From assembly GCF_002944315.1 (NCBI RefSeq), contig NZ_CP024314.1, positions 1,612,001 to 1,676,000 on the forward strand: a DNA stretch of 64,000 nucleotides, written 5' to 3'. Both the position numbers and the translations under genes were made by a program. Shown in pieces: positions 1 to 64,000 of this stretch (positions are counted from its first letter, which is position 1; the number at the start of each line of letters is the position of its first letter). The notes under the pieces are model-generated. The model saw only the letters and a list, made by a program, of their open reading frames with translations. It made no database searches and was not told where the DNA came from. The stretch comes from Rhizobium sp. NXC24 (GTDB lineage: Bacteria > Pseudomonadota > Alphaproteobacteria > Rhizobiales > Rhizobiaceae).

Positions 1-1
1 C

Positions 2-955
2 GCGGAGATCGTCGCAATCTGCGATCGCGATCCAGAGCGATTGAAAATTGTCGGCGAACAGTTTGGCATCGAGCGCCGGTACAGCGATGCGGCGGCTCTC
101 TTTACCGACGGCGGCTTCGATTTCGTCGATATCGCGACGACCGTGCAAAGCCACCGTGCCCTGGTGGAAATGGCAGCGGCCCATAAAGTCCCCGCCATCT
201 GCCAAAAGCCGTTTGCCAAGACATTGAGCGACGCCAAAGCCGTGGTCAAGGCTTGCGCGGACGCCGCCATCCCCCTGATGGTTCACGAGAATTTCCGTTG
301 GCAGACACCGATACAGGCGGTGCACACCGTCCTTCAATCAGGCGTGATTGGCGAGCCGTTCTGGGGCCGTTTTTCCTTCCGCTCCGGTTACGACGTCTTC
401 TCAGGCCAACCCTACCTTGCCGAAGGCGAGCGCTTCATCATCGAGGATCTCGGCATCCACACGCTCGATATTGCGCGCTTCATCCTTGGCGACGTCGCGA
501 CGCTCACCGCGCGCACCAAACGGGTCAATCCGAAAATCAAGGGCGAGGACGTCGCGACGATCATGCTCGACCATCAGAATGGCGCGACATCAATCGTCGA
601 CGTGAGCTATGCGACCAAGCTTGGTGTGGAGCCCTTTCCCGAGACGCTGATCGAGATTGACGGAACGCTGGGAACGATCCGGCTCTCGCAGGGATATCGC
701 CTCGAGGTCAATAGCCCCGAAGGCACGACAGTGTCGGATGCCTCACCGCAGCTTCTCTCCTGGGCCTCGCGCCCTTGGCACAACATCCAGGAGAGTGTCC
801 TCGCCATCCAGCAGCACTGGACCGACCGCCTTGCCGATGGCAGCGAGACCTCCACGTCCGGTGCGGACAATCTCAAGACCTTCGCTCTTGTCGAGGCCGC
901 CTATGAGAGTGCCGCCAACGGGTGCCCGGTCGATATCGGAGCGATGCTGCGATGA
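2..955 (+). CDS. apsD: Gfo/Idh/MocA oxidoreductase, probable D-apiose dehydrogenase (5' partial)
   Basis: The reading frame is open from base 2 (AEIVAICDRDPERLK...), so the start and part of the Rossmann nucleotide-binding end lie outside the window; 317 residues are visible. The segment VAICDRDPERL followed by a variable loop and the later CQKPFAKTL (the EKP-like motif of the family) identify a Gfo/Idh/MocA NAD(P)-dependent sugar dehydrogenase. GIHTLDIARFILGD fits the family's C-terminal substrate domain. The stop overlaps the next start as ATGA. The family alone does not give the substrate. The neighbours (ApnL-like lactonase, DhaK/DhaL, apiosidase-like hydrolase, sugar ABC importer) suggest D-apiose dehydrogenase, which oxidises D-apiose to apionolactone in known rhizobial pathways. 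Family assignment is firm; the apiose role is inference. Confidence 0.75.
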   Translation, partial: AEIVAICDRDPERLKIVGEQFGIERRYSDAAALFTDGGFDFVDIATTVQSHRALVEMAAAHKVPAICQKPFAKTLSDAKAVVKACADAAIPLMVHENFRWQTPIQAVHTVLQSGVIGEPFWGRFSFRSGYDVFSGQPYLAEGERFIIEDLGIHTLDIARFILGDVATLTARTKRVNPKIKGEDVATIMLDHQNGATSIVDVSYATKLGVEPFPETLIEIDGTLGTIRLSQGYRLEVNSPEGTTVSDASPQLLSWASRPWHNIQESVLAIQQHWTDRLADGSETSTSGADNLKTFALVEAAYESAANGCPVDIGAMLR

Positions 956-2835
956 CGGCCAATATCGATCCGTTTCAGCTCTACGGCACGCACGAGACCG
1001 AAACACCGCCGGTGCGGCTGACCGCCGGCAAGCTCGCCGTTGACTTCAAGGACGGCAATCTGCGAACCATCCGCTACGACGGCGCCGAAGTCTTGCGGGC
1101 CGTCTCCTATCTGGTTCGCGATCGCGATTGGGGCACGTATGCGCCTGTTATTGACGAGCTGCGGATCAATCAGCTCCAAGACGGCTTTTCCATCAGCTAT
1201 GTCGCGCGCTGTGCGGGGCCCGAGAATAGCTCGCTTGCAATCGGCGTTCACATAACGGCCGAGGCCGGTGAAGCGCTGATCTTCGAGGCGGAAGCGCTGA
1301 CGACCACCGGTTTTGAGACGAACCGCTGCGGCTTCTGCATCCTGCATCCGATCGTCGGCGTTGCCGGCAGGCCGGTTTCGGTCGAGCATATCGATGGCAG
1401 CCGCGAGGACACGCATCTACCCGACCTCATCGAACCCTGGCAGCCCTTCAAGGATATGCGGGCGATTACGCATGGCGTGACGTCAAACGTGACGGCGGAG
1501 TGCCGCATGGAAGGCGACACTTTCGAAATGGAGGACCAGCGCAATTGGTCCGATGCCTCCTACAAGACCTATGTTCGCCCGCTTGCCCTGCCTTGGCCCT
1601 ATCGCATCCCACCCGGTGAGTCCATGCGGCAACGGATCGTTCTCACCATAGGCGATATGCGACGTTCGCCCACCGCGTCTTCCACGCTTGCTGCGAATCC
1701 GCCCCCGGTCAAACTGAGGCTCGGAGAGAAATCCGGCACGATGCCGGCAATCGGGCTCATCATTACGCCGGACGAAGCGAAGGCAACGCTCGCGGCGCGT
1801 AATCGGCTGGCCGAAGTCGCGCCACAGGAATTATTGTTCCACTTCGACCCCGACGCCGGCCATGGCGCTGACGCCTTCAATTCCTTCGCGGCCATCGCGG
1901 CGCTTCACGCCGGCCGATCGACGTTGGAAATCGCATTGCCGTGCCGCCAGGCTCCGCTTGTCGAAGCACAACAAATATCGAGCTGGATGCAAGATGCCGG
2001 TTTCAAGCCGGACGCAATCGTCATATCGCCTTCGGTCGACCGGCAATCAACGCCACCGGGTAGCAAATGGCCCGAGTGTCCGCCGCTTGAAGAGGTTTAT
2101 GCCGCCGCTCATGCAGCCTTTCCAGGCGTGCGGCTTGGCGGCGGCATGCTCAGCTATTTCACCGAACTCAACCGCAAGCGCGTTCCTTCCGGATCGCTCG
2201 ACTTCATCACCCATTGCACCAACCCGATCGTACATGCGGCTGACGATCTCAGTGTGATGCAGACGCTGGAAGCACTGCCGTTTATCACGCGCTCGGTCCG
2301 CGCCATATACGGCGACAAGCCCTATCGCATAGGCCCCTCCACCATCCCGATGCGCCAGAACCCCTATGGCAGCCGGACGATGAATAATCCCGCCGGCCGC
2401 CGCATTCCGATGGCAAACAGGGATCCCCGGCACAATGGCCGTTTCGCCGAAGCCTTCGCGCTTGGCTATGCGGCTACCGTGCTCGACGCCGGATTGGAAT
2501 GCCTGACGCTTTCAGCATTGGCTGGGCCGTCAGGGTTGATCGCCGGAGGGGGTGAACCATCGCCGGCCGGCGGCAGGCGACCGATCTTCAATACGATCGC
2601 GACGCTCGCCCGCCTCGCCGGCAGCCAATGGCGGGAATGTGTCTCCTCAGATCCGACTGCCGTCCTTTCTTTTGTTGCTGCGCCGGCTAACGAGGCACCG
2701 CAATTGCTACTGGTGAACATTACGGCCGCGGCCCGGCAGGTGGAACTTGGATGCCTGCGCCCGGCCGAGAAACTAAAAAGCGGAAGCCTCACGCTCGCGC
2801 CTTTTGCCGTTGGTTCGATCACGCTGATGGATTGA
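952..2835 (+). CDS. apnL: Probable D-apionate lactonase (ApnL-like)
   Basis: This 627-residue protein starts at the ATG that overlaps the previous stop (ATGA). Residues 1 to about 240 look beta-rich; the middle (about 260-520) has the alternating pattern of a TIM barrel; a small beta domain closes the protein. No signal peptide is visible, so it should act in the cytoplasm. Its length, its position directly after a Gfo/Idh/MocA dehydrogenase and its company match the lactonase ApnL of D-apiose pathways, which opens apionolactone to D-apionate. I recognise it by this context and overall look, not by a catalytic motif, so another glycosidase-like hydrolase is possible. It is certainly a real gene: it has a long frame, tight coupling and consistent codon use. 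Confidence 0.6.
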   Translation: MTANIDPFQLYGTHETETPPVRLTAGKLAVDFKDGNLRTIRYDGAEVLRAVSYLVRDRDWGTYAPVIDELRINQLQDGFSISYVARCAGPENSSLAIGVHITAEAGEALIFEAEALTTTGFETNRCGFCILHPIVGVAGRPVSVEHIDGSREDTHLPDLIEPWQPFKDMRAITHGVTSNVTAECRMEGDTFEMEDQRNWSDASYKTYVRPLALPWPYRIPPGESMRQRIVLTIGDMRRSPTASSTLAANPPPVKLRLGEKSGTMPAIGLIITPDEAKATLAARNRLAEVAPQELLFHFDPDAGHGADAFNSFAAIAALHAGRSTLEIALPCRQAPLVEAQQISSWMQDAGFKPDAIVISPSVDRQSTPPGSKWPECPPLEEVYAAAHAAFPGVRLGGGMLSYFTELNRKRVPSGSLDFITHCTNPIVHAADDLSVMQTLEALPFITRSVRAIYGDKPYRIGPSTIPMRQNPYGSRTMNNPAGRRIPMANRDPRHNGRFAEAFALGYAATVLDAGLECLTLSALAGPSGLIAGGGEPSPAGGRRPIFNTIATLARLAGSQWRECVSSDPTAVLSFVAAPANEAPQLLLVNITAAARQVELGCLRPAEKLKSGSLTLAPFAVGSITLMD

Positions 2836-2893
2836 CCTGACACCCGAGAAGCGCAACTTAGTCTTCCGAAGCGAGATGACCGGGAGGACTGAC

Positions 2894-3913
2894 GTGAAGA
2901 CAAAGAAGCTTATCAATGACGGCGCAGCCGCCGTGGACGAGATGCTGGCAGGCATTCTGGCGGCTCATCCCCGCCACGTGCGCGCCCTCGAAGGATCGCC
3001 GCGGTCACTCGTCGCAATCCAGGGGCCGCGACCCGGCAAGGTCGGCATGGTCGTCGGCGGCGGCTCGGGGCACGAGCCGACCTTCCTGGGTTATGTCGGC
3101 AAAGGGCTTGCCGATGCTGCAGCAATCGGAAATGTCTTTGCCTCTCCGCCACCGGATCCGATCATCGAATGCGCCAAGGCGGTCAATGGCGGCGCCGGCG
3201 TCCTGTTCTTATATGGTAATTATGCCGGCGATGTCATGAATTTCGATATGGCGGCCGAAATGCTCGCCATGGATGACATCGAGGTCCGCACCGTGCTGAC
3301 GACGGACGACGTCGCCTCCGCTCCCGTCGACCAACGGGACCGCCGGCGCGGCGTCGCCGGCAATGTTTTTGTCTTCAAGGCCGCCGGCGCTGCCTGCGAT
3401 CTGATGTACAGCCTGGACGAAGTGGAGCGGATCGCGCGATGGGCGAACGACCGCACCTTCACGATCGGCGTTGCGCTATCGCCCTGCTCGCTGCCTCAGA
3501 CGCTCAAGCCGAATTTTCAGCTTGGCGAGGATGAGATGGAAATCGGCATGGGCATTCATGGCGAGCCGGGCGTTGCCCGCGGTCCGCTCAAGCCGGCCGA
3601 TCAGGTGACCGCCGAACTGCTCGATAAAATCCTCGGTGAGATGAAGCCCGTACGGGGCGACCGGGTGGCCGTGCTTGTCAACTCGCTCGGCTCGACGCCG
3701 CTGATGGAACTCTACATCATGATGCGGAAGGTCAAGATGACGCTCGATGCTGCTGGCATAGAGATCCACTTGTCGCTGGTTGGGAACTACTGCACGTCGC
3801 TGGAGATGGCCGGTGCCTCGATCACGTTGATGCATTTGGACGATGAACTGCAACGACTGATCGATCATCCCTGTGATTGTGCGATGTTCCGTTCTGGTGA
3901 AGTGCTCCGATGA
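2894..3913 (+). CDS. dhaK: Dihydroxyacetone/erythrulose kinase, DhaK subunit
   Basis: A GTG start at 2894 is chosen because GGGAGG lies 6 bases upstream, and the protein then begins VKTKKLINDG like other DhaK proteins; an in-frame ATG 18 bases earlier has no ribosome site. The 339 residues cover a full DhaK (substrate-binding) subunit: GGGSGHEPT near the N-terminus, and MGIHGEPG with His222 as the expected covalent substrate-binding histidine. It pairs with DhaL, whose start overlaps its stop (ATGA). The family phosphorylates dihydroxyacetone or four-carbon ketoses. In an apiose operon the likely substrate is L-erythrulose, formed when 3-oxo-isoapionate is decarboxylated. That decarboxylase is not in the window, so the substrate is inference. 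No PTS-type DhaM is nearby, which fits an ATP-dependent enzyme. Confidence 0.88.
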   Translation: MKTKKLINDGAAAVDEMLAGILAAHPRHVRALEGSPRSLVAIQGPRPGKVGMVVGGGSGHEPTFLGYVGKGLADAAAIGNVFASPPPDPIIECAKAVNGGAGVLFLYGNYAGDVMNFDMAAEMLAMDDIEVRTVLTTDDVASAPVDQRDRRRGVAGNVFVFKAAGAACDLMYSLDEVERIARWANDRTFTIGVALSPCSLPQTLKPNFQLGEDEMEIGMGIHGEPGVARGPLKPADQVTAELLDKILGEMKPVRGDRVAVLVNSLGSTPLMELYIMMRKVKMTLDAAGIEIHLSLVGNYCTSLEMAGASITLMHLDDELQRLIDHPCDCAMFRSGEVLR

Positions 3914-4554
3914 CCAAGACAATCACCGTTGACGATCTCAAATCCCTTCTGAACCTCATCGCGGAAGCGATGACCCGCGAAAAAGACCGTTTATGCGAGC
4001 TCGACGGCGTCATCGGCGATGCCGATCACGGTATAGCCATGGAGCTCGGTTTTTCGGGGGCCGCGAAGGCCGTTGTGCCACTGGATTCGGCAACGGCCGA
4101 TCCGACACTCGTCTTCAATACAGCGGCAAAGGCTTTCCTGAACGCCGTCGGCGCTTCATCCGGCCCGCTCTATGCCACCGCCTTGATGCGTGCGGGCGCC
4201 GCGGTAAAGGGCAAGCCGTCGCTGACGGATGACGACATGGTGGACGCCTTCGTTGCGCTTGCCAAAGGGATCCAGGACCGCGGCAAGGCGGAGGTCGGGG
4301 AGAAGACCATGGTCGACGCCTGGGCGCCCGCCGCCACCGCCTGCCGAGCGGCGCGCGACAAGGGGCTGTCGCTGGCGGATTGTCTCTCGGAAGCTCTGAT
4401 CGCCGCCGAAGCCGGGACGGAAGCAACGAAGCATATGGTGGCCACAAAGGGGCGTTCTTCCAGGCTTGGCGAGCGCGCCTTGGGCCATATCGATCCGGGA
4501 GCAGCCTCGGCAACGGTCGTCATCTCTTGCTTCAAAGGGTTCTTCCTACCTTAA
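3910..4554 (+). CDS. dhaL: Dihydroxyacetone/erythrulose kinase, DhaL subunit
   Basis: A 214-residue DhaL, the nucleotide-binding subunit of the kinase. IGDADHG at residues 35-41 carries the magnesium-binding acidic residues of the family (D32, D37, D39 region), and GRSSRLGERALGHIDPGA near the C-terminus is the usual DhaL signature. The start codon overlaps the dhaK stop, so the two subunits are translationally coupled. Together they should phosphorylate a short-chain ketose with ATP in the cytoplasm. The length matches the roughly 210 residues of stand-alone DhaL proteins. Confidence 0.88.
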   Translation: MTKTITVDDLKSLLNLIAEAMTREKDRLCELDGVIGDADHGIAMELGFSGAAKAVVPLDSATADPTLVFNTAAKAFLNAVGASSGPLYATALMRAGAAVKGKPSLTDDDMVDAFVALAKGIQDRGKAEVGEKTMVDAWAPAATACRAARDKGLSLADCLSEALIAAEAGTEATKHMVATKGRSSRLGERALGHIDPGAASATVVISCFKGFFLP

Positions 4555-4556
4555 TG

Positions 4557-4572
4557 ATGATGACCTCATCAT
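4557..4572. promoter_or_regulatory. Inverted repeat upstream of the sugar-binding protein gene
   Basis: Just after the dhaL stop lies ATGATGA-CC-TCATCAT, a perfect 7-base inverted repeat with a 2-base centre. TTGACA follows at 4578. It sits 67 bases before the binding-protein start, in the only real gap of the operon. It could be an operator or part of an internal promoter, or an mRNA hairpin setting the differential level of the binding protein. No good -10 is visible. Confidence 0.35.
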
Positions 4573-4638
4573 ACCAGTTGACATGTGCCTGTTGATTTGC
4601 CAAAACCGCCCTCAGCATTGTTCAGAGGAGGACGGGAA

Positions 4639-5892
4639 ATGCGCATCAACTCCAAATATGCAAAACGATTTGGCGCGATGGCGATTGCTGCAGCAACCTT
4701 TGCGGCGACGAGTGTCCAGGCGCAGGACCTGACACTATGGACGCTCAATTTCGACAACGGCGCGGCAAACGGTGCCCTCAAGAAGGTGGCGGCGGATTTC
4801 GAGGCCGCCAATCCCGGCACCCATATCGAAATCGTCCAACGCGGCGTCGATGAACACAAGACCGCGCTTCGCGTGGCAGCAGGCTCCAGCAAGGGACCCG
4901 ACATCTATTTTAGCTGGGCCGGGCTTGGTCTCGGCGGCGAATATGTGAAAGCCGGCCTCTCGCTGCCGCTCGACAAGTACTATACCCAGTACAAGTGGAA
5001 CGACGAGTTGCTACCGTCCGCCGCCGCCTTTGCCGATCTTTATCCGGGTGGCAAGCATGGCGTGCCCTTCACCTTCAAGGGCGAAGCGATCTATTACAAC
5101 AAGAAGCTCTTCCAGAAGGCCGGCATCGCCGAGGAGCCGAAGACCTATGAGGAACTGCTGGCGGCGGCCGACAAGCTCAAGGCGGCTGGAATTCCGGCCT
5201 TCACCTTCGGCGGCTCGGTCAACTGGCACGTCATGCGTCTGATGGACGTGCTGCTCGAAACCAAATGCGGCGCCGACAAGCACGACGCGCTGATGGCCAT
5301 GAAGGCCGACTGGACCAAAGAACCCTGCGCCACCGATGCCTTCACCGAATTTGCCAAGTGGACCAAGGACTACACGCTGAAACCCTTCATGGGCATCAGC
5401 AACCAGCAGTCCTACACACTGTTCGTCGCCGGCCGTGCCGCGATGATGCTCGAAGGCGACTGGCTGGTCAGCCAGTTGAGCGGCAGCAAGGTCAACCTCG
5501 ACGATTACGGCGTCGTGCCGTTCCCGACGAACACCAACCGCCTCTATGGCTTTGCCGAATACAATTACATCAGCACCAAGAGTAAGGATCCGGATCTCGC
5601 CGCCAAGTTCCTCGACTATTTCCTGTCGACCAAAGTACAGCAGGATCTCGTCGGGCAGATCAGCTCGATCTCGGTCAACAAGAATATCCAGTACACCAAC
5701 CAGAAGCCGCTCGAGGCGAAATGGCTGGATATCTTCAAGACCTACAGCAAGGTCTACATGAATGGCGACCAGGCATTCCCGCTTGATGTCACCACCGAAT
5801 ACTTCCGGGTGATCAACGACGTCGCTGCCGGCAATATCCAGCCGGCCGATGCCGCCAAACAGTTGCAGACCTTCATCGCGGGTCGCACGTAA
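4639..5892 (+). CDS. ABC sugar transporter, periplasmic binding protein (family 1)
   Basis: The ATG at 4639 is chosen over an upstream in-frame ATG because GAGGAGG precedes it and it gives a clean signal peptide: MRINSKYAKR, a hydrophobic core, then SVQA with cleavage after residue 28. The mature part (LTLWTLNFDNG..., FEAANPGTHIEIVQRG) is a family-1 extracellular solute-binding protein of the kind that takes oligosaccharides and glycosides, 417 residues in all. It delivers substrate to the two permeases that follow. Known D-apiose binding proteins belong to other families, so a family-1 protein here hints that larger apiose-containing glycosides are imported. The ligand is inference. Confidence 0.85.
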   Translation: MRINSKYAKRFGAMAIAAATFAATSVQAQDLTLWTLNFDNGAANGALKKVAADFEAANPGTHIEIVQRGVDEHKTALRVAAGSSKGPDIYFSWAGLGLGGEYVKAGLSLPLDKYYTQYKWNDELLPSAAAFADLYPGGKHGVPFTFKGEAIYYNKKLFQKAGIAEEPKTYEELLAAADKLKAAGIPAFTFGGSVNWHVMRLMDVLLETKCGADKHDALMAMKADWTKEPCATDAFTEFAKWTKDYTLKPFMGISNQQSYTLFVAGRAAMMLEGDWLVSQLSGSKVNLDDYGVVPFPTNTNRLYGFAEYNYISTKSKDPDLAAKFLDYFLSTKVQQDLVGQISSISVNKNIQYTNQKPLEAKWLDIFKTYSKVYMNGDQAFPLDVTTEYFRVINDVAAGNIQPADAAKQLQTFIAGRT

Positions 5893-5987
5893 TCCCTCGA
5901 GGGAGGCCGCCAGTCCGAATGCCAATCGCAGCGGGCGGCTTCCCTCACTCTATGCCCACGCGTCAGTTGCCGCCGGGAGCAATCAGA

Positions 5988-6887
5988 ATGTTATTCCGCA
6001 ATCGAACACATGACCCTCGCGTTCAGGCAGCGATCCTGCTCGCCCCGGCCATGCTGATCTACGCGATTTTCGCGCTTTATCCGATGCTGAACGTGGTGGT
6101 GCTGAGCTTTCAGAAATGGAATGGCCTCGATCCCCAACGTCCATTCGTCGGCCTGGCCAACTATCAATATATCTTCACGCAGGATCCCGTTTTCTGGGTG
6201 GCCTTCCGCAACACGGTGATCTGGACGATTATGTGCGTGATTTTCCCGCCCATGATCGGCCTGCTGCTGGCGCTGAGCCTCAATCAGAAGCTTTTCGCCC
6301 GCAATACCTTCCGCGCCATCTTCTATCTGCCGGTCATTATCGCCCCGATCGCGGTCGCGACCATGTGGAAGTGGATGTACGATCCCTTCTTCGGCCTTTT
6401 CACCGAGATTCTGACGTCCATGGGGCTGCAGGACTGGATTCAGGACTGGCTCGGCAATAAGGACATCGCGCTCTATTCGGTCTTCGTCGCCTACCTCTGG
6501 CAATCCGTCGGCTTCTCCATGGTTCTGTTTCTCGCAGGCCTGCAAAATGTTTCGCAAACGCTAGTCGAGGCCGCACGCATCGATGGCGCCGGGCGCTGGA
6601 ACATCTTCCGATACGTCACCCTCCCCGCGCTGCGCACCACGCTGACAATCGTTCTGGTGTTATCGGTCATCTCGTCGCTGAAGGCCTTTGACATTGTCTA
6701 CGGCCTGACGGGCGGCGGGCCGGCGCAATCCACGCAGATGCTGGCGCTCTGGGCCTTCACGCAAGCCATGCAAATCTTTGATTTCGGCCGCGGTGCTGCG
6801 ATCTCCGTTGTCCTGCTGCTCATCACCATCGCCATCGTCATTCCCTACCTTCGATGGACGCAGAAGCATGAGGAGGCCGAACAATGA
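5988..6887 (+). CDS. ABC sugar transporter permease (MalF/UgpA type)
   Basis: An inner-membrane permease of 299 residues if the ATG at 5988 is used. It has GGGAG nine bases upstream and the protein then starts MLFRNRTHDPRVQ before the first membrane span; in-frame ATGs at 5919 and 5952 are possible. About six membrane segments are seen. The EAA loop that contacts the ATPase is VEAARIDGAGRWNIFRYVTLPAL in the C-terminal half. It overlaps the next permease start (ATGA) and forms the heterodimeric channel with it. Confidence 0.85.
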   Translation: MLFRNRTHDPRVQAAILLAPAMLIYAIFALYPMLNVVVLSFQKWNGLDPQRPFVGLANYQYIFTQDPVFWVAFRNTVIWTIMCVIFPPMIGLLLALSLNQKLFARNTFRAIFYLPVIIAPIAVATMWKWMYDPFFGLFTEILTSMGLQDWIQDWLGNKDIALYSVFVAYLWQSVGFSMVLFLAGLQNVSQTLVEAARIDGAGRWNIFRYVTLPALRTTLTIVLVLSVISSLKAFDIVYGLTGGGPAQSTQMLALWAFTQAMQIFDFGRGAAISVVLLLITIAIVIPYLRWTQKHEEAEQ

Positions 6888-7771
6888 CGGCAGCATCGGC
6901 ATCATCCATGTCGGATGGCTTCGAGACCATCATTCCGGCAAAGCGCAAGCGGGATCCAGTCCTGATCGGCTTATGGATCGCGCTGCTCCTCGTCGCCGCG
7001 ATCTGGCTTGCGCCTTTCGTCTTCATTGTCTTCACGTCGCTCAAAACGCAGGCTGATGTGACGACGACGGGCGCCTTTGTGCCGCCCCTCAATCCGGCTT
7101 TCGAGAATTATTCGAGCGCCTGGGGTCGCGGCAATTTTGCCAACGCCTTCCTGAACAGCACCATCATTACCGTCATCAAAGTGCCGCTCGGGCTTATCCT
7201 TTCAGCGATGGCGGCCTATGCGCTCGCCAAGATCCGGCTGAGGTTCAGCAAGATACTGCTGCTTCTCGTCGTCTTCGGCACGATGATCCCCTTCCAGGTC
7301 ATGCTGGCGCCGCTCTTCACACTGGTCAATTCACTGGGCCTCATCGATACCTATCCCGGCGTGATCCTGCCCTACATCGCCTTCGGCGTTCCCTATCAGG
7401 TCTTCATCCTGCACGGCTTCTTCAAAGGCATTCCAAAGGAGCTGTCCGAAGCCGCTCTGATCGATGGTGCAAGCCATTTCACCATCTTCCGCCGGATATT
7501 CCTGCCGGTTTGCCTGCCGGTACTCGCCGCGCTGCTCATCCTTGATTTCGTTTCGACCTGGAACGAATTCGCCATGGCGCTTGTGCTCCTGCAGGATCAG
7601 CACATGTGGACGCTGCCGCTCGGGCTCATGTCCTTCCAGGGACAGTTTTCAAACGACTACGGCCAGCTCAATGCCGCGATCGTCATGACCGTGCTGCCGG
7701 CAACGCTCGTCTACCTCATCTTTCAGCGATATTTCGTCTCCGGCCTCACCTCCGGCGCCGTCAAGGGCTGA
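6884..7771 (+). CDS. ABC sugar transporter permease (MalG/UgpE type)
   Basis: Second channel subunit, 295 residues, with a short cytoplasmic N-terminus, then a membrane span at about residues 25-47 (LIGLWIALLLVAAIWLAPFV). The EAA loop is SEAALIDGASHFTIFRRIFLPV. The end GLTSGAVKG is typical of this permease class. It is translationally coupled to the preceding permease by ATGA overlap and lies 38 bases before the hydrolase gene. Confidence 0.87.
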   Translation: MTAASASSMSDGFETIIPAKRKRDPVLIGLWIALLLVAAIWLAPFVFIVFTSLKTQADVTTTGAFVPPLNPAFENYSSAWGRGNFANAFLNSTIITVIKVPLGLILSAMAAYALAKIRLRFSKILLLLVVFGTMIPFQVMLAPLFTLVNSLGLIDTYPGVILPYIAFGVPYQVFILHGFFKGIPKELSEAALIDGASHFTIFRRIFLPVCLPVLAALLILDFVSTWNEFAMALVLLQDQHMWTLPLGLMSFQGQFSNDYGQLNAAIVMTVLPATLVYLIFQRYFVSGLTSGAVKG

Positions 7772-7809
7772 TCAATCACCTAATCGGCAAGTCTTTCGAG
7801 GAGAATATC

Positions 7810-9324
7810 ATGTCCAGTGCAACCGTCGAAAAATGGGGCGTCTTCGAGGCCGCTTTCAACGGTCCTTCGGGCGGCAATCCCTATCTCGACGCAGCATTCG
7901 ATGCCGTGTTCAGCCAGAACAGCCGCGAAATCCGCGTGCCCGGTTTCTATGACGGCGACGGCGTCTATCGCCTCCGCTTCATGCCCGACAATGAAGGTGA
8001 ATGGTCCTTCAGGACGCGTTCGAAGACCCCGGAACTCGACGGCAAGACCGGCTCGCTGACCGCCACCAAACCCTCGCAGGGCAATCACGGCCCCGTGCGC
8101 GTGCGCAACAAGTTTCATTTCGCCTATGCCGACGGCAAGCCGTTCCTTTCGTTCGGGACGACCTGCTATGCCTGGACACATCAGCCGCTGGAGATGCAGG
8201 CGCAGACACTCGATACCCTGAAGAAGGCGCGCTTCAACAAGATCCGCATGGGCGTGTTTCCAAAGGACTATCCCTATAATGTCAACGAACCTCTCCATCC
8301 CTGCTTCGAAAAGGCTGCCGATGGCAAAGAGGATTTCGATCGGCCCAACCCGGTCGCCTTCCGGCATTTTGAAAAGCAGGTGGCGGCACTTTGCGAACTC
8401 GGCATCGAGGCCGACATCATCATGTTTCACCCCTACGATCGCTGGGGTTATGCCGACATGTCGGCCGAACAGGATTTCCGCTATGTCGCCTATCTCGCGG
8501 CGCGGCTTGCCGCCTATCGGAACGTCTGGTGGGCGCTCGCCAACGAATATGACTTCCTTCTCGACACCAAGCCGATGGCGCAGTGGGATCGTTATTTCCA
8601 TATTCTCGAAGAGAACGACCCCTACGGCCATCTGAAGTCCATCCATAATGGCGAACCGACGATGAACTTCGATCATCGCAAGCCCTGGGTGACCCACACC
8701 TGCATCCAGAACTGGGATGTGAAGCGCACGCAGGAATGGCGCGACGCCTACGGCAAGCCGGTCGTCAATGACGAGCCTGAATATGAAGGCAACATCATCC
8801 AATCCTGGGGCAATCTGACGCCGCAGGAACTGGTGCATCGTTTCTGGATCACGGTGACGCGCGGCGGCTATGCCGGCCACGGCGAAACCTACTCCCATCC
8901 GCAAGACCTCATCTGGTGGGCGAAAGGCGGGGAACTGCATGGCGAGGCGTGGAAACGCATCGGCTTCCTGCGCGACCTGCTGGAGAAAGATGTGGTCAAG
9001 GGGCTAGAGCCGCTCGGCGCAAGTGGTGAATGGCCCTGGACGCGCGTCTCGGGCGCCCAAGATGGCGATCTCCGTTATATCTATCTTGGCGAGCACCAGC
9101 CCGTCGTCTGGTCCACCGGCCTGCCCAAAGACGGCACTGACTACGATGTCGACATCATCGACACCTGGGAGATGACGATCACCCCCGCAAAGAAAGTGGA
9201 AGCCCCGATCCCGCACCCCACCCGGCACGGCGCAATCGTGCGCGGCGGCAAGGCGGATGCAGCCTTTGGCGTCGAACTGCCGGGTAAGCCGTACCAGGCC
9301 CTTCGCATCCGCAAGAAGAACTGA
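7810..9324 (+). CDS. DUF5060 / apiosidase-like (DUF4038) glycoside hydrolase
   Basis: The start at 7810 is set by AGGAG six bases upstream; the frame is open further upstream but overlaps the permease. The 504 residues contain an N-terminal beta domain (about 7-95; [20 protein letters not shown]), which matches DUF5060, and then an apiosidase-like TIM barrel from about residue 100. Likely catalytic acids are Glu246 in WWALANEYD and Glu322 or Glu324 in [10 protein letters not shown]. No signal peptide is present, so it should act on substrate already imported into the cytoplasm. It sits between the permeases and the ATPase of a sugar importer. Family knowledge suggests release of apiose or a similar branched pentose from a glycoside; the exact bond is unknown. 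Confidence 0.8.
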
Positions 9325-9346
9325 TCGGGTCTACAGGAGGAATTTC

Positions 9347-10411
9347 ATGTCCGGATTGAGCATCAAAAGCGTCAGGAAATCCTACGGAGCGGCGGATATC
9401 ATCCATGGAGTCGATGTCGATATATCGGACGGCGAATTCGTCATTCTCGTCGGGCCATCGGGCTGCGGCAAGTCGACCCTTCTCCGGATGATTGCGGGGC
9501 TGGAGGAAATCACCGGCGGCGAAATCTCGATCGGCGGCCGCGTGGTCAACAACCTGCCGCCGAAGGATCGCGACATCGCGATGGTCTTCCAAAACTATGC
9601 GCTTTATCCGCAGATGACGGTCGCCCAAAACATGGGCTTTGCGCTGGAATTGGCCGGCGCTAAGCGGACGGAGATCGACCGAAAAGTCGGTGAGGCGGCA
9701 CAGATCCTCGGGCTTCAGCCCCTGCTTGGCCGCAAGCCCGCGCAACTTTCCGGCGGCCAGCGCCAGCGCGTCGCCATGGGACGCGCCATCGTACGCGATC
9801 CGAAAGTGTTCCTCTTTGACGAACCGCTATCCAACCTCGATGCCAAATTGCGCGTCAAGATGCGGGCCGAAATCAAGGCGTTGCATCAGCGGCTGAAGAC
9901 GACGATCGTCTATGTCACGCACGACCAGATCGAAGCGATGACGATGGCCGACAAGATCGTCGTGCTGCAGGGCGGGAAAGTCGAGCAGATCGGAACGCCG
10001 CTCGAGCTTTACGATCGGCCAAGGAATGTCTTCGTCGCGGGCTTCCTTGGATCCCCCGCAATGAATTTCCTGGAAGGCAGGTTGACGGGCGGCTCGAATC
10101 CGAGGCTCACACTCCCGAGCGGCACCGCAATCGAGCTCCTGGCGGCTCCGGTCCAGGCCGGCGACCGCGATGTCATCGTCGGCATTCGCCCCGAAGACAT
10201 ATCCTTCGCAACGGATGGCGGAGTGCCGGCCAAGGTCACCGTCGTCGAGCCGACCGGCTCGGAAACCCATGTCGCCCTCGATCTGGAAGGGCGCGAACTG
10301 ACATGGGTCATGCGCGAGCGCGCCGAATTGGTGCCGGACCAGACGGTGAAACTCTCCCTCAAATCGCCGAGCATCCACTTCTTCGACAGGCAGACCCAAC
10401 AGCGCCTGTAG
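9347..10411 (+). CDS. ABC sugar transporter ATP-binding protein (MalK/UgpC type)
   Basis: Start at 9347 with AGGAGG seven bases upstream. The 354-residue ATPase shows Walker [10 protein letters not shown], the signature [14 protein letters not shown], Walker [14 protein letters not shown] and the switch His in [14 protein letters not shown]-terminal regulatory TOBE-like region follows from about residue 240. It energises the importer encoded just upstream and closes the operon. Its stop codon lies inside an inverted repeat that probably ends transcription. Confidence 0.92.
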
Positions 10412-10425
10412 AAACTGGCGCTGTT
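10398..10425. terminator. Hairpin between convergent genes
   Basis: AACAGCGCC and GGCGCTGTT form a perfect 9-base stem around a 10-base loop that contains the ATPase stop codon. It lies between that gene and the convergent minus-strand gene ending at 10436. There is only a short T run after it, so it may act as a weak bidirectional terminator or protect mRNA ends. Confidence 0.5.
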
Positions 10426-10435
10426 ATCGTGCCCG

Positions 10436-10798
10436 TCATCGCGTCGATCGCCGTTCGGCATCGCTCATGACCGTCAGGACACGTTTTACGAAGGCTGCGC
10501 CGTCAAACTGCTTCGGGGCGCCTTCAGCGGAATGATCCGGCCGCTCGAATATGAACGCCTCGACATTGACCACCGGCAGGCGCAGGCGGTTGCGCACCCG
10601 TCCGATCATAGCTGTATGCGTCACGACAACCTGGCAGCCCTTCGTTTCGAATTCCGCATCCATGCCGGAAGCCGGAACGGCGGCAACCGTCAGCCCGCGC
10701 GCGGACAGGACCGAGCCGATGCGCGTGGCGACCTGCTGATTGTCGAGGCAGATCAGCACATCTGCCTGACCATGCTGTGAAGGAGAATCCAAAAGCAT
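10436..10798 (-). CDS. Conserved-looking small protein of unknown function
   Basis: A 120-residue soluble protein. The ATG at 10798 is preferred because AGAGG lies six bases before it; an in-frame ATG five codons earlier has no clear ribosome site. The sequence has an alternating strand/helix look (ADVLICLDNQQVATRIGSVL, LTVAAVPASG, GCQVVVTHTAM, LPVVNVEAFIFE), which could be a small Rossmann-like, receiver-like or PTS IIB-like fold. I cannot place it in a family. It is convergent with the apiose operon and preceded by a long AT-rich upstream region. Confidence 0.55.
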   Translation of the reverse strand: MLLDSPSQHGQADVLICLDNQQVATRIGSVLSARGLTVAAVPASGMDAEFETKGCQVVVTHTAMIGRVRNRLRLPVVNVEAFIFERPDHSAEGAPKQFDGAAFVKRVLTVMSDAERRSTR

Positions 10799-11556
10799 CT
10801 CGTGACCTCTCATTCAAATTCGAGGCAAACATAGAGCTTTTCGATGTAAAGCAGTGTTGTATCTTGTTTCATTTTGTTGCAGCGGCGTGGCGCATCCTTT
10901 GATGCCCACGCCCAATGGGCTTGACCGCCGCAAACTAAAAGAATTTGCCGTAATACAATGCAACACATGCGGCCGGCGAAAGCTGGTTTCCTTGGCCTGC
11001 CTGATTCGAGCAGGGAGGCAGGATGTGAAACCAATCCGCAATGCCAGATGGAGCAATCCGGGACGAATTCTGAATGGATTGAGCGCCTTAAAATGCTTTC
11101 TCGGCAAGCAGCAACGTGTCTGCCTTTGCGCCGCCTGTCTGTGCTGCAATCTCATGTTCTGTACTATCGGGGCGAGCCCGCGCCAGTTCATCATATTCAA
11201 CATTCTCGTGCTTCTGGCCTCCGGCGCCAAAACCCTGGAGGCTGCGCCGCTTGAGGCCGAGACCTGCTCCATCGCAACCGACAATCGATCTCGGCCTGCC
11301 CGCAACTGGAGACCTGTATTGAGCTTTTCAGCTCAACTAATAGTCGCCTGCTATGCGACAACGGTGCTTGTCGACAATCTTGCCGCAAGCCCGACAGTGC
11401 TCAGTACGATCCACTAAGGAAGCTGAATTCGTCTCCCAATGCCGCTTGAGGTCTTCGCCTGCTCCAGCCGCGGCGGATTGCCGCCAACGCGATTTGATGG
11501 GAGGAATTCGCCTTCCCGCTGCTTAGCATTGGCGAGATTCGAGGAGAGGATTTCAC
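10799..11556. other. Long intergenic region without a convincing gene
   Basis: About 760 bases separate two divergent genes. Short frames exist but have poor codon use and no ribosome sites. Next to the minus-strand gene is an AT-rich stretch (10850-10880) with repeated TTGT/TTTCATTTTG-like words, which may be its promoter and an operator. At 11319-11336 TTGAGCT-TTTC-AGCTCAA is a perfect 7-base hairpin, followed at 11343-11359 by GTCGC...GCGAC. There is no T tract, so I do not call a terminator. It may hold a small RNA or a decayed gene. Confidence 0.5.
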
Positions 11557-12537
11557 ATGTATGTCGGTACGCAGTTTCAGGCTCGCGACGATGATGACTA
11601 CCGGGTCATGGCACAGTTGGGCGTCAGGCACGTCAATGCCGATCCCGATGGCAATCCGCACGACTGGACGCTTGATATTCTCAAGGCCCATCGTGACCAT
11701 ATCGAGAGCTTCGGCCTCATTCTCGATATGATCCAGCTCCCTATGAGCTCGAACGTGATCGAACGGCAATACAGCCCGGACATTTTGACGGCCGGACCGA
11801 ATCGCGATCGCCAAATCGATTCCATCTGCCGCCTGATCGAGAATGCCGCCGCAGTCGGCATTCCCTCGGTCAAATACAATCTCAATATCATCGGGATCCC
11901 TCGTACGGAGATGGAAACCGGCCGCGGCGGATCGAGAAACGAGGCCTTTCGCTGGGAAAGGGCCGATCACGATGCTCCGCCTTCGATCGCCGGCATCCTC
12001 AGCGAGGAGGAGAATTGGGAGCGCATCGATTATTTCCTGTCACGCGTCGTTCCGGTCGCCGAAGCCTGCAAAGTGCGTCTTGCCTGCCATCCGCACGATC
12101 CCTATACGCCGCCGGGCTATCGCGGGGTCACGCGCGTTCTCGGCAGCGTCGAAGGCCTGAAGAAGTTCGTCCAGATGCATGAGAGCCCCTACCATGGGCT
12201 GAATTTCTGCCAGGGCACGGTCGGCGAGATGCTCGACAATCCAGCCGAGGAAATCTTCGACGTCATCCGCTGGTTCGGAGAGCGGGGCAAGCTCTTCAAC
12301 GTCCACTTCCGCAACATCCGCGGCCGCAAGCTCTCCTTCATGGAGACCTTTCCGGAGGAAGGCGACATGGATATGTGGCGCTCGCTGAAAACCTACGCCG
12401 AGGTCGGCTACCAATATATGATCATGCCGGATCATGTGCCGCGCCTCTCCGGGCGCGATCCGGAAAACACCGCCTTTGCTTTCACTTATGGCTACATTGC
12501 CGCCATGCTGCAGGTGCTGGAGAGCGATAAGCGGTAG
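11557..12537 (+). CDS. UxuA-like mannonate dehydratase family protein
   Basis: A 326-residue TIM-barrel protein with AGGAGAGG upstream of the ATG. Motifs ACHPHDPYTPPGYRG, LNFCQGTVGEM, FNVHFRNIRG and MPDHVPRL match the metal-binding core of the UxuA family, which dehydrates D-mannonate to 2-keto-3-deoxygluconate. It is shorter than the roughly 390-residue E. coli UxuA, and no UxuB, UxaC or keto-deoxygluconate kinase is adjacent. It may therefore act on a different aldonate. A HAD phosphatase gene follows 96 bases downstream. Confidence 0.75.
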   Translation: MYVGTQFQARDDDDYRVMAQLGVRHVNADPDGNPHDWTLDILKAHRDHIESFGLILDMIQLPMSSNVIERQYSPDILTAGPNRDRQIDSICRLIENAAAVGIPSVKYNLNIIGIPRTEMETGRGGSRNEAFRWERADHDAPPSIAGILSEEENWERIDYFLSRVVPVAEACKVRLACHPHDPYTPPGYRGVTRVLGSVEGLKKFVQMHESPYHGLNFCQGTVGEMLDNPAEEIFDVIRWFGERGKLFNVHFRNIRGRKLSFMETFPEEGDMDMWRSLKTYAEVGYQYMIMPDHVPRLSGRDPENTAFAFTYGYIAAMLQVLESDKR

Positions 12538-12601
12538 CGGCCATGAGCCTCGTCGCCGTTAGGAGAGCCTTTCTGCACCCTTTTCCCATTGATGCCTTTC
12601 G

Positions 12602-12627
12602 CTCCTCCCCTAGATCTGGGGTAGGAG
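12602..12627 (+). promoter_or_regulatory. Hairpin that buries the Shine-Dalgarno of the HAD gene
   Basis: CTCCTCCCC (12602-12610) pairs with GGGG-T-AGGAG (12618-12627) around the 7-base loop TAGATCT, with only one bulged base. The 3' arm contains AGGAG, the ribosome binding site of the gene starting at 12634. In the mRNA this would mask translation until it is opened by heat, a ligand, a protein or an upstream ribosome. Confidence 0.5.
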
Positions 12628-12633
12628 AGTTCC

Positions 12634-13308
12634 ATGCGCATTGAACATGCCTTTCTATTCGATCTTGACGGCACGTTGGTGGACAGCGTCTATCAGCATG
12701 TGCTGGCGTGGAAAGAAGCCTTGGATGCCGAAGGTATCGAGCTCTCGATATGGCGCATCCATCGAAAAATCGGAATGAGCGGCGGCCTGTTCACCAACCA
12801 ATTGCTTCGTGAAACCGGCATCGAGACAACCGACGAGAAAAATGAGCGGTTGCGGCAACTTCATGCCGATGCCTATCGCCGTCTCGGCACCCAGATACGG
12901 CCTCTTCCCGGCGCAAGCGAGCTTCTCCGCTGGCTTTCGGACGCCGGAATTCGTTTCGCGATCGCCACAAGCGGCCGCATGGAGACGGCAGCGGTCAATA
13001 TTGCCGCATTGGGGATCGACTCGACGGCATTCCCGATCATCACCCGGGACAAGGTCAAATACGCCAAGCCCGACCCGGACCTGTTTATTGCCGCAGCAGA
13101 AGCCCTCGGGGTTGCGATAGAAAATTCTATTGTCGTAGGAGACGCCATCTGGGACATGCTTGCGGCGACGCGTTGCAAGGCGCTCGGGGTCGGGCTGCTG
13201 AGCGGCGGCTATGGCCGCGAAGAACTCAAGGATGCCGGGGCGATCCGCGTCTATGAAGATCCGGCCGACCTTCTCTATCACATCGATGAAGTGGGAGGGC
13301 GGCGCTGA
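12634..13308 (+). CDS. HAD-family phosphatase (beta-phosphoglucomutase-like)
   Basis: A 224-residue HAD hydrolase. Motif I is FDLDGTLVDS at about residues 8-17, with the nucleophile Asp and the acid/base Asp two residues on. Motif II is IATSGR, motif III the Lys in KYAKPDPDLF, and motif IV VVGDAIWDM. A helical cap follows motif I. It probably removes phosphate from a small sugar phosphate. The start has AGGAG six bases upstream, but this site sits in a strong hairpin. The substrate is not evident from the neighbours. Confidence 0.85.
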   Translation: MRIEHAFLFDLDGTLVDSVYQHVLAWKEALDAEGIELSIWRIHRKIGMSGGLFTNQLLRETGIETTDEKNERLRQLHADAYRRLGTQIRPLPGASELLRWLSDAGIRFAIATSGRMETAAVNIAALGIDSTAFPIITRDKVKYAKPDPDLFIAAAEALGVAIENSIVVGDAIWDMLAATRCKALGVGLLSGGYGREELKDAGAIRVYEDPADLLYHIDEVGGRR

Positions 13309-13327
13309 GCGGGAAAACGCCGACGCG

Positions 13328-14350
13328 TCAGTTGCCCGCAGGCATATTGTAGGGCGTGATAATTTCCACCGCAGACAGCACAGCCGGCGCCACGCGCTCT
13401 TTCACCACACCGCTCATGATTGCTCGAAATGCCGAACGTGCATCTGTTCGCAGGTCGTGATGCAACACAAAACCAATCTTGCCTGCGGCAAGGAGTGCGC
13501 GATTGTCGGCATCGAGATCATGCGCGACAAAAATGCGGATGTCCCTCCCGGCCTCCTCGAAGGCGGCAAGCACCGCCCTGTTTCCGCCGCCAATGGAATA
13601 GACCGCATTGATCGTCGCATCCGCCGCGATGGCGCGGGCGGCGAGGATTCCCGTGGCAGCGTCGGCGCCGTGGCCTTCGCTGATTTCGGCAACGCCGATC
13701 TGCGGATAACGCTCGCGAAGGACGCGGCGAAAGCCGATTTCCCGCTCCTCCTCGCCGCGAAAGCGACCGCTCGACAACGTTACAAGCACCCGGGCGGCGG
13801 CCCCAGCGAAGTAATTCCCGACAAGATAGGCCGCCGTCTCGCCGGCGGCACGATTGTCGGCGCCTGCGTAAACCGCGCGCGAAGAATTTGGCAGGTCCGT
13901 CACCAGGGTAACGACGGTGATGCCGGCTTTGGCCGCACGCTCGACCGCAGCCGTAATCTCGGGAATATCGGGAGCTTTCAGCACGATCCCATGGGTACCT
14001 CTGAGCCGGATGCGATCGAGCAGGTGCACCATTTCAAGCGGCTTCATGACTTCCGCAAAATGAAAACGGCAGCGGAAGACCGTCGGCAAAAAGGTCGCAA
14101 CCTCGGCTTCGAAGGCAGCGCGCACGGCATCGGAAAAACGCGCCGGCGTCTCCATCACGATGTCGATTGCCAGCGTCCGCCCGCTCACTGCAACCCCCGC
14201 CTGCTGCTTTTCCAACTCGGCGATCGCCGCCTTCACCCGCATCTCTGACTGCTGGCGCACGCCTGCCCGCCCGTTCAGCACCCGGTCGACGGTCGCAGTG
14301 CTGAGGCCGGCTTGAAAAGCGATGTCCTTGACGAGAAATGGATGTGACAT
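13328..14350 (-). CDS. LacI-family transcriptional regulator
   Basis: 340 residues starting MSHPFLVKDIAFQAGLSTATVDRVLNGRAG, a typical LacI helix-turn-helix and hinge; the frame stays open 36 codons upstream, but that part does not look coding. The rest is a periplasmic-binding-protein-like sugar sensor domain. It is divergent from the PhyH-like oxygenase gene 94 bases away, so it likely controls the oxygenase/SDR pair and itself. A palindrome lies in the shared promoter region. The effector is unknown. Confidence 0.85.
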   Translation of the reverse strand: MSHPFLVKDIAFQAGLSTATVDRVLNGRAGVRQQSEMRVKAAIAELEKQQAGVAVSGRTLAIDIVMETPARFSDAVRAAFEAEVATFLPTVFRCRFHFAEVMKPLEMVHLLDRIRLRGTHGIVLKAPDIPEITAAVERAAKAGITVVTLVTDLPNSSRAVYAGADNRAAGETAAYLVGNYFAGAAARVLVTLSSGRFRGEEEREIGFRRVLRERYPQIGVAEISEGHGADAATGILAARAIAADATINAVYSIGGGNRAVLAAFEEAGRDIRIFVAHDLDADNRALLAAGKIGFVLHHDLRTDARSAFRAIMSGVVKERVAPAVLSAVEIITPYNMPAGN

Positions 14351-14388
14351 GCGGCTCGTTCTGATGGTTTTTTGATGGATTTGTGATC

Positions 14389-14410
14389 TATAACACACCG
14401 GCATGTGCCG
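14389..14410. promoter_or_regulatory. Possible -10 and LacI-type operator
   Basis: TATAAC at 14389-14394 could be a -10 hexamer for the plus-strand oxygenase gene. Five bases on, CGGCA-TG-TGCCG (14399-14410) forms a perfect 5-base inverted repeat. Its place over the likely transcription start, next to a divergent LacI gene, fits repression by that regulator. Confidence 0.4.
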
Positions 14411-14444
14411 TATAGTGCCTCCATCAGGGATGGAGGAACATCTG

Positions 14445-15638
14445 ATGAAAACCGACAATCTTCAGAAGCAGCGCGCCGACCGCGTCTGGCTGACCGAGGA
14501 CGCCTGTGACCTCGACGATTTTCGCACTCTGGTTGAGAAGACCACCTCGCTTTCAGACTATCCGACCGCCGATCACGTCGAGAAAAACGTCCTGATCTAC
14601 GACAGCCGCAAGGTTCTGGCTGACATTGCCGATCCTCAAGGCCGTCGCGCCGTGCTCACTGAAATCTGCGAGGCCTTCGGCGAAGGTCCAGGCGTTGTCG
14701 TCTTCAAGCGCGCTTATGAGGATCTCTCCGTCATCGATCGCGCCAGCACGATTTTCGACGACATCATCAAGGAACAGCATCGCACGGCCACCGGCGGCGG
14801 AGACCACTTCGCCAAGCCCGGCGCCAATGACCGCATCTGGAATTCGCTGGAAAAACATTGCCTCGCCGATCCCGCCAACTTCGCGGAATATTACGGCAAT
14901 GCCATTGTCGCCATCGCCAGCGCAGCTTGGCTCGGACCAAACTACCAGATGACGGCGCAGGTCAATCGCGTCAATCCCGGCGGCGCGGCGCAGTCCGCTC
15001 ACCGCGATTACCACCTCGGTTTCCAGACATCGAAGGTGATCGAGCAGTTTCCGGCCCATGTGCACAGGCTCTCACCTGTTCTGACCTTGCAGGGCGCGGT
15101 TGCCCATTGCGATATGCCGCTCGAAAGCGGACCGACGCTTTTCCTGCCGCACAGCCAGACCTATGTGCCCGGCTATCTCGCGCTGAAGCGCCAGGAGTTC
15201 CGTGACTATTTCGATCGCAACCATGTTCAGCTTCCGCTCGAAAAAGGCGATGTCGTCTTCTTCAACCCTGCCCTCTTCCACGCGGCCGGCAACAACCGCT
15301 CGGCCGATATCAAGCGCGTGGCTAACCTTTTGCAGGTTTCCTCTGCCTTCGGCCGCGCCATGGAAACGGTCAATCGCGAACGCATGAGCGCACGCCTGTT
15401 TCCGGCGCTGAAGGAACTGAAATCAGCAGGCAAGCTCTCCGCGGCGGAAGTGTCGAACGCCATTGCCGCCTGTGCCGAAGGCTATTCCTTCCCAACCAAT
15501 CTCGACCGCGACCCGCCCATCGGCGGCCTCGCGCCAAAGACGCAGGCGCAACTGATGCACGAGGCGCTGGAGGAAAACTGGAGTGACGCGACTTTCAGCA
15601 AGGCGCTTGCCGAACAGGCGGACAAGAAGCTGACCTGA
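14445..15638 (+). CDS. Phytanoyl-CoA dioxygenase (PhyH) family oxygenase
   Basis: A 397-residue Fe(II)/2-oxoglutarate oxygenase, with GGAGGA seven bases before the ATG. His186 and Asp188 in SAHRDYH and His279 in LFHAAGNNRS make a plausible HxD...H iron triad, and the Arg in NNRS lies where 2-oxoglutarate would bind. PhyH-family enzymes in bacteria hydroxylate diverse small molecules, so the name does not imply phytanoyl-CoA. An SDR gene follows after 91 bases, and a LacI regulator is divergent. Together they may modify a plant or sugar-derived compound. Confidence 0.8.
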   Translation: MKTDNLQKQRADRVWLTEDACDLDDFRTLVEKTTSLSDYPTADHVEKNVLIYDSRKVLADIADPQGRRAVLTEICEAFGEGPGVVVFKRAYEDLSVIDRASTIFDDIIKEQHRTATGGGDHFAKPGANDRIWNSLEKHCLADPANFAEYYGNAIVAIASAAWLGPNYQMTAQVNRVNPGGAAQSAHRDYHLGFQTSKVIEQFPAHVHRLSPVLTLQGAVAHCDMPLESGPTLFLPHSQTYVPGYLALKRQEFRDYFDRNHVQLPLEKGDVVFFNPALFHAAGNNRSADIKRVANLLQVSSAFGRAMETVNRERMSARLFPALKELKSAGKLSAAEVSNAIAACAEGYSFPTNLDRDPPIGGLAPKTQAQLMHEALEENWSDATFSKALAEQADKKLT

Positions 15639-15729
15639 CAGGACCGAAGACGCGTCCAACAAGATGAGGCCTCTCGCATCCGCGAGGGCTTTCCGCATAT
15701 CGTAATAGACCATTTCCGGGAGGAACCAC

Positions 15730-16551
15730 ATGAGCACAGACCACAGCCGTCTCGACGGCAAGATCGCTATCGTCACCGGCGGCACACAGGGGCTCGGCGC
15801 CACCATCGCCCGTCTCTTTGCCGATCGCGGCGCCAAGGGCATCGTCATCTGCGGCCGCAACGAGGTGAAGGGCAAGGCCACGGCCGAGGAGATCTCGGCT
15901 GCAACAGGCGCAAAGGTCGTCTACGTGAAAGCCGATCTCGGCAATGTCGACGAGGCACGCAATGTCGTGCATGTCTGCGACCAGACCTTCGGTCGTGTCG
16001 ATGCGCTGGTCAACGCCGCCGCCATCACCGATCGCGGCACCATTCTGGACACCAGTCCCGAGCTTTTCGATGCCATGTTCGCCGTTAATGTCCGGGCGCC
16101 GTTCTTCCTGATGCAGGAAACTGTCAAAGTCATGAGGCGCGAGAAGATCGAAGGCACGATCGTCAATATCGGCTCGATGTCCGCCAAGGCCGGCCAGCCC
16201 TTCATCGTCGCCTATTGCGCCTCTAAGGGCGCGCTGGAAACCTTGACGAAAAACACCGCCTACGCACTGCTGCGCAACCGTATCCGCGTCAACGGCCTCA
16301 ACATCGGCTGGATGGCCTCTGAAGGCGAAGACCGGATCCAGAAGGAATATCACGATGCGCCCGACGACTGGCTGGAAAAGGCAGCGGCGAGCCAGCCCTT
16401 CGGCCGTCTGGTCGACCCACAAGAGGTGGCCCGCGCCTGCGCCTACCTTTCGTCGGCCGAATCCGGTCTCATGACCGGCTCGGTTATTTGTTTCGATCAA
16501 TCGGTCTGGGGCGCTTACGACGGATCGCCGCATCCGGTAGCGGCCCTCTGA
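15730..16551 (+). CDS. Short-chain dehydrogenase/reductase (SDR)
   Basis: A 273-residue classical SDR with GGGAGGA upstream. The cofactor motif is TGGTQGLG near residue 16. The catalytic set includes the Ser in NIGSMSAKAG and Tyr162-x3-Lys166 in YCASKGA. CGRN after the second strand suggests NADP(H) preference, as for many FabG-like enzymes. It follows the PhyH oxygenase in the same direction and probably oxidises or reduces the same compound. The substrate is unknown. Confidence 0.88.
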   Translation: MSTDHSRLDGKIAIVTGGTQGLGATIARLFADRGAKGIVICGRNEVKGKATAEEISAATGAKVVYVKADLGNVDEARNVVHVCDQTFGRVDALVNAAAITDRGTILDTSPELFDAMFAVNVRAPFFLMQETVKVMRREKIEGTIVNIGSMSAKAGQPFIVAYCASKGALETLTKNTAYALLRNRIRVNGLNIGWMASEGEDRIQKEYHDAPDDWLEKAAASQPFGRLVDPQEVARACAYLSSAESGLMTGSVICFDQSVWGAYDGSPHPVAAL

Positions 16552-16567
16552 AAAGGGCTCAAACGAT

Positions 16568-16589
16568 CGGCGCGCAGGAATGCGCGCCG
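16568..16589 (+). terminator. Hairpin after the SDR gene
   Basis: CGGCGCGC-AGGAAT-GCGCGCCG is a perfect 8-base GC-rich stem 16 bases after the SDR stop. No T tract follows, so it may be a Rho-assisted or mRNA-stabilising hairpin rather than a full intrinsic terminator. Confidence 0.4.
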
Positions 16590-16706
16590 TGCCGCGGCGA
16601 CCGCCCATCAGATCCTTTCCGTCCGTCACCTGTAAGGATGATATGGGCCACGACAAGGCTTTAGGGTAAACTAATATACACGGGGAGATTCCAGCGGGGG
16701 CGCAGA

Positions 16707-17534
16707 ATGGCCATCTTCATGGACCGGCATGATCTTGCGGGGGTCACAGCAGCCGATATTGCCGAAGCACATCGTAAGGACCTCGACATTCAAGATCAGT
16801 ATGGGGTCAAGTTCCTCACCTACTGGTTCGACGAGCGGCGCGGAACTGCATTTTGCCTGATGGACGCGCCCGATATGGAAACGGCTCAATGCGTGCACCG
16901 CGAGGCACATGGCTTTATCGCCGCAGAAGTTGTCGAAGTCGCGCTGTCGGCGGTCGAGGCATTTCTCGGCCGAATTCACGATCCCGAGCCGGCGTCAGGA
17001 CAGTCCTCGGTCGCAATGGATGCCGCCCATAGGGCAATTCTCTTCACCGATATCGTCGGCTCGACCGAAATGACGTCGCGTCTCGGCGACCGCATGGCGA
17101 CCGAGTTGGTGAGGGCTCATGACGCCATTGTTCGCAGATGCCTTGCCCGTTCTTCAGGCCGCGAGGTGAAACATACCGGCGATGGCATCATGGCGACGTT
17201 CGTCTCAACGACCGCAGCCGTCGATTGCGCAATAGCGATCCAGCAGGAATTCGAGCTTTACAATCAGGGCAACCTTGAGCCGCTTCATATACGCATCGGA
17301 TTGGATTGCGGCGAGCCCGTCGAGGACAGCAATGACTTGTTCGGCTCGACCGTTCAACTTGCTGCGCGATTGTGCGCCTCGGCCTCTGCAGACCAGATCC
17401 TCGTGTCGGAAAGCATTTTTCGGGAGTACGGCACCGCCGATTTCTTCGCACATGCGGCCCACCGGCGGCTGAAGGGTTTTTTGAAGCCTGTCCTGGTCTT
17501 CCAATGTGACTGGTGCAAAGCCGCCCTCCAATGA
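16707..17534 (+). CDS. DUF4242 plus class III adenylate/guanylate cyclase
   Basis: 275 residues. Residues 1 to about 90 (MAIFMDRHDLAG..., LDIQDQYGVKFLTYWFDE, HREAHGFIA) match the small DUF4242 (SCO4226-like) ferredoxin-fold domain. Residues about 108-272 are a class III cyclase: ILFTDIVGSTEM with the first metal Asp, GDGIMATF with the second, and LHIRIGLDCGEPV. It is soluble. Cyclases of this class make cAMP, or less often cGMP. The fused DUF4242 could sense a metal or small ligand. It stands alone 260 bases before the glgE operon. Confidence 0.82.
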   Translation: MAIFMDRHDLAGVTAADIAEAHRKDLDIQDQYGVKFLTYWFDERRGTAFCLMDAPDMETAQCVHREAHGFIAAEVVEVALSAVEAFLGRIHDPEPASGQSSVAMDAAHRAILFTDIVGSTEMTSRLGDRMATELVRAHDAIVRRCLARSSGREVKHTGDGIMATFVSTTAAVDCAIAIQQEFELYNQGNLEPLHIRIGLDCGEPVEDSNDLFGSTVQLAARLCASASADQILVSESIFREYGTADFFAHAAHRRLKGFLKPVLVFQCDWCKAALQ

Positions 17535-17794
17535 ACGAATTCTCGCGACCGTGCGGGACCCTCGGTATAGAGCATTTTTTCGCCTTTGAGTGGCGCTTTC
17601 CTTACCGCAGCAAGGAATTCGGTAACTGCTTAGAGACGCGGGAAAATCCGGCGCGACGATCTGAAGAGGCATCATGCTGCTTCAAGGGAGAACATGTCGG
17701 CGAGCCAATCTGGCGGCATAAAAAAGGGAACAAAGCGGCGGCGGCGAAAGTTGTCATGTCGAACTCTCATGTCGAACCAACGTGAGCAGCGGCG

Positions 17795-20700
17795 ATGACA
17801 TCAACTGCGAACGAGGGGTTGCCGAGCACTCCACCCCAGATTTACTACGTCAATCCCCTGCTTCTCAGAGGGATCGATGCCTGGCGCGAAGTCTTCAACC
17901 ACGCAAAGAACATCGGCTTCGATACAGTTCTGACCGCACCTCTTTTCGAGCGGGGCGGCGACAGCGTGTTCGCGCCACGGAATTTCGAAAATCTCGATCC
18001 CGAATTCTCGCTTGGAACATCTCTCGTCGATGGTTTGAGAGCTTTGACGCTGGCGGCCAGAGAGCGCGGCATGGCGCTCATGATGGACCTCGTGCTCGAC
18101 AGGAAGGCGCGCGACGCATCCGAGGATACGCTCCCGCTCGATCCGAGGCTCTCGCCATTGGACGCGCACAGCTCGCTTGTCACCCTCGCCGCGGAAGATC
18201 AGCAATCGCAGCTATTGGCAGAGTGGACAAAACGGCTGCAGGCGCTGACCCAGCTTGGAATATCGGGTTATCGCTGCCTTGGCACCGATCGGGTGCCCCC
18301 GGAGCTATGGCGATCCTTGATCGCGGCGGTCCGGGAGAAGGCGCCGAATGTGCAATTCTTTGCCTGGACGCCCGGTACCGCCTTCGAGGCGCGAGCCGGA
18401 TTGGGCGGTGCAGGCTTCAACGGCTGCTTTTCATCGATGGCCTGGTGGGACTTCGACGAAAGGTGGTTCATCGAGGAACACCGCGTCCAGCAGCCGCTTG
18501 GCTGGCAAATCGCTTTTCCGGAGCCACCCTTTGCCAAACGGATGGCCCACGGCACGGAAAGCCGGGAAATACGCGAGCGCCGGTCCATAAGGGCGTTGCG
18601 GCTTGCCACGTCATTGGGCGGCGGGCTCATGATTCCGATGGGATTCGAATATGGCGCCGCCCTGCCGCTCGATCCCACCCATGGAGACGGATCGGGATTG
18701 CGGGGTCTTCGCCATGACCTGACCTTCGATATCTCCTCCGAGGTTCGCGCTGCGAACACGCAAATCGGCACGAACGGCGCGAGATTCCATTCGTCGCTTT
18801 CTCTCATCCGCAGCGCAAAAAGCCCGGTATCGGCTCTCATTCATTCAAACGAAGAAGATCTGCGGAACGCCGATCGTATCCAGATCATCCTCCTCAACCG
18901 GGATCTTCGGCAAAGTGCGCCTGCGCCTTTGATGGCGCTGCGGGAAGCGGCGTCTGGCTTTCTCCCCTTCTCGAATGGGGTTGATGCGACCCTTCGCCTG
19001 CGCGCGGGAGAAATCATAGCGTTCGAAGCGACCGCATCGACGCCCATCACGATCGCCCCAACGCTCGACATTGCACGGGCAACCGCTTCGCCGCGCCTAG
19101 CAATCGAAAACATCATGCCGCGGGTCGATGATGGACGATTTCCAGTCAAGCGGGTTGTCGGTGACATCGTTTCCGTCGAAGCTGACATCTTCGCCGACGG
19201 ACATGATCCGATCGCCGCGGCTCTGATGTGGCGCTCCACGGATGCGAGCGCATGGAGCGAGGCGGAAATGCGGCTGGTCGAGAACGATCGCTGGCGGGCC
19301 GAATTCCCGCTGGAACGGGTCGGTCGCTATGAATTCGCAGTCGAAGCCTGGAGGAGCCTGTTTGCGATCTTTCGCTATGAGCTGGTGAAGAAGAACGAGG
19401 CACGGCTCGATCTCAAGCTCGAGATTCAGGAAGGAATGAACCTCATTCGTGCAGCACTTGCGGAGGCGCAAGGCACCCTTCGAGCCGAGCTGCAGGCCCT
19501 GTTTCAGAAACTGGAATTCTCCTCCCAGGCGGAGCGGACCTCAATTCTGCTCAATGCGCATACGTCCGATCTGATGGCCCGAGCCGACAAGCGGCCATTC
19601 CGGGTTCGCTCGGAGGCTAGCGCAGTCGACGCCGAGCGGAAGTGCGCGGCATATGCAAGCTGGTACCAGATCTTCCCGCGGTCGCAGAGCGGCGATCCAG
19701 ACAGGCATGGCACCTTCGACGACGTTATCGCCCGACTGCCGGCCATTCGCGACATGGGCTTTGATGTGCTCTATTTTCCGCCGATCCATCCGATCGGTTC
19801 GACCAACCGGAAAGGCCGAAACAACAGCCTGCAGGCGACCCCCGACGACCCTGGAAGCCCCTATGCCATCGGCTCTGCCGATGGCGGCCATGATTCCATC
19901 CATCCGGAACTCGGCACTTTCGAGGATTTTCGTCGCCTGATCAAAGCGGCCGAGCATCACGGCCTTGAGATCGCGCTCGATCTCGCCATCCAGACATCGC
20001 CCGATCACCCGTGGCTGAAGCAGCATCCGGGTTGGTTTGACTGGCGGCCGGATGGAACGATCCGTTACGCCGAGAACCCGCCGAAAAAATACGAGGACAT
20101 CGTCAACGTCGATTTTTACACGAAGGATTCGGTGCCCGGACTATGGCTCGAGCTGCTGCGGGTCGTCCAGTTATGGGTGGATCAGGGCGTAAAATTGTTT
20201 CGGGTCGACAATCCCCACACCAAGCCATTTCCTTTCTGGGAATGGCTGATTGACGATATCAGGGCGCGTCATCCGGATGTGGTTTTCCTCTCGGAAGCGT
20301 TCACCAAGCCCAAAGTCATGTACCGGCTCGCAAAGCTCGGCTTTTCCCAATCCTACACATACTTCACCTGGCGCAATTCCAAATGGGAACTCGAGCAATA
20401 TATGCGGGAGCTCACCCAGACGACCGCGAAGGATTTTTTCCGCCCGCATTTCTTCGTCAACACGCATGATATCAATCCGGATTTTCTGCAGGATGCCCCT
20501 CGCCCGGCCTTCCTGATCCGCGCCGCGCTCGCGGCAACCCTTTCCGGTCTTTGGGGTGTCTATAACGGCTTTGAACTTTGCGAGGGACGGCCCGACGCCA
20601 AACGGAAGGAATATGCCGACAGCGAAAAATATGAGATCCGCGCCTGGGATCATAATCGGCCCGGAAACATCATCGCCGAAATCCGGATGCTCAACCGGAT

Positions 20701-21025
20701 CAGAAGCGAAAACAGCGCATTGCATTCGCATCTGGGGTTAACGCTTCTCAACGCACCCAACGAAAATATTCTCTTTTTCGAAAAAGCGAACCCTGCCCGC
20801 GACAACGTCCTGCTCGTCGCCATCAGCCTTGATCCCGATCATCCGCAGGAGAGCGAGATCGACATACCGCTCTGGCACTGGTCACTCGGGGATGGCGGCA
20901 CGTTGGACGCCGAGGATCTCATCGGCGGCGGTCGCTTCAGTTGGACCGGCAAACGGCAGAGGATCAGGCTTGATCCACAAAGCCTGCCCTTCGCGATCTG
21001 GCGCGTCCGGTCAAGGGAGGCATGA
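17795..21025 (+). CDS. glgE: Alpha-1,4-glucan:maltose-1-phosphate maltosyltransferase with extra N-terminal GH13-like domain
   Basis: 1076 residues, against about 660-700 for usual GlgE. From about residue 430 it is a standard GlgE: the N-terminal beta domain (PRLAIENIMPRVDDGRFPVK), AYASWYQIFPRS, then a GH13 barrel with nucleophile Asp805 in FRVDNPHTKP and Glu834 in VFLSEAFTKP. It extends alpha-1,4-glucan from maltose-1-phosphate. The first 410 residues resemble a second GH13 barrel, but Leu162 sits in GYRCLG where the nucleophile Asp should be, and Trp191 sits where the Glu should be, so this part looks inactive. The ribosome site is weak. TreS/maltokinase follows with no gap. Confidence 0.92.
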   Translation: MTSTANEGLPSTPPQIYYVNPLLLRGIDAWREVFNHAKNIGFDTVLTAPLFERGGDSVFAPRNFENLDPEFSLGTSLVDGLRALTLAARERGMALMMDLVLDRKARDASEDTLPLDPRLSPLDAHSSLVTLAAEDQQSQLLAEWTKRLQALTQLGISGYRCLGTDRVPPELWRSLIAAVREKAPNVQFFAWTPGTAFEARAGLGGAGFNGCFSSMAWWDFDERWFIEEHRVQQPLGWQIAFPEPPFAKRMAHGTESREIRERRSIRALRLATSLGGGLMIPMGFEYGAALPLDPTHGDGSGLRGLRHDLTFDISSEVRAANTQIGTNGARFHSSLSLIRSAKSPVSALIHSNEEDLRNADRIQIILLNRDLRQSAPAPLMALREAASGFLPFSNGVDATLRLRAGEIIAFEATASTPITIAPTLDIARATASPRLAIENIMPRVDDGRFPVKRVVGDIVSVEADIFADGHDPIAAALMWRSTDASAWSEAEMRLVENDRWRAEFPLERVGRYEFAVEAWRSLFAIFRYELVKKNEARLDLKLEIQEGMNLIRAALAEAQGTLRAELQALFQKLEFSSQAERTSILLNAHTSDLMARADKRPFRVRSEASAVDAERKCAAYASWYQIFPRSQSGDPDRHGTFDDVIARLPAIRDMGFDVLYFPPIHPIGSTNRKGRNNSLQATPDDPGSPYAIGSADGGHDSIHPELGTFEDFRRLIKAAEHHGLEIALDLAIQTSPDHPWLKQHPGWFDWRPDGTIRYAENPPKKYEDIVNVDFYTKDSVPGLWLELLRVVQLWVDQGVKLFRVDNPHTKPFPFWEWLIDDIRARHPDVVFLSEAFTKPKVMYRLAKLGFSQSYTYFTWRNSKWELEQYMRELTQTTAKDFFRPHFFVNTHDINPDFLQDAPRPAFLIRAALAATLSGLWGVYNGFELCEGRPDAKRKEYADSEKYEIRAWDHNRPGNIIAEIRMLNRIRSENSALHSHLGLTLLNAPNENILFFEKANPARDNVLLVAISLDPDHPQESEIDIPLWHWSLGDGGTLDAEDLIGGGRFSWTGKRQRIRLDPQSLPFAIWRVRSREA

Positions 21026-24000
21026 ATGGATACGATGCAGCGCGACAGAGAACGCGATCCGCTCTGGTACAAGGATGCGATGATCTATCAGCTCCATATC
21101 AAATCGTTCTACGATGGCAATAATGATGGCGTCGGCGATTTTGCGGGGCTGCATCAAAAGCTCGACCATATCGCGGCGCTTGGAATCAACGCCATTTGGC
21201 TGCTGCCCTTCTTCCCCTCGCCGCGCCGCGACGACGGTTATGACATTGCCGATTATGGCAACGTCAGTCCGGATTACGGGACGATGGAGGATTTTCGCGC
21301 CTTCGTGGACGCCGCCCATCAGCGCAATATCCACGTCATCATCGAACTCGTGATCAATCACACCTCGGATCAGCACCCCTGGTTCCAGCGCGCCCGCCAT
21401 GCGCCAGCAGGGTCGCCCGAACGGGATTTTTACCTTTGGTCGGATACCGATCAGAGGTTTTCAGAAACCCGCATCATTTTCGTCGATACCGAAAAATCCA
21501 ACTGGACCTGGGATCCGGTCGCCGGCGCCTATTATTGGCATCGGTTCTACTCGCACCAGCCGGATCTGAACTTCGACAATCCCCTGGTGATGGAAGAATT
21601 GCTGAAAGTAATGCGCTTTTGGCTGGAAACGGGCATCGACGGTTTTCGCCTGGATGCGATCCCCTACCTCGTCGAGCGGGAAGGCACGATCAACGAGAAC
21701 CTGCCCGAAACCCACGCGATCCTGAAGCGGATACGCGCGGCGTTGGATTCGACCCATCCCGGCGTGATGCTGCTGGCGGAGGCGAACCAATGGCCGGAAG
21801 ATACGCGCGAATATTTCGGCGACGGCGACGAATGCCATATGGCGTTTCATTTCCCGCTGATGCCGCGCATGTACATGGCGATCGCCAAAGAAGACCGTTT
21901 TCCAATCACCGATATCCTGCGCCAGACGCCGGAAATTCCGGACATCTGCCAATGGGCAATATTCCTGCGCAATCACGATGAGCTGACGCTCGAAATGGTG
22001 ACCGACGCCGAGCGCGATTATCTCTGGGAAACCTACGCCTCCGATAAGCGCGCGCGCATCAATCTCGGCATCCGCCGGCGCCTTGCGCCGCTGATGGAGC
22101 GCGACCGCCGCCGCATCGAACTCATGAACGCGCTTCTCCTATCCATGCCGGGAACGCCGGTGATTTATTACGGCGATGAAATCGGCATGGGCGATAATAT
22201 CTATTTGGGCGACAGGGACGGCGTCAGAACCCCGATGCAGTGGTCTTTCGACCGCAACGCCGGCTTTTCCCGCGCGGACCCCGCGCGCCTCGTTTTGCCG
22301 CCGATTGCCGATCCACTCTATGGATTTGAAGCCGTCAACGTCGAGGCGCAAAGCACGGACGCCCATTCGCTCCTGAATTGGATGCGCAGGATGCTGGCGC
22401 TGCGCGGCAAACATCCTGCATTCGGACGCGGTTCGCTGCGGTTCCTCTCGCCGGACAACCGCAAGATCCTCGCTTATCTCCGCGAATATGAAGACGAAAC
22501 CATTCTCTGCGTTGCCAATCTCTCCCGGCTGCCGCAGGCCGTGGAACTGGACCTGTCGCAGTTCGAGGCGCGTGTGCCGATAGAATTGACGGGCATGTCG
22601 CCATTTCCGCCCATTGGTCAATTGACCTACCTGTTGACACTACCGCCCTACGGCTTCTTCTGGTTCCAGTTGGTTGCCGATGCGGACGGACCGGCCTGGC
22701 GGACAGCCCCTCCCGAGCAGCTCCCCGACCTGTTGACGATGGTCATCCGCCGGAACCTGCTGGAATTGGTGGACGAGCCCAGACATTCAAACATCCTGAA
22801 TTCCGAGATCCTGCCGGCCTATCTTGCCAAGCGCCGCTGGTTTGGGGCGAAAGACCAGACGCTGCAGGCGGCCCGGCTGATTTCTGCGACACCAATTCCG
22901 TTTACCGAAGGTGTCGTGCTTGGTGAATTGGAGGCGACGCTTCCGGATCATATGGAATCGTACCAGCTTCCGCTTGCCGTAGCGTGGGATGACACACAGC
23001 CCCCGATACTCGCCCAGCAGCTCGCGCTGGGCAGGCTCCGCCAGGGCCGGCGCGTCGGTTTCCTAACAGACGGATTTGCCGTGGATGCGATGGCGCGCGG
23101 GATCGTGCGCGGCCTTTGCGAACGGTCCCACACAACCGGCCGTACGGGAACCATAGAGTTCATCGGTACCGATCAGCTCGATCATCTTGAAATGACCGCT
23201 GACATGCCGATCCATTGGCTCTCGGCGGAGCAGTCGAATAGTTCGCTGATCATCGGCGACTTGGTCATCATCAAACTGATCCGGCATATCTTTCCCGGCA
23301 TGCACCCGGAAGTCGAGATGACGCGCTTTCTGACCCGGGCCGGCTATGACCACACTGCCCCCTTCCTGGGCGAGGTTGCGCATACGGATTCCGGCGGACG
23401 CCGATCCACTCTCCTCATCGTCCAGGGCGCGATCCGAAACCAGGGCGACGCCTGGAACTGGATGCTGAGCAATCTTCGTCGCGCCGCCGACGAATTCGCC
23501 TTGAGCGATCCGGCCGCTCAGCCGCGCGACGATTTTTTCCAGTCGCTGACGAATTTCGTCGGCATGGTCGGTCAGCGGCTCGGCGAGTTGCATGTGGTTC
23601 TCGCCCAAAGTACCGAGGAGGAGGCTTTCAAACCGGTCACTGCGGCCGATACCGAGGTCGCATTGCTGAAGAAAGCAATCACCGGCGAAGTCTCCTATGC
23701 CCTATCGAAGCTTGCGGAAATGGATGAGACCGCCGATCCGGATATCGATGCGCTTGCTAAGCCGCTTCTGAAGCGCCAGGCATCGATTATCGACCTCGCC
23801 GATATGCTGGCCGAAAGCGTCCGCGGCACGCTCATGACACGCGTGCATGGCGATTTTCATCTCGGCCAGATCCTCGTCAGCGAAGGCGATGCAGTGATCA
23901 TCGATTTCGAAGGCGAGCCCGCGAGGAACCTTGCCGAGCGCCGGGCCAAGACAAGTCCCTTGCGGGATGTGGCCGGACTGTTGCGGTCGCTGAGCTACCT

Positions 24001-24304
24001 CGCCGCGACCGCCGACCTCGACAACGATGCGGTCATCGAGCACGAGAACGAGCGTCGACGGAAGGCCATCGCGCGTTTCGCAGGGAATGCCGAACGGGCT
24101 TTTTTGACCGCCTATTTCGAAGCAATTTCTGCGTCGGCTGCACTGTCCATGCCGCCCCAACAGCGGCGTAGGATTCTCGACGCCTTTCTTCTGGAAAAGG
24201 CTGCTTATGAAGTCGCCTACGAGGCGCGGAACCGGCCGAAATGGCTGCCCATTCCGTTAGCAGGGCTTTCGGGCATCCTGTCCAATCTTATGGAGGCTCG
24301 CTAG
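21026..24304 (+). CDS. treS: Trehalose synthase / maltokinase fusion (TreS-Mak)
   Basis: 1092 residues in two parts. Residues 1 to about 550 are a GH13 trehalose synthase (WYKDAMIYQLHIKSFYDGN; GFRLDAIPYL with the nucleophile; LLAEANQWPED), which interconverts trehalose and maltose. The C-terminal 500 residues are a maltokinase (Pep2) with LAKRRWFGAKDQ, HGDFHLGQIL (catalytic Asp) and VIIDFEGEP, making maltose-1-phosphate from ATP. This feeds GlgE encoded just upstream. AAGGGAGG precedes the ATG, and the start lies directly after the glgE stop. Fused TreS-Pep2 proteins are common in proteobacteria. Confidence 0.95.
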   Translation: MDTMQRDRERDPLWYKDAMIYQLHIKSFYDGNNDGVGDFAGLHQKLDHIAALGINAIWLLPFFPSPRRDDGYDIADYGNVSPDYGTMEDFRAFVDAAHQRNIHVIIELVINHTSDQHPWFQRARHAPAGSPERDFYLWSDTDQRFSETRIIFVDTEKSNWTWDPVAGAYYWHRFYSHQPDLNFDNPLVMEELLKVMRFWLETGIDGFRLDAIPYLVEREGTINENLPETHAILKRIRAALDSTHPGVMLLAEANQWPEDTREYFGDGDECHMAFHFPLMPRMYMAIAKEDRFPITDILRQTPEIPDICQWAIFLRNHDELTLEMVTDAERDYLWETYASDKRARINLGIRRRLAPLMERDRRRIELMNALLLSMPGTPVIYYGDEIGMGDNIYLGDRDGVRTPMQWSFDRNAGFSRADPARLVLPPIADPLYGFEAVNVEAQSTDAHSLLNWMRRMLALRGKHPAFGRGSLRFLSPDNRKILAYLREYEDETILCVANLSRLPQAVELDLSQFEARVPIELTGMSPFPPIGQLTYLLTLPPYGFFWFQLVADADGPAWRTAPPEQLPDLLTMVIRRNLLELVDEPRHSNILNSEILPAYLAKRRWFGAKDQTLQAARLISATPIPFTEGVVLGELEATLPDHMESYQLPLAVAWDDTQPPILAQQLALGRLRQGRRVGFLTDGFAVDAMARGIVRGLCERSHTTGRTGTIEFIGTDQLDHLEMTADMPIHWLSAEQSNSSLIIGDLVIIKLIRHIFPGMHPEVEMTRFLTRAGYDHTAPFLGEVAHTDSGGRRSTLLIVQGAIRNQGDAWNWMLSNLRRAADEFALSDPAAQPRDDFFQSLTNFVGMVGQRLGELHVVLAQSTEEEAFKPVTAADTEVALLKKAITGEVSYALSKLAEMDETADPDIDALAKPLLKRQASIIDLADMLAESVRGTLMTRVHGDFHLGQILVSEGDAVIIDFEGEPARNLAERRAKTSPLRDVAGLLRSLSYLAATADLDNDAVIEHENERRRKAIARFAGNAERAFLTAYFEAISASAALSMPPQQRRRILDAFLLEKAAYEVAYEARNRPKWLPIPLAGLSGILSNLMEAR

Positions 24305-26511
24305 TGGATATCGAACGCGCCGATCTTCTCGCCGACGTCTCACACGACGCAATTGCGGCACTGACGCAAGGACGCCATGGCGATCCGTTTGCCATCCTTG
24401 GAATCCATAAGCACGGCATATTCACGATCGTGCGGGTCTTCATGCCCGGCGCCGATGCGGTTGATATCATCGATACCGCGAGCGGCCATGTTCTGACGGC
24501 CTGCAAGCTTGTTCACCCCGCTGGATTATTTGCCGCCGCCATTGCTTCAAAAATGGACTATTGCCTTCGGATCAAGTGGCCGGACGCGGTTCAAACGACT
24601 GAGGATCCCTACAGCTTCGGGCCTCTGCTCGGCGAACTCGATCTCCATCTGATTTCCGAGGGAACCCATTACAATCTGAGCCGGACTCTCGGCGCCATCG
24701 CCATGGAGATCGACGGCATCGCCGGAGTTCGATTTGCGGTATGGGCACCGAATGCACGACGGGTCTCGGTTGTTGGAGATTTCAATTCCTGGGACGGCCG
24801 ACGCAACCCCATGCGCCTGCGGGCGCCTGCGGGCGTTTGGGAAATCTTCATTCCCCGGCTGACGCCCGGCGAGCGCTATAAGTTCGAGATTATCGATGCA
24901 AACGGCACCTGCCTTCCGCAGAAAGCCGATCCGGTGGCGCGGGCGAGCGAAGCTGCTCCTTCCACAGCCTCCATCGTCGCCTCCTCAAGGCCGTTCCGCT
25001 GGAGCGATGACAAGTGGATCCATTCCCGGCAATCGCAAAATGGCCTGGAAAGCGCCATCTCGGTCTACGAAGTGCATGTGGGTTCCTGGCTTCGAAATCT
25101 TCAGGACGGCAACAGGTCTTTCGATTGGATCGAACTCAGCCAGCGGCTCGTCCCCTATGCGCATGACATGGGGTTTACCCACATAGAGTTGCTTCCCATC
25201 ATGGAGTATCCGTTCGGCGGCTCCTGGGGCTACCAGCCTCTGGGCCTTTTCGCCCCGACAGGACGCTATGGAACACCGGAAGACTTCGCTTATTTTGTCG
25301 ATCGGTGCCATGGAGCAGGCTTGGGCGTGATCCTGGATTGGGTGCCCGCGCACTTTCCGACCGATGTCTGGGGCCTCGCCCGCTTCGACGGCAGCGCCTT
25401 ATACGAACACGAGGATCCACGGGAAGGTTTCCACGGCGATTGGAATACGCTGATTTACAATCTCGGCCGCAACGAGGTGAAAGGCTTCCTGATCGCCAGC
25501 GCCTTGGAGTGGTTGGAGCGCTACCACGTGGATGGCCTGAGGGTGGATGCGGTGGCTTCGATGCTCTACCGCGACTACAGCCGCAATGAAGGCGAATGGA
25601 TACCCAATCAATATGGCGGACGGGAAAATCTGGAAGCCGTCGAATTCCTCAAGCACCTCAACAGCATCATTCATCAACGATGCCCCCACGCACTCATGAT
25701 CGCCGAGGAATCCACGGCGTGGCCCGGGGTGACAAAGCCACCGGAGCAAGGCGGCCTGGGCTTTGACATCAAATGGAATATGGGCTGGATGCATGACAGC
25801 CTGACTTACATGTCGAAGGATCCCGTCTACCGCAGCCATCATCATGACATGATGACCTTCGGCATGATCTATGCCTATTCCGAACGCTTCATGCTGCCGC
25901 TATCCCACGATGAAGTGGTCCACGGAAAGGGCTCGCTTCTGACGAAAATGCCGGGCGATACCTGGCAGAAATTCGCCAATCTTCGGGCCTATCTCGCTTT
26001 CATGTGGGGCTATCCGGGCAAGAAGCTTCTTTTCATGGGCGGGGAAATCGCCCAGCCGGGCGAGTGGCAACACGATCAATCCGTGACCTGGGATGTCCTC
26101 GACCAGCCGCGACATGCCTGCTTGCAGCGTCTGGTAAGAGATCTGAATGGCCTTTATGGCAGGGAGGAAGCCCTGCAGTTCGGCGATCTTGATCCACAAG
26201 GATTCGAATGGGCGGTGGTCGACGACGCGGCCAATTCCGTTTTCGCGATGCTACGGTTTCCGAAAGACCGCTCCTATTCGATCCTTGTCGTGTCGAATTT
26301 TACGCCCGTTCCGCGCGACAACTATCGCATCGGCGTTCCGACCGAAGGGATATGGATCGAGGAGTTCAATAGCGATGCACATGAATATGGTGGCACCGGC
26401 TTGGTGAACGGCGCCGTGCCGGCGGCCCTGTCTTCGCTGAACGGGCGCCCCGCCTCGCTATCCCTTCGGCTGCCGCCACTCTCGACCATCTTCATCAAAA
26501 GCCCTCGATGA
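24304..26511 (+). CDS. glgB: 1,4-alpha-glucan branching enzyme
   Basis: The GTG at 24304 shares a base with the treS stop TAG and has GGAGG about eight bases upstream; the protein then begins VDIERADLL and runs 735 residues, as expected for GlgB. It has an N-terminal module, a CBM48 domain (VRFAVWAPNARRVSVVGDFNSWDG) and a GH13 barrel with VDGLRVDAVASMLYRDY (nucleophile Asp) and MIAEESTAWP (acid Glu). It adds alpha-1,6 branches to the glucan made by GlgE. This completes the trehalose to maltose, maltose-1-phosphate and glycogen route in one operon. Confidence 0.95.
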   Translation: MDIERADLLADVSHDAIAALTQGRHGDPFAILGIHKHGIFTIVRVFMPGADAVDIIDTASGHVLTACKLVHPAGLFAAAIASKMDYCLRIKWPDAVQTTEDPYSFGPLLGELDLHLISEGTHYNLSRTLGAIAMEIDGIAGVRFAVWAPNARRVSVVGDFNSWDGRRNPMRLRAPAGVWEIFIPRLTPGERYKFEIIDANGTCLPQKADPVARASEAAPSTASIVASSRPFRWSDDKWIHSRQSQNGLESAISVYEVHVGSWLRNLQDGNRSFDWIELSQRLVPYAHDMGFTHIELLPIMEYPFGGSWGYQPLGLFAPTGRYGTPEDFAYFVDRCHGAGLGVILDWVPAHFPTDVWGLARFDGSALYEHEDPREGFHGDWNTLIYNLGRNEVKGFLIASALEWLERYHVDGLRVDAVASMLYRDYSRNEGEWIPNQYGGRENLEAVEFLKHLNSIIHQRCPHALMIAEESTAWPGVTKPPEQGGLGFDIKWNMGWMHDSLTYMSKDPVYRSHHHDMMTFGMIYAYSERFMLPLSHDEVVHGKGSLLTKMPGDTWQKFANLRAYLAFMWGYPGKKLLFMGGEIAQPGEWQHDQSVTWDVLDQPRHACLQRLVRDLNGLYGREEALQFGDLDPQGFEWAVVDDAANSVFAMLRFPKDRSYSILVVSNFTPVPRDNYRIGVPTEGIWIEEFNSDAHEYGGTGLVNGAVPAALSSLNGRPASLSLRLPPLSTIFIKSPR

Positions 26512-26521
26512 TTGCGAGGGC
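26501..26521. terminator. Hairpin at the end of glgB
   Basis: GCCCTCG-ATGATTG-CGAGGGC is a perfect 7-base stem that overlaps the last codons and stop of glgB. There is no T tract on the plus strand; on the minus strand TTTT follows it. It may end the glgE operon or protect its 3' end. Confidence 0.4.
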
Positions 26522-26717
26522 GGCCACCGAGCCAGCCTCATGCTAGCTGACTGCGCAAAAATCTTGTTTGGTATTCCTCAGATACTTTGATCATTGCATC
26601 GCCCCCAGGAACAAGGCAGCATATTCTTCCTCGGTGCAGCAGCAGATCAATAGATTTTTGTATTTCTCTGAATTGCTACTATTGCCGGGACGCGGGGGCA
26701 AAGGGACTGACACCGTA

Positions 26718-28889
26718 ATGGTGACGCGCGCACAGCAAATTGGCGTCGTTATCGGCCTGGCGATCGTCACAGCGCTGACGACCCTGCGGGCAAGCGATCC
26801 TCAATTGCTACGGCTCGCCCGCGATTTGACATTCGACCAGTATCAGCGCCTGGTGCCCCGGACCTTCGAGAACCAGCCTGTCCGGGTCATCGACATAGAC
26901 GAAGCGTCCCTACGCGAATTCGGTCAATGGCCTTGGCCAAGAAACCGGATTGCCGCCCTTGTGGACAAGCTTTCCGATATGGGCGCGTCCGCCATCGCTT
27001 TCGATGTCCTTTTCGCCGAGCCCGACCGCCTGTCTCCTCGCAATGTCGTTCGCGACGTCTCCGGTATCGACCCCTCGCTGCTGGGCAAACTCCCGGATAA
27101 TGATGAGATTTTTTCCCAATCGCTATCCGGAAAGCCCGTGGTGCTGGGCTTTGGTCTCTCCAACGAGGGAAACTATCTGCCGCCCGTCAAGGCAGGCTTT
27201 GCCTATACCGGCGAAAGCCCCTTCGGTGCGCCGCCAGCAATCAAGGCGGCGACGCCGCTGCAGCCGCAATTGGAAGCCAATGCCGCGGGCCTCGGTCATA
27301 TCAGCCTCAATCCCGGCGCATCATCGGCGGTGGTGCGCGCAGTTCCGCTTTTCCTCAGCGACGGCAAACAGCTTTATCCCAATCTCGCGCTTGAAGCGCT
27401 CCGTGTCGCACAGGGAGCCTCCACTTACGTCCTCGACGCAGCGCCGAACACGCCGAATACCCTGACCCGGGTCAAGATCGGTAATTTCGTGGTGCCGGTA
27501 ACGGCAGCGGGAGAGCTCTGGCTCTATGTCAGCCCCGACACCGCGGAACGGTATATTTCGGCAGCTAAGGTACTCGCGCCAGAAGACGCCTCCCCCGATA
27601 TCAGAAGCGCGGTAGAAGGCAGTATCGTTTTCGTCGGAACCTCCGCTTCCGGCCTCCAGGATGTCCGCACGACGGCCCTTGGTGAAAACGTGCCGGGTGT
27701 CTCCATTCATGCGCAGATCGTCGAGCAGATCCTTTCAGGTCGCTTTCTTTCCCGGCCGGATTGGGCGGATGGGATGGAAATCCTGTCGATTGCCGTCTTG
27801 GGCAGCCTTCTGGTGATCCTCACCACCTTCGTCAATCCGGCGGTCGCACTTGGCTGCGGCCTGCTGATTACCTTTTTTGCCCTAATCGCCTCCTGGCTTG
27901 CCTTCCTCTATGGCGGACTTCTCTTCGATCCGCTGGCACCGATCGTCGCCGGATCGATTACGCATTTCGCCGCGACGGCATTCCGCTTTCTTGTGACCGA
28001 CCGGGAGCGGCGCGACGTGCGGCGGGCTTTCGGCCACTATCTCTCGCCGTCGCTGCTCTATCGCATCGAACATACGCGCAATGCCCTGCGCCTTGGAGGA
28101 GACGAGCGCGAGCTGACCGTCATGTTCGTTGACGTGCGAAACTTCACCCAGATCAGCGAGGAGATGACCCCAAGCGCCCTCGTCGCATTTCTGAACACGC
28201 TGCTCGACGCGCTGAGCCACCATGTCATCGCCAACGACGGCACGCTCGACAAGTTCATCGGGGATTCGATCATGGCCTTCTGGAATGCTCCCGTCGATGT
28301 CTCCGACCATGCCGGCAAGGCCGTGCAGGCAGCGCTGGGCATGCGGGAAACACTCGCTCGCCTCAACAACACCGACGCATTCGGTTTCGGGGACGAGCGG
28401 CGGGTTAGGATAGGGATCGGCATACATACGGGGCTTGCCTGCGTCGGCAACATGGGTGCCGAGACACGCTTCAATTACTCCGCAGTCGGCGATGCCGTGA
28501 ACATTGCAGCACGTATCGAATCCGCCTGCAAGGACATCAATTTCGACATTCTGGTATCCGAGCCGACAGCAAGCTTGCTGTCCAATTGCGCTCTGCTCGA
28601 GGCGGGAGCGCTGACCCTGAAGGGTAAGAGCATGCGGACCAAACTCTTTGCGGTGGTCGGCGATGCGCGCCTGGCAAGATCGGCCGATTTTGTGGAACTT
28701 TGGGCCATGCACAGGCGGCTTGTCGCTGCCCTGCGAACACGCTCGACGAGCAGCCGCAAACTCGTCAGCGCCACAAAGCTCAAGGCGCAGGTCGTGGCGA
28801 CAGGGCTATTGCAGGAATTTTACGGCCAGATTTCGCGGCGAGCCGGACATTTCATCGACGAATCTGCAGACAAGGCGGCCGACCTCTAG
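26718..28889 (+). CDS. CHASE2-domain class III adenylate cyclase
   Basis: About 723 residues from ATG 26718; the frame is open upstream, but only from here is there a sensible membrane anchor (VTRAQQIGVVIGLAIVTALTTLRA). A periplasmic CHASE2 domain spans roughly residues 40-335 (VRVIDIDEASLREFGQWPWPR, AIAFDVLFAEPDR, IVFVGTSASGLQDVR). Three membrane spans follow at about 350-425, then a cytoplasmic cyclase with VMFVDVRNFTQIS and DKFIGDSIMAFWNAP carrying both metal Asp residues. It should convert an envelope signal into cAMP. The FecR-domain gene converges on it 36 bases away, a pairing worth noting. Confidence 0.88.
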   Translation: MVTRAQQIGVVIGLAIVTALTTLRASDPQLLRLARDLTFDQYQRLVPRTFENQPVRVIDIDEASLREFGQWPWPRNRIAALVDKLSDMGASAIAFDVLFAEPDRLSPRNVVRDVSGIDPSLLGKLPDNDEIFSQSLSGKPVVLGFGLSNEGNYLPPVKAGFAYTGESPFGAPPAIKAATPLQPQLEANAAGLGHISLNPGASSAVVRAVPLFLSDGKQLYPNLALEALRVAQGASTYVLDAAPNTPNTLTRVKIGNFVVPVTAAGELWLYVSPDTAERYISAAKVLAPEDASPDIRSAVEGSIVFVGTSASGLQDVRTTALGENVPGVSIHAQIVEQILSGRFLSRPDWADGMEILSIAVLGSLLVILTTFVNPAVALGCGLLITFFALIASWLAFLYGGLLFDPLAPIVAGSITHFAATAFRFLVTDRERRDVRRAFGHYLSPSLLYRIEHTRNALRLGGDERELTVMFVDVRNFTQISEEMTPSALVAFLNTLLDALSHHVIANDGTLDKFIGDSIMAFWNAPVDVSDHAGKAVQAALGMRETLARLNNTDAFGFGDERRVRIGIGIHTGLACVGNMGAETRFNYSAVGDAVNIAARIESACKDINFDILVSEPTASLLSNCALLEAGALTLKGKSMRTKLFAVVGDARLARSADFVELWAMHRRLVAALRTRSTSSRKLVSATKLKAQVVATGLLQEFYGQISRRAGHFIDESADKAADL

Positions 28890-28925
28890 CCGAATATGCA
28901 GCCATCGCCCGCAACACCGTCTGCG

Positions 28926-29966
28926 CTACCGATGGTGATGCCCGCCGCCGTGATCGCCATGATCGCCGTGGTCGCCGCCATCATCATCGCCATCGTCGTC
29001 TTGGTCGCCACGGCTGTGATCACCCCATCCGTGGTCGCCTTTGCCGTGATGATCGTGGTGACCGTGATGCTTGCCGTCGTCCCTGTCATGCTCGTGAGGT
29101 TTACCCGGCTTGTCAGGTGTGCTTGGCGGGTCTGGAGTGTTCGGCGTGCTGGGTGTTTCGGGTGTACTTGGCGCAGCCGGCGCCTCGGCCCGCGGGCTCG
29201 GTGCGCTGGGCTCATTGGGCTGTGCTGGAGCGGGATTATTCGCGGGAACGCTGCGCGGCGATATGCCATTGGGCCGATCTTTCATCGCCGTCGACAGGCC
29301 GCATCCGCCGCCCCCGACAAAGCCCATTCGTCCTGAAAGCTGTTGATCGCCGGAGAGGAACGGCAAGGCTTGCTGATTGCCAAGCGTCTTGAGAACGTCG
29401 CGGTTGACCCGGCGCGGATCGCTGATCTCACCGTTGCGTTTGGCAACGACGCAGTCGCATTGCTGCTTCAACTGCTTGCAGCCACCCGCACCGCAGAACT
29501 GCGCCGCGCCACTCAACAGAACGACCGCCGTCGTGCCGTTGGAGCCGACATAGAAATCAAATACCGTCCCGCGCACGCCGATCGTACCGGCAGGAGTCAC
29601 GATCTGATAGGCCGAGTGGTTCGAATTTCCGCTCATCCAGCGAAAAGTGCCCTTCGCCGCATTTACGGTCAGCTTTTTGACAGAGCCCGAGTCGTCGAAG
29701 ACGAATTTGTCGATGACGACAGACGAGCCGGCTCCGACAGCCAGTTTCGTGCCATCTCTAAATGTGAACTGTCCAAGACCGGAAAGGGAGGTGCGAATTT
29801 GCTCGTCCCGGTGGACGGGATCATCGACCTCCATCGGGCCGCCTTGGCCCGTGACCTCGGTTTTGATCAGCACCGCCTGGCCGACCTTCTCGGCGGCTCT
29901 CGAAGGCAAGGGCGCGAGCAGCATGACGCCCAGAACAGCGATCACGGTGTCACGCGGATACAACAT
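28926..29966 (-). CDS. FecR-domain secreted protein with Pro- and His/Asp-rich tail
   Basis: ATG 29966 is chosen: GGAGGG lies just upstream and a signal peptide follows (MLYPRDTVIAVLGVML...LPSRAAE). Residues about 30-190 are a FecR domain (VGQAVLIKTEVTGQ, RDEQIRTSLSGLGQFTFRDGTKLAVGAGSSVVID, TPAGTIGVRGTVFDFYVG). The C-terminal third is low-complexity: a Pro/Thr/Ser linker of repeated STPxTP units, then a tail dominated by His, Asp and Gly. The protein is 346 residues long and probably periplasmic or surface-exposed. Such FecR proteins often accompany CHASE2 cyclases. The tail could bind metal; this is inference from composition. Confidence 0.82.
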   Translation of the reverse strand: MLYPRDTVIAVLGVMLLAPLPSRAAEKVGQAVLIKTEVTGQGGPMEVDDPVHRDEQIRTSLSGLGQFTFRDGTKLAVGAGSSVVIDKFVFDDSGSVKKLTVNAAKGTFRWMSGNSNHSAYQIVTPAGTIGVRGTVFDFYVGSNGTTAVVLLSGAAQFCGAGGCKQLKQQCDCVVAKRNGEISDPRRVNRDVLKTLGNQQALPFLSGDQQLSGRMGFVGGGGCGLSTAMKDRPNGISPRSVPANNPAPAQPNEPSAPSPRAEAPAAPSTPETPSTPNTPDPPSTPDKPGKPHEHDRDDGKHHGHHDHHGKGDHGWGDHSRGDQDDDGDDDGGDHGDHGDHGGGHHHR

Positions 29967-30268
29967 CCGACCCTCCAAGATTATCCATGTTTTACCATAG
30001 GATAATCTCGGGCGTCCCATCATCCTTTCTGAGTATAATCGGCATAACCAGAATGATTGACGGGTTATGTTTGGCCAAAAATCGGGCGAAATCTACCGCT
30101 GATATTCTCGCCTAATCTTCGTGGAAAATATTATACACAACCTATCCGATGGTGCGCCTGGCCGAATTCTTCAGCACCGCTCACCTGGGGAGACCTGTAC
30201 TATGCCCCGATTGCTGAGCTCGGCGAATTCTAGGCAATGTCGCCCCTGCTCGCCTGACGGCGCCGACA
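29967..30268. other. Intergenic region upstream of the FecR gene
   Basis: About 300 bases between the end of queE and the start of the FecR gene, both on the minus strand. It is AT-richer near 30000-30140, where the FecR promoter should lie. I see no clear hairpin, operator or gene. Confidence 0.5.
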
Positions 30269-31006
30269 CTAAACGCCGCGTTTGTTTCCCCAAAGCAGGA
30301 CATGCAACTGCGGCAGAACCCGAGCCTCGAACCATCTATCGTCCGTCACCTTGTCCACCAGCCAGCGCATTCGATCCATGATGCCGTCGATATCGATCGA
30401 TGCGTCATCCGCTTCAGGCGGAGGCGGCGTATGGTTGCCGGGCTGCAGATAGACCAGCAGATGCGGAAAACGGGCGGCAGCATCGCGCGCATAAGCATAA
30501 TCGCGGTCATCGAAAACGACGATTTTCAAGGCGATCTGCGGTCTCGCCCCCGCCTGACGGAGACAGTCGGCAAGCGCATCCCAATCCGACACCATGCCGC
30601 TCGAAGGCGGCTTCGGGCTTAGCACCAGCACGTCGAGATCGGCGAACCAGTCCTTCGCGATGCTCGCTTGCGTTTCCAGCGCAAACCTGTAGCCTTGGTC
30701 ATGGCCGCGAGCGATCAGCGGCCCGAGGGGCTGAATCGCGGGATTGCCGCCCGAAAGCGAAACCGTTAGCGGCTTGCCTCCGGAAAGCCGGATCACCTCT
30801 TGCCAGATCTCGTCAACCGACATCGGTTGCCATTGATCGCGATATTCGCTGTCGACCGCATGCAGCGTATCGCACCAGGAACAGCGATAATCGCACCCCC
30901 CGGTCCGGACGAACACGGTCGGAAGCCCGATCAATATCCCCTCGCCCTGGATTGTCGGCCCGAATATCTCGCTGACGCGGATCGTGGTTTCGCGCGTCTC
31001 GCTCAT
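30269..31006 (-). CDS. queE: 7-carboxy-7-deazaguanine synthase
   Basis: 245 residues from the ATG that overlaps the queD stop. The radical-SAM cluster motif is [12 protein letters not shown] (C-x3-C-x2-C), preceded by [11 protein letters not shown], and SLSGGNPAI follows. QueE rearranges 6-carboxytetrahydropterin to 7-carboxy-7-deazaguanine, the third step of queuosine precursor synthesis. It is last in the queC-queD-queE operon. Confidence 0.95.
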
Positions 31007-31359
31007 GGCCGGTATTCCGCCCAGGTCTTCGGCGTCTCGCTGATGCGCACCGCCGAAGTCTCGGGCAGCCGCTGCTTGCACCAGTCGTAGAAATGCTTGG
31101 CCAGATATTCCGACGTCACGCGGTCATGGCCGAGAACCTCGTTCAGATGGCGATGGTCGAAATGCTCGTCGATATAGCGCTTCAGTGGCGCAAGCTCATG
31201 ATAGTCGCGGACGAATCCGTCGGCATCGAGCTCGGCAGCCGAAAGCTCTACCTCGACGATATAATTGTGCCCATGTAGCCGGGCACATTGATGATCGGCA
31301 GGAAGGTGGGTGAGCTGGTGCGATGCTGAGAAGTGAAATTGCTTGGTGATGCGGAACAT
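31003..31359 (-). CDS. queD: 6-carboxytetrahydropterin synthase
   Basis: 118 residues of the PTPS/QueD family. HFSASHQL and RLHGHNY supply zinc-binding histidines, and the Cys in [10 protein letters not shown] is the catalytic one. It converts dihydroneopterin triphosphate to 6-carboxytetrahydropterin. Its ATG shares a base with the queC TAA, and its stop overlaps the queE start, so the three genes are tightly coupled. Confidence 0.95.
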
Positions 31360-32069
31360 TACTTCACCTCCTCGGCCGAGTAGCTTGCCGTCGCCGTCGC
31401 CCAGAAATCCGGATCGTCGTATTCAGTCGGATCTTCGACACCGGCGAGATGGAAGGCTTCGCGCCGCTCGACGCAGGTGCCGCAGCGGCCGCAGTGACGA
31501 ATGCCACCCTTGTAGCAGGACCAGGTCTCGGCAAACGGCGTGCCGTTCTTCGCACCGTCGGTCACGATGTCGGCCTTGGAGACGGTGACGTAGGGGGCAT
31601 AGAGCGAAACGCTGGCATAGCCATCGAGGGCATGGTTCTGCATCTGCTGAAACGCGTCGATGAAGCCAGGCCGGCAATCCGGATAGATGAAATGATCGCC
31701 GCCATGAACGGCAACGGCGACAGCATCCGCTTTCTGCGCGGCGGCAAGGCCGAAGGCGATGGCGAGCATAATGGCGTTGCGGTTCGGAACCACCGTCGCC
31801 TTCATCGTTTCCTCGGCATAGTGTCCGTCCGGCACCTCGACATTATCCGTCAAGGCCGATCCGGTCAGGTGCCTGCCGATCGCGGTGATATCGATGATAT
31901 GATGCGGTACGCCAAGCCGCTGGGCACAGGCGGCAGCGAAATCCAGCTCCTTACGATGCCGCTGGCCATAGTCGAACGAGACGAGGCCGATGAGTTGATG
32001 TTCCGCCGCGATCTTGTGGGCGAGCGAAACGGAGTCCAATCCGCCGGAGCAGATGACGATAGTCGTCAT
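31359..32069 (-). CDS. queC: 7-cyano-7-deazaguanine synthase
   Basis: 236 residues. ICSGGLDS near the N-terminus is the ATP pyrophosphatase loop, and WSCYKGG...HCGRCGTC carries the four zinc cysteines near the C-terminus. QueC makes preQ0 from 7-carboxy-7-deazaguanine with ATP and ammonia. It is the first gene of the operon. A preQ1-I type riboswitch ends about 10 bases before its start codon and includes the ribosome site. Confidence 0.96.
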   Translation of the reverse strand: MTTIVICSGGLDSVSLAHKIAAEHQLIGLVSFDYGQRHRKELDFAAACAQRLGVPHHIIDITAIGRHLTGSALTDNVEVPDGHYAEETMKATVVPNRNAIMLAIAFGLAAAQKADAVAVAVHGGDHFIYPDCRPGFIDAFQQMQNHALDGYASVSLYAPYVTVSKADIVTDGAKNGTPFAETWSCYKGGIRHCGRCGTCVERREAFHLAGVEDPTEYDDPDFWATATASYSAEEVK

Positions 32070-32079
32070 AATTTGAGGT

Positions 32080-32112
32080 CCCTTGTTTTGACCGGGTGGG
32101 CTGCGACCGGAT
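32080..32112 (-). promoter_or_regulatory. preQ1-I (type II-like) riboswitch before queC
   Basis: Read on the minus strand, CCGGTCGCAG-CCCA-CCCGG-T-CAAAACAAGGG matches the aptamer known from thermophile queC leaders: a short P1 stem (CCGG/CCGG here), the loop TCGCAG that holds the ligand cytosine, and an A-rich tail CAAAACAAGGG whose GGG pairs back to the loop CCC. The GGGA at the aptamer's end is also the Shine-Dalgarno of queC, so binding of preQ1 should hide it and block translation of queC-queD-queE. Confidence 0.85.
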
Positions 32113-32304
32113 ATCTGAGCCTTTCAAAGCTATGCGGGGGTCACTAGCAGCACATCCCGCAAGAAGCAAGGCAGCTAGATCATTCCGATAAGATCGCGCT
32201 ATGACGGCCCTTGCATTGGCGGATGCCGGCATAATGCTCGCACAGAGTTGACCGCCCCTTTGTTTTCGACGCCTGCTTCGCGGTCGACAAGCCAAACAAA
32301 ACTT

Positions 32305-32323
32305 TGGTATTTAAAGAATACCA
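32305..32323. promoter_or_regulatory. Palindrome upstream of the 307-residue gene
   Basis: TGGTATT-TAAAG-AATACCA is a perfect 7-base inverted repeat with a 5-base centre, about 50 bases before the next gene, in an AT-rich promoter-like region. It looks like a dimeric regulator site. The downstream protein itself has winged-helix-like segments, so self-regulation is possible. Confidence 0.5.
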
Positions 32324-32373
32324 TTAGTTAAATATCGAGCCGATGATCCGGCCGATCCTGAATTATTGAAAGA

Positions 32374-33297
32374 ATGTTGGCACTTATGGCCTTCACAGCA
32401 AAAGAACTCAGTCAAAATGAACATTTTCTGTCCGCTATATTGCGTAGCGCGCATGAACTGATGGCGATCTACGACGAGAATCCGCGCATAGCCTCGATCT
32501 TTGCCGCGCAGCAAAGATGGCTTCTGGCGCATGCTGGCTATGCTCTCTTTCTCGGCTATCCGGATGACCCCACCCCGGCGCTCTATACCGGCAGGTTTGT
32601 CGATTTCGCGGTCAAGCATAAGATCGCGAGCCGCAATACGGCGGCGGCATTTCTGAAGGAAATGATTGCTTACCGCTTCGTTCGACCGACTGCCGGCGGT
32701 TCCGACCGCCGCATCATCTTGCTTGAGCCCACCGAAACGACCCGCGAATACATGGCTCGCTGGATCTACACGCATCTGCTGGTTCTGGATGCCCTGGACG
32801 GCGGCGACAGGATGGCGAGGACGACCACCGATTCCGCTTCGGTGCTGCGAATGCAGCCGAAGATCGCCAAGATGATCCTGGATAGCGAAAGCCTGCAGAA
32901 TCCCGGAGTAACCTTCGCTCTGTTCAACTGGGCGACCTCCGGCGGCGTGGTGATGGACTATCTCATCTCCCGAATCAGCAAGATTGATCCAGGCTCAGAC
33001 AGGGTCCTGATCGGCCCCATCTCGCCGAAGGTCATCCAGAGCCAGTTCATGATTTCGAGCACTCATCTGAAGCGGCTTTTGAAGCAGGCGACTGAACTCG
33101 GAAGCGCCGGCTGGGTCGACGCTCCGGGCAAAAGCAGCTTCTGGCTCTCTCGAAACTTCGTCTTAGAATACTGGAACTATCAGGCCGAGAAATACGCCAT
33201 CGTCGACACCGTCAGCCAAGCGGTCCTCGACCAGCCGGATCATTCAGCCAAATCTGACGGAGAGCCTCTTTCTTATGCGCTCGCAAAGTCCGCATAA
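32374..33297 (+). CDS. Possible double winged-helix regulator, unknown family
   Basis: 307 residues with no close relative that I recognise; the start may instead be the ATG at 32386. Two segments resemble MarR-like winged helices: about 86-130 (ASRNTAAAFLKEMIAYRFVRP...SDRRIILLEPTETTREYM) and about 225-265 (SSTHLKRLLKQATELGSAGWVDAPGKSSFWLS). No membrane span or signal is present. It is a single gene on the plus strand, divergent from queC, with a palindrome in its promoter. A DNA-binding role is inference. Confidence 0.7.
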   Translation: MLALMAFTAKELSQNEHFLSAILRSAHELMAIYDENPRIASIFAAQQRWLLAHAGYALFLGYPDDPTPALYTGRFVDFAVKHKIASRNTAAAFLKEMIAYRFVRPTAGGSDRRIILLEPTETTREYMARWIYTHLLVLDALDGGDRMARTTTDSASVLRMQPKIAKMILDSESLQNPGVTFALFNWATSGGVVMDYLISRISKIDPGSDRVLIGPISPKVIQSQFMISSTHLKRLLKQATELGSAGWVDAPGKSSFWLSRNFVLEYWNYQAEKYAIVDTVSQAVLDQPDHSAKSDGEPLSYALAKSA

Positions 33298-33404
33298 AGG
33301 AATGGGAGGCCAAACGGGACCCGACCGGTTCGGATCCCAAGCGCAAAGCATTTAAGATGGAGTCTGCCAACCCTGAGGATCAGCGCAACAATGCGCGACG
33401 GCGC

Positions 33405-33572
33405 CTAGCGTGTATTGAGGCCGTTGGCCGGTGCGGAGGCGATCTTATCGGCTCCCTCAATCTCCGGCTCGAGCTTCGGCGAGCGCTCGGCCTGCATCAC
33501 CCGCCACTCGTTTTCCAGACGATCCACCACATGCTCGGGTATTTCCTTCCGCACCGTTTCACGCTCTTGCAT
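33405..33572 (-). CDS. Small acidic/basic protein, unknown
   Basis: 55 residues starting MQERETVRKEIPEHVVDRLENEWRVM. AGGGAGAA lies six bases before the ATG, which argues for a real gene; the frame is open upstream without a ribosome site. It is highly charged, with a predicted helix at residues 10-30. It is convergent with the preceding gene. Function unknown. Confidence 0.6.
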   Translation of the reverse strand: MQERETVRKEIPEHVVDRLENEWRVMQAERSPKLEPEIEGADKIASAPANGLNTR

Positions 33573-33886
33573 CGAGTTCTCCCTGACGTTGACGATCTTT
33601 GAATGCCACGGGAGAAATGCTTTGTAAATCACAGCATTAAAAAGTTTAAACGATTGAATTTATTTTAATCGATTAAAGGTGTGGATGCTAGATCCCTTCC
33701 TAGTAGAAATGCGCCCTAAGAATTTCCCAAATTCAGGTAGTACGCTCCTAAAATCACGGTTAGGTTTTTCCCAACCCGAAAAATGCGAGAAAACCGGCCT
33801 TTTGGACGCGTATCAAACGCTGTGCTGTTTTGGATCTTCCCGAGGTTCTCGGTTGTTTGTAAGCGATAGCTGGGCCATGATCTTTC
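33573..33886. other. AT-rich intergenic region with an imperfect palindrome
   Basis: About 310 bases, clearly AT-richer than its surroundings. TTTAAACGATT (33645-33655) and AATCGATTAAA (33667-33677) are inverted copies with one mismatch, around the AT-rich centre GAATTTATTTT. This could be a regulator site for the small minus-strand gene, or a mark of foreign DNA. No convincing coding frame is seen. Confidence 0.5.
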
Positions 33887-33955
33887 ATGACGCGGGATGA
33901 TAGTGGCTTTTTTTCTTCGTATCTCCTTACCCCGTCTCGCGAAGAAGCGGGCGAG

Positions 33956-34318
33956 ATGGCTTACGAGGAGCCTTTGTCATACGCGATAGTGCAGCAGACT
34001 GATCCGAAAGAGTCGAGTCATCCTGATGGAGTAGCAAAAGGCCCATCACTTGACGCAGACGGAAATAATCACGACATTTCAGAGATGTCTGATATTCAAC
34101 CTCCTCGCTGTGATAATTCCGATCCGGATCGGCACCTTTGGTGCCAGTACGCGCTGCATTTGTCCTTCGCCGAACTTCTCAGCAAGGCGGTCGACGCCGG
34201 TTGGGGCGAGCGGGAGGTTGCGGCGGCACTCGTCGATCTCGCCGATCATCACATGCTTGGCCTGATAACATCGGGTGAAATTGACGAGCTGCTCGGCGCA
34301 ATCAAAAAGCGTTCTTGA
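33956..34318 (+). CDS. Hypothetical protein
   Basis: 120 residues from ATG 33956, where AAGAAG lies eight bases upstream; an in-frame ATG at 33887 has no ribosome site. The N-terminal half is hydrophilic and probably disordered. The C-terminal half (LHLSFAELLSKAVDAGWGEREVAAALVDLADHHMLGLITSGEIDELLGAIKK) is helical. No family recognised. It is the first of several co-directional small genes. Confidence 0.6.
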   Translation: MAYEEPLSYAIVQQTDPKESSHPDGVAKGPSLDADGNNHDISEMSDIQPPRCDNSDPDRHLWCQYALHLSFAELLSKAVDAGWGEREVAAALVDLADHHMLGLITSGEIDELLGAIKKRS

Positions 34319-34442
34319 CTCACCTTGAATACAGGAACATAACAGGAACAAATTGACGGCGGAATGACCCGCCGTTCACCCTCGATACCCTGTTTTGTGA
34401 TGAAACTCCCTGGCGACAGCGGAGAAGGAAGACGCTTGCCCG

Positions 34443-34655
34443 ATGAGTACCGTAGTCGCCCAAACCGAAGAACCGGAATTCGATCCAGTTGAGGCAGCAC
34501 TTGCCTTTTGTGGCGGTGATGCCCATGCGACGATTGCCGCCCTGCTCGACGAATTGCGTTTCGTCCGCGGCCAGTTGGCCTTGAGCGAAGCCGGAATGTC
34601 GGTTGGCTTTACGCGGGGCTGGAAGCCGCGTTTTGAAATCAAAGGAGATACGTGA
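34443..34655 (+). CDS. Hypothetical small protein
   Basis: 70 residues, acidic N-terminus (EEPEFDPVEAALAFCGGDAHATIAALLDELRFVRGQLAL), mostly helical, followed by a basic tail. Its stop overlaps the next start by one base (TGATG). No family recognised, but the coupling supports a real gene. Confidence 0.65.
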   Translation: MSTVVAQTEEPEFDPVEAALAFCGGDAHATIAALLDELRFVRGQLALSEAGMSVGFTRGWKPRFEIKGDT

Positions 34656-35413
34656 TGTTAGAGGTCAAGTATGATCCTGAGTGGGATCCGACGCCGAAGG
34701 AAGGCACTTTAACGGTCAGTGAGAAGGACATCGAGGCCATAAGCGCTCTGGTGAAATACATCAGCGACGACGCGTTTGATCACTTTCACGGAAGTCGGCT
34801 TGAATTCCGTGAAAAGTCTCTGGAGTTTTTGGCTCATATCCAACGTGTCGGAGGTATTGTTGCCAGGTTGCGGCCTAACTCGACTATTGGCCAAGAGGAT
34901 GTCATTGCCATCTACTTGCTGATGAGGTTCATCGGCTACAACGTCTTCGATGTATTCGGAGATCCGCCGGGCCATCGCGGTAAATCGTTCGAGCTTCAGG
35001 AGCTAGAACGCCCCATAGATGCGATCCTTGCGAAGCTCATGAACCCAGGAGCGCCCGACTTCGAGGGCTTCTTCTGGAGGGAACCTTTCCCGCTCGCCGT
35101 CGACGAAGTCCATCCCAAACTCCTGGAGGAGATCGGCAATCGGCAGGTGCGAATGCTGCAAGTCGATCTTTCTTACCAGAGTGAGGAGTTTTATCTTGGG
35201 TCACTCGAAATGGCATTCGATGACGACACCGGAAAGGTGTGCGGCGTATTCCGCTTAAACGCCAATGGAAGCGACTTCATCGCTGGCCCTGCCTGGATCG
35301 AGACGAAGGCGGATGTGAATGACGTGATCCAGACCTTTGCCGATGCGCTACCCGTAGATGAGTTCTTTGCTCTGATGCAGGGAGAAGACGAGCCCGCACA
35401 TAAGGTCGCCTGA
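34655..35413 (+). CDS. Hypothetical protein
   Basis: 252 residues from the ATG at 34655, chosen because GGAG lies eight bases upstream and the start overlaps the previous stop; a GTG sits one codon earlier. It is soluble and acidic. A helical first half (SEKDIEAISALVKYISDDAFDHFHGSRLEF) is followed by a mixed region. I do not recognise it. Base composition is less GC-rich than the sugar operons, which may indicate transfer. Confidence 0.7.
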   Translation: MLEVKYDPEWDPTPKEGTLTVSEKDIEAISALVKYISDDAFDHFHGSRLEFREKSLEFLAHIQRVGGIVARLRPNSTIGQEDVIAIYLLMRFIGYNVFDVFGDPPGHRGKSFELQELERPIDAILAKLMNPGAPDFEGFFWREPFPLAVDEVHPKLLEEIGNRQVRMLQVDLSYQSEEFYLGSLEMAFDDDTGKVCGVFRLNANGSDFIAGPAWIETKADVNDVIQTFADALPVDEFFALMQGEDEPAHKVA

Positions 35414-35415
35414 TT

Positions 35416-35751
35416 GTGCCCGAAACGCATCCACCAGCTTACCTATCGCCAGCGAAGATCGCGCAATTTCCGAAGCTTTCAAGCTTCCAAGATAGGCATT
35501 ATGTTCAGATCAAATGCAGTTGGTGTCGAAGCCAACATCTTTACGAGCCAGCCGATCTCGTGCAGATTTTCGGTGACCTTCCGTTCATGGGGATCGAGGG
35601 GAAGTTCCGGTGCAGTCAGTGTGGGAAGAAAGAATATCTCACGTCGAAACTACGATCCGTTAGCGGCGCTGAGGCCGTCGGCATTACTGTCCGTCGCCTG
35701 GTCAGGATCAAAACACTCAGGCGTCCCGTCTGGAAAGATGAAAAGCGATAG
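35416..35751 (+). CDS. Putative zinc-ribbon protein
   Basis: 111 residues starting with GTG three bases after the previous stop. Two cysteine pairs, CSWC and CSQC, about 33 residues apart (IKCSWCRSQHLYEP...GKFRCSQCGKKEY) suggest a zinc ribbon. The rest is basic. It may bind nucleic acid; no family is assigned. Confidence 0.65.
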   Translation: MPETHPPAYLSPAKIAQFPKLSSFQDRHYVQIKCSWCRSQHLYEPADLVQIFGDLPFMGIEGKFRCSQCGKKEYLTSKLRSVSGAEAVGITVRRLVRIKTLRRPVWKDEKR

Positions 35752-35835
35752 TCGATGCATCGACGCCGAGTGTGTCGTAGACACCCCGGAGAATTTTACG
35801 ATGATGGCTTTTAGGAAGAAGGAGCGCGGAAGACG

Positions 35836-36563
35836 GTGTGCAATCTGTACAATGTCACGACTAATCAGGAAGCCATCCGACAATTCACCAGGGCGATGAT
35901 CGACAGCATCGGCAACCTGGAGCCGTCGCTCGACGTCTATCCCGATCGCATGGGGCCAGTCGTTCGAAACACTCCGGCCGGTCGCGAAATGGCGATGGTG
36001 CGGTGGGGATTGCCCAGCTCGCAACAGGCGCTCATGCAGGCTGCCAAGAAACGCGCCGACAAGCTGCAGGCAAAAGGCATACCGTTTGACTTCGCGCAAC
36101 TCCTGAAGATGGGACCGGACGGCGGCACCACCAATGTGCGAAATACCAACAGTAAGCACTGGACACGCTGGCTCGGTGTAGAAAACCGGTGCGTCGTGCC
36201 TTTCAGCCGATTTGCCGAGCCCGACTATGGAAGTCGCGTAGAAGGTGGCCGTGTGCCGAACGCCTGGTTTGCAGCCAATGAAGAACAACCACTCATGTTC
36301 TTCGCCGGCATATGGGTGGCGCAATGGCGATCGGTGCGGAAGAAAAGGAAGGAGAAATCACTGCCGACTTCTACGGCTTCTTGACGACCGAGGCGAACAG
36401 GGTCGTCGGTGAAATCCACGAAAAGGCGATGCCGGTCATTCTACGGAATGTGGAAGAGATCGAACTATGGCTGACGGCCTCATGGGAGGAAGCGAAACGG
36501 CTGCAGCGTCCAATGCCCGACGATGAACTGCTATTACTTTCGCCAGAGAGCGTGCCCGCATGA
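35836..36563 (+). pseudogene. SOS response-associated peptidase (SRAP/HMCES/YedK), frameshifted
   Basis: The protein starts GTG-TGC (MCNLYNVTT), so Cys2, the residue that crosslinks to abasic sites, is in place. The usual SRAP features follow: MAMVRWGLPS, TNVRNTNSKHWTRWLGVENRCVVPFSRFAEP, FFAGIWVAQWRSVRKK. At about 36343-36348 the frame is lost and a stop ends it at 36384. The rest of SRAP (GEITADFYGFLTTEANRVVGEIHEKAMPVIL, with the active His) continues in the -1 frame to 36563. Adding one A to the AAAA run in GAAGAAAAGG restores a full protein. It is a decayed gene, a sequencing error or a -1 slip on an A-rich site. Confidence 0.8.
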
Positions 36564-36877
36564 GTGACTGGAAACGGAATGAAGAACGCCCGCCAAGTGA
36601 TATGGCGGGGCAACTTGAATATGCAGCCGATCGTATTGGAAATGCCTCTCGTGCTGACCTACAGATTATGTTGCGGCGTGCGGCGCTTGTGATCCGGAAC
36701 GCAACACCGATCGGCCTGGATGGAGAAATGGAAGACGCATTGCGCTCGATCGCTGGCGAACTCGGTATGACGCGAAACGACATTGTCCGCCACATCATCA
36801 AAGAATGGCTGGAGACGAACGCCTATCTGCCGGTGCGGGAACTGGATGAGGATGGCGAGGTGGATGGCACGGCATGA
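36560..36877 (+). CDS. Hypothetical protein with ribbon-helix-helix-like end
   Basis: 105 residues; the ATG overlaps the end of the SRAP frame (ATGA). The segment ALRSIAGELGMTRNDIVRHIIKEWLETN near the C-terminus resembles the helix-helix part of CopG/ribbon-helix-helix proteins. It is soluble, with an acidic tail. Its coupling to the second half of SRAP suggests that ribosomes reach that half, which bears on whether SRAP is truly dead. Confidence 0.7.
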   Translation: MSDWKRNEERPPSDMAGQLEYAADRIGNASRADLQIMLRRAALVIRNATPIGLDGEMEDALRSIAGELGMTRNDIVRHIIKEWLETNAYLPVRELDEDGEVDGTA

Positions 36878-37062
36878 AGACGTGGATTATTTCACGCTGC
36901 CTGCCCCTCCTTCTTGCCTACTTTGCCTTCTGGAGCATTGCACTGGGCGGATCTCTTCGGAACGACGGGTATCCCCCATTGCCACTCGCCATGAACGACT
37001 TCGACGTGTTCGTGCAGAAGTTAGCTGCTGAAGCGAAGATCCCGATGACAAGCCAAATATAA
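36874..37062 (+). CDS. Small membrane or secreted protein, unknown
   Basis: 62 residues, ATGA-coupled to the preceding gene. A hydrophobic stretch at residues 4-26 (WIISRCLPLLLAYFAFWSIAL) could be a signal anchor; the rest is soluble. No family recognised. Confidence 0.5.
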   Translation: MKTWIISRCLPLLLAYFAFWSIALGGSLRNDGYPPLPLAMNDFDVFVQKLAAEAKIPMTSQI

Positions 37063-37350
37063 GAAGGGCATTTCAGGCAAGGCCCCAGGCATCAGTGGTT
37101 GCCCCCTACTTCAAGCTCCTTGAATGACTGTCAGCCCCGATCTTAGCGCGGCTCGCGCGGACCGCAAACACCCGAGCCGGGACAGCAAATCAGCAGCGCC
37201 CCGTCGGGAGCATCAACCCTATTGGCAACATTTTGCTTGAGGCAATGCGCCCCTCGAAAACGGGATCGGTCGGATAATCCTCTAAATCGCAAAGCCCATT
37301 TTGGTGGCGCTTCCACAACCCGGTCGCGACAATGGCGACTGTTATCGCCG

Positions 37351-37839
37351 CTAATATTCAGCCTCCCCCCTCTCTTCCATCTCTTCATCGGCAATTGAAC
37401 TGACAAGCGCCACGACGCGGCTGCGGACACGCGGCGGAAGCAGCAGAACGTCCTCGATGAGGCGACGGCCTTCCGCGGTGGAGATGTAGGCGATGCGGTC
37501 ATCGACCTCGGTCACGATTTGCGGGTCCGCTGCGCCTTCGGGATCTGGAAGGCCTTCGAAGAATTTGGCGACAGGCACCCTCAGCCGTTTGGCGACCTCG
37601 TAGAGCATGGAGGCGCTGACGCGGTTCCTGCCGTTTTCGTATTTCTGCACCTGCTGGAAACTGACGCCAATGCCGGCGCCGAGATCGCCGAGCGATACAT
37701 TCGATTGTATCCGGCGAATACGGATCTGTTGTCCGACATGCAGATCGACGGGATGCGCGGACTGGATTTCAATGTTCGGCTGCTTGCTTTGCTGTCTTCT
37801 CGCCGATCGGACTTGTGCGGCGGCTGTACGACGATTCAT
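37351..37839 (-). CDS. XRE-family transcriptional regulator
   Basis: About 162 residues from ATG 37839 (a GTG three codons earlier is possible). A basic N-terminal extension is followed by a Cro/CI-type helix-turn-helix at about residues 36-90 (GQQIRIRRIQSNVSLGDLGAGIGVSFQQVQKYENGRNRVSASML). The C-terminal part is helical and acidic. Such proteins are common in rhizobia; its targets are unknown. It stands alone between the SRAP group and a long gap. Confidence 0.85.
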   Translation of the reverse strand: MNRRTAAAQVRSARRQQSKQPNIEIQSAHPVDLHVGQQIRIRRIQSNVSLGDLGAGIGVSFQQVQKYENGRNRVSASMLYEVAKRLRVPVAKFFEGLPDPEGAADPQIVTEVDDRIAYISTAEGRRLIEDVLLLPPRVRSRVVALVSSIADEEMEERGEAEY

Positions 37840-38692
37840 GATCGACACCCCGAATGGAGAGTTTCATGCGGTACGCCCCCGCTGAAAACTCGCTCAACCC
37901 ACTGATCGGGGAGTTAGCAACCGTGCAAGACGGCCCTATGGCCTTTAGTTCCGGAGAACCTGGACATACGCCACAGGCTCCCCGACCCAAAAGGTCAAGG
38001 AGTGTGATGCCGTACCGGCCGACACCAACCGCTTGCAGGGGTTGCTAAGCCCCAAGGCAGCGCGTACTGCCTCGCAGAAAAAGATAGAGGAATTCGATTT
38101 GCTTCGCAACCGAATTCTCTACAAGATTCAATAACTTCGTCTTGGAATCGTGCGTTAGTTCACAGAGCGACAAATCCGCGATTTGCGGGATACAGTGATA
38201 GCTGAGTTATTTGAGCACAATAAGGAAACCTATCATCGGTGACACTCCGCTCGCGACACCCCCGCCGTGGCGCCTGTGTTCCTCTTCGTACGGAACCTCC
38301 GGCATCCAAGCGACCGCTCGTACAACAACGCCGCCCGCCGGCTCCCCCTCCCTTCTCAAAGGCTCACATGAGGATTTCGCCATCAAGATCAATCACTGGC
38401 TCATAGTTTGCGTCCTTCCGATTTATATCGCATCCAACGTCTGAGCCAGACCGCATGACGCGGCACGTTTCCGTCGCCGGTTCAAACTCACATACGGTAG
38501 CCGCTGCGTTCGGCAGCACCATCATCCCGCTTGCGTAGCGGCAAGACTCAGGAGAATGGGTCCATTCTAAAGCGCGACATCTGACGCCAGGCTTTGAGCC
38601 GGTTCGCCCACCTGGATCCACCAGGATTGATCAGTCCTGGAAGATTTCTGGATGTGCTCGGTGTGCCGTCGTCATGCGGCCTTCAAGAGCCG
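37840..38692. other. Long region without a convincing gene; one terminator-like hairpin
   Basis: About 850 bases between the XRE gene start and the ROK gene end. Short frames on both strands overlap each other and lack ribosome sites. At 38047-38070 there are small GC hairpins. At 38086-38120 a long hairpin (AGAGGAATTCG...CGAATTCTCT) is followed on the minus strand by ATCTTTTTCT, like an intrinsic terminator. A minus-strand transcript, perhaps a small RNA or the ROK mRNA tail, may end there. Confidence 0.5.
38075..38120 (-). terminator. Intrinsic terminator-like hairpin with no obvious gene
   Basis: On the minus strand, AGAGAATTCG-GTTGC-GAA-GCAAAT-CGAATTCCTCT folds into a long stem with small bulges, followed at once by ATCTTTTTCT. 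The nearest upstream minus-strand gene (ROK) ends 570 bases away. Confidence 0.55.
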
Positions 38693-39889
38693 TTACAATA
38701 AAATCGCGTCATAGCGCGGATCGAATTCAAGGCTGATCGGTCCAGCGGCCGCTCCGAGTGCGACGGACCAAGGGTCGGCCATCCCGATCAGCAGGCGCGC
38801 AACCGTACGATCCCGACGCTCGGCGATCGACGGCAGCAACGGCCCCATGGCCGTGATGAGCCGGTCCACCAAAATCCGCGGTGCGCTGCCGCATAAAATG
38901 ACGGTCTGCGGATCGAAGATGGTTTCGATCAGATGCACGCTCCATCTGAGATCCGAGGCAGCGGCTTCGATCCATTCAACGATCCTGCGATCATCGGCCA
39001 ATACCAGATCATGGATCTTGGCATAAAGCTCCGGATCGGCCGGATCGAGAGACAGATGTTGATAGAGTGAAGCGAGCGACGCGCGATGCTCGAGCGGGGT
39101 CGACTTGCCTCCGACCGTGAGCAAGGCCATCCCGATTTCGCCGGCATTGCCGTACGCGCCGGTATAGAGCTCGCCGCCGAGAATGAGGCCGGCACCGATG
39201 CCGTAGCCGACATAGAGGCAAACCGCGTGATCCAGCCCGTGGGCCGCTCCGACCATTCGTTCGGCAATCGTCGCCGCGGCCGCGTCGTTTTGGATGCTGA
39301 CGTCGAGGCCCGTGCCGACGGCGAGGGTTTCAAGCAACGGAAACTTCTGCCAAGCCTCCATCATCCAGGGATCATCGCCGTTGCCCGCAAGGCCGAAGGG
39401 GCCCGGCATTGCCGCACCGAGGCCGACCAGCCGCTGCTCGGATTGCGTCGCGACCTCCGCCAATCGCTGCCGGACATCAGCAACAAGATCGAGTATGACC
39501 TTTGCGCCCGTCGCCGGTCCACCCGAGGGAAGCTTCGCCTCCAGCCGGATCAGCACATTTCCGATGAGATCGACGGCGATCGCTCTCGTCATGTGCCGGT
39601 CGATTTGAAGACCAATCGCAAATGCACCTTCCGGGACCAGAACATAGGGCGTCGACGGCTGCCCACGCCCCCTGCGCACCGTTTGCTGCGATGTCACTAG
39701 GCCGTCGCGTTCCAGTTCGTCGATGATGTTGGAAACCGTCTGCTTCGTCAGCCGCGTCGCGCGCGCCAGATCCGCCCGGGAAAGCGCTCCATTGATGCGC
39801 AATGCATCGATCATAACTCGCCGGTTATGGGCACTGGTGCCTTCATGATTGGTGCCGCTCTTAGCGCGGATCGGACGCGTATCGTTCAT
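38693..39889 (-). CDS. ROK-family transcriptional repressor
   Basis: 398 residues from ATG 39889, which has GAGGG about ten bases upstream. A winged-helix DNA-binding part (NRRVMIDALRINGALSRADLARATRLTKQTVSNIIDELERDGLV) is followed by a ROK sugar-sensing domain (FAIGLQIDRHMTRAIAVDL, GLGAAMPGPFG, GIGAGLILGGELYTGAYGNAGEIG). The Cys-rich zinc motif of active ROK kinases is missing, as is usual for repressors. It is divergent from a sugar importer operon, with a perfect palindrome between, so it very likely represses that operon until its sugar binds. Confidence 0.9.
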   Translation of the reverse strand: MNDTRPIRAKSGTNHEGTSAHNRRVMIDALRINGALSRADLARATRLTKQTVSNIIDELERDGLVTSQQTVRRGRGQPSTPYVLVPEGAFAIGLQIDRHMTRAIAVDLIGNVLIRLEAKLPSGGPATGAKVILDLVADVRQRLAEVATQSEQRLVGLGAAMPGPFGLAGNGDDPWMMEAWQKFPLLETLAVGTGLDVSIQNDAAAATIAERMVGAAHGLDHAVCLYVGYGIGAGLILGGELYTGAYGNAGEIGMALLTVGGKSTPLEHRASLASLYQHLSLDPADPELYAKIHDLVLADDRRIVEWIEAAASDLRWSVHLIETIFDPQTVILCGSAPRILVDRLITAMGPLLPSIAERRDRTVARLLIGMADPWSVALGAAAGPISLEFDPRYDAILL

Positions 39890-39930
39890 GTGCAATTCCC
39901 TCTTGACACCAGTAGAATATTGAAGAAGTA

Positions 39931-39955
39931 ATTAAGTCAAGACAATTGACTTAAT
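39931..39955. promoter_or_regulatory. Perfect 10-base palindrome, probable ROK operator
   Basis: ATTAAGTCAA-GACAA-TTGACTTAAT is a perfect inverted repeat of 10 bases with a 5-base centre, in the space between the divergent ROK gene and the importer operon. Each arm contains a TTGACT/AGTCAA -35-like hexamer, so a bound repressor would block promoters in both directions. Confidence 0.75.
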
Positions 39956-40110
39956 AAGAAACCGGAGAGTTTCGTGGGAACAAAGGGCCGACAAAGGCCC
40001 GACGATGATCAGAAGAGATCAGGCATCCGACACCGGCTGCCTTCTCAACAACCGATCGCGACGCAAGCCGCCATTGGAAACGAAGTGACAGTCAAAAACT
40101 GGAGGGTGGA

Positions 40111-41349
40111 ATGTTGAAATCCATAAGCAAGACGTTGTTCGGAGCCGCGCTGATCGGCGCATCCTTCGCATCGCATGCATTTGCCGAAACGACGATCAAC
40201 GCACTTTTCATGGCCCAGGCCGCCTATAGCGAAGCCGACGTGCGCGCCATGACCGATGCCTTCACCAAGGCTAATCCCGATATCAAGGTCAATCTCGAAT
40301 TCGTTCCCTATGAGGGCCTGCACGACAAGACCGTGCTGGCACAGGGCTCCGGCGGCGGCTATGACGTCGTCCTCTTCGACGTGATCTGGCCGGCGGAATA
40401 CGCGACGAACAAAGTGCTCGTCGACGTGTCCTCGCGCATCACCGACGATATGAAGAAGGGCGTTTTGCCCGGCGCCTGGACCACCGTTCAGTACGACGGC
40501 AAATATTTCGGCATGCCGTGGATTCTCGATACGAAATACCTGTTCTACAACAAGGAAATCCTCGAAAAGGCCGGCATCAAGGCCCCGCCGAAAACCTGGG
40601 ACGAGCTGACCGAACAGGCAAAGGCCATCAAGGACAAGGGCCTGCTCGCAACGCCGATCGCCTGGAGCTGGTCACAGGCCGAAGCCGCGATCTGCGACTA
40701 CACGACACTCGTCAGCGCCTATAAGGGTGATTTCCTGAAGGACGGCAAGCCAGCCTTCCAGACCGGTGGCGGCCTTGACGCCCTGAAATACATGGTTTCG
40801 AGCTACAAGTCCGGCCTCACCAATCCGAATTCCAAGGAATTCCTGGAGGAGGATGTCCGCAAGGTCTTCGAAAACGGCGATGCCGCTTTCGCGCTGAATT
40901 GGACCTACATGTACAATATGGCGAACGATCCGAAGGACAGCAAAGTGGCCGGCAAGGTCGGTGTCGTACCGGCGCCGGGCGTTGCAGGTAAGAGCGAAGC
41001 CTCTGCCGTGAACGGTTCGATGGGCCTCGGCATCACCTCCGCCAGCAAGCATCCGGACGAAGCCTGGAAATACATCAGCTTCATGACCTCGCAGGCGACC
41101 CAGAACCAGTACGCCAAGCTCAGTCTGCCGATCTGGGCATCCTCCTATGCAGATCCGGCTGTCACCAAGGGACAGGAAGAACTGATCGCGGCAGCAAAGG
41201 TTGGCCTTGCAGCCATGTACCCGCGTCCGACGACGCCGAAATATCAGGAGCTTTCGACAGCACTTCAGCAGGCGATCCAGGAATCGCTGCTCGGCCAGTC
41301 CTCGCCGGAAGATGCGTTGAAATCGGCTGCCGACAACAGCGGTCTCTAA
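40111..41349 (+). CDS. ABC sugar transporter, periplasmic binding protein (family 1)
   Basis: 412 residues with GGAGGG upstream. The signal peptide is MLKSISKTLFGAALIGASFASHAFA, cut before ETTINAL. The mature part (YSEADVRAMTDAFTKANPDIKVNLEFVPYEGLHDKTVLAQGSGG; YDVVLFDVIWPAEYATNKVLVDVS) is a family-1 solute-binding protein. It is the first gene of a six-gene operon with two permeases, an SIS protein, a PfkB kinase and an ATPase. The ligand is probably a sugar or sugar conjugate; see the SIS and kinase entries. Confidence 0.88.
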   Translation: MLKSISKTLFGAALIGASFASHAFAETTINALFMAQAAYSEADVRAMTDAFTKANPDIKVNLEFVPYEGLHDKTVLAQGSGGGYDVVLFDVIWPAEYATNKVLVDVSSRITDDMKKGVLPGAWTTVQYDGKYFGMPWILDTKYLFYNKEILEKAGIKAPPKTWDELTEQAKAIKDKGLLATPIAWSWSQAEAAICDYTTLVSAYKGDFLKDGKPAFQTGGGLDALKYMVSSYKSGLTNPNSKEFLEEDVRKVFENGDAAFALNWTYMYNMANDPKDSKVAGKVGVVPAPGVAGKSEASAVNGSMGLGITSASKHPDEAWKYISFMTSQATQNQYAKLSLPIWASSYADPAVTKGQEELIAAAKVGLAAMYPRPTTPKYQELSTALQQAIQESLLGQSSPEDALKSAADNSGL

Positions 41350-41424
41350 GACCGCCGCCAACGGGCGACGCAAAGCGCCGCCCGTTTCCGATCCAGTCCG
41401 ACAAATAAAAAGGGTGGCCTAAAA

Positions 41425-42309
41425 ATGTCCGGCACCTGGATGACAACCCGCGCGTGGCTTTTGATGCTGCCGCTCCTTGTGGTGATGATCGCCGTCATCG
41501 GATGGCCCCTGGTGGATACCGTCCGTCTCTCCTTCACCGATGCCAAGCTCGTCGGCACCGAAGGCAATTTCGTCGGGATCGATAACTACACGAAGATGAT
41601 CTCCGGTTCGAATTTCCAGCGGACCCTCGTCACGACCGCCTTGTTTGCGATCATTTCCGTTGCCGCCGAGATGGTGATCGGCGTGCTAGCCGCATTGCTG
41701 CTCAATCAGGAATTCCGCGGCCGCACTGCGCTTCGCGCATTGATGATCCTGCCTTGGGCCCTGCCGACCGTCGTGAACGCAACGCTCTGGCGGCTGATCT
41801 ATAATCCGGAATATGGCGCCTTGAACGCGGCGCTGACGCAGCTTGGCCTGATCGATGCTTATCGCTCCTGGCTGGGAGAGCCCGGCACCGCACTTTCGGC
41901 ATTGATCGTCGCCGATTGCTGGAAGAACTTTCCTCTCGTCGCGCTGATTGCACTGGCGGCGTTGCAAGCGGTTCCGCGCGATATCACCGCCGCCTCGCTG
42001 GTCGACGGCGCCGGACCGATCGCCCGCTTTCGCTTTGTGATCCTGCCCTATCTCGCGGGACCGCTGATGGTGGCACTGGTGCTGCGAACCATCGAAGCCT
42101 TCAAGGTCTTCGACATCATCTGGGTTATGACGCGCGGCGGCCCGGCCAACAGCACGCGCACATTGTCGATCCTCGTCTATCAGGAGGCTTTCTCCTTTCA
42201 GCGCGCCGGATCCGGCGCGTCGCTGGCGCTGATGGTGACGCTGCTGGTGACCGTGCTCGCCGCCGGCTATGCCGCATTGGTGCGCAAGACAGTGGGGAGT
42301 GCTGCCTGA
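41425..42309 (+). CDS. ABC sugar transporter permease (MalF type)
   Basis: 294 residues, about six membrane spans, the first at about residues 8-32 (WLLMLPLLVVMIAVIGWPLV). The EAA loop is ITAASLVDGAGPIARFRFVILPYL. MTRGGPANSTRTL follows, as in other sugar permeases. The stop overlaps the next start (TGATG). Confidence 0.88.
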   Translation: MSGTWMTTRAWLLMLPLLVVMIAVIGWPLVDTVRLSFTDAKLVGTEGNFVGIDNYTKMISGSNFQRTLVTTALFAIISVAAEMVIGVLAALLLNQEFRGRTALRALMILPWALPTVVNATLWRLIYNPEYGALNAALTQLGLIDAYRSWLGEPGTALSALIVADCWKNFPLVALIALAALQAVPRDITAASLVDGAGPIARFRFVILPYLAGPLMVALVLRTIEAFKVFDIIWVMTRGGPANSTRTLSILVYQEAFSFQRAGSGASLALMVTLLVTVLAAGYAALVRKTVGSAA

Positions 42310-43154
42310 TGGAGCGCAGGAACCCGATCTTCACCATCTTCATCTATATTGCGGCGGTGCTGCTTGCCGCCGTCATTCTCGCCCCGATCCTCTGGCTGTT
42401 CGTCATGAGCATCTCGCCGGCCGCTGATCTCGCAGCGAAACCGCTGCGCTGGTGGCCGCAAACGGCCGATTTTTCCCGTTATCGGCTGCTGTTCTCGACG
42501 ATCGAGAACAGCACCGGCGCCGCCTTCACCTCCTCGCTGCGCAACAGCATCGAAATTGCGGGCATGGCCACGATAGCGGCCATTGCGCTTGCCATTCCGG
42601 CGGGCTGGGCGGTATCGCGCACGCCGTCCGTCGGCTGGTCGCTCTCCCTGGTGATCGCCACCTACATGCTGCCGCCGGTCGCGCTCGCCGTGCCGCTCTA
42701 TATGGGCCTTGCCTATCTCGGCATGCTCAACAACGTCTTCGGGCTCGCGCTCGTCTATCTCACGATCCTCGCTCCGTTCACGACCTGGCTCATGAAATCC
42801 GGATTTGACTCCATTCCGAAAGAAATCGAATCCGCCGCCATGATCGACGGTGCCGGCCTCTTCCAGACGCTGAAGATCATCACGCTGCCACTTGCCATGC
42901 CGGTCATCGCGACATCGGCGCTCTTCGCGTTCCTTCTGGCCTGGGATGAATTCTTCTATGCGCTGCTTTTCACTTCGGATCAGCGTGCGAAGACTCTGAC
43001 CGTCGCCATCGCCGATTTGGCGGGCGGACGTGTATCCGATTACGGACTGATTGCGACCGCCGGTGTGCTTGCCGCCCTGCCGCCGGTTCTGGTCGGTCTC
43101 GTCATGCAACGTGCCCTGATCTCGGGGCTGACAAGCGGCGGCGTCAAGGGATGA
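42309..43154 (+). CDS. ABC sugar transporter permease (MalG type)
   Basis: 281 residues from the ATG that shares a base with the previous stop. Membrane spans begin at about residue 7 (IFTIFIYIAAVLLAAVILAPILWLF). The EAA loop is IESAAMIDGAGLFQTLKIITLPL, and the end ALISGLTSGGVKG is typical. The stop overlaps the SIS gene start (ATGA). Confidence 0.88.
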   Translation: MERRNPIFTIFIYIAAVLLAAVILAPILWLFVMSISPAADLAAKPLRWWPQTADFSRYRLLFSTIENSTGAAFTSSLRNSIEIAGMATIAAIALAIPAGWAVSRTPSVGWSLSLVIATYMLPPVALAVPLYMGLAYLGMLNNVFGLALVYLTILAPFTTWLMKSGFDSIPKEIESAAMIDGAGLFQTLKIITLPLAMPVIATSALFAFLLAWDEFFYALLFTSDQRAKTLTVAIADLAGGRVSDYGLIATAGVLAALPPVLVGLVMQRALISGLTSGGVKG

Positions 43155-44173
43155 CCATGACCGGACAAAAGACACGACCGCCGGGGCTTGTTGCGATCGA
43201 TCGCGAAATGGCACGCCAGCAGGCGGACGCCATCGCGTCCTACGAAGGCGGTGGCGAAATGGCCGCCAAGGCCGCCGCCTCTCTGCAGAAAACGGGTAAG
43301 CTCATGCTTCTCGGCATGGGAGGATCGCATGCGGTGAACCGCGCGGTGGAACCGCTTTATCGCGCTTTGGGCATCGATGCGATCGCAGCGCCGCTCTCCG
43401 AACAGCTCGGCCAGCCCTTGTCGTTGGAGGGGCGGACGATCTTCGTAACCTCGCAATCCGGCGAAAGCGCCGAAGTGGTTCGTTGGTTCAATGAGACCGG
43501 CGGCTCGGACGAGACATTCGGGCTAACGCTCGAAGGCAACTCTTTCCTGGCAAAGGCCGCACCGTCCTTGGTCGGCGCGGGCGGCACGGAACTGGCCTTT
43601 GCCGCCACCCGCAGCCTGACCGTCACCTTCGCCCTGCATCTCGCCGTCCTTGCCGCGCTTGGCGAAGACCCGGCGGCCGCACTTGCCGTGCTGAAAGCGC
43701 CTCAGGACGTCAATATCGCGGCGGCACTCGCCGCACTCGCGACTGTCGAAACGGTCGTCACATCCGGCCGCCGACTGCAGGGCGTCGCCGAAGCGCTTGC
43801 CCTTGGTTTGACGGAGCTATCCCGTCGCCCGTGCTTTTCGCTCGAAGGCGGACAGCTTCGGCACGGGCCGACGGAAATGCTCGGGCCAAATATTGGCGTC
43901 GTTCTTTTCCGCGGGCGCGACAAGACGGCGGGCCTCGTCACCGCGATGATCGTTTCCGCTGTCGAAACCGGTGCGTCGACCGTCGTCTTCGATGCATCCG
44001 GCGAGGAGCCGGTGGCGGGAGCAGTGACGCTTCGCTTCGAGCCGGCAACCGGCCTTGCGGCAATCTTCGCCATGCTGCCGGTCGCGCAACGGCTGATGAT
44101 CGCCTTTGCCGAAGCCCGCGTCGATAATGCCGGAACGCCCGTCCGCTCGACGAAAATTACGCGGAGTGAATGA
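43151..44173 (+). CDS. SIS-domain sugar isomerase/deglycase (FrlB/GlmS-like)
   Basis: 340 residues with two SIS domains: LMLLGMGGSHAVNRAVEPLYRALG and TIFVTSQSGESAEVVRWF in the first, and a second from about residue 195 (ETVVTSGRRLQGVAEALALGLTELSRR). RHGPTEML resembles the GPIELI-type motif of GlmS-like and FrlB proteins. SIS enzymes act on phosphorylated amino sugars or fructosamine-6-phosphates. Its place in an importer operon next to a PfkB kinase mirrors Bacillus frlB-frlONM-frlD. A deglycase for an Amadori compound is therefore plausible; an amino sugar deaminase/isomerase (AgaS-like) is the main alternative. Confidence 0.8.
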   Translation: MTMTGQKTRPPGLVAIDREMARQQADAIASYEGGGEMAAKAAASLQKTGKLMLLGMGGSHAVNRAVEPLYRALGIDAIAAPLSEQLGQPLSLEGRTIFVTSQSGESAEVVRWFNETGGSDETFGLTLEGNSFLAKAAPSLVGAGGTELAFAATRSLTVTFALHLAVLAALGEDPAAALAVLKAPQDVNIAAALAALATVETVVTSGRRLQGVAEALALGLTELSRRPCFSLEGGQLRHGPTEMLGPNIGVVLFRGRDKTAGLVTAMIVSAVETGASTVVFDASGEEPVAGAVTLRFEPATGLAAIFAMLPVAQRLMIAFAEARVDNAGTPVRSTKITRSE

Positions 44174-45103
44174 ATGAAGCCGCTTGCAGTCATCGGCAAT
44201 GTCAATGTCGACTTGATCCTTGGGCCTGCCGCGCCTTGGCCGAAGGCGGGCACCGAGATCATCGTTGACCATGACGAGCTTCGTGTCGGCGGCGCGGCGG
44301 GGAATAGCGCGCTTGCCTGGGAAGGAATGGGCGTCAACTTCGAGATCGCGGCCAATGTCGGCAACGATCAGTTCGGCCGCTGGCTGAGCGAAGCCTTCGG
44401 CAAACGGGCTGCGAAATGGCCTGTGCGACCGGAGGGCACGACGCTTTCGGTTGGGATCACCCATCCGGACGGCGAACGCACGTTCTTCACGACGCGCGGT
44501 CACCTGCCACGTCTCAGCCTTGTCGATGTCTTTGCCGTTCTCGACGGATCGACGCTCTCCGGCGGTTACGTCCTTCTCTGCGGCCCCTTCCTGACCGACG
44601 ACCTGACGCGGGATTACGACGCGTTGTTCGACTGGGCCGACAAGCATGGGATCACGGTCGCACTCGACACCGGATGGCCGCTCGATGGCTGGACGGATGA
44701 AAATTGCGCCGCCACGCGCGGCTGGCTGTCGCGCTGCGGTATTGCCCTGTTGAATGAGGTGGAATCGACCACGCTCGCGGGTCTGGACGACCCGGCAGAC
44801 GCCGCGCGCCATCTTCGCTCGCATATGCCGGACGGAGCGATCGTCGTCGTCAAACGCGGCCCCGATGGGGCGATTGCCATCGGCAGAGACGGCGCACTCG
44901 TTGTGGTCCCTGCACCTCAGGTGAAAGTCGTGGATACGATCGGCGCCGGCGACGTCTTCAATGCCGCATTTCTGGCGGCGCTTGCCCGCGACGAAATGCT
45001 TTCTACCTGTTTGGCTGCGGGAACGGAGGTCGCATCGCGCGCCATTTCCACCCTTCCCCGCAGCTATGGCGAGCTCAAGGCTACCAAGGAGGCCGCACGA
45101 TGA
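44174..45103 (+). CDS. PfkB-family carbohydrate kinase (FrlD-like context)
   Basis: 309 residues. GNVNVDL at the start, GGAAGNSALAWEGMG (substrate/lid region) and DTIGAGDVFNAAF with the catalytic Asp near residue 258 mark the PfkB/ribokinase family. It starts right after the SIS stop, and its stop overlaps the ATPase start. It should phosphorylate the imported sugar in the cytoplasm before the SIS enzyme acts, as FrlD does for fructosamines. Confidence 0.88.
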   Translation: MKPLAVIGNVNVDLILGPAAPWPKAGTEIIVDHDELRVGGAAGNSALAWEGMGVNFEIAANVGNDQFGRWLSEAFGKRAAKWPVRPEGTTLSVGITHPDGERTFFTTRGHLPRLSLVDVFAVLDGSTLSGGYVLLCGPFLTDDLTRDYDALFDWADKHGITVALDTGWPLDGWTDENCAATRGWLSRCGIALLNEVESTTLAGLDDPADAARHLRSHMPDGAIVVVKRGPDGAIAIGRDGALVVVPAPQVKVVDTIGAGDVFNAAFLAALARDEMLSTCLAAGTEVASRAISTLPRSYGELKATKEAAR

Positions 45104-46173
45104 GCGCGCTCGAAATCCAGAACATCCGCAAGACATACGGCCAGGTCGAAACGCTGAAGGGCATTGATATCGCGCTGGAAAGCGGCGAATTCCTGGTGCT
45201 GCTTGGCTCTTCCGGCTGCGGCAAGTCCACACTGTTGAACATCATCGCCGGTCTTGCCGAGGCGACCAGCGGCGATGTGCGGATAGGCGCGCGCTCGGTT
45301 CTTGGCGTGCATCCCAAGGACCGCGACATCGCCATGGTGTTCCAATCCTATGCGCTCTATCCAAACTTGACTGTCCATCGCAATATCGGCTTCGGTCTTG
45401 AGATGCGCAAAGTGCCGGCGGCAGAGCGCGACAAGGCCGTGCGCGAGGCTGCTAAATTGCTTCAGATCGAAAATTTGCTGGAGCGCAAGCCAAGCCAGCT
45501 TTCCGGCGGCCAGCGGCAGCGTGTTGCGATCGGCCGCGCGCTCGTGCGCAAGCCGGAAGTCTTCCTTTTCGATGAGCCGCTTTCGAACCTCGACGCCAAG
45601 CTGCGCATGGAAATGCGTACCGAACTCAAGCGTCTTCATCAGATGCTGAAGACGACGGTTGTCTACGTCACCCACGATCAGATCGAGGCGATGACGCTCG
45701 CCACTAGGATCGCCGTCATGCGAGACGGACGGATCGAACAATTGGGCACGCCGGAGGAGATCTACAACAGTCCCGCAACACTCTATGTGGCAACCTTTGT
45801 CGGCGTGCCGCCGATGAACCTCTTGAAGACCACGGTTCGCCCCGAAGGATTGCAGTTGCAAGGCGCAGGCACTTGCCTGCCGCTCCCCGAACGCTTCAAA
45901 GGCAAAGTCAAAGAGGGCCAACAACTTGTTCTCGGCCTACGGCCAGAGGCATTGCGCCTGGAACAAGCCGCCTTATCGATCGAAGCCGTGCCCGAAATTG
46001 CAGAGTTGACCGGCCCCGAACTCGTCGTCACCGCCCTCGCCGGAGATCAGCGATTGACGGCTTGCCTCCCTCCTCGCACACCAATCGACTATAATGGCAA
46101 GCTCACGCTATTCTTCGGCGATGAAGCGATACATCTTTTCGACGCGGAAACGGGTCTTAGCTGCCTTCGATAG
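45100..46173 (+). CDS. ABC sugar transporter ATP-binding protein (MalK/UgpC type)
   Basis: 357 residues; ATGA-coupled to the kinase gene. Walker A LGSSGCGKST, signature [14 protein letters not shown], Walker [14 protein letters not shown], switch His in [12 protein letters not shown], and a C-terminal TOBE region. It powers the importer of this operon. The ATPase is the last gene, unlike Bacillus frl operons, which use a shared ATPase. Confidence 0.92.
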   Translation: MSALEIQNIRKTYGQVETLKGIDIALESGEFLVLLGSSGCGKSTLLNIIAGLAEATSGDVRIGARSVLGVHPKDRDIAMVFQSYALYPNLTVHRNIGFGLEMRKVPAAERDKAVREAAKLLQIENLLERKPSQLSGGQRQRVAIGRALVRKPEVFLFDEPLSNLDAKLRMEMRTELKRLHQMLKTTVVYVTHDQIEAMTLATRIAVMRDGRIEQLGTPEEIYNSPATLYVATFVGVPPMNLLKTTVRPEGLQLQGAGTCLPLPERFKGKVKEGQQLVLGLRPEALRLEQAALSIEAVPEIAELTGPELVVTALAGDQRLTACLPPRTPIDYNGKLTLFFGDEAIHLFDAETGLSCLR

Positions 46174-46186
46174 GCTAGATGGACCA

Positions 46187-46936
46187 CTATTTTGCATCGT
46201 GAAAAATGATGCCGACGGTATGGCGCATGCCTGAACGAAGACGGCTGACGCCATGCCGGAGGTTGACGCGATAATTCCCCTTGGAGCCCTGGACGGGACG
46301 ATTATGGACCGCGAAGGCGACCGCATCACCCTGGCGCAGCGGCACCACCTCGGCGCGACTTTGCATCCGCGGACGCTGTTCCGTCAGAACGAACTCGCCG
46401 CCTGTGAAATCCCTCCCCGGTTCGGAAAGCAGGATCGCCACCTGTAGCGGGAATGCGAGGTCGCCGTAGAGATCCTGATGCAGGCAATTGAAATCGCCTG
46501 GGACATATTGCAGCAGCAGCGGCGTCGGCCGCGTCTGGCCCGCATCATGGCATTGCTTGAGGAAGTCCGCATGATCTGCGGGGTAACGCTGATCGATGCC
46601 CATGCGGCCGTTCCAGTCGTTGGCAATCTCGGCCAATCGCGGATAGAGCGCCGTGCGCAAATCGCCAAGCAGATTGGGCAGCGGATATCTGAAATAGCGG
46701 TATTCTCCTTTGCCGAAGCCATGCCGCGCCATGTGAATATGGCTGCGAAAACGCTCTTCCTGCGGATAAAGGCCGGCAATCTCCCGGCACTCCTCGGGCG
46801 ACAAAAGCTTTTCCATGACCGCGCAGCCAAACCCGCTCAGCTCCTCTGATAGTTTCTGCCAGTCATACGCGGCGACACGCGCCTCTGCGGACCGTGCCGC
46901 GGAGGCTGATGGATTGAGCTTCGAATGAGCATTCAC
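46187..46936 (-). CDS. 2OG-Fe(II) oxygenase in the ada cluster
   Basis: 249 residues from GTG 46936, which overlaps the ogt stop (GTGA) and has GAAGGAAG seven bases upstream. LHQDLYGD gives the HxD iron ligands; the later His in LRHGVSRLRSGMRHTVGIIFHD and an Arg complete the 2-oxoglutarate site. It is not AlkB by its motifs, but coupling to ogt and ada suggests a role in alkylation damage or a linked oxidation. Function is inference. Confidence 0.8.
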   Translation of the reverse strand: MNAHSKLNPSASAARSAEARVAAYDWQKLSEELSGFGCAVMEKLLSPEECREIAGLYPQEERFRSHIHMARHGFGKGEYRYFRYPLPNLLGDLRTALYPRLAEIANDWNGRMGIDQRYPADHADFLKQCHDAGQTRPTPLLLQYVPGDFNCLHQDLYGDLAFPLQVAILLSEPGRDFTGGEFVLTEQRPRMQSRAEVVPLRQGDAVAFAVHNRPVQGSKGNYRVNLRHGVSRLRSGMRHTVGIIFHDAK

Positions 46937-47499
46937 GACTTGGCTTCCTTCTCGATGAGCGCGCGCTTTCGTTCGATGCCCCAGCGATAGCCGGACAACG
47001 TGCCATTGCTGCGGGCGACCCGATGGCAAGGTATGCCCAAGGCGATCGCGTTTGCCGCACAAGCACTGGCGACGGCGCGAACGGCCTTCGGCTTACCGAT
47101 GCGCCGGGCAAGCGCGGCATAGGTGACCATTGCCCCGCACGGAATTGCGCGAAGGGCATCCCACACCCGACGTTGGAACGGCGTGCCGCGCCGCATGTCG
47201 AGCGGCAGATCAAGCCCGGCGTCCGGTCTCTCGATAAACCGAACGACCTTGTCGATATCGTCGCGGAGGCGCGCTTCGTTTGAGATCAGTTTGCTCGTCG
47301 GAAAGCAGGCCGCGAGATCATCGATCAGTTCATCGCCATCCGATCCGATCAGGATAGCACAGACGCCGAGGGCACTGCGAGCGACGAGAATTTTGCCCAA
47401 TGCACTATCGCTGATCGAATAGGCGATATCGTTTGAAGCATCTACGCTCTTCGTCGAGCGCTTGGGCCGCGAGGCGGTTTCCATGTTGATGACGTTCAT
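46933..47499 (-). CDS. ogt: Methylated-DNA--protein-cysteine methyltransferase
   Basis: 188 residues from ATG 47499 with GGAG eight bases upstream. GTPFQRRVWDALRAIPCGAMVTYAALARRIG is the DNA-binding part, and IPCHRV holds the acceptor Cys158. It removes methyl groups from O6-methylguanine in DNA, each protein once. It is clearly a paralogue of the C-terminal half of the nearby Ada (same layout, many identical stretches), so it probably arose by duplication. Confidence 0.92.
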   Translation of the reverse strand: MNVINMETASRPKRSTKSVDASNDIAYSISDSALGKILVARSALGVCAILIGSDGDELIDDLAACFPTSKLISNEARLRDDIDKVVRFIERPDAGLDLPLDMRRGTPFQRRVWDALRAIPCGAMVTYAALARRIGKPKAVRAVASACAANAIALGIPCHRVARSNGTLSGYRWGIERKRALIEKEAKS

Positions 47500-47611
47500 C
47501 GGCTTAACTCCATGATCTTTCTGATGATCGACAATAGAGCCGCGGCCATTCCTCCTCACTCCGGTCCTTGCTATCAAATCGGCAAGTTTTTCGGCCCGTG
47601 GGAAAAACAAT

Positions 47612-48262
47612 TCATTTTCGGTGGTGCCGATCCGATCGCAATGTCTCGATCATCGGATGCAGGATCGGCCGATAGCCGGCCTGCAGGGCCATGAAGGTGG
47701 AGGGCGGCGTCAACATGCCTTCGGCGTGCATGAGCGTCTGAGGCGGCTCGTAGCCATGCTCGGTCCAGCGGTAAGCGTGGCCGTCAGCGATCGTGCAGGC
47801 CGAACCGGATGCCACGACAACCGTACCATTCGGCAGCTCGGAGAGTTGTCCCGGAAGGGGATGGATCCGTTTTCGCCCGCGATCCATCCGTTCGCCATGC
47901 AGGACAGCGTCCATAACGGCAACCGAGGGTTCAGCCTGCCCTCTCGCGCCGGCCCATGCCGCGCGAAATGCCTTGGCCACATCACGCCGGCAGAAGAAAC
48001 ACGGGCGATGACCTGCGGCCAGCGCCACCGCCTCATCCAGAAAGAACAGCTCGGTCCAGCTCCTGTTGGCCATGACATCGCGGCGGCGGCCTTTGTATTC
48101 ACAAGTGCAAACCAACCATGCCGTGCTGGACCAGCGTTTGTTCAAAAGCGTTTTGGTCGCCGGATCGTGGATGATGCCGCGGTTGCCGGTGAACAGTCCC
48201 CGTTGCGAAATCGCCACGATATCGCCGAAGGGGGTGACGCGATTCTGAAGGGGAGCACTCAT
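47612..48262 (-). CDS. Unknown protein with Ada-like zinc cysteine pattern
   Basis: 216 residues, between ada and ogt on the same strand. It belongs to no named family that I know. Cys52 and Cys54 (WLVCTCEYKG) and Cys88 and Cys91 (AAGHRPCFFCRRD) resemble the four zinc cysteines of the Ada N-terminal domain, which in the neighbouring Ada are C47, C51, C78 and C81 with KATGFRPCKRCKPD. The stretch TELFFLDEAVALAAGHRPCFFCRRD lines up with the second half of that domain. It may bind zinc and take part in alkylation repair, possibly as a methyl acceptor. This is inference from pattern and place. Confidence 0.75.
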   Translation of the reverse strand: MSAPLQNRVTPFGDIVAISQRGLFTGNRGIIHDPATKTLLNKRWSSTAWLVCTCEYKGRRRDVMANRSWTELFFLDEAVALAAGHRPCFFCRRDVAKAFRAAWAGARGQAEPSVAVMDAVLHGERMDRGRKRIHPLPGQLSELPNGTVVVASGSACTIADGHAYRWTEHGYEPPQTLMHAEGMLTPPSTFMALQAGYRPILHPMIETLRSDRHHRK

Positions 48263-48346
48263 GTCAGAATAGTGCCTCGCTCGCGCCGCATGCGCCAGAG
48301 ATATCGCCGCATGACAGTACGATGCGGGAAAATGCTCATCGGGTTC

Positions 48347-49438
48347 TCAACGGCCTTCGGTCGCTTCACGGTCAAGCAGAACGCGTTTTCGCTCTACGCC
48401 CCAGGCATAGCCGGAAAGCGAACCATCGTTCCGCACCACCCTATGGCATGGGATTGCGACGGCCAGATTGTTGGCCGCGCACGCTCCGGCGACGGCGCGC
48501 ACCGCCTTGGGTGAACCGATGCGGCGGGCGATTTCCATGTAGGAGACGGTCCGGCCAACCGAGATTTCCCGTAGCGCCTGCCAAACCCGCTGCTGAAATG
48601 CCGTACCGCGAACGTCGAGCGGCAAGTCGATCCCAAGACCTGGCGCCTCCACGAGGCCGACGACACGCGCCACAAGGGCTTCGTACTCCCCGTCCGCACC
48701 AATCAGGTTGGCGTTGGGAAAACGATCCTGAAGATTGCGCACCAGCGCCTCGGGGTCGCTGCCGAGGAGAATGGCCGCCACGCCTTTCCTGCTCGACGCC
48801 ACCAGGATCGCGCCCAGCGACGATTGACCGACCGCGAAGCGGATATCTTCGTTGGCGCCTCCCGATCGATACTGGGTCGGCGTCATTCCGAGCATATCGG
48901 TGGATTTCTCGTAAAAGCGGCCGCTCGAATTGAACCCGGCATCGTAGATCGCCTCGGTCACGCTGTTGCCGTTCGCAAGGCCTTCACGGACTTTCGCCGC
49001 GCGGTGTGCCGAGGCGTAATCCTTGGGCGTCAAGCCGGTCGCCGATTTGAATAGCCGATGGAAATGACTGGCACTGCGTCCGGCCGCCTCTGCGAGCTGG
49101 TGCAAGGACGGTTCTTCCTCGCTCTCTTCGATCAATCGGCAAACGCGCGCAATGATGGCGGCATTCTCACCGTCTGAGGAAAGACCATCCGGCTTGCATC
49201 GCTTACAGGGGCGAAAGCCCGTCGCTTTCGCGGCTTGAAGTGAATCATGCAATTGCACGTTCTTGGGGTTTGCGGTTCGCGATGGACAGGAGGGCCGGCA
49301 ATAGACACCGGTCGTTGCCACCGAATACCAGAGATGGCCATCGGCGGTTCGATCGCGGGCGACGATACGTGCCCAGCGCGGATCATCGGCCACTGCCGTT
49401 TGTGTAAAAGCTGTCCGGTTTCGGGGCATCACGGTCAT
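48347..49438 (-). CDS. ada: Bifunctional Ada: DNA methylphosphotriester/O6-methylguanine acceptor and AraC-type activator
   Basis: 363 residues with AGGGACGA before the ATG. Three parts are seen: the zinc-binding methylphosphotriester acceptor (GVYCRPSCPSR, FRPCKRCKPD; C47, C51, C78, C81), an AraC helix-turn-helix (LHQLAEAAGRSASHFHRLFKSATGLTPKDYASAHRAAKV), and the O6-methylguanine methyltransferase with acceptor Cys331 in PCHRV. In E. coli methylated Ada activates its own operon. Here the genes downstream on the same strand (unknown protein, ogt, 2OG oxygenase) are the likely regulon. Confidence 0.95.
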   Translation of the reverse strand: MTVMPRNRTAFTQTAVADDPRWARIVARDRTADGHLWYSVATTGVYCRPSCPSRTANPKNVQLHDSLQAAKATGFRPCKRCKPDGLSSDGENAAIIARVCRLIEESEEEPSLHQLAEAAGRSASHFHRLFKSATGLTPKDYASAHRAAKVREGLANGNSVTEAIYDAGFNSSGRFYEKSTDMLGMTPTQYRSGGANEDIRFAVGQSSLGAILVASSRKGVAAILLGSDPEALVRNLQDRFPNANLIGADGEYEALVARVVGLVEAPGLGIDLPLDVRGTAFQQRVWQALREISVGRTVSYMEIARRIGSPKAVRAVAGACAANNLAVAIPCHRVVRNDGSLSGYAWGVERKRVLLDREATEGR

Positions 49439-49568
49439 GTCGTTCGTCCCTGTGCGATCCAGAGTAAGAACATCATTCTTGGCAGCGGAAGAGCCGCGCA
49501 GCCACCCGATTCCTGCGTGAGCGGATTATCCGAAGGTCGCCGCCCGAAAGATGGGCGGCGACCTGCCA

Positions 49569-50018
49569 TCAGGCGGCCTTGATGAGGCCAAGCTGCGTGA
49601 GCGCGGTCACACCGTCGTCGAGGCCGATTTCCTCGGCGATCTTGCCATTCTCGATGCGCAGGATGGTGGTGCCGGTGAAGTGCATCTTGCGACCAGTCGC
49701 AGCCGGCAGCGATCCGACCAGAAAGTCGGAAAACGCCGGACCGGTATGCGTGCCGCCGCCCTCCCACTGGCCGACGACATAGTCGCCTTCGGCAATGAGG
49801 TCGGCGGTGCCCCAGAAATTGAGATCAGGGAATGCCGCGCGGAAACTGGTCATGAAATCCCTGATGTCCTCATGGCCGCGACGCGGCTCATGCAGCGAAT
49901 ACTTCAACAGCATGTCCGGTGTGGCGAGGTCAGCGACGACAGACAGGTTGCAGGTCTCACCCCAGAATTCGGTAAACCAGCGCGCGACGATGGCCTTGTT
50001 GTCCTGTTCTTTGCTCAT
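49569..50018 (-). CDS. SnoaL-like / ester cyclase family protein
   Basis: 149 residues from ATG 50018 with AAGGAA upstream. The sequence (ARWFTEFWGETCNLSVVADLATPDMLLKYSLHEPRRGHEDIRDFMTSFRAAFPDLNF..., VVGQWEGGGTHTGPAF) matches the NTF2-like SnoaL polyketide-cyclase fold. Such proteins bind or modify small molecules. Single gene; function unknown. Confidence 0.75.
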   Translation of the reverse strand: MSKEQDNKAIVARWFTEFWGETCNLSVVADLATPDMLLKYSLHEPRRGHEDIRDFMTSFRAAFPDLNFWGTADLIAEGDYVVGQWEGGGTHTGPAFSDFLVGSLPAATGRKMHFTGTTILRIENGKIAEEIGLDDGVTALTQLGLIKAA

Positions 50019-50272
50019 GTGAAGTTCCTTTTTGATGTATCCATTGGGGATCATCGATCTCGATCGACGACCTGAGCAAAGGGATAGGCCGATCCGCCAG
50101 CGTCAAAACTCCGGTTCTTGCTCCGCAATCGAATCCGTCCAACGCGTGCTTTACGGCCGCGCATGATGACAGACGACACGTAAAGAGAGATGCTTGAGTT
50201 TGAAAGCAAGGAACGGGGTGCCGGCCGACCGGATCGGTGGGAAAGTTCGCCTGTTACAGAGGGAGAACGCAG

Positions 50273-50581
50273 ATGAAAGCTCAAATCACCACGCTTGTCG
50301 CATTCGCGATCTTCGCAGCCTCTCCGGCATCCGCCATCCAGCGGCTGCAAACGGCCTCGAGGTCGTGCTCCGAAATCCAATCCTTCGTTCAGGCAAACCG
50401 CTCGGTCATCCTGCAGTATCCGTCGGCGCGGGGTTCCGGTGCCCTGCTTTATGACCGCGCCGTTGCCAATTCCGATGTTTGCCTTGGCAACGGCTTCGGC
50501 GAACGAAGCTCTGTGCCGTCGAGGGACCAGCGCAATTGCGCCATTTGGGTTTGCCGCTCCAGCACCGATCTGCGCCCGTGA
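50273..50581 (+). CDS. Small secreted Cys-containing protein
   Basis: 102 residues starting MKAQITTLVAFAIFAASPASA, a clear signal peptide, with AGAGGGAGAA upstream. The mature protein has four cysteines (two possible disulfides) and is basic. Probably periplasmic; common in rhizobia, function unknown. Confidence 0.7.
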   Translation: MKAQITTLVAFAIFAASPASAIQRLQTASRSCSEIQSFVQANRSVILQYPSARGSGALLYDRAVANSDVCLGNGFGERSSVPSRDQRNCAIWVCRSSTDLRP

Positions 50582-50775
50582 CTAGGCGCATGCAGCGGCA
50601 CGCATCGCCGCCGCCCGGTGTCGCAAGAAATGACGAATATCTTATTTAAGGAATAGGCGACAAAGGCATTTAGATTTGATAAAACTAGACTACCGGTTGC
50701 GGTTTGACGTGTCGGTAAAAATTTGCCGGGCGTCTTCGCACCGCCAACCGGATCGTGGTGGAGGAGGAGAGTGCT

Positions 50776-51591
50776 ATGGCGGCGTTCCATGTCATGGCCG
50801 GTGCGAAGGGCGAATTTACGCGCCCCGAGGTCCGCAAGATTGGTATCGCGGACCTTGTGGATGCACTGAGGTCGGGACTTGATGACTTCAGAGAGAAACC
50901 ATCCCATTATGTTTTTCTCTGTCTTATGTACCCGATAGCAGGCATCTTTCTGGTCATGTGGAGCTCCGGTGCCGACCTGCTGCCGCTGCTTTATCCCTTG
51001 ATGTCGGGCTTTGCGCTGATTGGTCCGATCGCGGCCATCGGTCTCTATGAGATCAGTCGACGCCGTGAGCAGGGGCTCGACAGTTCCTGGCATCATGCGT
51101 TGGAGGTTCGCCACTCGCCGGCGCTGCCGTCGATCATTGCGGTCGGCCTCATGTTGCTCGTGCTTTTCGTCGCGTGGCTGATCGTCGCACAGCTCGTCTA
51201 CGCCATGACCTTCGATGAGGCCGGTCTGACCTCGATCTCCACTTTTTTATCGGACGTGCTGACGACCCCGCGCGGTTTCTCGCTGATGCTGTGGGGAAAC
51301 CTAGCCGGTTTTATCTTCGCAATCATTGTTTTGGCGACGACGGTGGTGACCTTCCCGTTGCTGCTGGACCGGGATATCGGCGCTGTTGCAGCCATCGACG
51401 CAAGCATACGCGCAACCCTTGCCAATCCAGGACCGGTCGCTCTTTGGGGATTGATCGTCGCGGCATTGCTCGTCGTCGGCACCATCCCGATCTTTGCCGG
51501 CCTTGCAGTCGTCATGCCTATCCTCGGGCATTCGACCTGGCACCTGTATCGAAAATTGATTGCCCCCGCCTACCCGAACCGCACGCCTTGA
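50776..51591 (+). CDS. DUF2189 integral membrane protein
   Basis: 271 residues from ATG 50776, preceded by GAGGAGGAGAG. About six membrane segments (VFLCLMYPIAGIFLVMWS, LMSGFALIGPIAAIGLYEISRR, IIAVGLMLLVLFVAWLIVAQLVYAM, and others) match DUF2189 proteins, which often lie near cytochrome oxidase genes. It is followed by a cytochrome c gene 104 bases on and may assist the oxidase. Role unknown. Confidence 0.8.
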   Translation: MAAFHVMAGAKGEFTRPEVRKIGIADLVDALRSGLDDFREKPSHYVFLCLMYPIAGIFLVMWSSGADLLPLLYPLMSGFALIGPIAAIGLYEISRRREQGLDSSWHHALEVRHSPALPSIIAVGLMLLVLFVAWLIVAQLVYAMTFDEAGLTSISTFLSDVLTTPRGFSLMLWGNLAGFIFAIIVLATTVVTFPLLLDRDIGAVAAIDASIRATLANPGPVALWGLIVAALLVVGTIPIFAGLAVVMPILGHSTWHLYRKLIAPAYPNRTP

Positions 51592-51694
51592 ATTCGCAAA
51601 GGAAATTTACTCCGGCATCATCCTCCAAGCCGTTGCGAGCTGCCACATGTCAGTCGCCTTGGTTGGGATAGCGATGAAGAGAATGAGGATTGCC

Positions 51695-52081
51695 ATGTCT
51701 TACCGCTTTCTTCCGATCTGTCTGCTTTTCGCCGTTTCTTTTTCATTTGATGCCCTCGCGCAGGAGGGTGATGCCACGGCAGGCGCCACCGTCTTCAAGA
51801 AATGCGCCATCTGCCATGTAGCCGAAACGGACCAGAACAAGGTCGGCCCGTCGCTGAACGGCCTGTTCGGCAGGACGGCCGGAACACACCCGAATTTCGC
51901 CTATTCGCCGGCCATGCAAGAGGCGGGCAAGGGCGGCCTGGTGTGGAGCGAGACGACGCTCCGCGACTATTTGCACGCCCCCCAGGCGAAGGTGAAGGGC
52001 ACGAAAATGACCTTCGTCGGCCTGAAGGACGATACCGAGATTACCAATCTGATCGCCTATCTAAAGCAATACTCTAAATAG
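51695..52081 (+). CDS. Class I c-type cytochrome
   Basis: 128 residues from ATG 51695 (GAGGA six bases upstream; earlier in-frame ATGs exist). The signal peptide is MSYRFLPICLLFAVSFSFDALAQ. The haem motif is CAICH, and the sixth ligand is probably the Met in KGTKMTFVGL. It resembles soluble cytochrome c of the c2 type. It lies just upstream of coxM and likely feeds electrons to that oxidase. Confidence 0.9.
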   Translation: MSYRFLPICLLFAVSFSFDALAQEGDATAGATVFKKCAICHVAETDQNKVGPSLNGLFGRTAGTHPNFAYSPAMQEAGKGGLVWSETTLRDYLHAPQAKVKGTKMTFVGLKDDTEITNLIAYLKQYSK

Positions 52082-52314
52082 CGAGATGCCTGATATGGAC
52101 GAGCTGTTTTCTGCGTCGCCGGTCGGATCGGCGGAAGTTCGGTTCAATACGGCACGTCCCCTTTTGGTCCGCGGCGTGGGTATGCTGCGTGCGGTTCGGC
52201 TGGATCAACCACTACCTTTGCCGCAATTGCCCGGGTGATTTGTTCATGAGATAATACTAAAACGTTTCGCGATGAGATTGTGGAAACGTTCGCGGCCGGG
52301 TCAGGGAGGAGACG

Positions 52315-53130
52315 ATGGCTGTCGTATTGATTCTCGTTCTGCTGGTGGTGGGATCGATCGGGTTCCATCTGCTGAGCCCTTGGTGGTGGACGCCGATCGC
52401 GTCCAATTGGAGCTATATCGACAACACGATCGTCATCACGTTCTGGATCACCGGCGTGGTTTTCACGGTCGTCGTGTTGTTCATCGCCTACTGCGTGCTC
52501 CGCTTCAGGCATCGCGCCGGAAACCGGGCGGCTTATCAGCCCGAAAACAAGCGGTTGGAATGGTGGCTCGCCGCCGGAACGGCAATCGGCGTAGCGGCAA
52601 TGCTCGCACCGGGCCTGTTCGTGTGGAAACAGTTCGTCACGGTTCCGCCCGACGCCAGCGAAGTCGAAGTCGTCAGTCAGCAATGGCAATGGAGTTTCCG
52701 GCTGCCGGGCGCGGACGGAAAGCTCGGGCGGGCGAACACGCGCGATGTGACCCCGGACAACCCGCTCGGCTTGAACAAGAGCGATCCCGCGGGACTGGAC
52801 GACGTCATCGTCGAAGGTGGCGAGCTGCACATCCCCGCCGGCAAGCCGGTCAAGATGCTTCTGCGTTCGATCGACGTTTTGCACGATTTCTACGTACCGG
52901 AATTCCGGGCCAAGATGGACATGATTCCCGGTACGGTGACCTATTACTGGTTCATACCGACGCGGACGGGAACCTTCGAAGTTCTTTGCGCGGAATTATG
53001 CGGCGTCGGTCATCCGCAGATGCGCGGCACGGTCGTCGTCGATACCGATACCGCCTATCAAGCCTGGCTGCAGCAGCAGCCGACTTTCGCGAAATCGCTG
53101 GCGTCCGTGGAAAAGTCGGCGGCCAAGTAA
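52315..53130 (+). CDS. coxM: Cytochrome c oxidase subunit II (CoxM type)
   Basis: 271 residues, GGGAGGAGA upstream. Two or three N-terminal membrane segments precede a periplasmic cupredoxin. The CuA site is complete: CAELCGVGHPQM with two Cys, His and Met, and an earlier His in VLHDFYVPEF. QQWQWSFRLPG is the aromatic region for electron entry. No haem c is fused. It starts the coxMNOP-type operon. Confidence 0.93.
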   Translation: MAVVLILVLLVVGSIGFHLLSPWWWTPIASNWSYIDNTIVITFWITGVVFTVVVLFIAYCVLRFRHRAGNRAAYQPENKRLEWWLAAGTAIGVAAMLAPGLFVWKQFVTVPPDASEVEVVSQQWQWSFRLPGADGKLGRANTRDVTPDNPLGLNKSDPAGLDDVIVEGGELHIPAGKPVKMLLRSIDVLHDFYVPEFRAKMDMIPGTVTYYWFIPTRTGTFEVLCAELCGVGHPQMRGTVVVDTDTAYQAWLQQQPTFAKSLASVEKSAAK

Positions 53131-53185
53131 GTGCCATCCGCACTTGAGGAGGAAGGCCGCGTCGGAGGAATAGGGAGGATGGAAT

Positions 53186-54964
53186 ATGGTCGATATTGGG
53201 TCCGGCACCGAGCAGGTCATCCAGCCCGCTGAAGTCGAGGATGTGGAGCTTTATCATCCGAAAAGCTGGTGGACGAGATATGTCTTCAGTCAGGATGCCA
53301 AGATCATCGCCATTCAGTATTCCCTGACCGCCATTTCGATCGGCATGGTGGCGCTGGTGCTGTCCTGGCTGATGCGCCTGCAGCTCGGCTTTCCCGGCTA
53401 TTTCTCCTTCATCGACGCGGAGCATTATTATCAGTTCATCACCATGCACGGCATGATCATGGTGATCTACCTGCTGACGGCGCTGTTCCTCGGCGGATTC
53501 GGCAACTATCTGATCCCATTGATGCTCGGCGCCCGCGATATGGTGTTTCCTTACGCGAACATGCTGAGCTACTGGCTCTATCTGCTTGCGGTCATCGTGC
53601 TGGTCGTCGGTTTCTTCGCGCCCGGCGGGCCGACCGGCGCCGGCTGGACGTTGTATCCGCCACAGGCTCTTCTATCGGGTACGCCTGGAGGGCGTGACTG
53701 GGGCATCATCCTGATGCTGTCGTCGCTGATCCTGTTCATCATCGGCTTTACCATGGGCGGGCTGAACTATGTCGTCACCGTGCTGCAGGGACGCACCCGC
53801 GGCATGACACTGATGCGAATGCCCTTGACGGTCTGGGGCATATTCACCGCAACCGTGATGGCGCTGCTCGCCTTCCCGGCACTTTTCGTCGCCGCCGTCA
53901 TGATGCTGTTCGACCGCTTGCTCGGCACGAGCTTCTTCATGCCCGCCATCGTCGAGATGGGCCAGCAGTTGCAGCAAGCGGGCGGCAGCCCCATCCTGTT
54001 CCAGCACCTGTTCTGGTTCTTCGGTCATCCGGAGGTCTATATCGTCGCGCTGCCAGCCTTCGGCATCGTCTCGGATCTGATCAGCACTCATGCGCGCAAG
54101 AACATCTTCGGCTACAGGATGATGGTCTGGGCGATCGTCATCATTGCCGCGCTGAGCTTTATCGTATGGGCGCATCATATGTATGTCAGCGGCATGAATC
54201 CGAACTTCGGGTTCTTTTTCGCGACCACAACCTTGATCATCGCCATTCCGACGGCAATCAAGGTCTATAACTGGGTGCTGACGCTCTGGCGCGGCGATAT
54301 CCATCTGACATTGCCGATGCTGTTTGCCCTGGCCTTTATCGTCACGTTCATCAATGGCGGGCTGACCGGCCTCTTTCTCGGCAATGTCGTCGTCGACGTG
54401 CCGCTGTCCGACACCATGTTCGTCGTTGCCCATTTCCATATGGTGATGGGGGTCGCGCCGATCCTGGTGATCTTCGGCGCAATCCATCATTGGTATCCGA
54501 AAATCACCGGGCGCATGCTGAACGTAACGATGGGCCATATCCACTTCTGGATCACCTTCCTCGGCGCCTATGCGATCTTCTTCCCGATGCACTATCTCGG
54601 CCTGATGGGCGTGCCGCGCCGTTATTACGAACTGGGCGAAACGGCCTTCATTCCACCGTCGGCGCATACGCTGAACATGTTCATCACCGTCGCCGCACTG
54701 ATCGTCGGCGCTGCTCAGCTTCTGTTCCTGTTCAATCTCGCCTGGAGCCTTCGCTGGGGCCGGCAGGCGGGCGGCAATCCGTGGCGGGCAACGACATTGG
54801 AATGGCAGACCCCGCAAACGCCGCCTGCGCACGGAAATTGGGGCAAGGAGCTGCCGATCGTCTACCGCTGGCCGTATGACTACAGCGTCCCCGGCGCGGA
54901 TCAGGACTTCCTGCCGCAGAACCAGCCGGCGCCGAGCAGGCTGCCCGAAAGGGCGCCGTCATGA
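53186..54964 (+). CDS. coxN: Cytochrome c oxidase subunit I (CoxN type)
   Basis: 592 residues, about twelve membrane spans. Haem and copper ligands are present: HGMIMVIYLL (low-spin haem His), FWFFGHPEVYIVALP (CuB His, crosslinked Tyr and the proton Glu of A1-type oxidases), WAHHMYVSGM (CuB His pair) and VAHFHMVMG (high-spin and low-spin His). FGNYLIPLMLGARDMVFP carries D-channel residues. It is the catalytic subunit that reduces oxygen to water. The stop overlaps coxO. Confidence 0.95.
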   Translation: MVDIGSGTEQVIQPAEVEDVELYHPKSWWTRYVFSQDAKIIAIQYSLTAISIGMVALVLSWLMRLQLGFPGYFSFIDAEHYYQFITMHGMIMVIYLLTALFLGGFGNYLIPLMLGARDMVFPYANMLSYWLYLLAVIVLVVGFFAPGGPTGAGWTLYPPQALLSGTPGGRDWGIILMLSSLILFIIGFTMGGLNYVVTVLQGRTRGMTLMRMPLTVWGIFTATVMALLAFPALFVAAVMMLFDRLLGTSFFMPAIVEMGQQLQQAGGSPILFQHLFWFFGHPEVYIVALPAFGIVSDLISTHARKNIFGYRMMVWAIVIIAALSFIVWAHHMYVSGMNPNFGFFFATTTLIIAIPTAIKVYNWVLTLWRGDIHLTLPMLFALAFIVTFINGGLTGLFLGNVVVDVPLSDTMFVVAHFHMVMGVAPILVIFGAIHHWYPKITGRMLNVTMGHIHFWITFLGAYAIFFPMHYLGLMGVPRRYYELGETAFIPPSAHTLNMFITVAALIVGAAQLLFLFNLAWSLRWGRQAGGNPWRATTLEWQTPQTPPAHGNWGKELPIVYRWPYDYSVPGADQDFLPQNQPAPSRLPERAPS

Positions 54965-55668
54965 GCGCCATTCTCATCTTCATGGCTGGGCTTTTCGGCA
55001 TCATCGCCTGGTGGATGGCGCGGCAGCGGCTGACCTCGAAGCCCTGGTTGGAGGCGGGTTTGGCAGGCGATGCGCCGGAGATGCGGGGATCGCCGGCGAC
55101 AGCGGCGAAAGTCGGCCTCGGCATCTTTCTCGCCGTCGTCGGCGCCTTGTTCACGCTCCTCATCAGTGCCTATCTTACACGCCTCAGCGGCTCCGATTGG
55201 TGGAGCATCCCGATCCCTCGGCTGCTTTGGGTGAATACCGCCGCGCTTGCCGCCAGCAGCGTCGCACTGCAATGGGCGAAAACCGAAGCCCGCCTTGAGC
55301 GCAGCGAGATGCTGAACACAGCTCTTACAGTGTCCTTCGTGCTGGCTGTTCTCTTCCTTGCCGGCCAGGTTTTGGCATGGCGGCAATTGGTTGCGGCCGG
55401 CTACTTCCTTGCGGACAACCCATCGAACAGCTTCTTCTACATGATCACCGGCCTGCACGGCCTGCACATTCTAGGCGGCCTTTTCGTGCTTGGACGCACG
55501 ACAATCCGCGCCCAAGCCGCCAACCACGCGCCTGTGAGAATCCGCCTGAGCGTCGATCTCTGCGCCATCTACTGGCATTTCATGCTTGTTGTCTGGCTGG
55601 TCCTTTTTGCGCTCTTTGCCGGCTGGGCCAATAGTTTCGCCGATCTCTGCCGTCAATTGGTCACCTGA
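54961..55668 (+). CDS. coxO: Cytochrome oxidase subunit III-like protein (CoxO type)
   Basis: 235 residues, ATGA-coupled to coxN, about six to seven membrane segments. FFYMITGLHGLHILGGLFVLGRT and AIYWHFMLVVWLVLFALFAGW are typical of subunit III. As in Bradyrhizobium coxMNOP, two subunit III genes occur in tandem. Confidence 0.88.
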   Translation: MSAILIFMAGLFGIIAWWMARQRLTSKPWLEAGLAGDAPEMRGSPATAAKVGLGIFLAVVGALFTLLISAYLTRLSGSDWWSIPIPRLLWVNTAALAASSVALQWAKTEARLERSEMLNTALTVSFVLAVLFLAGQVLAWRQLVAAGYFLADNPSNSFFYMITGLHGLHILGGLFVLGRTTIRAQAANHAPVRIRLSVDLCAIYWHFMLVVWLVLFALFAGWANSFADLCRQLVT

Positions 55669-55680
55669 GGAGCTTCGACG

Positions 55681-56403
55681 ATGACCGAATCCATAGAAAG
55701 ACCGGTACACGATCCACTTCTGCGGCCAGCGGGATTGCGCGGCGTCGCGGCCGATCTGTCATCGGACCAGCGGGCGTTCAAGAACGTCTCCTGGGGCAAG
55801 GCGATGATGTGGATCTTCCTCCTGAGCGACACCTTCATTTTCGGGTGTTTTTTGCTGGCCTACATGACGGCGCGCATGTCGACCAACGTCCCCTGGCCCA
55901 ATCCCAGCGAGGTTTTCGCGCTCAAGATCGGCGGCCAGGAAATCCCGCTGATCCTGATAGCCATCATGACCTTCGTCCTCATCAGCAGCAGCGGCACGAT
56001 GGCCATGGCCGTCAACTTCGGATACCGCCATGATCGCCGCAAGACGGCTGTGCTGATGCTGGTGACGGCAGCCCTTGGCGCGACATTCGTCGGAATGCAG
56101 GCATTCGAATGGACCAAACTGATTACGGAGGGCGTCCGCCCATGGGGAAACCCATGGGGTGCGGCGCAGTTCGGTTCGTCCTTTTTCATGATCACGGGCT
56201 TTCACGGCACCCACGTCTCGATCGGCGTCCTTTTTCTCCTGATCATGGCTCGCAAGGTATGGCGGGGAGATTTCGATGAAGGAAGACGAGGGTTCTTCAC
56301 CAGCCGCAAGGGTCATTATGAAATCGTCGAGATCATGGGGCTTTATTGGCACTTCGTCGATCTGGTCTGGGTCTTCATCTTTGCATTCTTCTATCTGTGG
56401 TGA
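55681..56403 (+). CDS. coxP: Cytochrome oxidase subunit III (CoxP type)
   Basis: 240 residues, start 13 bases after coxO. WGKAMMWIFLLSDTFIFGCFLLAYM, FFMITGFHGTHVSIGVLFLLIM and YWHFVDLVWVFIFAFFYLW mark subunit III. It is closer to typical subunit III than CoxO. Part of the same oxidase complex. Confidence 0.92.
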   Translation: MTESIERPVHDPLLRPAGLRGVAADLSSDQRAFKNVSWGKAMMWIFLLSDTFIFGCFLLAYMTARMSTNVPWPNPSEVFALKIGGQEIPLILIAIMTFVLISSSGTMAMAVNFGYRHDRRKTAVLMLVTAALGATFVGMQAFEWTKLITEGVRPWGNPWGAAQFGSSFFMITGFHGTHVSIGVLFLLIMARKVWRGDFDEGRRGFFTSRKGHYEIVEIMGLYWHFVDLVWVFIFAFFYLW

Positions 56404-56413
56404 GGATGGCATC

Positions 56414-56746
56414 ATGGCACAGACGCAGGCACATTCCGGACAGCAGCATCCGATACGGCTTTACATGGTGGTCTGGGGACTGCTCTTCGTCCTCAGCACC
56501 TTCTCCTATCTCGTCGACTATCTCGGCATTCAGGGCTATTTCCGATGGTTTCTGATCCTGCTGTTCATGATCCTGAAGGCGGGGCTGATCGTCGCCGTCT
56601 TCATGCACATGGCCTGGGAACGGCTGGCGTTGATCTACGCCATCCTGGTTCCGCCGGTCCTGGTGCTTGTCTTCGTCGCTCTGATGGTGTCGGAATCGCA
56701 CTATACGGCGCTTAACCGGCTCGCCTTTTTCGGCGCCGGCCAATAG
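56414..56746 (+). CDS. Cytochrome oxidase subunit IV (CtaF/CyoD-like)
   Basis: 110 residues from ATG 56414, 11 bases after coxP. Three membrane spans: LYMVVWGLLFVLSTFSYLVDYL, FLILLFMILKAGLIVAVFMHMAW and IYAILVPPVLVLVFVALMV. This is the small prokaryotic subunit IV, often coded with A-type oxidases. Last gene of the oxidase operon. Confidence 0.9.
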   Translation: MAQTQAHSGQQHPIRLYMVVWGLLFVLSTFSYLVDYLGIQGYFRWFLILLFMILKAGLIVAVFMHMAWERLALIYAILVPPVLVLVFVALMVSESHYTALNRLAFFGAGQ

Positions 56747-56915
56747 GGATGAAGCCGCCATATTGCCGATAGTGGAGCCGGTAGCGAGGAGCGGACTTGC
56801 CGGTTCTCGCCCTTCCTCGCACAACCTTTTGAAGATTTCGATCTCGAAAATCTGGGGAACCCATCCCGTCTGTCTCAGTTGTTCCAATGTACGACTTGAA
56901 CAATGGAGACAAAAA

Positions 56916-57089
56916 ATGAGCAAAAGCGACGTTCACAAGCTCCAGAAGCGAGCCGAACGACAAGTAAAAAACACCAGCGCCGGTGGCCATCTAGGCGGAA
57001 CCTATTTTGGTCAGCAGCCTGACGGCAAGACAATCTCGTCATCCAGCAATGACAGCGCCAAAGCGCGCAAGAACGATGGAAGCAACTAG
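56916..57089 (+). CDS. Small basic hydrophilic protein, unknown
   Basis: 57 residues (MSKSDVHKLQKRAERQVKN...), with GGAG seven bases before the ATG. Rich in Lys, Ser and Gly with no hydrophobic core, so probably disordered or nucleic-acid bound. Convergent with groEL. Confidence 0.6.
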   Translation: MSKSDVHKLQKRAERQVKNTSAGGHLGGTYFGQQPDGKTISSSSNDSAKARKNDGSN

Positions 57090-57212
57090 TTCCATTGTAA
57101 GTCAGACCAGCATAGCGCCCAACCTCCCCGAGGCGCCAAGAGCACAGGCATACAAAGTCCCGGACAGAGCCAAACGGTTGTCCGAGCGTCTTCGTCAATC
57201 TCCGCCACGATG

Positions 57213-57228
57213 GCCCGCCCGAGCGGGC
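57213..57228 (-). terminator. Hairpin after groEL
   Basis: GCCCGC-CCGA-GCGGGC is a perfect 6-base GC stem 19 bases after the groEL stop on the minus strand, without a T tract. It may help to end the groESL transcript. Confidence 0.35.
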
Positions 57229-57246
57229 GAGCCACCCTCGGAATTC

Positions 57247-58908
<1,662 letters not shown>

Positions 58909-58930
58909 CTAATGCTTGAAAGAAAACGGC

Positions 58931-59245
58931 TCAGGCGGCCCTCTGGTCTGCCGCTTGGACGTCGATGATACCTAAAACGTCGCTTTCCTTCATGATCAGC
59001 AGGTCTTCATTGTCGATCTTGATCTCGGTGCCGGACCATTTTCCGAACAGGATGCGGTCTCCCGCCTTGACATCGAGCGGCTGGATCTGACCGGCCTCAT
59101 TGCGAGCCCCGGGACCGACGGCAATGACTTCGCCTTCCTGCGGCTTCTCCTTGGCGGTGTCGGGGATGATGATGCCGCCCTTGGTCTTTTCTTCAGACTC
59201 GACGCGGCGAACGAGGATGCGATCGTGAAGCGGTCGGAACGTCAT
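58931..59245 (-). CDS. groES: Co-chaperonin GroES
   Basis: 104 residues from ATG 59245 with GGAGGAGAA directly upstream. [40 protein letters not shown] includes the mobile loop ([12 protein letters not shown]) that binds GroEL. First gene of groES-groEL. Confidence 0.96.
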
Positions 59246-59387
59246 GTTCTCCTCCATGGCAAACGATGATGATCAATGCCCCTTGACCGGGCCGGACAAC
59301 CGTCCGGATAGGTGCCGAAGCCCTCCAGCTTCCGGTGAAATTTGATCTGGCTCCGGAAACCGCGTTTTCAAGGAGACGAGCAGAATT

Positions 59388-59414
59388 TTAGCACTCTATA
59401 TCTTCGACTGCTAA
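59388..59414 (-). promoter_or_regulatory. CIRCE element upstream of groES
   Basis: TTAGCACTC-N9-GACTGCTAA matches the CIRCE consensus TTAGCACTC-N9-GAGTGCTAA with one mismatch. It lies 143 bases before the groES start, within the expected promoter region. HrcA should bind here and repress groESL until heat shock. Confidence 0.85.
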
Positions 59415-59492
59415 TGCGATCGAAAGAGGTTTTGTCAGTATTGCGAACGTTCCGGCCTTGCTTCGCCCATTCTTTCACGGGACAAGCATCAC

Positions 59493-60452
59493 ATGAGCGT
59501 TCCAACGACACATCCCTTCGCCTTCGATCCAACCTATGGCATGAAGCTTAAACAACTCCTCGCGATCGAACCGCCGGAGACGGCGCCCGGTTTCGACGAT
59601 TTTTGGACCGAGCGGTATCGGCGCGCGACTGCGGTCGATCCTCGGCCGAAACTCCTTCGCAGCAAAATCGAACATCCCGACTGGCATGTTCTCGACATGA
59701 CCTACACATCGACCGGCGCGTTTCAGATCGGCGGCTGGCTGCTGCTTCCCCGTGATGGGCGGGTGCGGCGCGGCCTCGTCGTCGGGCACGGCTATGGCGG
59801 GCGAGATCTGCCCGACTTCGATTTGCCGGTGAAAGATACGGCCGTATTATTCCCATGCTTTCGCGGGCTATCCCTCAGCGCTCATCCGCCGATTCCGAAC
59901 GATCCCGCCGGGCATGTTCTATACGGTATCGAAAAGCCGGATTCCTACATTATCGGCGGCTGCGTCGACGATCTGTGGCTTGCCGTCTCGACGCTTGTTG
60001 CCCTTTATCCCTGGCTCGCAGGGAATATCGGCTATAGCGGCATCAGCTTCGGCGGCGGTATCGGGGCGCTGGCGATCCCTTTCGATACCCGGATCGATCG
60101 CGGGCATCTCGTGGTGCCGACCTTCGGGCACCGGTCGCTGTGGGTGACCTTGCCGACAATCGGCAGCGCCCAATCCGTCCAGGCGTACCAGAAGAAGCAC
60201 GGAAGCGTGCTTGAGACCTTGCGCCTGTTTGATGCGGCGAGCGCGGCTGCCCGCATCAAGGTTCCGATGCTCGTCGCTCCGGCACTGTTCGATCCGGCGG
60301 TGGCACCGCCTTGCCAATTCGCTGTCGCGAATTCGTTGGCAAAATTTAACGAAATCTTCATCCTCGACGCTGGCCATTTCGATTATGTTGGCAGCAGCGA
60401 GCAGAATGCGCTCCTTCATGAAAAAGTCCGACGATTTTTCAAGGTGCCATGA
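59493..60452 (+). CDS. Acetylxylan esterase-like alpha/beta hydrolase
   Basis: 319 residues matching the AXE1/cephalosporin-C deacetylase family: FDDFWTERYRRA at the N-terminus, GLVVGHGYGGRDLPD (oxyanion region), IGYSGISFGGGIGAL with the nucleophile Ser in GxSxGG, and the late AGHFDYV with the catalytic His. No signal peptide, so it likely removes acetyl groups from imported oligosaccharides. The next esterase overlaps its stop (ATGA). Confidence 0.82.
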   Translation: MSVPTTHPFAFDPTYGMKLKQLLAIEPPETAPGFDDFWTERYRRATAVDPRPKLLRSKIEHPDWHVLDMTYTSTGAFQIGGWLLLPRDGRVRRGLVVGHGYGGRDLPDFDLPVKDTAVLFPCFRGLSLSAHPPIPNDPAGHVLYGIEKPDSYIIGGCVDDLWLAVSTLVALYPWLAGNIGYSGISFGGGIGALAIPFDTRIDRGHLVVPTFGHRSLWVTLPTIGSAQSVQAYQKKHGSVLETLRLFDAASAAARIKVPMLVAPALFDPAVAPPCQFAVANSLAKFNEIFILDAGHFDYVGSSEQNALLHEKVRRFFKVP

Positions 60453-61177
60453 ATCGGGAATACCTGCGCTGGTACAGCCAGCGCCTGCATCGAGAGATGG
60501 AGCTATTGGTGTTCGGCCACGCCGGCGCCAAGGTATTGATGTTTCCGACGAGGGACGGGCGTTTCTGGGAGTATGAACAGCTTGGCGTCGTTGCCAGCCT
60601 TGCCGACAAATTGCAGGCCGGTCATCTCCAGCTATACTGTATCGAGGGTCTCGCCACCGAGACCTTTTACGGATCCCGGCAGCATCCGGCCGAGCGCATT
60701 CGCCGGCATGCCGCGTTCGAGGAATATATTCTGAACGAAGTTCTGCCGCTGATGGCGCAGAAAAACCCTCATGACTGCACCATCGTGCACGGCTGCAGCC
60801 TCGGCGCTTTCCAGGCCGCCAGCCTTGTCTTTCGCCACCCTCACCTCTTTCGCAAGCTGGTTGCCTTTTCAGGCCGTTACGATCTGACGATGAAGGTCGA
60901 ATCCTTTGGTGATCTCTTCGAGGGTTACTACGACGACGATATCTATTTTCACACGCCGATGCACTTCCTTCCAGGGCTTGCCTGCGAGTGGCAGCTTGAA
61001 AGGCTGCGCCAGATCGACATCGTCCTCACTATCGGGGACGCCGATCCCTTCCTCGACAAAAACCGCCACCTGAGCCGGCTTCTCGTCGACAAACAGGTCG
61101 GACATCAACTGTATGTCTGGGGCGGGCGGGCGCACCGGGCCGGTGCCTGGCGTAAAATGGCGGCGCTGTACATTTGA
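60449..61177 (+). CDS. Putative esterase (D-type, PF00756-like)
   Basis: 242 residues; start overlaps the previous stop. CTIVHGCSLGAFQAASLVFRHPHLFRKLVAFSGRYD has the nucleophile Ser in GCSLGAF, and IGDADPFLDKN supplies a late Asp. The family includes esterase D-like and mycolyl-like enzymes. Cytoplasmic by lack of a signal peptide. Probably acts with the preceding esterase; substrate unknown. Confidence 0.8.
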   Translation: MNREYLRWYSQRLHREMELLVFGHAGAKVLMFPTRDGRFWEYEQLGVVASLADKLQAGHLQLYCIEGLATETFYGSRQHPAERIRRHAAFEEYILNEVLPLMAQKNPHDCTIVHGCSLGAFQAASLVFRHPHLFRKLVAFSGRYDLTMKVESFGDLFEGYYDDDIYFHTPMHFLPGLACEWQLERLRQIDIVLTIGDADPFLDKNRHLSRLLVDKQVGHQLYVWGGRAHRAGAWRKMAALYI

Positions 61178-61266
61178 CGACCGGCCAGAGCAGCGGCCGA
61201 AGCTAGACCCGCGGAGGCTTTAGAGATCTATTCCCGAGGCGATCCAGGCATCACCGAACGGCCGGC

Positions 61267-61458
61267 TTACACCAAGCCGACCGGAATAGGCGCAAGCTTC
61301 TTGCTGGCGCCGTAATCGCGCTCGTGAGATCTGCGGTTCCGCTTTTCGCGACTTGAGGAAAAGTCGATACGGTCGTGTTCCATCATGCCATCCGGATAGG
61401 TTCCGGTGTCTTCGGTTTCCACTTCGGACTGAGCGGTGACGATTTTGAAATTCATCAT
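61267..61458 (-). CDS. Small hydrophilic protein, unknown
   Basis: 63 residues (MMNFKIVTAQSEVETEDTG...), GGAGGAAAC directly before the ATG, which supports a real gene. Charged, with a basic middle part (REKRNRRSHERD). No family recognised; convergent with the esterase pair. Confidence 0.6.
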   Translation of the reverse strand: MMNFKIVTAQSEVETEDTGTYPDGMMEHDRIDFSSSREKRNRRSHERDYGASKKLAPIPVGLV

Positions 61459-61670
61459 GTTTCCTCCGGTGCGGCGCAGAAACGGCTAACCCCGCGCTTA
61501 GTTCCATGAGTAAACACAAAATTATTAAAAAATTAACTACGTTCGTTAATTAATTCGGGTGATTGATCAATTTTAGCCTGCGACAACGGAGCACATCTGA
61601 GCCCTTCGCTTTGCTCGGAACATTTTTTGTGGCCCGACGTTCAACTCACGATTTTGTTTTGGAGGTCTCC

Positions 61671-61751
61671 ATGGATCGATCCAAAATCAGCGACCCCAAT
61701 CCATATCGTTTCCATCATTACTCTCATGAGTTTCAGCTTCGCCGGACGTGA
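61671..61751 (+). CDS. Possible 26-residue peptide upstream of gcd
   Basis: ATG 61671 has GGAGG five bases upstream and encodes MDRSKISDPN... ending FQLRRT before TGA. It lies 81 bases before gcd. It is basic and rich in His and Tyr and does not resemble PqqA. It may be a leader peptide or a chance frame. Confidence 0.35.
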   Translation: MDRSKISDPNPYRFHHYSHEFQLRRT

Positions 61752-61832
61752 TCCCCAAGCGGATCGTGGCCGATGGTCGTCGCCTGCGCTCGATCAATCG
61801 CCGTCGACGAGCGGATAAATACTGGAGTAGAT

Positions 61833-64000
61833 CATGGCCATCCTCACAACGTCGGTACTTCTGGCGATCATCGGACTATCGCTCGGCTGCGGCGGACTCT
61901 GGCTTGTCCTGCTTGGCGGCAGTTTCTTCTATCTCTTCGCTGGCCTCATGTTCATAGTCACCGCGATATTGCTGTTCATGCGCAAAGCGGCTGCCCTTTG
62001 GCTTTACGCGATCCTGGTGCTTGCCGCCCTTCTTTGGGCCATATGGGAGGTTGGTTTCGATTGGTGGCAGCTTGGTCCGCGAGGGGGTGTCATCATTCTG
62101 ATCGGCCTCTGGCTGCTCACCCCCTGGATCAGACGTCCGCTCGGTTTCCGCAGCCCAACCGGCATCGACTATGCCGCAAACCCCTGGCCGCTTGCCGTGC
62201 CGCTGATCGTCGCCATCCTCGTCGCTCTCTATTCGATGACCACCGATCCGCACGATCGTTCCGGCGATTTGCCGACAACGGTTGCGGCCAATGCGCCGAT
62301 GGGCGGCAACGTACCGGATGGCGAATGGCATCAATATGGCCGGACACCGTTCGGCCAGCGCTATTCGCCGCTCGATCAGATCAATGTCCAGAATGTCGCC
62401 GATCTGAAGGAGGTCTGGCGATATCAAACCGGCGACGTAAAGCGCCCCGACGATATCGGCGAGACGACCTATCAGGTAACGCCGCTCAAGGTAGGCGATA
62501 CCCTCTATCTCTGCACGCCGCACAATCTGGCAATCGCGCTCGACGCGCAAACCGGCACGGAGAAATGGAAATTCGACGCCAATTCCGGAATGAACCCGGA
62601 TCGGCAACATCAGACATGCCGTGGCGTCACCTATTATCACGATGAGGCAGCAACCGCAGGTGCGCCCTGCGCCGACCGCGTCTATCTGCCGACGTCAGAC
62701 GCGCGGCTGATCGCGCTCGATGCAGTCAACGGCAAAATTTGCACGAGCTTTGCCAATCAGGGTGTGCTCCATCTCGAGGCCGGAATGAAATATAATCCGG
62801 CAGGTTACTATTACTCGACCTCGCCTCCCGTTGCCGTAGCGGGCAAGCTGATCGTCGGCGGGGCCGTCAACGACAATTATTCCACGCAGGAGCAATCCGG
62901 TGTCATCCGCGCCTTCGATATCAACACCGGCGCGCTTTTCTGGAACTGGGACTCCGGCAACCCGGACCAAACCACACCCCTGCCGGCCGGGCAGACCTAC
63001 ACCACCAACTCGCCCAATAGCTGGTCGGTGTTCAGCGTCGATCAGGCACTCGGCATGGTCTATATTCCGCTTGGCAATCAAGTCCCCGATCAGCTCGGGA
63101 TGGGCCGAAGCGCAAATGTCGAGCGCTTCTCCTCCTCGGTTGCTGCGCTGGATATCAATACCGGCCAGCTCAAATGGGTTCAGCAATTCGTCCATCATGA
63201 TCTGTGGGACATGGACGTTCCTGCCCAGCCTGTGCTTTTCGACTTGACGAAAACTGACGGCACGTCGGTACCCGCGCTGGTCGCTTCCACCAAGCAGGGC
63301 GACATTTACGTGCTCGACCGACGCACCGGCGCGCCCCTCATTCCGTTCAAGGAAATACCTGCACCCGGCGGCGCCATTCGCGAAGATCACACCGCTCCGA
63401 CGCAGCCGATTTCCGATCTTACCTTCTCACCCCCACCGCTCCAGGAAAAGGACATGTGGGGCGTCACGCTGCTCGACCAACTTGCCTGCCGCATCGCGTT
63501 CCACCGCTACAAATATGAAGGCCGTTATACACCGCCGTCGCTGAAGGGATCGATCATCTATCCCGGTAATTTCGGTACCTTCAACTGGGGCAGCGTCGCC
63601 GTCGATCCCGAGCGCCAGATCATGTTCGGAATGCCGACCTATCTCGCCTTCACATCCACGCTCGTTGCCCGTGCGGACATTCCCGCGAGAGCTCAGGACC
63701 AGAAGGGCAGCGAGCAGGGACTGAACCGAAACGAAGGCGCGCCATACGGCGTCTATATGGGGCCGTTTCTCGGACCCCTTGGCATCCCCTGCCAAGCGCC
63801 GCCATGGGGTTACGTCGCGGGCGTCGATCTTAGGAGCGGCAAGATCGCTTATCAGCACAAGAACGGCACGGTGCATGACATGACGCCGCTGCCCCTTCCC
63901 TTCAAGGTCGGCGTTCCCGGCATCGGCGGACCGATCATCACAAAGGGCGGCGTTGCCTTTCTGGGAGCGGCGGTCGACAATTATCTGCGCGCCTACGATG
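61833..64000 (+). CDS. gcd: Membrane-bound PQQ-dependent glucose dehydrogenase (3' partial)
   Basis: Open from ATG 61833 (GGAG eight bases upstream) to the window end: 722 codons of a protein usually near 790 residues. The first 150 residues contain five membrane spans. A periplasmic PQQ propeller follows: GEWHQYGRTPFGQRYSPLDQIN, DVKRPDDIGETTYQVTPLKVGDTLYLCTPHN, QTCRGVTYYH, VHHDLWDMDVPAQPVLFDL. It oxidises glucose or related aldoses to lactones and passes electrons to ubiquinone; quinate/shikimate-type relatives share the fold. No pqq genes are in the window. Confidence 0.93.

Follow-up and report, generated by a model that had tools for sequence, protein, structure and literature searches.

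Genes at the locus and upstream of it

We analysed a 64,000-nucleotide stretch of the Rhizobium sp. NXC24 genome (the window). Positions 2 to 10411 hold the 3' part of a single co-directional run, in the order listed in Table 1. All of the genes named in the original prediction were recovered by Pfam and NCBIfam profile matches, contiguous and on the plus strand. The start of the dehydrogenase gene was read in locus L002, and copies of this enzyme (60-94% identical) adjoin ApnL in other apiose operons. Promoter-like sites were about as numerous as in shuffled sequences, and terminator-like sites were fewer than in shuffles.

Table 1. Genes of the run inside the window (positions are those of the window)
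Gene product	Position	Strand	Evidence
Gfo/Idh/MocA dehydrogenase, at the ApsD place	2..955 (gene starts 79 bases before the window)	+	Pfam GFO_IDH_MocA domains
ApnL, D-apionate lactonase	952 (ATG)..2835	+	NCBIfam NF049900, 1056 bits (cut-off 750)
DhaK-like kinase subunit	2876..3913	+	Pfam Dak1, 408 bits; under the TIGR02363 cut-off
DhaL-like kinase subunit	3910..4554	+	TIGR02365, 185 bits (cut-off 138)
Family-1 (oligosaccharide-type) solute-binding protein	4639 (ATG)..5892	+	Pfam SBP_bac_1, 117.5 bits
MalF-type permease	5919..6887	+	Pfam BPD_transp_1
MalG-type permease	6884..7771	+	Pfam BPD_transp_1
Putative DUF5060-PF13204-DUF5605 glycoside hydrolase, cytoplasmic, proposed to free apiose	7810..9324	+	Pfam domains, start codon, candidate catalytic residues
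UgpC/MalK-type ATPase of the importer	9347 (ATG)..10411	+	NF008653, 505 bits (cut-off 432)

The importer is of the CUT1 type, and its MalK-type ATPase carries a TOBE domain. The binding protein has a signal-peptide-like N-terminus and is predicted to be exported; its best solved relatives include XylA and the chitin-oligosaccharide and xylo-oligosaccharide binding proteins. Maltose-type operons likewise combine CUT1-type importers with an intracellular glycosidase. The present run resembles them in its family-1 binding protein, two permeases, MalK-type ATPase and a predicted cytoplasmic hydrolase feeding a sugar pathway, but differs in the sugar, the hydrolase family and the pathway.

The original prediction had linked the run to D-apiose catabolism and pointed upstream for apnO and oiaK. 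Rather than genes of another pathway, a RuBisCO-like decarboxylase, OiaX, lies just upstream (NF042437, 781 bits; cut-off 700), together with an OiaK-like kinase that scores under its cut-off (NF042436, 467 bits; cut-off 700) and a PGDH_C-domain protein at the place expected for ApnO. For the ApsD and ApnO candidates no specific model scored above its cut-off, and their domains and positions fit. A second transporter upstream (Peripla_BP_4, DUF2291, ATPase and permease) is 47-55% identical, in its binding protein, ATPase and permease, to that of the D-apiose cluster of E. coli SE15. Among the closest known systems are the bacterial D-apiose catabolic pathways, as given in PMC6302742 and PMC13001218. 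Besides this RbsA/RbsC-type transporter, the run shares with them ApnL and OiaX, both above cut-offs, and the ApsD-, ApnO- and OiaK-like genes; unlike them, it also contains an oligosaccharide-type importer together with a predicted cytoplasmic hydrolase, as well as DhaK/DhaL. DhaK was not seen in the flanks, limited to 10 kb, of 11 of the 50 oxidative loci described below. A role for DhaK/DhaL as the L-erythrulose kinase of another apiose branch was considered but not adopted. In Rhizobium johnstonii 3841 the hydrolase and binding-protein genes are RL_RS34825 and RL_RS34840, on pRL12. A search for papers with pRL12 locus tags turned up only an unrelated gene.

Family and candidate active site of the hydrolase

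The hydrolase is composed of DUF5060, the PF13204 domain named 'Apiosidase' (70.7 bits; cut-off 26.5) and DUF5605. Its longest open frame begins at 7606, inside the permease gene, and this start was rejected; the true start is the ATG at 7810, which stands behind GAGGAG and yields a protein of 504 amino acids. From this start, the 12-residue hydropathy over residues 1-45 peaks at 0.69 (1.81 for the binding protein), which confirms the predicted lack of a signal peptide. Glu246 and Glu322 are invariant in 36 aligned relatives and are placed after barrel strands. We propose that the protein is a clan-A-type enzyme, with these two residues as the candidate catalytic pair.

The earlier description of the protein as apiosidase-like holds as far as the PF13204 match goes, but the label derives from a broad Pfam family. 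The hydrolase has the PF13204 catalytic domain in common with the GH140 apiosidases (BT1012, PDB 5msy/3kzs; 8t9w). However, the first residue of its candidate catalytic pair is Glu, against Asp in the Asp/Glu pair of BT1012, and it has an extra DUF5060, and DUF5605 in place of the BT1012-type C-terminus. According to PMC4032388, the first catalytic position in PF13204 is Asp in 82% and Glu in 17.3%, and an Asp187/Glu284 pair is given. When structures were searched by phmmer, the only match of the hydrolase at E 1 or better was 4n0r (BVU_0362 of Bacteroides vulgatus), a glycoside hydrolase without assigned activity that branches with a second Devosia copy, outside the cassette group. A PF13204 protein from another genome does match 8t9w, 4qfu and 3kzs. 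In a tree with long branches, the hydrolase clade is on a separate branch from the GH140 structures; the split that sets the clade apart has a support of only 79/89. By the features tested, namely the Glu/Glu pair and the absence of a phmmer match to GH140 structures, the hydrolase is not a member of GH140. Among characterised proteins, the closest fold over the full length is that of a mannanase, and the fold search did not distinguish between apiosidase and mannanase. ManDH5, a beta-mannanase of Dictyoglomus (9gmj and others), is 15-16% identical to the hydrolase, has mannan as its substrate and showed no apiose link here.

Association of the hydrolase clade with apiose operons

Among 80 named relatives of the hydrolase, 54 adjoin an apiose operon, which is oxidative in 50 and non-oxidative in four. 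For another 25 the operon is elsewhere in the genome (in one of these, only as a contig-end fragment), and a single relative, in a fragmented MAG, has neither pathway; an apiose pathway, adjacent or elsewhere, is therefore found for 79 of the 80. Five arrangements were seen. In Rhizobium the cassette follows ApnL/DhaL. In Mesorhizobium (L107 and L115) it converges with the oxidative operon, and in other loci it stands behind either isomerase-AptA-AptB-kinase (L103/L105) or AptA-AptB-kinase genes with another isomerase type (L131). In Devosia (L112), the hydrolase gene is divergent from AptA/AptB and has another importer, of the SBP_bac_5 type, yet still adjoins apiose genes; what stays constant is thus the hydrolase rather than the importer. 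The clade is tied to either of two apiose pathways. That the hydrolase instead cuts a non-apiose glycoside, such as a beta-mannoside, and sits near apiose genes through a shared plant diet rather than a shared reaction is unlikely, as the 79 of 80 relatives span both pathway types and all five arrangements, and no mannose or rhamnose catabolic genes were found among the genes of the run.

All four transporter genes are kept around the hydrolase in 76 of the 80 related loci, so the grouping is not due to chance; the conserved unit comprises the binding protein, permeases, hydrolase and ATPase only. Across 397 genomes from the order, 22 of the 27 that carry the clade have strict markers of either pathway, against 12 of the 370 that lack it. 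This comparison accepted AptA/AptB matches only from 68% upwards, and an AptA/AptB-like paralog (L142-L145) was left out, its AptA being only 50-52% identical and another transporter adjoining it. Candidates scored per genome were at most 6, mostly 3, or at most 5, depending on the search, and control copies may be missed. The strict marker overlooked apiose operons in G159 and G345, whose AptA/AptB are of the E. coli type (62% and 56-57% identical to those of E. coli SE15), and in G313, where AptA is at a contig end. In G186, ApnL scored 373 bits, with ApsD-, OiaX-, OiaK- and ApnO-like neighbours. This follow-up brings the clade genomes with an apiose operon to 26 of 27, G080 being uncertain. 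Because the follow-up covered the clade genomes alone, the strict count is the fair one. Adjacency in one genome alone would allow an unrelated sugar importer and hydrolase to have come by chance to lie after an apiose operon, but its recurrence at 54 of 80 loci in five arrangements, and the strict count, leave that explanation close to refuted. The proposed link of the run to D-apiose catabolism is thus strongly supported by comparative genomics.

The argument does not extend to every protein called 'Apiosidase'. Ten sample genomes contain only other PF13204 clades; neither marker occurs in five of them (G052, G151, G335, G347 and G364), and in the remaining five the ApnL matches fall under the model cut-off. 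The Pfam name was therefore rejected as a basis for the pathway link, which rests on the clade. The family is wider than this clade (7956 of 8000 scored candidates pass E 0.001), and as only some clades accompany apiose genes, the Pfam match alone does not mean apiose. A nucleoside-hydrolase-like protein (L038:13512-14414) occurred in 10 genomes of the sample, all 10 of which have markers of an apiose pathway.

Proposed import and release of apiose

This root-associated bacterium appears to import apiose-bearing plant molecules, remove the apiose within the cell and catabolise it. The family-1 binding protein and the MalF/MalG/MalK-type importer would bring in a small glycoside or oligosaccharide that contains apiose, from which the cytoplasmic hydrolase would split off D-apiose. 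The dehydrogenase and ApnL would convert apiose to apionate, and ApnO, OiaK and OiaX would carry apionate on to an erythrulose phosphate. Free apiose may enter by the separate Peripla_BP_4/RbsA/RbsC-type importer upstream. The course from apiose through apionate to erythrulose phosphate is reportedly that of Carter et al. 2018.

Six Rhizobium genomes keep the pathway and the cassette where an ortholog of the usual free-apiose-type binding protein is absent, so the cassette might replace that transporter; Rhizobium freirei PRF 81 (L119) is one strain without this ortholog. The same pattern also counts for the apioside reading given below. The importer could accordingly be a second transporter for free apiose, the hydrolase being incidental or acting on something else. 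This seems very unlikely, however: the Devosia clade member stands beside apiose genes with its different importer, oligosaccharide binders are among the solved relatives of the binding protein, and all 11 genomes searched also have a paralog, 50-52% identical, of the free-apiose-type binding protein that could serve free apiose.

Alternatively, the importer may bring in an apiose-containing oligosaccharide from which the enzyme removes another sugar attached to apiose. Apiose would then be the leaving product, and the name apiosidase would not strictly apply to the enzyme. In RG-II side chains, for example, a rhamnosyl residue is borne on apiose. Such an activity explains the pathway link equally well, and also the distance from GH140, but no gene for another sugar recurs in the cassette; we consider it rather unlikely. 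The best reading, and on balance a probable one, takes the run as an OiaX-branch operon for D-apiose catabolism to which a portable apioside cassette has been added, one that would import apiosides and release apiose inside the cell; the ligand, the bond cleaved and the order of reactions we infer. Because the same import-and-cut genes accompany two chemically different apiose pathways in related bacteria, the genomic case for the proposal is strong.

It is possible, though we hold it only tentatively as a whole, that the clade is a new family of cytoplasmic Glu/Glu apiosidases, that the portable cassette it forms with its importer joins two chemically unrelated apiose pathways and has become the sole dedicated apiose supply in some Rhizobium, and that the nucleoside-hydrolase-like protein also releases apiose, as an unrelated enzyme of a second kind.

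In plants, most apiose occurs in bound form, within RG-II, apiogalacturonan and glycosides, and a pathway for free apiose therefore lacks a supply step. The cassette may offer this missing step in root-associated bacteria. For a large group of hydrolases without assigned activity it also supplies a function that can be tested, the solved structure 4n0r being a near relative, and it would tell which plant molecules root-associated bacteria take up whole.

Operon structure and pathway assignment

The genes at window positions 2-10411 (window G000:C4:1612001-1676000, in a host genome of 7.3 Mb on 4 contigs) are those originally described, with the start of the hydrolase gene placed at 7810. As calculated from the coordinates, the intergenic gaps are short: 84 bases between DhaL and the binding protein, then 26 bases, an overlap of 4 bases, 38 bases, and 22 bases. 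The original prediction had also pointed to the DNA upstream of base 1 (L002) as a place for further apiose genes, and these were found there. In the same direction as the cassette, L002 carries OiaX, an OiaK-like kinase, an ApnO-like PGDH_C protein, a Peripla_BP_4 binding protein (SBP4), a DUF2291 lipoprotein, an RbsA-like ATPase, an RbsC-like permease and the dehydrogenase, with a divergent GntR/FCD regulator ahead of OiaX. The annotation of pRL12 in Rhizobium johnstonii 3841 shows an identical gene order and calls the hydrolase just a "DUF5060 domain-containing protein". The closest named relatives of the window hydrolase are from Rhizobium. Plasmid copies in Rhizobium sp. CB3171 and CB3060 have 98% identity, and the maximum for the 80 named loci analyzed below (the best 80 of 124 relatives) is 95%.

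The pathway of this run is for apiose. Its steps as named here reportedly come from Carter et al. 2018. ApnL and OiaX score above their NCBIfam model cut-offs, and the OiaK-like kinase below its own. The upstream transporter resembles its counterpart in the D-apiose cluster of E. coli SE15 (binding protein 48%, ATPase 47% and permease 55% identity). Passages of PMC13001218 state that E. coli strains with the SE15-type cluster grow on apiose, and give the gene names aptA, aptB and apsI. A passage of PMC6302742, citing Carter et al. (2018), describes decarboxylation or transcarboxylation of 3-oxo-isoapionate-4-phosphate by RuBisCO-like proteins from A. radiobacter K84 and from a Xanthobacter. 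In 11 of the 50 oxidative loci, the flank showed no DhaK; DhaK/DhaL is a variable part of the operon.

Features with coordinates at the window and related loci
Feature	Position	Strand	Remarks
DhaK/DhaL	window 2876-4554		
UxuA-like dehydratase, HAD hydrolase, PhyH-family dioxygenase, short-chain dehydrogenase	window 11557-16551	+	3' of cassette
Two hydrolases in tandem, Devosia-type	L112:8394-11515		also L114, L019, L024, L025
ROK-family regulator	L117:5473-6666	-	equivalents in L122, L126, L049, L050 and others
DUF5060-Apiosidase-Collagen_bind_2 protein	L038:14496-16079	-	also L039, L043, L044; own binding protein and permeases
Nucleoside-hydrolase-like protein (PF01156)	L038:13512-14414	-	also L039, L040, L043, L044, L170, L179

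Conservation of the hydrolase with its importer

A scan of species genomes with the hydrolase gave 124 relatives, and the best 80 were analyzed. Of these 80 loci, 76 had the full set of four transporter genes (each with at least 50% identity), a count to which cassettes that had lost the hydrolase are invisible because the loci were picked through it. The other four were Devosia L112 and L114, Roseinatronobacter L120, and L130, a 3-kb contig; the importer in L112 is of the dipeptide type (SBP_bac_5). A hydrophobic N-terminus was absent from all 79 full-length hydrolases (highest value 1.3) and present in all 43 binding proteins with long enough predicted frames (lowest value 1.58).

Of the tandem Devosia-type hydrolases, one belongs to the window clade and the second, at about 45-48% identity, branches with 4n0r. 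At many loci where the cassette stands away from apiose genes, a divergent ROK-family regulator lies 5' of the binding-protein gene; none was seen at the window cassette.

Association with apiose pathways

At least two oxidative apiose genes were found in the flank of 50 of the 80 loci (best 80 of 124), and non-oxidative genes in four: a xylose-isomerase-type isomerase with split transketolase in L103 and L105, a fucose-isomerase-type isomerase with split transketolase in L131, and split transketolase in L112. In L103 and L131 these genes are followed by a kinase resembling that of the E. coli cluster (45 and 42%). For the remaining 26 relatives, the pathway was looked for genome-wide. ApnL at 837-1052 bits was located elsewhere in 17 of these genomes, lying amid other oxidative apiose genes in all seven regions inspected (L146-L152), and eight others had an AptB-like gene of at least 66% identity. 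Isomerase and AptA adjoin the AptB-like gene in seven of the eight, five of which also have transporter or DUF2291 genes there; the eighth (G420) has just a contig-end fragment adjoining a kinase. The metagenome-assembled L130 was the sole case among the 26 in which neither AptA nor ApnL was found.

Cassette and apiose genes stand in five different arrangements (ARRANGEMENTS). The cassette lies 3' of ApnL or DhaL in Rhizobium. In Mesorhizobium (L107, L115), it and the oxidative operon converge. In L103 and L105 it comes after genes for an isomerase, AptA, AptB and a kinase, as it does, with a different isomerase, in Roseibium L131. In Devosia L112, the hydrolases are divergent from AptA/AptB and the importer is different. 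Therefore, the coupling arose more than once.

The SBP4/DUF2291/RbsA/RbsC block, a transporter of the free-apiose type, is missing between ApnO and the dehydrogenase in 7 of 50 oxidative loci (L060, L061, L065, L069, L101, L106, L119), which is a natural deletion. The L061 genome has an SBP4 ortholog (87%) on a different contig; in the other six genomes none was found, the best match being 50-52%, a paralog common to all 11 genomes searched. In these six, the cassette is the sole apiose-linked importer seen, and the paralog is a possible substitute.

In the sample of 397 genomes of the order, PF13204 occurs in 37; 27 of these, from 8 genera and 8 families, contain the window clade (at least 59% identity to the window hydrolase) and 10 only other clades. 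A pathway marker (ApnL above its model cut-off, or AptA with at least 68% identity) was present in 22 of the 27 clade genomes (6 via ApnL, 16 via AptA) versus 12 of the 370 others; the Fisher odds ratio of 131 (p = 5e-23) describes this pattern among related genomes and is not an independent test. PF13204 lies within 10 kb of an ApnL match in 7 of 13 genomes with both (3 genera; ApnL below cut-off in 3 of the 7), and the hydrolase within 10 kb of AptA in 7 of 16 (2 genera). ApnL over cut-off occurs without PF13204 in G021, G096, G189, G279, G292 and other genomes. The association is thus one-way, as expected if the hydrolase merely feeds the pathway.

Other hydrolases and the role of the cassette

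Genus g79 (L038, L039) has a PF13204 protein of another architecture (DUF5060, Apiosidase, Collagen_bind_2) next to ApnL-, ApsD-, OiaX-, OiaK- and ApnO-like genes, and in G208 (L040) a PF13204 protein matching GH140 structures adjoins an ApnL-like gene. Both contexts include a nucleoside-hydrolase-like protein (PF01156), which recurs next to apiose operons of both pathway types. At E 1e-60 it occurs in 10 of 397 genomes (3 genera), all with a pathway marker: an ApnL match in five, each below the model cut-off, and AptA at 68% or more in five. This protein is a candidate second apiose-releasing hydrolase. In Cohaesibacter-type G159 and G345 (L154, L156), the apiose operons combine transketolase halves of E. 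coli type (62% and 56-57%) with a transporter and isomerase of the alphaproteobacterial kind.

A literature search by title and abstract start, which covered few subscription papers, returned none that connects an apiosidase or the window hydrolase with an importer and pathway for apiose in rhizobia. A passage of PMC10711310 places DUF4038/DUF5060 genes with a rhamnosidase in a Lactobacillus jensenii cluster, so other family members may differ in role. For the window, the locus is real, and it is well supported on genomic grounds as a candidate apiose-linked import-and-cleave cassette with a putative ligand and a putative activity.
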